Assembly (NCBI GenBank): GCA_002699105.1
Contig: PABJ01000015.1
Span: forward strand, 1 to 34,203
DNA length: 34,203 bases
Origin: Ectothiorhodospiraceae bacterium
Lineage (GTDB): Bacteria; Bacteroidota; Ignavibacteria; SZUA-365; GCA-2699105
Reading direction: 5' to 3'
In this document: piece after piece, positions 1 to 34,203 of the stretch
How the letters are laid out: each line of letters begins with the position of its first letter
Numbering within the stretch: position 1 is the stretch's first letter
Program-made: the position numbers and the translations under genes
The notes under the pieces: generated by a model
Databases searched by the model: none
Seen by the model: the letters and a program-made list of their open reading frames with translations, nothing else
Told to the model about the DNA's origin: nothing

Positions 1-1
1 G

Positions 2-1312
2 GTCCGTGCGCCGCGGGCCTGCCTCGTACCCGATGGAACAGGTCAGCTCGAACAGGCGACGGACGACTGCAAGCGGTTCGGCTTTGCAGGTATCGAACTG
101 CGCAGCGATTTTATCCCGGAGCCGCCGAAGATCGATGTGCCGTTCATTGCATCGCTCAGGACGGAGGACGCTGAGTTTTTCTCCCGGATGGAAGGCGCGG
201 CGGCATTCGACTGCGACGTGAGGTTTGTCGGGAGCATCAGCCTCCCTGAATACGGCAGGCCGTTCATCCTTTCATCGCATCCTCACGCTACGGGCGAGCA
301 AAACGTTGCAGAGTTCGAGCGTGCCTTCGATGTAATAAATGAGCGCTCCCCGTCATACGCATCGCATATAGAATTCAAGTACGCGCCAGCAGTGCATTCC
401 TGGGACGAACTGCGCACGGCATTCAGCATCGCGGAGACATTAACGAGCCGGTTTCCATCCTGCCCAGTGACCTTCATTCCGCAGGGCAAACGCTGGTGGT
501 GGGTGCGGGCATTTCTCATCGGAAAGAATGCACGGCAGTATCTCACGTACCCGGGTACAGCGCTGGAGGGCAGCACTCCAATCCTTGGCGATATGCTGCC
601 GCATATGGCTGGCCCTTTGCCCACGAAGTGGTTTGCACTCATCGGCAAGCCGGTCGATGGCAGCGTCGGCGACATTTTTCACAGGACTCAGAGCTTACGC
701 TACGACGAGGGCAGTGTGGGATACCTCAAGATTGAAGTCGCAAAGGAAGACGCCGATACTGCGCTCGCATTCCTGCACGAGCTCGGCTTCGCGGGCCTAT
801 CGGTTACCGCGCCGTTGAAGCAGGCCGTGGCCGAATCGCACCACGTGAACAACGAACAGCAATTACCCGCGGGAAATACACTTCTCCGCACCGAGCGAGG
901 CTGGACACTCTACGATACGGACGCGGCGGGCATGAAAGCAGCGCTTGCGTTGTTGGAACAACATGGCTTCCCAAAAGGCAGGGCTGCGATTTACGGACAG
1001 GGCGGAGTGAGTCCTGCCGTGCGCCGCGCAATCGAAGAGAGCGGCTGGCAGATCGACGCGGCGGTGCGCGCAAGGGAAGGCTGGCATGTGTGCGGCTGCG
1101 CATCGACGGACCTCATCGTGAATGCGAGCGGGACCAACGAAGATTCCCGCGATGGTGCGCCCCCTGCAAAAGCCTGGATCGATCTGCACTATAGAAACCT
1201 GATACCCCCGCCTGCCGGTGTGAGCTTCTATATGAGCGGTATGCCGTTCTTCGAAGCGCAGGCAAACGAACAGCGGCGTCTCTGGGGATTGAACACCGAA
1301 CAAACGGAATAA
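2..1312 (+). CDS. aroD/aroE: Bifunctional 3-dehydroquinate dehydratase (type I) / shikimate dehydrogenase, 5'-truncated by window
   Basis: Dehydrates 3-dehydroquinate to 3-dehydroshikimate, then reduces it to shikimate with NADPH, in the cytoplasm. The frame is open from base 2 and reads GFAGIELRSDFIPEPP upstream of the GTG at 137, so that GTG is internal and the true start lies before the window; 436 codons are visible. The dehydratase half shows the GIELR strand, a His-containing SSHPHATGEQ segment where the catalytic His sits, and FKYAP with the expected Schiff-base Lys. The dehydrogenase half starts near base 620 (KWFALIGKP) and shows GLSVTAPLK (catalytic Lys), NTLLRTERGWTLYDTDAAG (catalytic Asp), a Gly-rich YGQGGVSPAV loop and DLIVNASG. 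The usual S-x-S substrate motif reads GSVGDIFH, so one Ser is missing. The stop lies 2 nt before aroC. Assignment is firm; normal activity of the AroE half is inferred. Confidence 0.92.
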   Translation, partial: VRAPRACLVPDGTGQLEQATDDCKRFGFAGIELRSDFIPEPPKIDVPFIASLRTEDAEFFSRMEGAAAFDCDVRFVGSISLPEYGRPFILSSHPHATGEQNVAEFERAFDVINERSPSYASHIEFKYAPAVHSWDELRTAFSIAETLTSRFPSCPVTFIPQGKRWWWVRAFLIGKNARQYLTYPGTALEGSTPILGDMLPHMAGPLPTKWFALIGKPVDGSVGDIFHRTQSLRYDEGSVGYLKIEVAKEDADTALAFLHELGFAGLSVTAPLKQAVAESHHVNNEQQLPAGNTLLRTERGWTLYDTDAAGMKAALALLEQHGFPKGRAAIYGQGGVSPAVRRAIEESGWQIDAAVRAREGWHVCGCASTDLIVNASGTNEDSRDGAPPAKAWIDLHYRNLIPPPAGVSFYMSGMPFFEAQANEQRRLWGLNTEQTE

Positions 1313-1314
1313 TC

Positions 1315-2328
1315 ATGCGCGGAAACAGTTACGGAAACAACCTGGTACTCACAAGCTTCGGCGAATCGCACGGCGTAGCGCTTGGCGCAGTCGTCGACGG
1401 CGTCCCTGCACAGATCGAGATTAGCGAGGATGATTTCCGGCACGATCTCGCGAGACGGAGACCGGGACAGTCCGGCGTCACCACATCACGAAATGAAGCC
1501 GACGAGCCGGAAATACTGAGCGGGATCTTTGAAGGACAAACGCTCGGGACGCCGATTGCCGTCCTTATCCGGAACAAGGATCACAAAAGCGACGAGTACG
1601 ATAAGGAGTACAAGCGGCCGGGGCATGCAGAAACTGCGTGGGAACACAAGTACGGCATCCGCGACTACCGCGGAGGTGGACGGGCTTCCGGCAGGGAGAC
1701 CATTGCCCGCGTTATCGGCGGGACGATTGCAAAGAAAATCCTGCCGAAGGACTTGCAGATTCACGGCTTTACCCGCAAGATCTGCGGGATCGAGGCAGAG
1801 AATATTCCCCAGGAACTCAGCACAGAAACCATTGATGCGAATTCCGTCAGGTGTCCCGATTCTGCCGCTGCAAAGAAGATGGAAGAGCTCATCCTTGAAG
1901 CGAAGGAGAGCGGCGATTCGCTCGGCGGCATCGCAGAGCTGCGCATAACAGGCGTCCCCGCCGGACTGGGCGAGCCGACCTTCCGCAAGGCGAAATCCGA
2001 GCTTGCCGCGGCGATGATGTCGGTCGGTGCAGTATCGACTGTATCGCTCGGCCTGCGGGAGGAGGAGTTCGAACTGCCGGGCTCAGTCTTTCACGTCCCC
2101 CTCAAGGCCGGCATCGCGATGCGCTCGCACGGCATACAAGGCGGCATCACCAACGGCGAGCCGATCACTTTGTATGTCTTTATCAAGCCACCGAGCACCA
2201 CAGGGTCGATGGCAACCAAGGGCAGGCACGACCCCTGCATCCTTCCGCGCGTGATTCCGGTCCTTGAGGCGATGGCAGCCTTCACTCTTGCCGATCTGTT
2301 TCTCAGCGCCAGGATGGATCGGCTATGA
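1315..2328 (+). CDS. aroC: Chorismate synthase
   Basis: Converts 5-enolpyruvylshikimate-3-phosphate to chorismate using reduced FMN; last step of the shikimate pathway. The N-terminus MRGNSYGNNLVLTSFGESHG is the family signature, followed by RRPGQSGVTTSRNEADEPEI, then GTPIAVLIRNKD, the RPGHAETAWEHKYGIRDYRG segment and GGGRASGRETIARV, and near the C-terminus GITNGEPI and ATKGRHDPC. The length of 337 residues is close to the usual 350-360 for the family. It begins 2 nt after the aroD/aroE stop and its TGA overlaps the ATG of the next gene (ATGA), so the three aro genes are almost certainly one transcript with translational coupling. Confidence 0.97.
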   Translation: MRGNSYGNNLVLTSFGESHGVALGAVVDGVPAQIEISEDDFRHDLARRRPGQSGVTTSRNEADEPEILSGIFEGQTLGTPIAVLIRNKDHKSDEYDKEYKRPGHAETAWEHKYGIRDYRGGGRASGRETIARVIGGTIAKKILPKDLQIHGFTRKICGIEAENIPQELSTETIDANSVRCPDSAAAKKMEELILEAKESGDSLGGIAELRITGVPAGLGEPTFRKAKSELAAAMMSVGAVSTVSLGLREEEFELPGSVFHVPLKAGIAMRSHGIQGGITNGEPITLYVFIKPPSTTGSMATKGRHDPCILPRVIPVLEAMAAFTLADLFLSARMDRL

Positions 2329-4550
2329 AAACCAGCGAGCTGGTCCACATAGCGAAACTCTCTGAACTTGCGCTGGATGAGACATGCATCGCAATTGCCG
2401 ATGAGAACCTCCCGCAGAAAATCCGGGATGCCTTCCCACTAGCAATCACCGTAGAAGCAGGCGAGCGGCTGAAATCGCTTGCCTCCATTGAGCGGCTCGC
2501 TGAACAAATTCTGGCGCGGCGCGCAACAAAGCCGCTGACCCTTGTTGCCGTGGGCGGGGGCAGCGTAGGGGATGCCGTCGGATTTCTGGCCAGTACGCTC
2601 TGGCGCGGCGTGGGTCTTTGGCATATACCGACAACATTGCTCGCAATGGTGGATTCCGCACACGGAGGAAAGACGGGTGTGAATCTCGCGAACGCGAAGA
2701 ATCAGCTTGGCACCTTCTATCCTGCGGATAAAGTGTTCATCGTCGCGGAGCTGCTTGAAACGCTTCCCTACCGCCAACGACGAGAGGGAATGGCAGAGGT
2801 ATTCAAGGTTGCCCTGCTGAATCCTGATCTCGACATCGATGCATTCGGCGTGATGGAGCGGATGGTGTACGCGCCCTTCGCGGACGTGCAGCACGAGATG
2901 ATGGTGGTGATCCAGGTGGCGATCCTCACCAAGCTCAAAATTGTGAAGGAGGACCCATTCGAGGAGTCCGGTACGCGCACGCTGCTGAATCTCGGGCATA
3001 CAATCGGTCATGCAATAGAGCGAGTGTACGGGATCAATCACGGCGAGGCGGTGGCGTGGGGCTTGGCGTCGATGCTGCATGTATCGGAAAAGCACGGCCT
3101 GCCGTCTGCGTTGAAAGAAGCCCTCCTCGCCCGGCTCCATCCATTGCTGGTACCCCTGCGCCCCGGAATCGATGCCGAGATGTTGTTCGATACCCTTCGC
3201 AAGGATAAAAAGCGCCGCGGCGGGAAGCTGCGCTCCGTACTGCTACGCTCTATCGGCAATGCGTATGTTACCGACACGGTGAGCGAAGACGAGTGGCTGG
3301 ATGCATTCGCCGAATCGGTGAAGTGGTTTTCAGATACCCGCGTCCGTGTGCAGTGCAAAACCCCGAGGGCAGCGTCGATTACAGTAGAATCCAGCAAGTC
3401 CGAGCTGAACCGGGCGCTTATCATCGCAGCGCTGCGGAAAGGCATCACCCGGATTGAAGGCAAAAGCTCAGCGCTCGATGTGCAGGAAATGGTTACGGCA
3501 TTGGATGCGCTGGGTGCGCCGCTCATCCCCACCACAGCAGGCTGGGAAACAATCGGTGTGGATGCATCGAACAGCGATACGCGCAGCGTCCATTGCGGCG
3601 AGGGAGGAACGACGCTTCGTTTCCTCATTGCGTATGCCGCATCACAGCCCGGCAAAACCCGCCTGAACGCCGTTCCGGCTTTGCTACGCCGGCCGCATGG
3701 CCCGCTCATCGAAGCACTGCGAAATGCAGGCGCACGAATAGAGCAAACCGAAGACGGCTTCACCGTCCAAGGATGGGAGAACTTCCCGCTTTCGTTTACC
3801 GTGGACGGTTCTGATTCATCGCAATACGTTTCGGCATTATCGCTGCTGGCAGCAGGCGCTCCGCACCCCTTCACCATCCGGATCGAGGGCAGCGCGGTAA
3901 GCAAGCCGTATCTGGAAATGACCCTTGCTCTCCTGGAACGCGCCGGGGTGGAAGTGCTGCACGAAGGCGCCGTCATCGCACTGAATCCCACACCAAAGTT
4001 AGAGCGCGAATGCGAACTCACGATTGCTCCGGATGCCAGCTCCCTAGCGGTATGGCGGGTGACAGCGTACCTCGGACATCCAGGCAATGCGGCGATGCCG
4101 AAAGACACCCTCCAACCCGATAGCCGCATTGATGAATACCTTGGCATTTTAAAGAATGAGACTGCGCCCGCAATCGATTTGCGCAACGCACCGGATCTGC
4201 TTCCAGTGCTCAGTATCGCAGCGCTCAGGACGGGGAAAACAGTACGGTTTACCGGAATCGGCCACCTGCGGCACAAGGAATCTAACCGCATCGAAGGCTT
4301 ACAGCAATCTCTGCAGGCTGTCGGCATACGCGCCGAAGCAGAAGAGCATGCGTTCGTTATTCCGGCGCAGTCGCCGGGCAAACTACGCGGGGCATTCGAT
4401 ACGCGCAGTGATCATAGGCTTGTGATGGCAGGTGCACTGCTGGCCTTGCTCTTCGGCCAGATCGAACTGACTGCGCCCTGGTCCGTCCAGAAATCCTACC
4501 CCAGCTTCTGGGACGACGCCCGCCGCGCCGGCTGGACACTGGAAGTGTAG
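2325..4550 (+). CDS. aroB/aroA: Fused 3-dehydroquinate synthase / EPSP synthase
   Basis: One 741-residue polypeptide with two shikimate enzymes. Residues ~1-335 are DHQ synthase: GGGSVGDAVGF (from ~77), IPTTLLAMVDSAHGGKTGVN (~101-120), and candidate zinc ligands E158 (REGMAE), H225 (NLGHTIGHAIE) and H239 (INHGEAV). The N-terminal strand region is about 20 residues shorter than in E. coli AroB. Residues ~345-741 are EPSP synthase: SKSELNRAL with K358, GEGGTTLRFL, RRPHGPLIEALRNAGA, DGSDSSQYVSAL, SKPYLEMTL, PDASS, the catalytic-Asp segment DLRNAPDLLPVLSIAAL, LRHKESNRIEGL, SDHRLVMAGALL and VQKSYPSFWDD. All core motifs of both enzymes are present with no frameshift at the junction near 3334. It overlaps aroC by 4 nt. 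The B-A order is that of the N-terminal half of eukaryotic AROM. Confidence 0.96.
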   Translation: MKTSELVHIAKLSELALDETCIAIADENLPQKIRDAFPLAITVEAGERLKSLASIERLAEQILARRATKPLTLVAVGGGSVGDAVGFLASTLWRGVGLWHIPTTLLAMVDSAHGGKTGVNLANAKNQLGTFYPADKVFIVAELLETLPYRQRREGMAEVFKVALLNPDLDIDAFGVMERMVYAPFADVQHEMMVVIQVAILTKLKIVKEDPFEESGTRTLLNLGHTIGHAIERVYGINHGEAVAWGLASMLHVSEKHGLPSALKEALLARLHPLLVPLRPGIDAEMLFDTLRKDKKRRGGKLRSVLLRSIGNAYVTDTVSEDEWLDAFAESVKWFSDTRVRVQCKTPRAASITVESSKSELNRALIIAALRKGITRIEGKSSALDVQEMVTALDALGAPLIPTTAGWETIGVDASNSDTRSVHCGEGGTTLRFLIAYAASQPGKTRLNAVPALLRRPHGPLIEALRNAGARIEQTEDGFTVQGWENFPLSFTVDGSDSSQYVSALSLLAAGAPHPFTIRIEGSAVSKPYLEMTLALLERAGVEVLHEGAVIALNPTPKLERECELTIAPDASSLAVWRVTAYLGHPGNAAMPKDTLQPDSRIDEYLGILKNETAPAIDLRNAPDLLPVLSIAALRTGKTVRFTGIGHLRHKESNRIEGLQQSLQAVGIRAEAEEHAFVIPAQSPGKLRGAFDTRSDHRLVMAGALLALLFGQIELTAPWSVQKSYPSFWDDARRAGWTLEV

Positions 4551-4754
4551 GCAGAGATGCGCCCATTCGACAGGCACAGGGCAGGCCGCCGACTCAGTGC
4601 CTAAGCACAGACGATTCCAGATATCCAGATACTGTCCATATAGTTCAGTGGAGAAGCTGCGTGTACGGCGGTCTCCGCATCGCATCTTGGATCTCTGACC
4701 GCCCCAGGAGCTAGGCAACGGCTATACCCCCTTGTCACCTGTGCGCCGTGGCGT

Positions 4755-4820
4755 CAGGGGGTCGCTGAAAACGGCTGAGCCGATTTCAGCAGGGGGATTT
4801 GGAAAACCATCAATATTATC
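4755..4820 (+). repeat. Dispersed palindromic repeat, family B copy 1
   Basis: About 66 nt matching, with few mismatches, the reverse complement of 29128-29194. The core at 4764-4790 folds into a hairpin: arm GCTGAAAACGGC, loop TGA, arm GCCGATTTCAGC, with one mismatch in 12 pairs. It continues into GGGGGATTTGGAAAA and an AT-rich CAATATTATC tail. Two copies in opposite orientation in unrelated intergenic gaps mark it as a mobile or spread intergenic element rather than a terminator. Confidence 0.75.
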
Positions 4821-5133
4821 CGCTTAGCGGATTTTCACCCCCGGTTTCCATTGCGTCCTACGTTTCGTATAGATCCTCCCGTTGCTGTGAATCCGGGGCG
4901 ACGGGACCGGGATGACTATCAACATCTGCTCGCCTCGAACCTCCGAGGTTTCTGCATTCTCGGAACAGTCCATCTCCTCACCCCAAGTCTGTCCCAAGAT
5001 CTCGTCGTGCTTCATACTTGGCGACGGGTGAACGGGATATCCGCCCGGGACGAACTACAATTCCCACATTTGTGACAATGGTCGTGCTTCGATTGCTCTA
5101 GGTTGGAGTGGTGATTCCCGGTAAAGCAATCCT

Positions 5134-5186
5134 TGACAGTAATATGACAATCCTGTGACAAACGGTGCGCTGTGGCTCGATATACT
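5134..5186 (+). promoter_or_regulatory. Putative promoter with phased TGACA repeats
   Basis: Upstream of the lipoprotein pair, TGACA occurs at 5134, 5145 and 5156, exactly 11 bp apart (one helical turn); the first is part of TTGACA (5133-5138). A fourth TGACA sits at 5072. A TATACT hexamer at 5181-5186 could serve as a -10 element about 50 nt before the ATG, but no good -35 lies 17 nt before it. The regular spacing suggests an activator site; the regulator is unknown. Confidence 0.3.
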
Positions 5187-5234
5187 GTGAATGAATAGAA
5201 TAACCAACGTCCATATACAGCCACCGGAGGTCGC

Positions 5235-6815
5235 ATGTATCGCATACCACCCCTCCTATACTCCTTACTTCTCATGTTCACCGTCGCATGTTTTCCGGTT
5301 ACTGAAGTAGGCACACTTGAAACGAGTGCATTGGAAGACGGTTTTCGCACAGACGCGGCAACCAAAATCCACACACTCGATGCATCGGTCATTCTTTTTC
5401 CTGATGGATTCGCCCTACGCGGTGATACTATATACGGTTACGGGTCTCGCCATTGGATGGACAAAGATCTAGGTAGAACGTCTCGTTTTATTACCACCGA
5501 TAGTATCGCTGCGATTACCTATTACGAGAAGAACATGCCCGCCGGAAGGTTCTTCGGGGAGTTTATGTACTTCCTCACTGCCCCTGGAATGACATACCTG
5601 GGTGTGTACTGTATCATGAATCCAAAAGCGTGTTTCGGCTCTTGTCCAACAGTCTATACATACTCCGATACTGGTATGACTTTGGAGGCAGAACTATTCT
5701 CAAGCTCGATTTCGAAACTCATGGAGGCAGACGATCTTGACGTCCTCGGGGAAAGACCGATTGAAGACGGTGCTTTTCCATTGCGGATTACCAACGAGGC
5801 ATTGGAAACGCACTATATAAATCAGTACCAGTTGATTGATATACAACATCAGCCAGGTATCCGAGTATACCCAAACCCAAAGAACGATTTCATTGCGGTG
5901 CGGGAAGAGACCAGCCCACTCAGCGTAAGATCTCGGATGGGAGAAGATGTGTTGGAGCAGATCCGCACAAGGGATGCCTTGCAATACCGAACCGGGGATA
6001 ATGCGTTCAAAGAACTTAGCGCTACAAATGAGCAAGATTGGATTGAGGTTGCATTCCAAGTCCCCGAGAGTGCAGAGTCAGTGCGACTTGTGCTGAGAAT
6101 GAGAAACTCCCTACTAAGTACTGTGCTTTTCTATGATCTTGTGCTCGGCTCACAAGGACTGAAAGCCATTGATTGGACGCGTAAGATGAATGAAGATGCC
6201 GTCTATGCAGGTATCTTTAACGAAGTGTACAAGGCATTTTCCGGCATCAGGATACAAACCGAACACAATGGGAAGTGGAACGATTGCGGCGTCATCCACG
6301 ATGTTGGTCCGATAAACTGGAAGCATATTGCCGTTGAACTTCCAGTGCGGCGATCAGGAGCGATGCACGTTCGTCTAGAGTTTTTCCCGGATAATATTCT
6401 TATCGATTACATCGCGGTGGATACAACCGCTTCGGGAGGGAGCCAGTTTCACGTTCGTCGTCTCGACCCTCTTACCGTAATTAACAACGAGGGCGAGGAA
6501 TGCTCGGAAATATTGCCGCTACTTCAGGATGTTGATGAAAAACGCTTGGTTACTAACCCGGGAGATTCTTACAGGATGTTCTATGATATCCCGAAGTCCA
6601 TATACGGGGCCCGTACCTTGTTTATAAAGTCACACGGCTACTATACAGAGTGGGTACGGGGTGGATGGCTTGTAGAAGATGAATCAGGATATCGGTTCAA
6701 TTTGTTCGATGTAGAGGGTGCAGTAGCACAATTGCGCAAGCGTTGGATCGTCGGTCGTGAAAATATCGAGAGCACCTTTTTCAATGCACGCATACCTGTA
6801 CGGGAGGAATTATGA
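5235..6815 (+). CDS. Putative lipoprotein with CFGSCPT motif
   Basis: A 526-residue envelope protein of unknown function. The start is supported by GGAGG at 5226-5230, five bases before the ATG. The N-terminus MYRIPPLLYSLLLMFTVAC is a signal peptide ending in a plausible, slightly atypical lipobox, so it is probably lipidated at Cys19. Around residues 130-150 the segment NPKACFGSCPTVYTY recalls a motif I associate with FCB lipoproteins that have no assigned activity, followed by EAELFSSSISKLMEADDLD. The rest alternates short beta-type segments and has no catalytic signature I recognise. Its stop overlaps the ATG of the next gene by 4 nt, so the two are coupled. Codon use and GC look lower than in the aro genes (50% against 58% in one 60-base sample of each), which hints at an accessory origin. 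Confidence 0.8.
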   Translation: MYRIPPLLYSLLLMFTVACFPVTEVGTLETSALEDGFRTDAATKIHTLDASVILFPDGFALRGDTIYGYGSRHWMDKDLGRTSRFITTDSIAAITYYEKNMPAGRFFGEFMYFLTAPGMTYLGVYCIMNPKACFGSCPTVYTYSDTGMTLEAELFSSSISKLMEADDLDVLGERPIEDGAFPLRITNEALETHYINQYQLIDIQHQPGIRVYPNPKNDFIAVREETSPLSVRSRMGEDVLEQIRTRDALQYRTGDNAFKELSATNEQDWIEVAFQVPESAESVRLVLRMRNSLLSTVLFYDLVLGSQGLKAIDWTRKMNEDAVYAGIFNEVYKAFSGIRIQTEHNGKWNDCGVIHDVGPINWKHIAVELPVRRSGAMHVRLEFFPDNILIDYIAVDTTASGGSQFHVRRLDPLTVINNEGEECSEILPLLQDVDEKRLVTNPGDSYRMFYDIPKSIYGARTLFIKSHGYYTEWVRGGWLVEDESGYRFNLFDVEGAVAQLRKRWIVGRENIESTFFNARIPVREEL

Positions 6816-7426
6816 AGACGGGAAAGATAATGCCACTGCTGTTAATCGCCGCACTACTGAGTTCGTGTACCAGCACGTATGAGGCAATGAAACCAGATGG
6901 TGAGAGAGCCCTGGCCGTAACTCTAAGCGGCCAAGAGTACGAAGGGGAACTACTATCGTTTCAAGAGTGTACGTTATATCTTTTGATGAAACCCGAGGGC
7001 TACGTACCAATCGACAAGCGCAGATATGAAGTATACGCTCTTCCCGCTGATTCGCTATACAGGGTAACGATAGAAGGTATTAACGGTCGCGATTGGATAC
7101 CGCAAATTATACTGTTTCAAGCAATACCCACATTGCTGTTTACTTTAGCTGCTTCGGCTTGGAATAACTCGGAGCAAGACGGAGTTAGATCGTCAGTAGA
7201 CGTTGGAGAGATGTTTCTCAGCTTCGCTGTGCCCACGGCGATAACATGGCTTCTTTTTGAGATAAGCACACCCCCTGCTCCTGAAGCCAGTGCCCCTATT
7301 GATGATGAGCAGATTAGGAATTTAGTTAAATATGCGCGCTATCCCCAGGGCATGTCGGAAGAGACAATGCACGCGTATATGCTAAGAAATCCGAACGCCA
7401 AAATCTCCCTAATCGGCAAACCTTAG
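6812..7426 (+). CDS. Putative lipoprotein with two hydrophobic segments
   Basis: 204 residues, function not recognised. The N-terminus MKTGKIMPLLLIAALLSSC is a clear lipoprotein signal with a good LSSC lipobox (Cys19). The mature part has a small beta-type segment with GQEYEGELLSF and YEVYALPADSLYRV, then two hydrophobic stretches (about residues 92-110 and 131-148), then a polar tail containing YARYPQGMSEETM. Layout and several short motifs resemble the protein at 31271-31912 (GELL against GELV; VYALPADSLYRV against YVIPIQGVDSVSFR), suggesting distant paralogy. ATGA overlap with the preceding gene implies coupled expression and perhaps a shared envelope complex. The start inside GGAGGAATTATG has a good ribosome-binding site. 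Confidence 0.75.
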   Translation: MKTGKIMPLLLIAALLSSCTSTYEAMKPDGERALAVTLSGQEYEGELLSFQECTLYLLMKPEGYVPIDKRRYEVYALPADSLYRVTIEGINGRDWIPQIILFQAIPTLLFTLAASAWNNSEQDGVRSSVDVGEMFLSFAVPTAITWLLFEISTPPAPEASAPIDDEQIRNLVKYARYPQGMSEETMHAYMLRNPNAKISLIGKP

Positions 7427-7655
7427 TGTATTTGAGAATAGCCGTGATAGTGAGAGGCGCCTGCGTGGTGAGGAGGTGTTGTATACCATACATGCGCTTT
7501 GGAGAACCCATCCGGGCAATAGAAGAGTATGACCTCACACGAAACTCTGCCACAACCGCATATCCGGCTGCGGTGTAAATGATTGCTGTTTAGTACGATT
7601 CCACAGCTTTGTTAATCTGCCCGTCTTAGGGTACAAGAATTGCTCACGTACACCA

Positions 7656-7681
7656 TAAAAAACCCCTGCTGCGCAGGGGTT
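7656..7681 (-). terminator. Rho-independent terminator
   Basis: Perfect 9-bp stem (AACCCCTGC, 7661-7669, with GCAGGGGTT, 7673-7681) and a 3-nt loop, followed on the minus strand by a run of six T. It lies 29 nt past the stop of the minus-strand propeller gene and fits as its terminator. Confidence 0.85.
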
Positions 7682-7709
7682 TGAAAATCCAGTTATATGT
7701 CGGTGCGGG

Positions 7710-8729
7710 CTATTTGTTCTTCAGAATTTGAATGCCCCGGATTTCTGTCCGCAGACTCATCGAAGCGATGTGCTCGAGGGTGAGCATGTTGTACCACTTG
7801 AGGTAGTTCGATGCCACAAAGAACCGCGTTTCGTCGTCGCTGACGCCCATTCCGCGAGGAACGTACCCAGCATTGAAGATCTTGATGTACTCGTTCTTCT
7901 CCACATCGTAGACGAGAATACCCTCAACGTCCTTCAATGCATCCTTGTCGTTAATCACAAACGCATATTTGCCGTCGTTCGGGACGAAGATATCGCGCTG
8001 AGTGCCCGTTTTGTGGCGGTCCGGCTCGCACTCTGCAGTGGTTTTATAGGTGTCTGTGCTGATCACCTGGAGCTTATTGGCGTTACTATACGTAATGAAC
8101 GCCTTTGCCTCCGCGGGGCTGCATGCGATGTTTTCCACCTTATCGACAAGGCCCTCAAGCAGCGGAACCGTGCCCATGGTTGCGTAGGTTTCTGTATTGT
8201 AGACGGTGATGGACTTACCTTTTTCGACCACGAAGAGCTTCTTGCCGTCGTGCGAAACCGACATGCTGTTCACGTTATCGCCGACATTGAATTGTGCTAC
8301 CTGCCGATCTTTTTCCGTATCTAGCACGTAGATGCGCAGGGGCTCAGGTTCGTCCGGGCGCTCGGCAACGTACATGCGTTTGCCGTCGGGGGATGCGACC
8401 ATCACGCCGGCGTAGATGCCGCGGCGGTTCACCGGAAGGCGGTGTACATTGATGACTTTGTTCGAGACGATATCGACGACTGATACCGTGATCTCGCCTG
8501 TGTTTGAAACGTACAGCCGGTTCTTCGTCGCGTTGAACGCAATGTAGTCGGGGTTTCTGCCTACCTGAATGCGCTGGATGATTCTGCCCTTTTCCGGGCT
8601 TATAAGCGCAAGGTTGTTCTCCTTGTACAGAGCGGCGTAAACGGTGTAGCTATCATTTTGGGCGTTCGATTTGAAGGATACGAACAAGAATAGCAGTAGA
8701 AATGTTGTTGTAATTAGCGCGTGTCTCAT
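7710..8729 (-). CDS. Secreted YVTN-family beta-propeller protein
   Basis: 339 residues. An N-terminal signal peptide (MRHALITTTFLLLFLFVSFKSNA, cleavage before QND) directs it out of the cytoplasm; there is no lipobox. The mature part is a series of about 40-45-residue blades of YVTN/NHL style: NRLYVSNTGEITVSVVDI, GKRMYVAERP with IYVLDTE, GKKLFVVEKGKSITVYNTE, KAFITYSNANKLQVISTD, GKYAFVIN with ILVYDVE, and TRFFVASNYLKWYN. It ends shortly after the last blade, with no sorting domain, so it is probably periplasmic. Such propellers usually bind partners rather than catalyse; the ligand is unknown. Transcribed alone and divergently from the phosphoesterase gene, with its own terminator. Confidence 0.85.
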   Translation of the reverse strand: MRHALITTTFLLLFLFVSFKSNAQNDSYTVYAALYKENNLALISPEKGRIIQRIQVGRNPDYIAFNATKNRLYVSNTGEITVSVVDIVSNKVINVHRLPVNRRGIYAGVMVASPDGKRMYVAERPDEPEPLRIYVLDTEKDRQVAQFNVGDNVNSMSVSHDGKKLFVVEKGKSITVYNTETYATMGTVPLLEGLVDKVENIACSPAEAKAFITYSNANKLQVISTDTYKTTAECEPDRHKTGTQRDIFVPNDGKYAFVINDKDALKDVEGILVYDVEKNEYIKIFNAGYVPRGMGVSDDETRFFVASNYLKWYNMLTLEHIASMSLRTEIRGIQILKNK

Positions 8730-8774
8730 ACCGGTTCGAAATGGTTAGTGAATGGATGGGTCTCGGATTAAGCA

Positions 8775-8803
8775 ATTGTACCAAAGCATGGACTTGCAAG
8801 CAA
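8775..8803 (-). promoter_or_regulatory. Sigma70-like promoter for the propeller gene
   Basis: On the minus strand, TTGCTT (8798-8803) and TACAAT (8775-8780) are separated by exactly 17 nt, placing a start site about 35-40 nt upstream of the ATG at 8729. The hexamers match 4/6 and 5/6 of the classical consensus. FCB bacteria may use a different consensus, so this is tentative. Confidence 0.35.
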
Positions 8804-8909
8804 GCTCAGATGCAAAAAACTGGCATTGGATGTCCGATTCTTTCCGTATTTCCGGACTGCAACAGAACGCCGTCTCGATCCGTACGTCAAACGAAGTAAA
8901 GATTAACGA

Positions 8910-10112
8910 ATGAGCGCAGTACGTTCCGTGTTTCCACTTATCGTCAGTATCGTCCTTATCGGCATCACCAGCGGGCTATTCATTTACTTGCTCCGCAGGC
9001 TGCACCCCGATTGGTGGACCCATAAACTTGTACGCTGGATCTCCTTTGCTGTTCCTGGCACCGGCTTTGTATGCCTTATTCTGTGGGTCATCGGAACATA
9101 CAACGGCATGCACGGTTTGATCTCGCTTGGCTCTCTGGGAACGATCGGCGTGGTGGTAGTCGGTATCGCCCTTACGCTTTCGCTACCTGTATCGGGACTT
9201 ATGCATGCGATCTCGCGCAAGTCCCGAAAACCGAAAGAGGTACAGGAAAAAATTGCCGAAGACACCTCGCTCGACAGGCGCAGATTTCTCCGCACGGCAT
9301 CGATCATCGTCCCGGTGGCAACGCTCGCAGCGGGTGGCAAGGGCATCATCGAAACGATGGAAACTCCAGGCGTCAAACACATCACGCTGCCTTTTCCCGA
9401 TCTGCCTCCCGGTCTGGACGGGATGAAGATCGCACAGATATCGGACGTCCATATAGGAATCTTCGTGGGCATGGACGATCTGGGGGAGATTCTCGGCATC
9501 GTCCGGAAAGAAAGTCCTGATCTCGTCCTCATGACGGGCGACATCTGCGACGACATGGCCCTTTATGCAGAGGCCCTGAAACTTTCCGCGCAACTCAATC
9601 CGCCACTCGGTACGTACGCATCCATAGGCAACCACGAATACTACCGCGGCATAAGGGACGTGGTCCGCGCGTACGATTCGAATCCCATTCCCCTCCTGCT
9701 CAACGAAGGCGCAGCAATTGAGCGCAATGGCAGTACGCTGTTCGTAGGCGGCGCCGACGATCCGCAATCGCTCGGCACTCCCCCGGAAGGTTTTTTCGAT
9801 CGCTCCATCGAACGTTCGATGCGTGATGCGCCTTCCGATAGCTTCAAACTCCTGATGAGTCACCGCCCGGATGTCTTTCCGACGTCCGAACGCCTCGGAA
9901 TGAATCTCACTCTATCGGGACATACCCACGGCGGGCAGATGGGCTTTAACGGCAGGAGTATGCTCGAGTTCATCTCGGAGACGAAGTACATGTGGGGACA
10001 TTACAAGATTGGCGATAGCCAGCTCTACACCACAGCGGGTGCAGGCCAGTGGTTCCCGTTCCGCCTTGGGTGCCCCATGGAAATCCCCATCATCACACTC
10101 AAACGCGGTTAA
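8910..10112 (+). CDS. Membrane-anchored metallophosphoesterase (YkuE-like)
   Basis: 400 residues. Hydrophobic segments at about 8-28, 44-62 and 73-92 are followed by a basic linker, then DRRRFLRTAS (residues 122-131) ahead of a fourth hydrophobic stretch (~131-143), which looks like an internal twin-arginine signal. The C-terminal ~230 residues are a calcineurin-like dinuclear-metal phosphoesterase: ISDVHIG (D179, H181), TGDICDD (D211), GNHEYYRG (N241, H242), SHRPD and GHTHGGQMG. All metal ligands are present. Family members act on phosphoesters at or outside the membrane, including UDP-diacylglucosamine-type lipids in some relatives; the substrate here is not deducible. The catalytic domain is probably on the outer face if the RR segment is used. 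It stands as a single gene. Confidence 0.9.
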   Translation: MSAVRSVFPLIVSIVLIGITSGLFIYLLRRLHPDWWTHKLVRWISFAVPGTGFVCLILWVIGTYNGMHGLISLGSLGTIGVVVVGIALTLSLPVSGLMHAISRKSRKPKEVQEKIAEDTSLDRRRFLRTASIIVPVATLAAGGKGIIETMETPGVKHITLPFPDLPPGLDGMKIAQISDVHIGIFVGMDDLGEILGIVRKESPDLVLMTGDICDDMALYAEALKLSAQLNPPLGTYASIGNHEYYRGIRDVVRAYDSNPIPLLLNEGAAIERNGSTLFVGGADDPQSLGTPPEGFFDRSIERSMRDAPSDSFKLLMSHRPDVFPTSERLGMNLTLSGHTHGGQMGFNGRSMLEFISETKYMWGHYKIGDSQLYTTAGAGQWFPFRLGCPMEIPIITLKRG

Positions 10113-10491
10113 AAAATCCCGCCATATCGGCAACTCCCCGGCTCAAATCTGCATAGCGGTTTGGGCCTCATTCTCTGTAAATGTTTCATCCGTTTCGACA
10201 TTTCCCTTTCTATTGTATCGTTCAGGTGCGTAGATTGAAATGCAATTGATGGGTAGCCGACATGTTTTTCCTCGTTATTTGCTTGAAAATAAGCAAGTTA
10301 TGGCATACATTTAACGTGGATTAGTAACAGAGAATCGCTATCCCATATTCATTCATTCGATTAGCCCTCAATACATCGGACGAACGAGTACAATTTGAAC
10401 GCGGCCCTCAACTCGCAACAACGAGTTGTGAGCCTGTTCTGCAATAGAGTCGAATACAAGACGAATGTTATACACTTCAACAGGTCAGACG
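10113..10491. other. Intergenic region / long leader of the giant surface protein
   Basis: A 379-nt gap without a recognisable gene. It contains a small inverted repeat (TTGCTTGAAAATAAGCAA, ~10279-10296), a promoter-like pair (10283-10311) overlapping it, and an imperfect hairpin at 10407-10432 (CTCAACTCG pairing with CGAGTTGTGAG) about 60 nt before the ATG. No clear terminator follows the phosphoesterase gene. Confidence 0.5.
10283..10311 (+). promoter_or_regulatory. Candidate promoter for the giant surface protein
   Basis: TTGAAA (10283-10288) and TACATT (10306-10311) are 17 nt apart. This would give an untranslated leader of about 175 nt containing the hairpin at 10407-10432. Consensus match is moderate and the -35 overlaps an inverted repeat. 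Confidence 0.3.
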
Positions 10492-13400
10492 ATGAAAGCT
10501 ATTGTCACAGCTTCATTCACTTTGATGATCGCAGCGGCGATTGTCCTCGGTAGTGCGCAGGCGGAGGCCGGCATTCCCGGGAAAATGAACGCCGCTCCCG
10601 GAATACCTTCAGTAGAATCCGAACTGGTCTTTACCGAAAACAACGGAAGGATATTCGATACCGACGGCAATCCCCGTCCGGATATTCTTTTCACCGCCGG
10701 TAATGGCGATGTCCGCTTGTTCTTCCGTGACGAGGGTTTGAGCTACGTGTTCACGCGGCTCGTCGAAAACGGCGCGGGTGCGCTTCAGATCAATCCGCTT
10801 GATCCTGCGAGCAGGGACTTGAAGATTGCCAAGTCGCTCTCCGCCTACCGGATGGATATGCAGCTAATCGGTATGAACCAGGATGTGCGCGTCGTTGCTG
10901 AGGATGAGACCGAGACCGCCATCCGCCACCTCGGACAGGATGCAGTAGCAGGTTCGTTCCGGAAGATCCGTTATGAAAACGTGTACGACCGCATCGACAT
11001 GGTGTTCTATACGAACGGCAGCACGGTCAAGTATGATTTCATCGTCAAGCCTGGCGGAAAGATCTCCGATATCAAGCTTCGCTATGTCGGAGCAGAATCC
11101 ATGCATGTGAACGGCTCGGGTGAACTTCGCGTCATGAACCCGCTTGGCGAACTCACGGAAATGGAGCCGGTAAGTTTCACACAACCGATAGGCGGAACAA
11201 TGTCCGCAGCGCCGGACGCCCGTCTTACGACGCGCTACGAATTGGACGGCGACATCGTCACATTCCGCGTGGACGGATACGTGCCTGGTTCGACGCTGGT
11301 CATCGATCCGAACTTGCAGTGGTCGACCTTCTACGGCGGCAGCGGCGATGAACGTGCAACAGGCGTCGCGACCGATATCGCAGGGAACGTATTCGCGACA
11401 GGCTACACATCGAGCATCAACTTCCCGACCGTTTCTGGTACGCAAGTCACTAACGCCGGCAACATCGATGCATTCGTCATGAAGATTAACTCCGCCGGGA
11501 ACACCGTGAATTGGGCAACATATTATGGCGGCGGAGATTCAGATTTTGGCGCGAGGATCGCGCTCGATCAGTCCGGAAATGTTATCGTCGTCGGAACGAC
11601 TGCCAGCACGAATTTCCCGATCACCGGAAACGCGCATCAGTCGACGAAGTCGAATAACCAGGATGCTTTTGTCGTGAAGCTCAACGGCAACGGTGTGCCG
11701 ATATGGTCGACGTACTTCGGCGGCAACGGCACGGATCAGGGGAAGGGTATTTCCACCGATGCCGCAGGCAACATTTTTATCGCCGGTCAAACTGCAAGCT
11801 CCAACCTGGCCGGTACAGCCGGAAAGTTTCAATCCACATTCGGCGGCGGAACGATCGATGGATTTGCATCGAAGTTCAGCGCGGCGGGTGTCCTCTCCTG
11901 GACGACCTACCTCGGCGGAGGCGCCTCCGATGAAGCAGCCGATATCGCCACTGCAACGAACGGCGATCTCTACGTCGGCGGGACAACATTCAGCTCGAAC
12001 TTCCCGGCAGGAGGCTTCCAGCCGAACCGTCCCGGCAACGCTGACGGTTTCCTGACAAGACTTGATTCTGCAGGCGCAGATACGACGTGGAGTACGTACT
12101 TCGGCGGTTCGGATGAGGACCGGGTTTATGGCGTCGCTGTAAACACATCCGGCGATGTGTTCATCGCGGGAGAGTCCAACAGTACGAATCTCCCCGTTGT
12201 CACAAACTCGTACCGTCCATTCCCACTCGGCACCGATGCTTTCGTCGCCAAGTTTAACGCGACAGGTATGAGGACTTACGGCAGCTTCCTCGGCGGTTCG
12301 TTCACGGACTATGCCTCGGACGTTCATGCCAGCTCAGGCAACAGCGTGACAATCGTTGGTGTGACGGGAAGCTCGAACTTTCCCACAGTCCAGATTCCGA
12401 TTCAATCGAATATTTCTGGACCGACCGACGGCTTTATTGCGAAGTTCCACATCAAGGATCCGTCGCAGGGTACATATCTCGGCGGCAAAGCCGATAGCCT
12501 GGTGCTCTCGACATTCTTCGGCGGTACGACGGCAGACGAGTTCCTTTCCGTCGTGATGATGGAATCTGGTAATATCATCGCGGGCGGTCTATCGAACAGT
12601 TCATCGATCCCCAGAACCGGTACGATGTACCAGTTTTCGAATAACGGCGTGACCGACGCGATCATCGCCAAAGTGTGCGATATCGATCCGTACATCACAC
12701 CTGCAGGCGACTTCATCATTTGCCTCGGAGACAGCATCGTACTTGATGCAGGTCCGAATTACGCCAGCTATAAGTGGTACCCTAACGGGGAAACAACCCG
12801 CCGGATTACCGTTACCGCAACCGGCAATTACTACGTAGAATGCACAGATGCGAACGGCTGCTTCGGTACCTCGCGCGATACGGTAAAACTCGTCGTGACG
12901 AACCCGCCATTGGTGAACGTACAGCAGGATACCGTGATATGCTCGAATCAGCAGGTTGTACTGCGTGCCTATGTCACAGGCGGAAGCCCGCCGTACACAT
13001 ACGCCTGGACGCCCTCAGCAGGTCTATCCGATCCGAACATCCAGGCACCGACTGCATCTCCGAACAGCACAACGACCTACGTCTGTACCGTTACGGACAC
13101 GGTTGGATGTATCGGTATTGATTCTGCGACAGTGACCGTAAATCCAGTCTCAATCGCAAATGCAGGTCCTGATACGACGGTATGCTTCGGCACCCCGGTC
13201 ACAATCGGAACGCCTGCAATCGGCGGTGTGACGTACTCCTGGTCGCCGGGCACGTACCTCAACGCGACGAATGTCGCGCAGCCTGTTTCATCGCCAAAGA
13301 CGACGACAACCTACGTTGTCTCCGCGACGAACGGATTTGGCTGCGTCACGCACGATACGGTCGTGGTCACGGCAGAACCGAACGTAAACATTACTGCAGG

Positions 13401-16400
13401 CGGACCCACGAACATCTGTCAAGGCGACTCGGTCGTCCTTGATGCTGGTGCTGGGTACGTCGCCTACCTCTGGTCGACCGGCGCAGCTACCCGAACGATC
13501 AAGGTTGGTTCATCAGGGAATTACAAAGTAGCAGCCACCGATGGAAACGGCTGTACAGGCGAGGATTCTATCGATGTATTGGTGAATCCACTCCCCGTCG
13601 CGGACGCAGGACCTGAGGTTCAGGTCTGCCAGGGCGATACGACCGTCATCGGTACGGCTTCGATCCCCGGCCTGACGTATCTCTGGTCGCCGTTCCAAAG
13701 CATCAGCAACCCCACTCTGGCTCAGCCGGAAGTATGGCCGATGAAGACTACCACGTACAAAGTGCGCGTACAAAGCGGCCCTGGTTGCGAGAAGTACGAT
13801 AGCGTCGTTGTCCGCGTCTTCCCCGAGGTGAACATCACACCTGCCGTGCAGGTGAATCTCTGTCTCGGCGATACGCTGACACTCGACGCAGGCCCAGGCT
13901 TCCTGAGCTATGAGTGGTTCCGCGGCGATACGCTTGGTGTGCCGCTTGGCACGAACCAGACCCAGGATGTCTACATCGGTTCTGTGTACACTGTGCGCGT
14001 TACCGACACGAACGGTTGTACCGGTATCGATTTTGTGAATGTCCGCTCCGGGACGGCACCGTTGCGCGCAGAGGCAGGCGGTCCGAAGTTCGTCTGTAAG
14101 AACATCCCCGTCACTCTGGGCGGCGATGCGAATGGCAACAATGTCGCTCGCGGCGGTGTACCTCCTTACGACTATGATTGGACACCGATCGCCGGACTCG
14201 ATAATCCTTCGAGACCGAACCCGGTTGCCACCCCCGACACGACAACGACGTATGTTTTGAAGGTCACCGATCAGTACGGCTGTGTTGCCTACGATCAGGT
14301 AACGGTCTTCATCACATCGACGAACCTTCCGCAGGCCGTTGCCGGTCCGGACGTTGGAATCTGTATCGGCGAAAGCATTGTCATCGGCGACTCTGCTATC
14401 GGAGGCTCGCCGCCGTTCAGTTATCTCTGGGAACCCTCGCAAGGGATCTGGGCAACCTCCCCGCATCCGGAAGTGTCGCCGACGACGACAACCACATACG
14501 TGGTCACAGTAACCGACCGCTTCGGATGTATCAGTAAGGACAGCGTGAAGGTTACGGTGAATCCGCTTCCATCTGTCGCGATCAACGCCAACGGTCCGCG
14601 GTCATTCTGCCGCGGCGGCAGCGTCACTCTGAGCGCAACGCCGGGCTTCGCGAAGTACTTCTGGAGCGACGGTCGCGAAACGCAGGATATCGTCGTTACC
14701 GAACCGGGTGCGTATTTCGTCACCGTAACGGATGCCAACGGCTGCCAGGCAACATCAATGTCGCTCGGTGTCACAGTCACTGCACTTCCGAAGCCGCGTA
14801 TCACTCCGCAAGGACCGACAACCTTCTGTGAGGGCGGTACGGTGAAACTCGTCGCCGAAAACGGCTTCCAGGAATACGCCTGGAACACTGGCGAGACGAC
14901 GCGCATCATCGAGGTCTATCAGGACGGTCCGTACTGGGTCTCAGTACGAAACAGCCAGGGTTGCTGGGGTTCGTCCGATCCTGTTCGCATCACTGTGAAC
15001 AAAAAGCCTGAGGTCGAGATTATGCCCGAAGGCCCGACGACATTCTGTCCGGGTGAACAGGTAACGCTCGATGCCGGTGTATTCAGTTCATACAAGTGGT
15101 CGAACAACGCAACGACCCGTAAAATCACCGTGTCGCAGAACGGCACGTTCACTGTCGAAGTAACGAACGCCGAAGGCTGCAAGTCGGTCTCCGCTCCGGT
15201 TACCGTGACAGTGAGAGAGCAGCTGAATCCCGTCATCATTCCAGCAGGACCTGTTACCATCTGCGCAGGCGATGAAGTCATCCTCGATGCCGGGGAAGGC
15301 TACGGTCAGTACAAATGGAACACCGGCGATACAACACGCCGCATAACTGTCACAACGGCCGGATCCTACTTCTGCGATGTCAGTTCGTTCGGCTGCGAAG
15401 GCACGACCCCTGCGACGACAGTCAACGTGGTTCCGAATCCGCTGCCGGTTATCACGGCGAACGGTCCGCTCGAGTTCTGCCGCGGAAGTTCGGTAACGCT
15501 CGATGCCGGCGATGGGTATTCAAACTACCTCTGGTCGACCGGTGCGACAACGCGCCGTATCACAGTCGGCGAAGGCGGTTTCTATTCCGTCACGGTTGAA
15601 AATGCCAACGGCTGTGCGGCCACTTCGGAAGAAGTCCAGATAACGGTTTTCGAAAATCCGAAACCGAATATCGCCTCTGCCGGACCGACAGAAATCTGCT
15701 TCGGCAAGAGCGTGACGCTTACCACTGGACCAGGCTTCGAAAGCTACTTGTGGTCGAACGGTAAAACCACGCCTTCAATCGTCGTATCGGAAGCGGGTAA
15801 CTATTCCGTTCGCGTGACCGATAAAAACGGCTGTATCGGCGAATCCGATGCGATACGCATTACCGTGCTGCAGGCCTTCACTGCCCGTATCACCGCAGAG
15901 CGGGAAACCGAATTCTGCTTCGGCGACAGTACCATTCTCGACGCCGGTGCCGGCTACGTGAAATACGAATGGTCCAACGGCGCGAAGACCCGCAAGATTA
16001 CCGTGAAGAATACAGGCACGTACTGGTGTACGGTGACGAATTCCGCAGGCTGTATCGCGATCACTCCGCCCGTCACGACGACAGAGTATTCGAAGCCGCG
16101 CCAGCCGGGTATCACCCAAATCGGCATGGTGCTGCACGTAACGCCGCCAGCCGAGAGCTACCAGTGGTTCCTTAATGGACAGGAGATACCGGGCGCAACG
16201 CAGGTAACGTACACGCCGACCGAGGATGGGACCTATTCGGTTCGCACATTCGATCGGAACGGGTGCGGAGCCGAGTCGCCGCCGTATATCTATAGTACGG
16301 TGGATGTGGCCGGACCGCAGTCGGCAGCTGCAAGCTTCAATGTGTTCCCCGATCCGAACACCGGTTCGTTTACATTCGAAGCATACTTCGAGAAGACAAC

Positions 16401-16578
16401 CCCGGTGACCGCGAACGTTACGAACATGCTCGGAAGTTCGGTGACAGTCATCGACGAGAAATCGGTTCAAGGATCGTTCCGCAAACAGGTATCGATCCAT
16501 GAGCTTCCGCCCGGAATGTACTTCCTGCACGTCCACGCAGGCGAGAATCACTGGGTGCGAAAGATCGTCCGTCAGTAA
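10492..16578 (+). CDS. Giant T9SS-exported SBBP-propeller / Ig-like repeat surface protein
   Basis: About 2,028 residues from the ATG at 10492. An in-frame ATG at 10465 would add nine residues, but 10492 gives a proper signal peptide (MKAIVTASFTLMIAAAIVLG, cleavage near AEA). Order: an N-terminal domain opening with FTENNGRIFDTDGN (DUF7948-like in my recollection); a propeller of seven SBBP blades (~11308-12690), each with a Y/F/L-GG core such as FYGGSGDE, YYGGGDSD, YFGGNGTD, YLGGGASD, YFGGSDED, FLGGSFTD and FFGGTTAD; then 15 full tandem Ig-like modules plus one degenerate module; and a C-terminal type-A sorting domain (~residues 1949-2028: FNVFPDPNTGSF, NMLGSS, LPPGMYFLHV, KIVRQ). The protein should cross the outer membrane by the type IX system and be surface-anchored or released. 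It probably serves adhesion or matrix roles; no enzyme domain is seen. Confidence 0.93.
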   Translation: MKAIVTASFTLMIAAAIVLGSAQAEAGIPGKMNAAPGIPSVESELVFTENNGRIFDTDGNPRPDILFTAGNGDVRLFFRDEGLSYVFTRLVENGAGALQINPLDPASRDLKIAKSLSAYRMDMQLIGMNQDVRVVAEDETETAIRHLGQDAVAGSFRKIRYENVYDRIDMVFYTNGSTVKYDFIVKPGGKISDIKLRYVGAESMHVNGSGELRVMNPLGELTEMEPVSFTQPIGGTMSAAPDARLTTRYELDGDIVTFRVDGYVPGSTLVIDPNLQWSTFYGGSGDERATGVATDIAGNVFATGYTSSINFPTVSGTQVTNAGNIDAFVMKINSAGNTVNWATYYGGGDSDFGARIALDQSGNVIVVGTTASTNFPITGNAHQSTKSNNQDAFVVKLNGNGVPIWSTYFGGNGTDQGKGISTDAAGNIFIAGQTASSNLAGTAGKFQSTFGGGTIDGFASKFSAAGVLSWTTYLGGGASDEAADIATATNGDLYVGGTTFSSNFPAGGFQPNRPGNADGFLTRLDSAGADTTWSTYFGGSDEDRVYGVAVNTSGDVFIAGESNSTNLPVVTNSYRPFPLGTDAFVAKFNATGMRTYGSFLGGSFTDYASDVHASSGNSVTIVGVTGSSNFPTVQIPIQSNISGPTDGFIAKFHIKDPSQGTYLGGKADSLVLSTFFGGTTADEFLSVVMMESGNIIAGGLSNSSSIPRTGTMYQFSNNGVTDAIIAKVCDIDPYITPAGDFIICLGDSIVLDAGPNYASYKWYPNGETTRRITVTATGNYYVECTDANGCFGTSRDTVKLVVTNPPLVNVQQDTVICSNQQVVLRAYVTGGSPPYTYAWTPSAGLSDPNIQAPTASPNSTTTYVCTVTDTVGCIGIDSATVTVNPVSIANAGPDTTVCFGTPVTIGTPAIGGVTYSWSPGTYLNATNVAQPVSSPKTTTTYVVSATNGFGCVTHDTVVVTAEPNVNITAGGPTNICQGDSVVLDAGAGYVAYLWSTGAATRTIKVGSSGNYKVAATDGNGCTGEDSIDVLVNPLPVADAGPEVQVCQGDTTVIGTASIPGLTYLWSPFQSISNPTLAQPEVWPMKTTTYKVRVQSGPGCEKYDSVVVRVFPEVNITPAVQVNLCLGDTLTLDAGPGFLSYEWFRGDTLGVPLGTNQTQDVYIGSVYTVRVTDTNGCTGIDFVNVRSGTAPLRAEAGGPKFVCKNIPVTLGGDANGNNVARGGVPPYDYDWTPIAGLDNPSRPNPVATPDTTTTYVLKVTDQYGCVAYDQVTVFITSTNLPQAVAGPDVGICIGESIVIGDSAIGGSPPFSYLWEPSQGIWATSPHPEVSPTTTTTYVVTVTDRFGCISKDSVKVTVNPLPSVAINANGPRSFCRGGSVTLSATPGFAKYFWSDGRETQDIVVTEPGAYFVTVTDANGCQATSMSLGVTVTALPKPRITPQGPTTFCEGGTVKLVAENGFQEYAWNTGETTRIIEVYQDGPYWVSVRNSQGCWGSSDPVRITVNKKPEVEIMPEGPTTFCPGEQVTLDAGVFSSYKWSNNATTRKITVSQNGTFTVEVTNAEGCKSVSAPVTVTVREQLNPVIIPAGPVTICAGDEVILDAGEGYGQYKWNTGDTTRRITVTTAGSYFCDVSSFGCEGTTPATTVNVVPNPLPVITANGPLEFCRGSSVTLDAGDGYSNYLWSTGATTRRITVGEGGFYSVTVENANGCAATSEEVQITVFENPKPNIASAGPTEICFGKSVTLTTGPGFESYLWSNGKTTPSIVVSEAGNYSVRVTDKNGCIGESDAIRITVLQAFTARITAERETEFCFGDSTILDAGAGYVKYEWSNGAKTRKITVKNTGTYWCTVTNSAGCIAITPPVTTTEYSKPRQPGITQIGMVLHVTPPAESYQWFLNGQEIPGATQVTYTPTEDGTYSVRTFDRNGCGAESPPYIYSTVDVAGPQSAAASFNVFPDPNTGSFTFEAYFEKTTPVTANVTNMLGSSVTVIDEKSVQGSFRKQVSIHELPPGMYFLHVHAGENHWVRKIVRQ
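12685..16310 (+). repeat. Tandem array of 15-16 Ig-like modules (~70-90 residues each)
   Basis: Two module types. Type A has GP-x-x-F/I-C-x-G-x-x-V-x-L-D-A-G, then Y-x-W-S-x-G-x-x-T-R-x-I and a final N-G-C. Type B has AGPD, then V-C-x-G-x-x-V-x-I-G, GGSPPY, a TTTTYVVTV segment and a final F-G-C. Order by eye: A B B A B A B B, then seven A in a row, then a last degenerate module lacking the first Cys. Each full module has one Cys near its start and one in the terminal GC, so one intra-module disulfide is plausible. Short identical DNA stretches between modules (for example TACCTCTGGTCGACCGG near 13466 and 15525) point to expansion by duplication. Confidence 0.85.
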
Positions 16579-16605
16579 CCGACACTCCCGTTTTGTGTCT
16601 ACCTG

Positions 16606-16633
16606 CCAGCCGCCTTATGGCGGCTGGTTTTTT
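16606..16633 (+). terminator. Rho-independent terminator of the giant surface gene
   Basis: Perfect 9-bp stem CCAGCCGCC (16606-16614) with GGCGGCTGG (16619-16627), TTAT loop and six T. The preceding TTTTGTGTCTACCTGCC and the same stem recur at 18104-18140, so this terminator belongs to the duplicated block. Confidence 0.9.
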
Positions 16634-16719
16634 ATTTCGTACTTCTGTTGAGATGGACTAGGTAAAGACCTATCTTTTTAGGATGGTGAGATACCGCACA
16701 GCCGGCAGTTCTATCCGCG

Positions 16720-16771
16720 GCGCATGTAACTCGAATACTTGATATATATTCTCTGCCACGAGGATAACTTT
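16720..16771 (+). promoter_or_regulatory. Conserved leader of first tandem T9SS protein
   Basis: Nearly identical to 18238-18289: CTCGAATACTTGATATATAT, then CTCTGCCACGAGGATAAC, then the ATG. It includes a GAGG ribosome-binding site at 16760-16763. Conservation right up to the start in both copies suggests a shared 5' leader or promoter and shared regulation. Confidence 0.55.
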
Positions 16772-18091
16772 ATGAAGACAGCGATGCATATTTTCGTCGT
16801 GGTTGTCGTATGCTTGTCATTGATGTCAGCACAGGGATTCGCACAGAATGAACACGTCCAGCAGGACGGTCCGGTTCGTTTTATCACGAGACCTACGACC
16901 AAAAACCTCGACACGAGAGAAGTTTCCATCCTCAACACCGAGCGCACGGCGAGACCCAGGTATTGTAACAGCTACATCTATTATGACCGGCATGCATCCA
17001 CATCGGAGTACATCGATAGCGTCCCATCAAAAGTGTTTGCGGTGCGGGCTTCCATGCCGCACGGTTGGATGCAGATTCCTGCCCCACAGTGCACTGTTTG
17101 GACGGTAGACGTCGATTTTTACTGGCTTCCGGATTCCGTGAATGACCGCGATACAATTAATGTCTTCATACGCGAAGCCAGCCCTCCATACGATGAAATT
17201 CATATTTCCAAGTTCCTGACGACTCTCGGCAACAACGTCGGAAATATCGAGATTGATCCTCCGATTCAGCCGTACAAGGTGCCGATTGTCAACACGTCGA
17301 CGGACTACTTGATCGGTGTCTATATTACGGGGGATACGGGAAACACCATCAAATGGCGGTTCCGAACGCCGGCTGCATACGATAACCCACCGAGATCGTA
17401 CGTTTTCACGACACCGACAACACCCGTACCGGTCGGTACGGCGCTCTCATTGCCGGACTGGAGCTTTTATCCGGTCGTGTGCTGCGATTTCTGGAGACCG
17501 GTGGAACTTTCTCTTTTCCATGGCTCCTATCTCGACGGTTCGGTGTTCCTCAACTGGCAGACCGAATCCGAGATCAACAATTACGGTTTCGAGATATTGC
17601 GCTCTGGCGAACGCAACGGCGACTATTACAAGGTCGGCGAGAAGGCAGGCAAAGGTACCACACATGAGCGGTCGTGGTACGATTTCGTCGATAACAGCGC
17701 CAAGGGTAACAGTCCAACCGGCTCGTACTTCTACAAGCTGCGTCAGATTGACTTCGACGGCGAGCACAAAGAATACGGCCCGATCCGTGTCGCAATGGGC
17801 ATACCGGGTGAAGGCGGCATCCATCTTCACAGCGTGTATCCAAACCCGGTCCCTCTGGACGGGTACAGCGTTATCGGCTATGAACTGCCGGAAGAGACGG
17901 GTGTGAGTATACGTCTCGTGAACGCGCTCGGCCAGGAGGTAGCGACGCTGTTCGAGGGCAATAAGCCCGCAGGCTACCATGAGGCGCTCTGGCAGGTGAA
18001 TGCACATCCTGGCCTCATCAATGGCACGTATTTCATCCTGATGAAGACCGAATCCCGGTCTATGATGAAGAAGATCAGCGTGATTCGGTAA
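16772..18091 (+). CDS. T9SS type-A sorting domain protein, tandem copy 1
   Basis: 439 residues from the ATG at 16772, chosen over an upstream TTG because it follows GAGG and gives the signal peptide MKTAMHIFVVVVVCLSLMS, cleaved near FAQ. The N-terminal ~250 residues are an uncharacterised secreted domain with several Cys (PRYCNSY, PQCTVWTVDVDFYW, VVCCDFW). Residues ~255-350 form a fibronectin-like region common before sorting domains (VELSLFHGSYLDGSVFLNWQ, NNYGFEILRS, YKLRQIDFDGEH). The last ~80 residues are the type-A sorting domain (VYPNPVPLDGYSVIGYELP, NALGQEVATL, GYHEALWQV, GTYFILM, KKISVIR). By eye roughly 80% identical to the next gene. It is probably surface-displayed; function unknown. 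Confidence 0.9.
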   Translation: MKTAMHIFVVVVVCLSLMSAQGFAQNEHVQQDGPVRFITRPTTKNLDTREVSILNTERTARPRYCNSYIYYDRHASTSEYIDSVPSKVFAVRASMPHGWMQIPAPQCTVWTVDVDFYWLPDSVNDRDTINVFIREASPPYDEIHISKFLTTLGNNVGNIEIDPPIQPYKVPIVNTSTDYLIGVYITGDTGNTIKWRFRTPAAYDNPPRSYVFTTPTTPVPVGTALSLPDWSFYPVVCCDFWRPVELSLFHGSYLDGSVFLNWQTESEINNYGFEILRSGERNGDYYKVGEKAGKGTTHERSWYDFVDNSAKGNSPTGSYFYKLRQIDFDGEHKEYGPIRVAMGIPGEGGIHLHSVYPNPVPLDGYSVIGYELPEETGVSIRLVNALGQEVATLFEGNKPAGYHEALWQVNAHPGLINGTYFILMKTESRSMMKKISVIR

Positions 18092-18118
18092 CTCACCACG
18101 AAGTTTTGTGTCTACCTA

Positions 18119-18140
18119 CCAGCCGCCGGAAGGCGGCTGG
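18119..18140 (+). terminator. Hairpin terminator of tandem copy 1
   Basis: Same 9-bp stem as at 16606 (CCAGCCGCC with GGCGGCTGG), loop GGAA, but followed by TTCGCGTTGT rather than a T-run, so the U-tract has decayed. Termination here may be leaky. Confidence 0.6.
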
Positions 18141-18170
18141 TTCGCGTTGTACCCCTTCAGATCGGATAGA

Positions 18171-18199
18171 TTGACTAGACAGCCGAAAATCTCTATTTT
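18171..18199 (+). promoter_or_regulatory. Candidate promoter of tandem copy 2
   Basis: TTGACT (18171-18176) and TATTTT (18194-18199) are 17 nt apart, about 90 nt before the ATG. The matching place in copy 1 (~16652-16682, TGGACT then TTTTAGG) is recognisably related but weaker. Confidence 0.4.
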
Positions 18200-18237
18200 G
18201 ATTGGTCACACGTACCTGCATGCGCAGGGCGTCAACG

Positions 18238-18289
18238 GCGCACGTAGCTCGAATACTTGATATATATACTCTGCCACGAGGATAACGTT
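18238..18289 (+). promoter_or_regulatory. Conserved leader of tandem copy 2
   Basis: Second copy of the leader described at 16720-16771, with only a few substitutions over ~52 nt, including the GAGG ribosome-binding site. It continues into an identical ATGAAGACAGCGATGCAT. Confidence 0.55.
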
Positions 18290-19612
18290 ATGAAGACAGC
18301 GATGCATGTTGTCAGCACGATTGTGGTGTGCTTGGCGATGATGTCGATACAGGGTTTCGCACAGAACGAACATGTCCAGCAGGACGGCCCGGTTCGTTTT
18401 ATCACGAGACCCACAACGAAAGATCTCGATACGAAGGAGATCCCCATCATCAACACCGAACGCTGGGCAAGACCGTTTAATTGTACCAGCCGCATTTATT
18501 ACGATCAGTCTGCATCGACGACGGAATACACCGATAGCGTCCCGTCGAAAGTGTTTGCAGTGCGTGCTTCCATGCCGTCGGGTTCGGTGCAGCATCCTGT
18601 CTCGAGATGTACAGTCTGGACGGTTGACGTCGATTTTTACTGGCTGCCGGATTCCGCGAACGACCGCGATACGATCAATGTCTTTATTCGCCAGGCTAAC
18701 TCTCCGTACAACGAGATTCATATCTCCAAGTTCCTGACGACGCTCGGCAACAACGTCGGCAACATCGAGATCGATCCTCCCATTCTCCCGTACACTGTGC
18801 CGATCATCGCGAACACATCGCAGGACTACTACATTGGTATTTATATCACGGGTGATACAGGCAACACCATCAAATGGCGGTTCCGAACTCCCGCTGCATA
18901 CAGCAGTCCGCCAAGGTCATACGTTTTCACCTCGCGGACATCGCCCGTACCTGTGGGTACGGCCCTCTCGTTGCCGGATTGGAAGTTTTACCCAACAGTG
19001 TGCTGCGACTTCGGCGTACCGGTGGAGCTCTCTCTTTTCCATGGCTCATATCTCGATGGTGCAGTGTTCCTCAACTGGCAGACTGAGTCCGAGATCAATA
19101 ATTACGGATTCGAGATATTACGTTCGGGTGAACGCAACGGCGAGTACTACAAGGTCGGAGAGAAGGCAGGCAAGGGAACCACACATGAACGGTCGTGGTA
19201 CGATTTCGTCGATAACAGCGCCAAGGGGAACAGCCCGACCGGCTCGTACTTCTACAAGCTGCGCCAGATTGACTTCGACGGCGAACACAAGGAATACGGT
19301 CCGATACGTGTCGCATTGGGCGCACCGGGTGAAGGTGGATTTCATCTCCACAGCGCATATCCAAACCCGGTCTCACAGGACGGTTACAGCGTCATCGGAT
19401 ATGAACTGCCGGAAGAATCGGATGTAAGCATCCGCGTCGTGAACGCGCTTGGCCAGGAAGTAGCAACGCTGTTGGAAGGCGAAAAGCCTGCGGGCTACCA
19501 TGAAGCGCTCTGGCAGGTGAACAGCCAATCGGGCTTGCTGCACGGCACCTACTTCATCATGATGCAGGCAGGTACGCACTCCGCAGTCAAGAAGATCAGC
19601 GTCCTAAAGTAA
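18290..19612 (+). CDS. T9SS type-A sorting domain protein, tandem copy 2
   Basis: 440 residues from the ATG at 18290; signal peptide MKTAMHVVSTIVVCLAMMS, cleaved near FAQ. Same domain order as copy 1: unknown N-terminal secreted domain, fibronectin-like region (VELSLFHGSYLDGAVFLNWQ) and C-terminal sorting domain (AYPNPVSQDGYSVIGYELP, NALGQEVATLLEG, GTYFIMM, KKISVLK). Differences from copy 1 concentrate in the N-terminal domain (for example RARPRYCNSYIYYDRH against RWARPFNCTSRIYYDQ, first letters aside), while the stretch around VFLNWQTESEINNYGFEIL is identical. This pattern suggests diversification of the exposed domain with a constrained export module, but selection was not computed. Confidence 0.9.
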   Translation: MKTAMHVVSTIVVCLAMMSIQGFAQNEHVQQDGPVRFITRPTTKDLDTKEIPIINTERWARPFNCTSRIYYDQSASTTEYTDSVPSKVFAVRASMPSGSVQHPVSRCTVWTVDVDFYWLPDSANDRDTINVFIRQANSPYNEIHISKFLTTLGNNVGNIEIDPPILPYTVPIIANTSQDYYIGIYITGDTGNTIKWRFRTPAAYSSPPRSYVFTSRTSPVPVGTALSLPDWKFYPTVCCDFGVPVELSLFHGSYLDGAVFLNWQTESEINNYGFEILRSGERNGEYYKVGEKAGKGTTHERSWYDFVDNSAKGNSPTGSYFYKLRQIDFDGEHKEYGPIRVALGAPGEGGFHLHSAYPNPVSQDGYSVIGYELPEESDVSIRVVNALGQEVATLLEGEKPAGYHEALWQVNSQSGLLHGTYFIMMQAGTHSAVKKISVLK

Positions 19613-19637
19613 GCGCATCGAAGGCATTGAACATCAC

Positions 19638-19663
19638 AGGGACATAGCGGAAGCTGTGTCCCT
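19638..19663 (+). terminator. Terminator of tandem copy 2
   Basis: Stem AGGGACATAGC with GCTGTGTCCCT (one G-U type pair), short loop, followed by CTCATTTTAT. Weak U-tract but well placed between the surface-protein block and dut. Confidence 0.65.
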
Positions 19664-19683
19664 CTCATTTTATAGAAGGATGT

Positions 19684-20145
19684 ATGAACACACCTGCACT
19701 TTCCGTCCGCATTACCCGCGTTACTGCGGATTTCGACGATATCCCCCTGCCGAAATACGAAACTGAACTCTCCGCCGGGATGGATCTCCGGGCAGCCGTG
19801 GAGCGTCCGCTCATTCTCGAAGCCGGGCAGACACTCGCAGTTCCGACCAACCTGGCGATTGAACTCCCTCCGGACTTCGAAGCACAGGTTCGGCCCCGCA
19901 GCGGCCTGGCGCTGAAGTACGGAATCACGTTACCGAATTCGCCGGGTACTATCGATGCGGACTATCGGGGCGAGATCAAGGTCATCATGACGAATCTCGG
20001 GCAGCAGCCGTTCCGGATCGAACGCGGCGACCGTATCGCCCAGATGGTAGTCGCCCCGGTCACGAAGGTCGCTTGGGAAGAAGTCGGTTCGCTCAACAAT
20101 ACCGAGCGCGGTGCAGGGGGATTTGGAAGCACGGGAAAATCATAG
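19684..20145 (+). CDS. dut: dUTP diphosphatase (dUTPase)
   Basis: Hydrolyses dUTP to dUMP and pyrophosphate, keeping uracil out of DNA and supplying dTMP synthesis; a cytoplasmic homotrimer in this family. All five motifs are present in 153 residues: AGMDLRA (I), [10 protein letters not shown] (II), [13 protein letters not shown] with the catalytic Asp (III), RGDRIAQMV (IV) and the flexible C-terminal [11 protein letters not shown] (V). The start follows AGAAGGA. The next gene starts 9 nt after the stop, so the two form a nucleotide-metabolism pair. Confidence 0.97.
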
Positions 20146-20154
20146 TCTGTTAGA

Positions 20155-21450
20155 ATGCAGCCCCCTTACGTCTTATACGGAAGAATACTGAATCCGGTCT
20201 CAGCCAAGCGTGTGGAGTACATCACCGACGCAGCGATTGCGGTCGGCGAAGATGGTAGAATAGCGTTTGCCGGGCCGGTTGCCGAGCTTCCGGAAAGCGT
20301 CTCGCACTATCCAAAGCGAACCACCGAATGTCTCATCACACCCGGCTTCATCGATCTCCATACGCACGTGCCCCAACTCCATGCGCGCGGCAGGTGCGAG
20401 GAGACGCTCCTGGCCTGGCTCGAACGGCATATCTTCCCGGCTGAAGAACGGTTCAATGATCCGGTCGTCTCACGAAACGTCAGCCGGGCGTTCTTCGCTC
20501 AGCTTGCCTCGAACGGCACGACGGCGGTTTCAGCATATTCGAATTCCTCGCCTGAGTCGACGGCGATAGCGTTCGAGGAGGCCGAACGTTCGGGGATCCG
20601 CACATGCATGGGCATGATGCTGATGGATAGGAACGGCACACCCGGTCTGGATCGCCCGCCAGGGAAAGCATTGGAAGAGAGCGAGTCGCTCGTTCGTACA
20701 TGGCACCGGAAATCCGCCAGGCTGGAGTACGCGGTTTCGCCGCGCTTCGCCATCGCGTGCTCACCGGAGCTGCTGCATGGCGCAGCCGAACTCGCTGCCC
20801 GTCACGATTGCTACATCCAGACGCACCTGAACGAACAGCCGGGGGAAGTAGCGGAAACACTGCGCCTTTTCCCTAATGCGAAGCATTATACCGATGTATA
20901 CGATGAAGCGGGACTCCTCGGCCCGAGGACCATCCTCGGCCACGGTATCCACATGCGGGAGGAAGAGCTCGCTCTGCTGGCCGTACGCGGATGCTCTGTT
21001 GCGCACTGCCCTGATGCGAACCTCTTTCTCGGCAGCGGGAGGTTCCCCATCGAGCGTTATGCTGAGCACGGCATTCCCTACGGATTGGGCAGCGATGTTG
21101 GTGCAGGAACATCCCTCAGTATGCAGCATGTCATGAAGTCTATGAGCCATGTCCAGGGTATGGCGCTTCCGGCAGAGCTGGTGTTCTACACAGCGACGCT
21201 TGGAAACGCTCGCGCGCTAGGCAAGCAGGAGATGCTGGGTTCGCTGGAAACCGGGAAGGAAGCAGACTTCGTCCTCCACGACACAAGCATATTTCTTCCC
21301 CAGGAATCGCCTCTGAATCCATCAGCTGAAACACTCGTAGAACTATTTGTCCACCTCGGATCTGCGAATCAGATTGCGGCAACAGTTGTTGCCGGAGAGG
21401 CTGTGTATACGGCCGATTCCGGGTTTTCGTATCTCAGCGATCTATCGTAG
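20155..21450 (+). CDS. guaD: Guanine deaminase (amidohydrolase family)
   Basis: Zinc hydrolase that deaminates guanine to xanthine in purine salvage and catabolism. 431 residues, in the usual range. Motifs: PGFIDLHTHVPQLHARG (HxH metal ligands), LLAWLERHIFPAEERF, GMMLMDRNGTPG, VSPRFAIACSPELL, QTHLNEQPGEV (His ligand and catalytic Glu region), GHGIHM, VAHCPDANLFLGSGRFPIE and GLGSDVGAGTSLSM (Asp ligand). These are the guanine-deaminase variants of the chlorohydrolase motifs, so I prefer this over other amidohydrolases. Downstream of dut by 9 nt and probably co-transcribed. Confidence 0.9.
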   Translation: MQPPYVLYGRILNPVSAKRVEYITDAAIAVGEDGRIAFAGPVAELPESVSHYPKRTTECLITPGFIDLHTHVPQLHARGRCEETLLAWLERHIFPAEERFNDPVVSRNVSRAFFAQLASNGTTAVSAYSNSSPESTAIAFEEAERSGIRTCMGMMLMDRNGTPGLDRPPGKALEESESLVRTWHRKSARLEYAVSPRFAIACSPELLHGAAELAARHDCYIQTHLNEQPGEVAETLRLFPNAKHYTDVYDEAGLLGPRTILGHGIHMREEELALLAVRGCSVAHCPDANLFLGSGRFPIERYAEHGIPYGLGSDVGAGTSLSMQHVMKSMSHVQGMALPAELVFYTATLGNARALGKQEMLGSLETGKEADFVLHDTSIFLPQESPLNPSAETLVELFVHLGSANQIAATVVAGEAVYTADSGFSYLSDLS

Positions 21451-21489
21451 TTTATCAAATCGTACTTTTTTCAGTAGCCACCGACCTTC

Positions 21490-22302
21490 ATGATACATTG
21501 GAACGTCGATCCCGAACTCATCACGATCGGACCTTTTCACCTGCGCTGGTACGGCCTGTTATTCGCGCTGGGCTTCATTCTCGCCTACTATGTTATGGCC
21601 TGGATGTTCAAGCGCGAAAAGCGATCGGAAGATGATCTGAACCGTCTTCTTCTTTTTATGATGGTCTCGACGGTGATTGGCGCGAGGTTGGGGCATTGTC
21701 TGTTCTATGAACCGCAATTCTACCTCAGCAACCCTATCGAGATACTCAAGGTCTGGGAAGGGGGTCTTGCAAGTCACGGGGCAGCGCTGGGCATACTGAT
21801 TGGGCTGTCTCTCTTCGTCAAGCGCACGCCGAACATGACGTTCAACTGGATCATCGACAGAATCGCAGTGGTTATCCCAATCGCAGCGTTGTGCGTCCGG
21901 CTGGGGAACCTCTTCAACTCGGAGATTCTCGGCATTCCGGGAGACGTACCGTGGGCATTCGTCTTCGAGCGCATCGATAGCGTGCCGCGGCACCCTGTGC
22001 AGCTCTACGAAGCGTTCAGCTATGCGGGGTTGTTTTTCGTGCTGTTCGGTCTGTATAAAAAGGGCGATATACTCAAGAAACCGCCCATGCTTGCCGGCAT
22101 CTTCCTTATCGGCTTGTTCTCACTGCGTTTCCTTACCGAGTTCTTCAAATCTTCACAAACCCACATAGACACTACTTGGGCGATTTCCATGGGGCAGTTT
22201 TTGAGTCTCCCTCTTATTGCATTAGGTATCGTGCTTGTTATCCTGGGTACACGTAATGCGGGAAAGAAGCCAGGACCAAAGTCCCCGCCTCAGGCCAAAT
22301 AG
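21490..22302 (+). CDS. lgt: Phosphatidylglycerol-prolipoprotein diacylglyceryl transferase
   Basis: Inner-membrane enzyme that attaches diacylglycerol from phosphatidylglycerol to the lipobox Cys of prolipoproteins, the first step of lipoprotein maturation; it would act on the lipoproteins encoded in this window. 270 residues with about seven hydrophobic segments. Key motifs: LRWYGLLFALGF, VSTVIGARLGHCLFYEP, WEGGLASHGAALG (essential His), VRLGNLFNSEILG (the R-x-G-N-x-x-N-x-E signature), RHPVQLYEA and SLRFLTEFFK. Its stop is 3 nt from the stop of the convergent TraB/GumN gene. Confidence 0.97.
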   Translation: MIHWNVDPELITIGPFHLRWYGLLFALGFILAYYVMAWMFKREKRSEDDLNRLLLFMMVSTVIGARLGHCLFYEPQFYLSNPIEILKVWEGGLASHGAALGILIGLSLFVKRTPNMTFNWIIDRIAVVIPIAALCVRLGNLFNSEILGIPGDVPWAFVFERIDSVPRHPVQLYEAFSYAGLFFVLFGLYKKGDILKKPPMLAGIFLIGLFSLRFLTEFFKSSQTHIDTTWAISMGQFLSLPLIALGIVLVILGTRNAGKKPGPKSPPQAK

Positions 22303-22305
22303 GGA

Positions 22306-23238
22306 TTACAGCTGCTCGACGATATATCCTTGCTTTCGCAGGAGCGCGATAACGCCGTCATCGCCTACAAGGTGGGCTGCTCCCACAATGACCATATAGT
22401 CGATGTCGTGCTCCAACATGTCCACGATCTTGGGAATCCATGCTTTATTCCGATCGGTGACCATCAGCCGGTAGGCATCGGGGTTGTTTTCGTATTCCGA
22501 TAGCAGGTAATCCTCAAGTGCATCAATGTCTCCCGTGCTCCAAGCTTCGACAAGCCGCTCGATCCCACCTTCTTCCATGCTCCCTTTCGTCAAGACCTCG
22601 TGCAGCACGGTTGTTTGCTCTTCGAGGGTTTGTCCCGTAAGCATATTAAGTTGGAACGCAAAGCTCTCGAGGCCAGATACTTCCTTACCTTCCTCCACGG
22701 CTTTTTGGTGAAAATACATATCGACACCCTGTTCGCCGCTGAGACCGGCATCCTGCAGCTCCAATGTCCAAAGCATCACAGTTATAAACCAGGGCTGCAT
22801 CTTATCGAGGGTAGAGATTTGCACGCCTTTCATCTCAAGTCTGGTCTTAGCAAGGTCGAAGGTCTCCTTCGGAAGCACCTGCCGTAACGTCGTCCCCTCC
22901 GGGAGCAGCGCTTTATTCAGGAGCATGCCAGCAAGGGAAGAAGTCTCCAGGCTATCGAGATCGAGTTCAAGAACCAGCGCTTCTGAATTTTCGAACGCCT
23001 GCTCCATCGCCGAGGGGAGAGGGTACACGTCTTCTGTCAGCATATGCATCGAGCCGAGCAGGTAGACGGTATTGCTCTCCGATCGCACCTCCCACAGCAG
23101 ATGCTTGCCGTCCGCATCCTGCGCAGAAGCTTGTATTGTGAAGGCCCACGCTAGAGTTAGGCATAATACTATATGGATGTACGCTTTACCGCGATCGGCG
23201 ATGCGAACCGAACCTGCCTTAATGTGTGTCAGTTTCAT
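22306..23238 (-). CDS. TraB/GumN (Tiki-like) family protein, secreted
   Basis: 310 residues from the ATG at 23238, preferred over the GTG at 23256 because GGAG sits 8 nt upstream of it. It overlaps the upstream gene's 3' end by 20 nt. A signal peptide (hydrophobic core YIHIVLCLTLAWAFTIQASA) is followed by the family hallmarks: TVYLLGSMHML (GxxH motif), LVLELDLDSL, and near the C-terminus YMVIVGAAHLVGDDGV. TraB/GumN domains belong to the EreA/Tiki-like fold and some members are metalloproteases, but the bacterial role is largely unknown. It is likely periplasmic. Confidence 0.85.
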   Translation of the reverse strand: MKLTHIKAGSVRIADRGKAYIHIVLCLTLAWAFTIQASAQDADGKHLLWEVRSESNTVYLLGSMHMLTEDVYPLPSAMEQAFENSEALVLELDLDSLETSSLAGMLLNKALLPEGTTLRQVLPKETFDLAKTRLEMKGVQISTLDKMQPWFITVMLWTLELQDAGLSGEQGVDMYFHQKAVEEGKEVSGLESFAFQLNMLTGQTLEEQTTVLHEVLTKGSMEEGGIERLVEAWSTGDIDALEDYLLSEYENNPDAYRLMVTDRNKAWIPKIVDMLEHDIDYMVIVGAAHLVGDDGVIALLRKQGYIVEQL

Positions 23239-23590
23239 ACTCTTGTCTCCAGACACCGTCTTCTATGATCGGATAGTTGGGAGCATCGGCACTGAGGTAT
23301 ATCCATGCCTGCTTTGAGCTTCCATCTTCGAGTTCAACTTCAATACGCTTGCGGATATAGAGATCGGGGCATTCTTCAAATGCATCCAGCTCAGGAATGC
23401 GTTCCTCGTCTATCTCGTACACCTCCCCGGAGATGCTCCCTGTTCCTTCCGCAGCGAATGGAATGCCAGGTCCGTTGTACATCACCACACCTTGGGCTGT
23501 CGCACGTGCTCCGCCTTCGGCTTGGAGCATGTTATGCTTGCTGTGCCCCTTCTTGAGTAGCCCGTATACGAAAAATGTCTGTTTCTTCAT
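23219..23590 (-). CDS. Gamma-glutamylcyclotransferase-like (AIG2/GGCT fold) protein
   Basis: 123 residues. The N-terminal FFVYGLLKKGHSKHNML corresponds to the YGxL substrate loop of the GGCT/AIG2 fold, and IPELDAFEECPDLYIRKRIEV carries the expected acidic catalytic residue (Glu in DAFE) and the family's conserved Y-R. Members cleave gamma-glutamyl amines or peptides to 5-oxoproline, but many small bacterial ones have no known substrate. No signal peptide, so cytoplasmic. Its 3' end overlaps the TraB/GumN start by 20 nt, implying one transcript. Confidence 0.82.
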   Translation of the reverse strand: MKKQTFFVYGLLKKGHSKHNMLQAEGGARATAQGVVMYNGPGIPFAAEGTGSISGEVYEIDEERIPELDAFEECPDLYIRKRIEVELEDGSSKQAWIYLSADAPNYPIIEDGVWRQEYETDTH

Positions 23591-23619
23591 AGTCGTGTTA
23601 CATGAAAGGTACTGTATAC

Positions 23620-23666
23620 AAAAATGCTCCGGGTTCAGGACTTGTTCTATCCATCCGCCGGAGCAT
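23620..23666 (-). terminator. Terminator downstream of ferritin gene
   Basis: On the minus strand, ATGCTCCGG (23658-23666) pairs perfectly with CCGGAGCAT (23624-23632) across a 25-nt loop, followed by a run of T. It lies about 20 nt past the ferritin stop. The long loop lowers certainty slightly. Confidence 0.7.
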
Positions 23667-23684
23667 ACATGCGTTGAAAGATAA

Positions 23685-24182
23685 TTATCCTTCGAAGCCC
23701 ATCTTACCGATTTCCTTATCGATCAGGAACAAGCCGCGGCCTTCCATGCCGATCAGTTTGATCTTGTCGACGATATCGGAGAAGAGATGCTCTTCTTCAT
23801 GCTGCTCGGCAACATACCACTGGAGGAAATTGAATGTCGAGAAGTCCTTCTCGGTCAATGCGGAGTCGACGAGGGCATTGATGCGGCTGGTGACGAACTT
23901 TTCGTGCTCGAGGGTTTCTTCGAACAGCTTGAGCAGCGATTCGTATTCGTGCTTCGGCTGTGCAAGTGCGGGTACCGTCGCCATCGCACCGGTTTCGTTG
24001 ACGTAGTCGAACAGCTTCATCATGTGCTGGCGCTCCTCTTCGCTATGGCGAAGAAGGAAGTCCGCCGCGCCGTTGTAGTTGTTCATGGCGCACCAGCTGC
24101 TCATTTGCAGGTAAATGTTCGAGGATTCAAATTCTACTCTGATTTGCTCGTTCAGTTTTTCGAGCATGGATGCTGAAAGCAT
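23685..24182 (-). CDS. ftnA: Ferritin (FtnA type)
   Basis: 24-subunit iron-storage protein that oxidises Fe(II) and stores it as mineral. 165 residues, the same length as E. coli FtnA, and the ferroxidase residues fall at the same numbers: E17, Y24, E50, H53, E94, Q127 and E130, with W122 also present (NFLQWYVAEQHEEEHLF). It therefore looks catalytically intact. There is no heme-binding Met of the bacterioferritin type. The start is supported by AAGGAG about 9 nt upstream. Located downstream of the epimerase on the same strand (63-nt gap) and closed by its own terminator. Confidence 0.95.
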   Translation of the reverse strand: MLSASMLEKLNEQIRVEFESSNIYLQMSSWCAMNNYNGAADFLLRHSEEERQHMMKLFDYVNETGAMATVPALAQPKHEYESLLKLFEETLEHEKFVTSRINALVDSALTEKDFSTFNFLQWYVAEQHEEEHLFSDIVDKIKLIGMEGRGLFLIDKEIGKMGFEG

Positions 24183-24245
24183 AATGTGCTACTCCTTATA
24201 GTCTATCGTTGTTGAGAAATAGGGTTCTTCATGTGGCGCGTGGAT

Positions 24246-25199
24246 CTACTTCATGGTCTGCTGAAGCCATTCCCACTGCCGCCGGATACCTTCTTCGAGC
24301 GAGACCTTGGATTCGAAATCCATCAGTTCTTTCGCCTTGCTGGTATCGGCGTATGTAATGCGCACATCGCCCGGGGGAACGGGTTTATGTGTGCGCTGTA
24401 ATTTCCTTCCTGTAACGCGGTCGATCATATCGCAGAGCTCGCTGACAGAGTGCGTCTTCGAACCGCCGATATTCACTACCTCGTAACCGTTGACGCGTTC
24501 CACTGCCCGCTCTACTCCGTCGATAATATCATCGATGAAGGTAAAGTCCCGCTGCATGGACCCGTCTCCATAGATATGAATCTCGCGGTCTTCTTGCAAG
24601 GCTGTGAGGAAGTTTGAGATCGCCATGCCGGGGCGCTGCCTCGGACCGTACACAGTGAAGAAGCGCAGGCACCATATGTCCATGTCATAATGCAAATGGT
24701 ACGTATAGCCGAGAAGCTCGCAGGCTTTCTTGGTTGCCGCATACGGCGATTGCGGTAAGTCCACCTTCATCGTCTCGCGGAAAGGCACATCTTCGCTGTT
24801 GCCGTATATGCTGGACGAGGACGCGAACACCATCTTCTTTGTCCCGGCAGCGCGCATGACCTCCATGAGGTTAATCGTACCGGTGATATTCACATCGATG
24901 TTGGGAGCGGGGTCTTGCACCGAACGCCGTACCCCGGGCTGTGCCGCCAAATGCACGACGAGATCGGGCTTGTACTCTGCAAAGGCCGCTTCGATGGCAG
25001 CCTTGTTCCGTAAATCGGCTTGGATAAAGTGGCAGCGTTCGTTGTCACGCGCTTCCGCGATGTTCCGGAGTTTGATTTCCTTCGGGTAGTAGGCATCGAG
25101 ATTATCGAACAGGATGGTTGTGTATCCCTTGGCCAGCAATCGTTCGTTGAGATGCGAGCCGATAAATCCCGCCCCGCCGGTGATAAGTACGTTCTTCAT
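24246..25199 (-). CDS. NAD-dependent sugar-nucleotide epimerase (UDP-glucuronate 4-epimerase-like)
   Basis: 317-residue extended SDR enzyme. TGGAGFIGSHL is the NAD-binding glycine motif, VVHLAAQPGVRRSVQDP the strand and loop typical of UDP-glucuronate or UDP-N-acetylglucosamine 4-epimerases, ASSSSIYG holds the catalytic Ser, and SPYAATKKACELLGYTYHLHY the Tyr-x-x-x-Lys. CLRFFTVYGPRQRPGMA and YGDGSMQRDFTFIDD complete the substrate side. It probably makes a galacturonate-type nucleotide sugar for surface polysaccharide; the exact substrate is uncertain. Downstream of the GT4 gene by 36 nt and probably co-transcribed with it. Confidence 0.88.
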   Translation of the reverse strand: MKNVLITGGAGFIGSHLNERLLAKGYTTILFDNLDAYYPKEIKLRNIAEARDNERCHFIQADLRNKAAIEAAFAEYKPDLVVHLAAQPGVRRSVQDPAPNIDVNITGTINLMEVMRAAGTKKMVFASSSSIYGNSEDVPFRETMKVDLPQSPYAATKKACELLGYTYHLHYDMDIWCLRFFTVYGPRQRPGMAISNFLTALQEDREIHIYGDGSMQRDFTFIDDIIDGVERAVERVNGYEVVNIGGSKTHSVSELCDMIDRVTGRKLQRTHKPVPPGDVRITYADTSKAKELMDFESKVSLEEGIRRQWEWLQQTMK

Positions 25200-25235
25200 G
25201 TTCTCCGGAATTGTGTTCTATGTCGTCTACTTCTC

Positions 25236-26228
25236 TTAATCTACCGCGTTCTTCCGCTGTGCGCGCTCCAGCAGCTCCTGCAAGTATGCATCCAGTGCCT
25301 CAGGAGAATGCGTCGATTCCACATACGCCCGCGCTGCTTCGCCTAATGCGGTGCGCCGTTCGTGATCTTCGATCAGCGATTGCAGCGCATCGGCATACGC
25401 GGATGTTCCGTACGAATCGATAAGAACGCCGGTCTCGCCGCTTTGGATGATATCTGGTACCCCGCCGACGGAGGTCGCCAGCACGGGCACTCCGCATGCC
25501 ATCGCCTCAAGGGCGACATTGGGCGTTCCTTCATGTTCCGACGTCAGGCACAGCACGTCGATATTGTGATAGACAGTTTCAATCTCGTTCACGTTCCCGA
25601 TGAACGTCACCGCATCCTCTAACGATCGCTCGCGCACCAGATCTTCAAGCTTTCGGCGTTCTTCGCCCTCGCCTGCAATCGAACAGTGCAGACCCACCTC
25701 GCGGCGAAGAAGCTCTTCCACGACGTCGATCATGCGATCGACTCGCTTCTGCTTTGTAAGCCTCCCGACGAGTGCGACCTTCCCAGTCGGGGTGGTATCT
25801 GCCTTTGGCTGGAACCGAGCGGTATCCACGACGTTCGGCAGGAAGAACAGCCGCTGCGGATCGATGCCGATGGACTCTGCATTTCGCATCGCCAGCCGTG
25901 AATTCGCCGCAATGACGCGCGGCATTTTCAGGCTCGACTTTCCGAGCGAACCAACGGCTCTGATCTCGCTGAAACAATCGTTGCGCATCGAACCGATCTC
26001 CGGCACAGCCAGCAGTCTACCGACCATTGCCGCGTAGAGATTCGTGAAGAAATGCATGCTGTACACGAGCGTTACACCGCGACGCTGCATCTCCCGCTGG
26101 AGCTTCAGCATCCGCGTCATCCTTCCGCGCGACTTCCCCGCGTAGACAACGTCGATGCCCAATTCGCGGATCGGCTCTTCGTAGCGTTCGCCCTTCGTGA
26201 GAGAAAACACCGTGCACCTGATATTCAT
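25236..26228 (-). CDS. GT4-family glycosyltransferase (start uncertain, N-terminus incomplete from first ATG)
   Basis: GT-B fold retaining glycosyltransferase. The donor-binding half is clear: KVALVGRLTKQKRVDRMID, IAGEGEERRKLEDLV, VTFIGNVNEIETVYHNIDVL and SEHEGTPNVALEAMACGVPV (the E-x7-E region). It transfers a sugar from a nucleotide donor, likely to a polysaccharide or lipid acceptor at the inner membrane. The first ATG (26228) gives 330 residues beginning MNIRCTVFSL, but the family's first strand and loop (HIGFIAGTLGQGGAERQLFY) are encoded in frame just upstream (26250-26309) with no ATG, GTG or TTG before them. The functional protein may start at a rare codon, or the gene may be damaged. 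It pairs with the epimerase downstream. Confidence 0.85.
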   Translation of the reverse strand: MNIRCTVFSLTKGERYEEPIRELGIDVVYAGKSRGRMTRMLKLQREMQRRGVTLVYSMHFFTNLYAAMVGRLLAVPEIGSMRNDCFSEIRAVGSLGKSSLKMPRVIAANSRLAMRNAESIGIDPQRLFFLPNVVDTARFQPKADTTPTGKVALVGRLTKQKRVDRMIDVVEELLRREVGLHCSIAGEGEERRKLEDLVRERSLEDAVTFIGNVNEIETVYHNIDVLCLTSEHEGTPNVALEAMACGVPVLATSVGGVPDIIQSGETGVLIDSYGTSAYADALQSLIEDHERRTALGEAARAYVESTHSPEALDAYLQELLERAQRKNAVD

Positions 26229-26387
26229 CCTCTGTAATGCGCTGAGGATATAGAACAGCTGCCTTTCCGCACCGCCCTGTCCGAGCGTTCCGGCAATAAA
26301 CCCGATATGAAGCGACTGGCTGCGACTCAGTTTCGTGGTATCCGCGAATGACGTACAAACAATCGAAACTACGGACTAGCGCGTCAT
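26229..26387 (-). other. In-frame N-terminal extension of the GT4 gene with TAG codon
   Basis: Reading upstream in the GT4 frame gives the conserved HIGFIAGTLGQGGAERQ segment (26259-26309). Further upstream the only candidate starts are non-canonical, CTG at 26330 or ATT at 26363. The next ATG (26385-26387) is followed two codons later by TAG (26376-26378). The conserved segment shows that coding really extends past 26228. Confidence 0.7.
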
Positions 26388-26501
26388 TATACAATGATTG
26401 GCGTTAGACGTGCGCCATTTTCGCTATGAAGCGCCGGAAAGTGGGATATACGCTGTGCATTCGGTATTTTGCTTCGTGTTCACAAATCGTAGACAGCACA
26501 T

Positions 26502-27620
26502 ATGATTCATCTACTAGAGCCATATCTCGGAGATACCGTACTTGCAGTGCTTTTGGCTGCAGTGCTCATTCTTGCCGGTACGTTCCTGCTCGCATGGCTG
26601 GCGCGGCTTGTTATCCGGTTCATCGAAAAACGCATTGCAGAGCACACCCGCACACGCCTCGATAATATCTTCCTTGAAACCCTCGGAAAGTACGTCGTCT
26701 CGCTTGCTATGATCGTCGGCGGATATTTCCTCTTCCAGGAACTCGCCCTCGAATTGCGGGAAGTGCCCGAATTCGTTATTCGCGTACTGGAAGGGGTTTC
26801 ATCTGTCCTCTTCGTCATCCTTGTCGTCTACGCAGGCTATGTACTGATCGACTACATCCGCGCTATCGTGGAATGGTACCTGGATGATGTCGCGGTGAAA
26901 ACGGAGTCGCGGCTCGATACCGAACTCGCTCCGCTCATCCGGCGGATGCTGAACATGGTCATCTTTCTGCTCGTCATCATCGTCGTCCTCGAGCATTTCG
27001 ATCAGGATATATCCACTATTGTCGTCTCGCTTGGCGTGGGATCGCTGGCGGTTGCGCTGGCGGCGCAGGATACGCTCTCGAACACCATCGCCGGATTTGT
27101 GCTCCTTATCGACAGGCCCTTCCGCATCGGCGACCGTGTCGAACTCGTCGACGGCACCGTGGGAAATATAGAGGGTATCGGCATTCGCACAACGAAGCTC
27201 ATCGACGATTACCAGGTGATGATCATCATTCCTAATGCCGAGATCGTCAAGGATCAGATCCACAACATGTCGTACCCGAACGATATCGTCAGGTTTATCG
27301 TGGAGTTCGGCGTGGCGTACGGAACAGATCTCAGTTACATGCGCAAAAGCGTCCTCGATAAGATCAATGCCGAGCCCGACATCGTGGAGCCCGATACATC
27401 CGAGGTGCGTATCATGGAGCTCGGCAACTCATCGGTGAACGCGCATCTGCTCTGCAAGATCCAGAACCCGAATAATATCCCGCGCAGGAAAGCGGAACTC
27501 CTGCAGCTTGTCTACGAAGCCCTCTACGAGAGCGATATCGAGATTCCGTTCCCGCAGCGTGTGCTGCATCTCGGCAAGTCGGCACAGGATGCGTTCGGAA
27601 AGAACACGTCCGATTCATAA
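26502..27620 (+). CDS. Small-conductance mechanosensitive channel (MscS family)
   Basis: 372 residues. Inner-membrane channel that opens under membrane tension to release solutes during hypo-osmotic shock. About four or five hydrophobic helices (10-40, 63-82, 96-117, 148-166, 172-195); the last is the pore helix with GVGSLAVALAAQDTLSNTIAG, leading into the signature FVLLIDRPFRIGDRVEL, then the beta domain (GTVGNIEGIGIRTTKLIDDY, IIIPNAEIVKDQIHN) and the alpha/beta C-terminal domain ending in PFPQRVLHLG. It is longer than E. coli MscS (286) because of extra N-terminal helices. Divergent from the GT4 gene; the NUDIX gene follows after 21 nt. Confidence 0.93.
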   Translation: MIHLLEPYLGDTVLAVLLAAVLILAGTFLLAWLARLVIRFIEKRIAEHTRTRLDNIFLETLGKYVVSLAMIVGGYFLFQELALELREVPEFVIRVLEGVSSVLFVILVVYAGYVLIDYIRAIVEWYLDDVAVKTESRLDTELAPLIRRMLNMVIFLLVIIVVLEHFDQDISTIVVSLGVGSLAVALAAQDTLSNTIAGFVLLIDRPFRIGDRVELVDGTVGNIEGIGIRTTKLIDDYQVMIIIPNAEIVKDQIHNMSYPNDIVRFIVEFGVAYGTDLSYMRKSVLDKINAEPDIVEPDTSEVRIMELGNSSVNAHLLCKIQNPNNIPRRKAELLQLVYEALYESDIEIPFPQRVLHLGKSAQDAFGKNTSDS

Positions 27621-27641
27621 CAAGTACCTATCCCGGAAAGC

Positions 27642-28196
27642 ATGGCATCAGAATTTAGCGTCACGAACAGCGAACTGAAATACGACGGTCGCGTCTTCAC
27701 TATCGTGCGCGATGAGGTGAAGCACCGCACCGGCTACGACACCGTTCGCGAGGTCGTCCGGCATAACGGCGGCGCGGTTATCATTGCACTGTTCGATAAT
27801 AACGATGTGCTGCTCATCCGGCAGTACCGCTACCCGGTGGACACCATGGTGTACGAGCTGCCCGCCGGTAAGCTCGATCCCGGCGAGGACCCCGAAGCCT
27901 GCGCGCGGCGCGAGCTGGAAGAAGAAGCCGGGCTCCGCGCTGCCTCCTTCAAGCGGCTGACCGCCATGACGACGACCCCAGGATTCTGCGACGAGGTGCT
28001 CCATATCTACATGGCTACCGGACTGGAAGCCGGCAAGCAGCGCCTGGAGCAGGGCGAAGAAAGCATAGAGCTCTACCGCGTGCCGATGGCGCAAGCCGTT
28101 GCGATGTGCCGCGACGGGCGCATTGCCGACGGGAAAACCGTCACCGGGATTATGCTCGCAGCGCTGGAAGCTGGCGCTCTCGGGATAGGCAAGTAA
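27642..28196 (+). CDS. NUDIX hydrolase, ADP-ribose pyrophosphatase-like
   Basis: 184 residues. The NUDIX box is perfect: Gx5Ex7REUxEExGU is satisfied by GKLDPGEDPEACARREL followed by EEEAGL. Upstream VLLIRQYRYPVDTMVYELPAG is the ADP-ribose pyrophosphatase variant, and TTPGFCDEVLHIYMA is the loop supplying the catalytic base in that subfamily. It most likely hydrolyses ADP-ribose or a similar nucleotide sugar to AMP plus sugar phosphate as a cytoplasmic house-cleaning enzyme. It follows the MscS gene by 21 nt and may share its transcript. Confidence 0.92.
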   Translation: MASEFSVTNSELKYDGRVFTIVRDEVKHRTGYDTVREVVRHNGGAVIIALFDNNDVLLIRQYRYPVDTMVYELPAGKLDPGEDPEACARRELEEEAGLRAASFKRLTAMTTTPGFCDEVLHIYMATGLEAGKQRLEQGEESIELYRVPMAQAVAMCRDGRIADGKTVTGIMLAALEAGALGIGK

Positions 28197-28266
28197 ACTT
28201 TTCTGCCGGTTTTGTGTTGATATAGTAGGGACTGAGTCAACGAACAACAGACCATCAGGAGGATTT

Positions 28267-28746
28267 ATGAAGTTACCAAAGCTGAAGACCGAATGGGACG
28301 GCTTCAAAGGGTACGTATCGATGACCTGGGATAAGATCTCGGACGAGGAGCTTGTCCGGGTAGAGGGCAGCCTTCCGACGCTTATCAATCTCATCGAAGA
28401 GAAATACCATACGCCGAAAGAGAAGATCGAACAGAAACTCGAAGAACTCTACAACATCTACATCGAGAGGAAACAGGCTTTGAAGGAAGACATCACTGAA
28501 CTACGGCAAGACATCTCGAACCGCTCCAGCGAGCTTCTCGGCGGCATCCGCGATAAGTCCGAGGCGTACACGCGCAACGTGCGCACGAAGTTCAACAACC
28601 TCAACGAAGAGCACGTACAGCCCTACGTCGATAAGTCCGAGGACTACATCAAGATGCACCCCTTCACGGCTGTGTTTGGCGCGCTCGGCGTGGGAGTGCT
28701 CATAGGCGGCATCATCGGCCTGCTTGGCAGCAGCAGGGACGACTAG
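28267..28746 (+). CDS. CsbD-like / DUF883-like membrane-anchored stress protein
   Basis: 159 residues. The N-terminal ~60 resemble CsbD (LKTEWDGFKGYVSMTWDKIS, then DEELVRVEGSLPTLINLIEEKY). The middle (~60-130) is charged and helical, a likely coiled coil (KIEQKLEELYNIYIERKQAL). The C-terminus HPFTAVFGALGVGVLIGGII is a glycine-zipper membrane segment as in ElaB/YqjD-type proteins. I infer a stress-induced inner-membrane-tethered protein. An ideal AGGAGG at 28257-28262, four bases before the ATG, suggests strong translation. The 70-nt gap after the NUDIX gene contains TATAGT (28221-28226), a possible -10, but I cannot pair it with a good -35. Confidence 0.75.
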   Translation: MKLPKLKTEWDGFKGYVSMTWDKISDEELVRVEGSLPTLINLIEEKYHTPKEKIEQKLEELYNIYIERKQALKEDITELRQDISNRSSELLGGIRDKSEAYTRNVRTKFNNLNEEHVQPYVDKSEDYIKMHPFTAVFGALGVGVLIGGIIGLLGSSRDD

Positions 28747-29030
28747 CCCGTAACAATCTCACGCCTGCCCCGATTTCGTTGCAGTAAATTCTAGACAACG
28801 TGAGAACGGGGCCATCCCGCTCCTGTCGTGTTGGGCTTTTTTGCGACGGGGGGATCTAACAAAACGCAGTATGCCGTTTAGTAGGTATCGGTTTTTACTC
28901 ACCACACTGGTAATCCCCGGGCGGTCTTTGACCGCCGTACGCGCGGAGCACATGTACAACCCCTCTTGAGGTCCGAAGGACCGGAGAAGGGGGGTGAATT
29001 CTTCTCTGCGCTGAGCACGCACGCCCTGCC

Positions 29031-29109
29031 TCTGCCCTAGCGCCTCTATTTGATGGAGACCCCGGCACGCTACGGCGCATCCGTCACGGCGGACCTACGT
29101 CCTTCGACC
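29031..29109 (+). repeat. Dispersed repeat family C, copy 1
   Basis: 79 nt directly repeated at 29210-29288 with no indel (period 179) and few substitutions. It begins TCTGCCCTAGCGCCTCTATT and ends CCTTCGACC, and contains the core ACGCTACGGCGCAT (29067-29080). Confidence 0.8.
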
Positions 29110-29127
29110 CGCGGCTGCCTCTTAGCA

Positions 29128-29194
29128 GATAAAATTGATTGTTTTCCAAATCCCCCCGCTGAAATCGGCTCCGCCGTTCTCAGCGACCCCCTTG
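29128..29194 (-). repeat. Dispersed palindromic repeat, family B copy 2
   Basis: Reverse-complement match to 4755-4820. The hairpin arms are kept (GCTGAGAACGGC with GCCGATTTCAGC, two mismatches). It is inserted between the two direct copies of family C. Confidence 0.75.
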
Positions 29195-29209
29195 ACAAGG
29201 GGGTTGGCT

Positions 29210-29359
29210 TCTGCCCTGGCGCCTCTATTTGATTGAGACCCCGGCACGCCACGGCGCATCCGCCACGGCGGACCTACGGCCTTCGACCTTCGCCGGGGTG
29301 ACGGTATTATAGGCATTGTGGGGTTGTCTGTTGAAAGCTGCACCCACCCCGCTCCAGCG
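29210..29359 (+). repeat. Dispersed repeat family C, copy 2 (extended)
   Basis: The first 79 nt match copy 1. The start (GCGCCTCTATTTGATTGAGA) and the end (TTGAAAGCTG, CCCACCCCG, TCCAGCG) match copy 3 at 32198-32291, but the central hairpin segments differ. It has CCCCGGC near 29239 and GCCGGGG near 29292 as the arms of its centre. Confidence 0.75.
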
Positions 29360-29450
29360 GTCACATCGTGACCTAGTTCAGCATGAGGAGGGAGAGAGCT
29401 GCACAAGCGAACTAGGCGTATCGATAGGGCATGCATGCCATATTACAAAC

Positions 29451-29479
29451 AAAAAAAAAGCCCGGCGGTAAGCCGGGCT
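29451..29479 (-). terminator. Rho-independent terminator of the small lipoprotein gene
   Basis: Perfect 8-bp stem AGCCCGGC (29460-29467) with GCCGGGCT (29472-29479), followed on the minus strand by nine T (A-run 29451-29459). Lies 26 nt past the lipoprotein stop. Confidence 0.9.
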
Positions 29480-29505
29480 AGTTAGCCGGGTTGTGTCGTG
29501 ATGCG

Positions 29506-29970
29506 TTAGTTTGCACGGTTTCCGACGAAGCGGCACTGGGAGCCCTTTCCAATATCAACAACGGAAATGAATGAATCCGTCGTGAAGGTTTTCCAGTCCT
29601 TGTCGAAGTCGGCTTCAACCCAAATTACGTCGCTGCTGTGGAGCGTGCCTTCCAGGCGGTAGCGGTACCACACATGGAAGTACACCGTGTTGCCGTAGCG
29701 GTCGTGCTCCTCCCAAATGAAGGTACAATCCTCCTTGCTGGGATTTTCTTCGCACTGCACAGGCATTTCCATATATAGCATGCCGCTTTTCTTTGAAAGC
29801 AATACCGTGGCATTCTGGATTGTGTCTTCATCGGGGGTGATGGTTTCCATCAGGACATTCCAATCGCCTTGCGGGTCTGGAGTGGTGACGGGCTGGACGG
29901 GGTCGTCGTCGCTGCATGCAGTAAACATGAACAGCGTCATGGCGGTGATAAGAAGAAGAGATATTTTCAT
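29506..29970 (-). CDS. Small lipoprotein of unknown function
   Basis: 154 residues from the ATG at 29970, chosen over the in-frame start at 29988 because GAGG lies 9 nt upstream and it begins a clean signal MKISLLLITAMTLFMFTAC. The lipobox FTAC is followed by SDDDPVQP, an acidic run after the Cys as often seen in surface-bound FCB lipoproteins. The mature part looks like a small beta-barrel or lipocalin-like domain (GDWNVLMETI, GMLYMEMPVQC, VYFHVWYRYRLEGTL, VIWVEADFD) with Cys in EMPVQCEENPSKEDCTF that could form a disulfide. I do not recognise the family. It has its own terminator and sits alone amid repeats. Confidence 0.78.
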   Translation of the reverse strand: MKISLLLITAMTLFMFTACSDDDPVQPVTTPDPQGDWNVLMETITPDEDTIQNATVLLSKKSGMLYMEMPVQCEENPSKEDCTFIWEEHDRYGNTVYFHVWYRYRLEGTLHSSDVIWVEADFDKDWKTFTTDSFISVVDIGKGSQCRFVGNRAN

Positions 29971-30326
29971 AACGGTAACCTCACGCAAGTTATGATGGAT
30001 AAATAGCGTATTCAGTTCCGTCAGGTGAACGTTGCAGCCGTACAGCTCCTCCGCACATGCGCGCCTTCAGTTGCGCGTCTGCGGATACTGTTCCCTCCAT
30101 AACCCGAGCGGTATAATTGTTAGACGTCCGAAGCGCCGCGTTTGTGTCACGGACTGTTATGTCCTTTTCACTACGCGGTTGCAATCCCTTGCTTATATCG
30201 GTCGAATGACATCGTGGTATACGCAGAGCGCAACGAGAAAGTTACAGGGCGTGATGAATCTGACATGCGCGAAGTGATCTGTGAGAAAAGACGAATGATG
30301 ATTCTTAACCCCAAACGTGTCTCTAG
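29971..30326. other. Intergenic region upstream of RAYT-like element
   Basis: About 355 nt with no supported gene. A 64-codon TTG-initiated frame on the minus strand (30184-29990) ends just upstream of the lipoprotein but lacks a ribosome-binding site or recognisable motif. The only structure seen is an imperfect GCGCG-rich inverted repeat around 30051-30083. Confidence 0.45.
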
Positions 30327-30492
30327 AGCCCCGTAGGCGTCTTCGTGCCTATGGTGGGCGGCATGATTATAGCAGCAGCGCCATTCCCACACTTCCGTTT
30401 GATGCCGATGCAACTGTCCCTGGGACGGCAGCATCGGCTGGCGGGGTTTTTAGGTTGTATCATTTCTATAAACATATCGCCCCTACGGGGCT
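30327..30492 (+). repeat. REPIN-like palindromic repeat, copy A1
   Basis: Matches A2 and A3 over ~145 nt. Its outer right end CTATAAACATATCGCCCCTA is the near reverse complement of the left end. The inner stem GCCGATGC ... GCATCGGC is present. The left outer stem is longer than in A2: CCGTAGGCGTCTTCGTGCCTA, about 20 nt more than CCCCGTAGGGG, and itself forms TAGGC/GCCTA. Confidence 0.85.
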
Positions 30493-30501
30493 CGAAGAAA
30501 G

Positions 30502-30972
30502 ATGGCCAACACCTATACACAGCTTTATGTCCAAATAGTATTTGCCGTACAGGGAAGGCAGAGTCTCATCCCACAGCGACACAAGGAGGAACTCCATAAA
30601 TACATTGCCGGGATCGTCGACAATAAGGGTCATAAGCTTCTGGCCGTGAACGGTATGCCGGACCATTGTCATGTGTTTATCGGAATAAATCCTCTCTCAT
30701 CCGTTTCATCAATCGCTGGGGAGGTGAAGAGCAATTCAGCCAGATTCATAAACAAGCAGGGGTGGAGTCATGGCAGGTTCTCCTGGCAGTCCGGCTACGG
30801 TGCGTTTTCGTATCATCATTCGCAGCTCACACGAATAATTCAGTACATAAGGAATCAGGAACAGCACCATAGGAGAAGTACATTCAAGGAGGAGTACGAG
30901 GCGTTGTTGGAGGAATTCAATGTCAAGTACAATAGTAAATATGTGTTTGATTATCCGCATGACATTGATTGA
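30502..30972 (+). CDS. IS200/IS605-like HUH transposase (RAYT type)
   Basis: 156 residues, full length for the Y1 transposase family. It cuts and rejoins single-stranded DNA through a transient 5'-phosphotyrosine. GMPDHCHVFIGI carries the HUH pair (H55 and H57), and IIQYIRNQEQHHRRSTFKEE carries the catalytic Tyr115 with the trailing Q-x-x-HH and E-Y characteristic of REP-associated members. The N-terminal TQLYVQIVFAVQGRQSLI is the family's first strand. No TnpB or IscB partner gene is adjacent. It is intact, starts 9 nt after repeat A1 (weak GAAGAAAG as ribosome-binding site) and lies between two repeat copies, which are its probable substrates. Confidence 0.92.
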   Translation: MANTYTQLYVQIVFAVQGRQSLIPQRHKEELHKYIAGIVDNKGHKLLAVNGMPDHCHVFIGINPLSSVSSIAGEVKSNSARFINKQGWSHGRFSWQSGYGAFSYHHSQLTRIIQYIRNQEQHHRRSTFKEEYEALLEEFNVKYNSKYVFDYPHDID

Positions 30973-31010
30973 CTCGCAATACTGCGAGCGTACCTATCAC
31001 CGGTCGGTAC
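30973..31010 (+). repeat. Paired short hairpins after the transposase stop
   Basis: CTCGCA (30973-30978) with TGCGAG (30983-30988), perfect 6-bp stem and ATAC loop, starting right at the stop codon. It is followed by GTACC ... GGTAC (about 30990-31010). No T-run, so these are not typical terminators. Confidence 0.6.
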
Positions 31011-31016
31011 AAAATT

Positions 31017-31161
31017 AGCCCCGTAGGGGCGGCATGATTATAGTAGCGCCACCCGCCACACATCCATTTGATGCCGATGCAACCGTCCCTGATACGGCAG
31101 CATCGGCTAGCGGGGTTTTTAGGTTGTATCATTTCTATAAACATATCGCCCCTACGGGGCT
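31017..31161 (+). repeat. REPIN-like palindromic repeat, copy A2 (most symmetrical ends)
   Basis: 145 nt. Left end AGCCCCGTAGGGGCGGCATG then ATTATAG; right end CTATAAACATATCGCCCCTA then CGGGGCT. Left and reverse-complemented right differ at four of 27 positions. Each end also contains the small palindrome CCCCGTAGGGG. The centre has GCCGATGC (31073-31080) pairing with GCATCGGC (31100-31107), with inner arms partly decayed relative to A3. Confidence 0.88.
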
Positions 31162-31270
31162 CGAAGAGGAAGACAGCGCTCGGGATAGCTTCGTTTACAG
31201 GTCACGCCGCTGTGCCTTGCGTCTCTTTGAACTGGTCGGTACATTCTTAGAAATCAAAAGGTTAGAAAGA

Positions 31271-31912
31271 ATGCCAATACTCCACAGGCTATATGTGTCG
31301 ATTATTGCCATGTACATGGCAGCGGCGTTATCAGTGTTTCCTTTATCGTTGCACGCGCAAATCCCACAGCAATACAACACAGGGGTAACGCTCGATCTCC
31401 CGCAGGACGCAGAGCCAACAACCATCCATATCTTATCGATTACTGGGGAGCGGTTGGATGGCGAGCTGGTGCATGCGAGCTATTCGGGCCATATGCTGTT
31501 ATATAATTCTACCGATAGTCCAACTGCTCCTGTGGATATATATGTCATCCCAATCCAGGGTGTGGATTCGGTGAGTTTCAGAGGGAACAGCTATGCCTGG
31601 GAGAGCGCGGCCATAGCCGCACCGGTATCTGTGCTGATTGGGACCTTGTTGCATCAAGCATCCATAGATGTAAATGACAAGCCTGAACCATCCATTGAGT
31701 ATGGTCTTGCTGCTGCTCTATTTGTGACACCACTCACTGCGCTCATTGGGGCATTTATCCACGATGACGGTCCCGGCAAGGTTATCCATACTAAGAGAGG
31801 ATATGCGGAAGCTCTGGATCACCTGCAGGATTACGACCTCTACGATGGCGACGATCCGGTGTTGGTTGAACTGATTCGGCTCATAGAAGAGGCGGAAGAG
31901 AATGATGAGTGA
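31271..31912 (+). CDS. Secreted or membrane protein of unknown function
   Basis: 213 residues from the ATG at 31271. The open frame continues upstream through repeat A2, but that part is repeat-derived and lacks a ribosome-binding site. The signal peptide runs from MPILHRLYVSII to SLHA, cleaved before QIPQQYN. The mature part has a small beta segment (GERLDGELVHASYSGHMLLY, YVIPIQGVDSVSFRG), two hydrophobic stretches (around 111-127 and 145-164) and an acidic C-terminus ending LIRLIEEAEENDE. Order and spacing of these elements resemble the lipoprotein at 6812-7426. No catalytic motif is seen. Isolated between repeats A2 and A3. Confidence 0.65.
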   Translation: MPILHRLYVSIIAMYMAAALSVFPLSLHAQIPQQYNTGVTLDLPQDAEPTTIHILSITGERLDGELVHASYSGHMLLYNSTDSPTAPVDIYVIPIQGVDSVSFRGNSYAWESAAIAAPVSVLIGTLLHQASIDVNDKPEPSIEYGLAAALFVTPLTALIGAFIHDDGPGKVIHTKRGYAEALDHLQDYDLYDGDDPVLVELIRLIEEAEENDE

Positions 31913-32004
31913 TGAAATATGAGTGCTGAATGATGAGAACCGCAGGCTCATGAATCCCGTAGGGATAAAATGTCGATAGGAACAATGTCCCGAAAACCAT
32001 CCAG

Positions 32005-32172
32005 AGCCCCAGCGGGGCGGCATGATTATAGCAGCGCCATTCCCACACATCCGTTTGATGCCGATGCAACCGTCCCTGGGACGGCAGCATCGGCTAGTGG
32101 GGTTTTTAGGTTGTATCATTTCTATAAACGGGACGCCCCCGGTTCAAGCCCAGGGCCAGGCCCTACGGGGCT
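32005..32172 (+). repeat. REPIN-like palindromic repeat, copy A3 (right end disrupted)
   Basis: Left end AGCCCCAGCGGGGCGGCATG. The centre is the best-preserved hairpin: GCCGATGC (32060-32067), AA, CCGTCC (32070-32075), CTG, GGACGG (32079-32084), CA, GCATCGGC (32087-32094). After CTATAAAC, about 31 nt of unrelated C/G-rich sequence (32130-32160) precede the terminal CCCTACGGGGCT. A further partial end CCTACGGGGCTTGAAG follows at 32181-32196. Confidence 0.85.
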
Positions 32173-32197
32173 TGAGGACTCCTACGGGGCTTGAAGA

Positions 32198-32291
32198 CGC
32201 CTCTATTTGATTGAGATTCCTGCTGTCGCAGGAATAACGGTTATTTGCAGTGTTGTTGCCCGTTGAAAGCTGTGCCCACCCCGATCCAGCG
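32198..32291 (+). repeat. Dispersed repeat family C, copy 3
   Basis: Starts CGCCTCTATTTGATTGAGA and ends TTGAAAGCTGTGCCCACCCC then GATCCAGCG, matching both ends of copy 2. The middle is replaced by the hairpin ATTCCTGC, TGTC, GCAGGAAT followed by AACGG. Confidence 0.75.
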
Positions 32292-32480
32292 CGCTTCTTA
32301 TAGCTCTGGATCGACCCTCTCCTTCGGCAAGAATGTCCTGATCCCGTCGCGACCAAGTATGTGCGACGGGATCAGGGCTCAGGATAAAGCCAACAGGAGG
32401 GTATGCTGCGGCGTCCCGGGGGCGGACTATGCCCGTCTGAGATCCCCCTGACTCGTTGCGCCATTTCATGGCAACGAGTC
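32216..32480. repeat. Array of four strong hairpins
   Basis: In order: ATTCCTGC/GCAGGAAT (32216-32235, 4-nt loop); CGATCCAG/CTGGATCG (32282-32313, 16-nt loop); CTGATCCCGTCGC/GCGACGGGATCAG (32338-32375, 13 bp, 12-nt loop); GACTCGTTGC/GCAACGAGTC (32450-32480, 10 bp, 11-nt loop). All stems are perfect and none has a U-tract. No gene is visible here. Confidence 0.8.
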
Positions 32481-32743
32481 GACCCCTACGCCACGGCGCA
32501 TCTGCAACCTTCGTTTCAGCGCGTCTTCAACCGCCGTATATCGTGTTTTCTCTCCCCTGCTATTTTCCATTTACGTACGAAACTCATAAGTTAAAAGGTT
32601 ACCGGAATCTCCTTTACAGTACAAGTATGCGTTCTGCATGCGTGTATGCCTGCCAGCATCGGCATGCCGAACGGCGAACGGAATCTTGTCTGTATTGTCC
32701 GAATAGAAATCACTGATCTGCACCATCAAACAGGTACTCTGGA
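32481..32743. other. Upstream region of pckA
   Basis: About 260 nt. It begins with the family C core ACGCCACGGCGCAT (32488-32501). The rest, up to the ATG, is plain sequence in which I see no convincing promoter hexamers, hairpin or gene. Only a weak AGGT precedes the pckA start. Confidence 0.4.
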
Positions 32744-34203
32744 ATGCAAACGTTCGGAGAGGTTATTAGCTCGTACGGGGTGGAAAACCTCGGTCTAAAG
32801 AATTTAGGCACCGTCTACTGGAATCTCACAACACCGCGGCTCTATGAACAGTCCATCCGCAGGCGCGAAGGCGTCATCGCGAAGGACGGTCCCATTCTCT
32901 GCCGCACCGGCGATCATACGGGGCGTTCCCCCAACGACCGCTTCGTTGTACAGGAGCCGGAAACCCAGGGCGATATCGACTGGGGCAATGTGAACCGTCC
33001 GTACGATCCCGAACGGTTCGAGACGCTGTTCGCACGTGTGCGGGCATACTTGCAGCACAAGGATCTTTTCGTCTTCGACGGCTACGCGGGAGCCGATCCC
33101 AAGTACCGTATCAATGTCCGGGTCATCACTGAGGATGCGTGGCATAACATGTTCGCACGGAACATGTTCATCGAGGAAACCGATCACGATAAGCTGCGCA
33201 ACTTCGTGCCGGACTACACTGTGCTCAACGTCCCCAGTTTCCATGCCGATCCGAAGTACGATAAAACGAACAGCCAGACCTTCATCCTGCTGCACCTCGC
33301 CAAGAAGCTCGTCCTCATCGGCGGTACTGCATACGCGGGTGAGATCAAGAAGAGCATCTTCTCGGTCATGAATTACCTCATGCCGAAGAAGAATGTGTTC
33401 AGCATGCACTGCAGCGCGAACTACGGCAAGGACCGCGACGATACGGCGCTGTTCTTCGGACTGAGCGGCACGGGCAAGACCACGCTGAGCTCAGATCCCG
33501 ACCGCACGCTCATCGGCGACGACGAACACTGCTGGAGCGATAACGGCATCTTTAATATAGAGGGCGGCTGCTACGCCAAGGTCATCCGCCTCGATCCCGA
33601 AGGCGAGCCGGATATCTACGCGACAACGAAGCGCTTCGGCACGATCCTCGAGAACGTCGCGTACGACGAAGAGACACGCGCCCTGGATCTCGACGACGAT
33701 TCGCTGACGGAAAATACCCGCGCCAGCTACCCGATCTCCCATATCGGTAACGTCGATCTCGGCGGTATCGCAGGACATCCGAAGTCGATCATCTTCCTTA
33801 CTGCCGATGCATTCGGCGTGCTTCCTCCGATCAGCAAGCTCTCGAGGGAGCAAGCGATGTACCACTTTCTGAGCGGCTATACCGCTAAGGTTGCAGGCAC
33901 CGAGCGCGGTGTCACCGAGCCGCGGGCAACGTTCAGTACCTGCTTCGGCGCACCGTTCATGCCGCATCATCCCAGCGTTTACGCCAAACTCCTCGGCGAT
34001 AAGATCAACAAGCATAACGCGGACGTCTGGCTCATCAACACCGGCTGGACGGGCGGACCCTACGGCGTGGGCAAGCGCATGAGCTTGAAGCACACGCGCC
34101 GCATGGTCACCGCGGCACTCAGCGGCGAACTGAAGGATGTTGAGACATTCGCGCATCCGATCTTCGGCGTGCACATCCCAAAGAAGATTGAAGGCGTGCC
34201 CGA
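32744..34203 (+). CDS. pckA: ATP-dependent phosphoenolpyruvate carboxykinase, 3'-truncated by window
   Basis: Catalyses oxaloacetate + ATP to PEP + CO2 + ADP, the entry to gluconeogenesis, in the cytoplasm. 486 codons are visible with no stop, out of roughly 530 expected. Motifs: [15 protein letters not shown] (substrate-binding Arg), [20 protein letters not shown] (Mn-binding Lys region), MHCSANYG (metal His), [14 protein letters not shown] (P-loop), LIGDDEHCW (second metal-binding motif), [48 protein letters not shown] and [16 protein letters not shown]. These are diagnostic of the ATP form rather than the GTP form. The start begins [20 protein letters not shown], the natural family N-terminus. 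Preceded by a repeat-rich gap, so probably its own transcription unit. Confidence 0.96.

Follow-up and report, generated by a model that had tools for sequence, protein, structure and literature searches.

The question raised by this locus is what kind of system a small Y1/HUH transposase gene forms with the palindromic repeats around it. The gene lies in a window of 34,203 nucleotides (the whole stretch of DNA that was analysed), which is contig C16 of a host assembly of 3.22 Mb in 208 contigs, 74% complete. An earlier note, made from the letters alone, had described an intact RAYT-like transposase between the first two of three REPIN-like nested palindromes. Both the gene and the three repeats were recovered, and the features are the following (no strand is assigned to the repeats).

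30326 to 30493: A1, REPIN-like repeat with about 18 nt interrupting its left hairpin
30404 to 30411 and 30431 to 30438: inner stem of A1
30466 to 30470 (CTATA tag) and 30479 to 30491 (hairpin): right end of A1
30502 to 30972, plus strand: Y1/HUH transposase, assigned to the TnpAY1 subclass 1.2 type from PF01797, NCBIfam and an alignment of 32 sequences; 156 aa and a stop codon
31016 to 31162: A2, intact REPIN-like repeat, DNA fold z = -6.9
31018 to 31030 (hairpin), 8 nt, 31039 to 31043 (TATAG): left end of A2
31073 to 31080 and 31100 to 31107: inner stem of A2
31135 to 31139 (CTATA), 8 nt, 31148 to 31160 (hairpin): right end of A2
31954 to 32018, plus strand: canonical twin-hairpin module, from sequence, its type counted across the genome
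31954 to 31966: first hairpin of the module, ATCCCGTAGGGAT, then 8 nt and a GATAG tag at 31975 to 31979
32006 to 32018: second hairpin of the module, foot-to-foot distance 52 nt, overlapping the left hairpin of A3
32005 to 32172: A3, REPIN-like repeat, right hairpin interrupted by about 21 nt
32006 to 32018 (hairpin) and 32027 to 32031 (TATAG): left end of A3, intact
32060 to 32067 and 32087 to 32094: inner stem of A3, with CTATA at 32122 to 32126

The transposase ORF begins 8 nt past A1 and stops about 44 nt short of A2, with A3 about 0.84 kb beyond A2, in line with the spacings first described. Likewise, the nested central stem GCCGATGC...GCATCGGC is common to A1, A2 and A3. A1 and A2 have a common core of 112 nt at 95% identity, which A3 matches at 82%. 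Inverted 27-nt ends had been attributed to every repeat; they are intact in A2 only (89% complementary), and since A1 is interrupted in its left hairpin and A3 in its right, A2 alone fits that description fully. The folding energy of A2 is -38.7 kcal/mol, against -20.05 ± 2.69 kcal/mol for dinucleotide shuffles (z = -6.9, none of 200 shuffles as low), and a chance origin of this folding is excluded. The gene lies between two complete REPINs that are themselves turned opposite to the common arrangement; with the repeats reversed and A1 and A3 interrupted, the local unit may be partly decayed. The hairpin type of the twin module at 31954 to 32018 has four occurrences in the genome and none in the control. 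A mechanically called ORF at 31034 to 31912 begins within A2, its true start being likely near 31270, with the signal-peptide-like MPILHRLYVSIIAMYMAAALS.

The window protein matches PF01797 (Y1_Tnp, E = 1.4e-25) and, with 71.9 bits, passes the cut-off of 55 of the NCBIfam IS200 model. Its score against REP_Tyr_transpos is 29.9 bits, below the cut-off of 80. RAYTs bear the signature NP(L/V)(R/K)xG beside their catalytic Tyr (PMC2817692; Y---NP in PMC6006769), and this motif is absent from the window protein, which reads YIRNQEQHHRRS. On these two grounds a canonical RAYT identity was rejected, and the label given in the earlier note holds only in part; the protein has instead the Y---Q--HH of subclass 1.2. 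The residues concerned are H55-C56-H57, W95-Q96 and Y115-I-R-N-Q119-E-Q-H122-H123, with Q119, H122 and H123 invariant in the alignment of 32 homologues. Y[IVL]..Q..HH is present in 104 of 109 homologues, the window transposase reading YIRNQEQHH. As defined by Quentin et al. 2018 (PMC6006769), subclass 1.2 has Y---Q--HH, about 148 aa, a C-terminal extension, a low copy number and the HUH motif DH[IV]H, and occurs mainly in Cyanobacteria and Bacteroidetes. The window enzyme agrees in Y---Q--HH, W-Q, a length of about 150 aa, the C-terminal extension, low copy number and occurrence in Bacteroidota. However, its HUH motif is DHCH, and in homologues DH is followed by I, V, T, A, C, G, L or M (some have NH), so that, unlike the published subclass, some members here read DHTH, DHCH or DHAH. 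Judged from sequence, the window enzyme is a TnpAY1 of subclass 1.2 and, by the defining motif, not a RAYT.

The predicted fold of the transposase (pLDDT 85.6) gave ISDra2 and IS608 TnpA as its best Foldseek matches (E 6e-8 to 9e-6), followed by E. coli RayT (4er8, E 1.8e-5). In a phylogenetic tree (its very long RayT branch makes the rooting unreliable) the IS200/IS605 references formed a clade of their own (SH-aLRT 100) and the window protein was placed among repeat-bearing homologues.

The core fold and the NCBIfam IS200 match are what would be expected of an ordinary IS200/IS605 element, in which the hairpins would be subterminal ends and the gene would move as a normal insertion sequence; the bracketing of the gene by hairpins and the presence or absence of the cassette between species (below) agree with this. 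The count in the host assembly does not. Exactly two Y1 transposases are encoded there, 51% identical to each other and the second with one internal stop, whereas the exact hairpin AGCCCCNNNGGGGC has 24 copies over 15 contigs; the gene is thus far outnumbered by gene-less repeats, and a multicopy IS200 was rejected. Moreover, each end has two hairpins with a 51-nt period, the repeats are inverted between the ends, and the reference elements fall in their separate clade. We therefore consider an ordinary insertion sequence unlikely. Relatives that carry the gene have 1-6 copies.

The repeats are not confined to the window either, as copies were also found on contigs C41, C23, C70, C78, C149, C63, C84 and C22. 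At least five intact inverted pairs of about 145-170 nt are present in the host genome, with A1 and A2 nearly identical, and the central hairpin of such pairs may differ in sequence (e.g. on C63). One intact gene against many repeats is the outcome that the earlier note had asked a genome-wide count to look for; with the repeats dispersed and paired in inverted order, it is the REPIN-like logic originally proposed, and that part of the proposal stands. Around the second Y1 copy (contig C170, 16065-16952), the flanking twin-hairpin modules have the usual orientation, and an identical module of about 70 nt lies some 0.8 kb away as a direct repeat. Inside the hairpin-tag linker of several repeats (contigs C23, C70 and C22) a second small palindrome, TCCGCCGTGGCGGA, is inserted, which suggests that a further palindromic family nests in this one.

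The flanks of 90 homologous loci from several phyla (≥45% identity) were compared with 298 control windows. Of the 90 loci, 73 have a tagged hairpin no more than 300 nt away, as against 22 control windows; tagged hairpins on both flanks (41 loci) and their gene-facing inverted order (38 loci) were seen in none of the controls. The pattern is common to homologue flanks from Bacteroidota, Ignavibacteriota, Poribacteria, Verrucomicrobiota and Acidobacteriota. No tagged REP was found within 300 nt in 17 of the 90 close homologues and in 11 of 14 distant ones. These distant homologues (<45% identity) mostly keep Y..Q..HH, and the scarcity of tagged hairpins among them (3/14) means that the association with repeats may be confined to part of subclass 1.2.

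The repeat unit consists of a 5-7 bp stem with a 3-nt loop (GTA being commonest), exactly 8 nt, and the tag T(A/G)TAG. Its consensus reads A-[GCTCC GTA GGAGC]-GAMATGTTT(A/G)TAGAA, with no signal beyond. Upstream of the gene the loop is GTA, downstream of it TAC. TATAG stands exactly 8 nt off hairpin feet 51 times near the gene, compared with 0.74 expected from far hairpins. Taken from the other side, 141 of 220 near-gene tags of the form T(T/C)T(A/G)TAG have a perfect 5-bp stem, 128 of these at exactly 8 nt, against 11/218 for far tags in the same test. Covariation supports the stem, with 107 paired cases versus 13.5 (maximum 25) when arms were swapped, and 17 distinct stems.

It might be argued that a role in transcription termination or mRNA stabilisation is what preserves such palindromes and that their nearness to the transposase is incidental, as they frequently stand just past stop codons and, in the A repeats, GGGGTTTTT follows the inner stem. 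The density of tagged hairpins in non-ORF DNA, however, is 4.27 per kb near the gene and 0.22 elsewhere on the same contigs, a 19-fold difference. The repeats also occur upstream of the gene, a tag at a fixed 8 nt is without known role in termination, and no known RNA family in Rfam matched the region; this explanation is very improbable.

In many cassettes each end has an outer tagged hairpin and then an untagged hairpin nearer the gene. The spacing of these twins is 48-54 nt (about 51 nt) in 60 of 64 ends, despite a variable spacer sequence, and the innermost hairpin lies at a median of 16 nt past the stop codon. The two ends carry the same tag type in 33 of 35 loci (shuffled mean 16.2, maximum 25) and the same stem in 18 of 35 (shuffled 4.8, maximum 12). 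This matching suggests that one enzyme reads both ends, although genome-specific repeat families, rather than recognition, could be part of the cause.

The twin ends bear on a further explanation, namely that an unrelated palindromic family serves as a landing site for the transposase. The precedent is ISPpu9, which lands in REPs in Pseudomonas (PMC8450116), and REP pairs and arrays do occur without the gene, while in the window two complete REPINs enclose it. Against this, stems vary between loci and match within a locus, with the tag type so regularly shared by both ends, the innermost hairpin stays close to the stop codon (median 16 nt), and the spacing is fixed. In Flavobacterium relatives (L097, L098 and L107) the transposase adjoins the same hemB-like gene (named by sequence reading), which suggests long-term vertical retention at one site and is unlike repeated landing. 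The landing-site explanation is in our judgement quite unlikely.

Dispersal was followed among relatives. A strict REP pattern gave 76 matches in 61 relatives, compared with 3 for the reversed control, and 15 to 28 matches in the richest genomes of the phylum sample; copy numbers are thus in the tens, not hundreds, which counts against reading the locus as a REP system. Genome G306 has gene-less units made of hairpin, tag, spacer and hairpin, a linker, and their mirror image, that is, the four hairpins of a cassette without its gene. The best case came from genus g114, where one and the same pair of genes encloses the transposase and its twin modules in G306 and G336, but just a single twin module in G275. 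The cassette is thus polymorphic (present or absent) between species; G275 may owe its state to a deletion between direct repeats, gain and loss being indistinguishable. These three genomes offered no clean empty site with an exact junction. Likewise, a comparison of 400 kb each from G029 and G056 gave no clean empty site, because identity is about 78%, and only differences in unit number at a common array; genus g77 showed array differences only. No convincing class of TATAG/CTATA excision scars was seen among the loci examined.

Taken together, the locus is probably REPtron-like, with a single-stranded DNA HUH transposase of subclass 1.2 and its own hairpin repeats, copies of which also lie elsewhere, free of the gene, as REPIN-like non-autonomous units. 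The repeats are most likely non-autonomous single-stranded DNA elements mobilised by this enzyme, as far as mobility can be read from sequence. In single-stranded DNA, such as the lagging-strand template, the enzyme would bind the hairpin and might cut at or near the tag through Tyr115 and the metal site H55-C56-H57; rejoining of the ends would then move or multiply REP units and pairs. By analogy with the guide and cleavage logic of IS200/IS605 ends and RAYT REPs (PMC8266576), the offset tag would be closer to the cleavage site of an IS200/IS605 end than to the guide sequence of a RAYT REP.

The system so described shares features with both relatives. With RAYT/TnpAREP (class 2; E. coli, Pseudomonas, Stenotrophomonas) it has in common a low-copy HUH transposase, dispersed inverted palindrome pairs and a GTAG-like tag. 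However, the window protein is without NP(L/V)(R/K)xG, the twin hairpins have a 51-nt period, and repeat copies number tens rather than hundreds. The tag stands 8 nt off a short hairpin and, on the strand reading GTAG/ATAG, 3′ of that hairpin, whereas in RAYT REPs it stands 0-2 nt 5′ of the stem; the repeat is therefore distinct from known REPs, as the earlier note held, and differs by more than the larger size proposed there. With IS200/IS605 elements (IS608, ISDra2) it has in common the TnpA fold, the catalytic residues and hairpins near the ends, and the fixed-distance tag could correspond to the cleavage site. Unlike these elements, it has no tnpB adjoining the window gene, a low copy number, inverted doubled hairpins and many gene-less units. 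Subclass 1.2 might even be a separate branch of REP systems, kin to IS200/IS605 and not to RAYTs, whose ends are twin hairpins at a fixed spacing of about 51 nt with an offset TATAG/TGTAG cleavage tag, a possibility that we put forward tentatively. Were it true, REP-type systems would have arisen more than once, and the group would stand, as an intermediate, between insertion sequences and REP transposases that have been domesticated.

Quentin et al. 2018 (PMC6006769) listed subclass 1.2 without REPs, as neither an insertion sequence nor REP-associated; in contrast, most close members studied here are flanked by the tagged hairpin repeat. As their REP descriptor asked for a stem of 7 bp or more with GT[AG]G at a distance of 0-2 nt, repeats of the form hairpin, 8 nt and tag could not be found with it. 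Our searches of the openly searchable literature (which leaves aside subscription papers and ISfinder) turned up neither REPs nor biochemistry for subclass 1.2. The system is indeed a little-described one. By that literature, the repeat architecture (hairpin, 8 nt, T(A/G)TAG, twin ends) is new in form. The published classification leaves subclass 1.2 without a substrate; a candidate can now be proposed at single-nucleotide geometry and is thereby testable with oligonucleotides. Furthermore, hairpin-N8-T(A/G)TAG provides a search pattern for a class of repeats missed by standard REP descriptors in Bacteroidota, Ignavibacteria, Poribacteria and Verrucomicrobiota. The system is also relevant to the way in which insertion sequences became domesticated single-strand endonucleases, and to whether they did so more than once.

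Elsewhere in the window, and named by sequence reading, shikimate genes are apparently fused at 137-4550: the ORF at 137-1312 resembles AroD-AroE and is followed by AroC, and the ORF at 2325-4550 (741 aa) looks like an AroB-AroA fusion. Two tandem paralogous ORFs (16739-18091 and 18257-19612; 450 and 451 aa), which start and end almost identically, have the look of secreted proteins with a C-terminal sorting domain.
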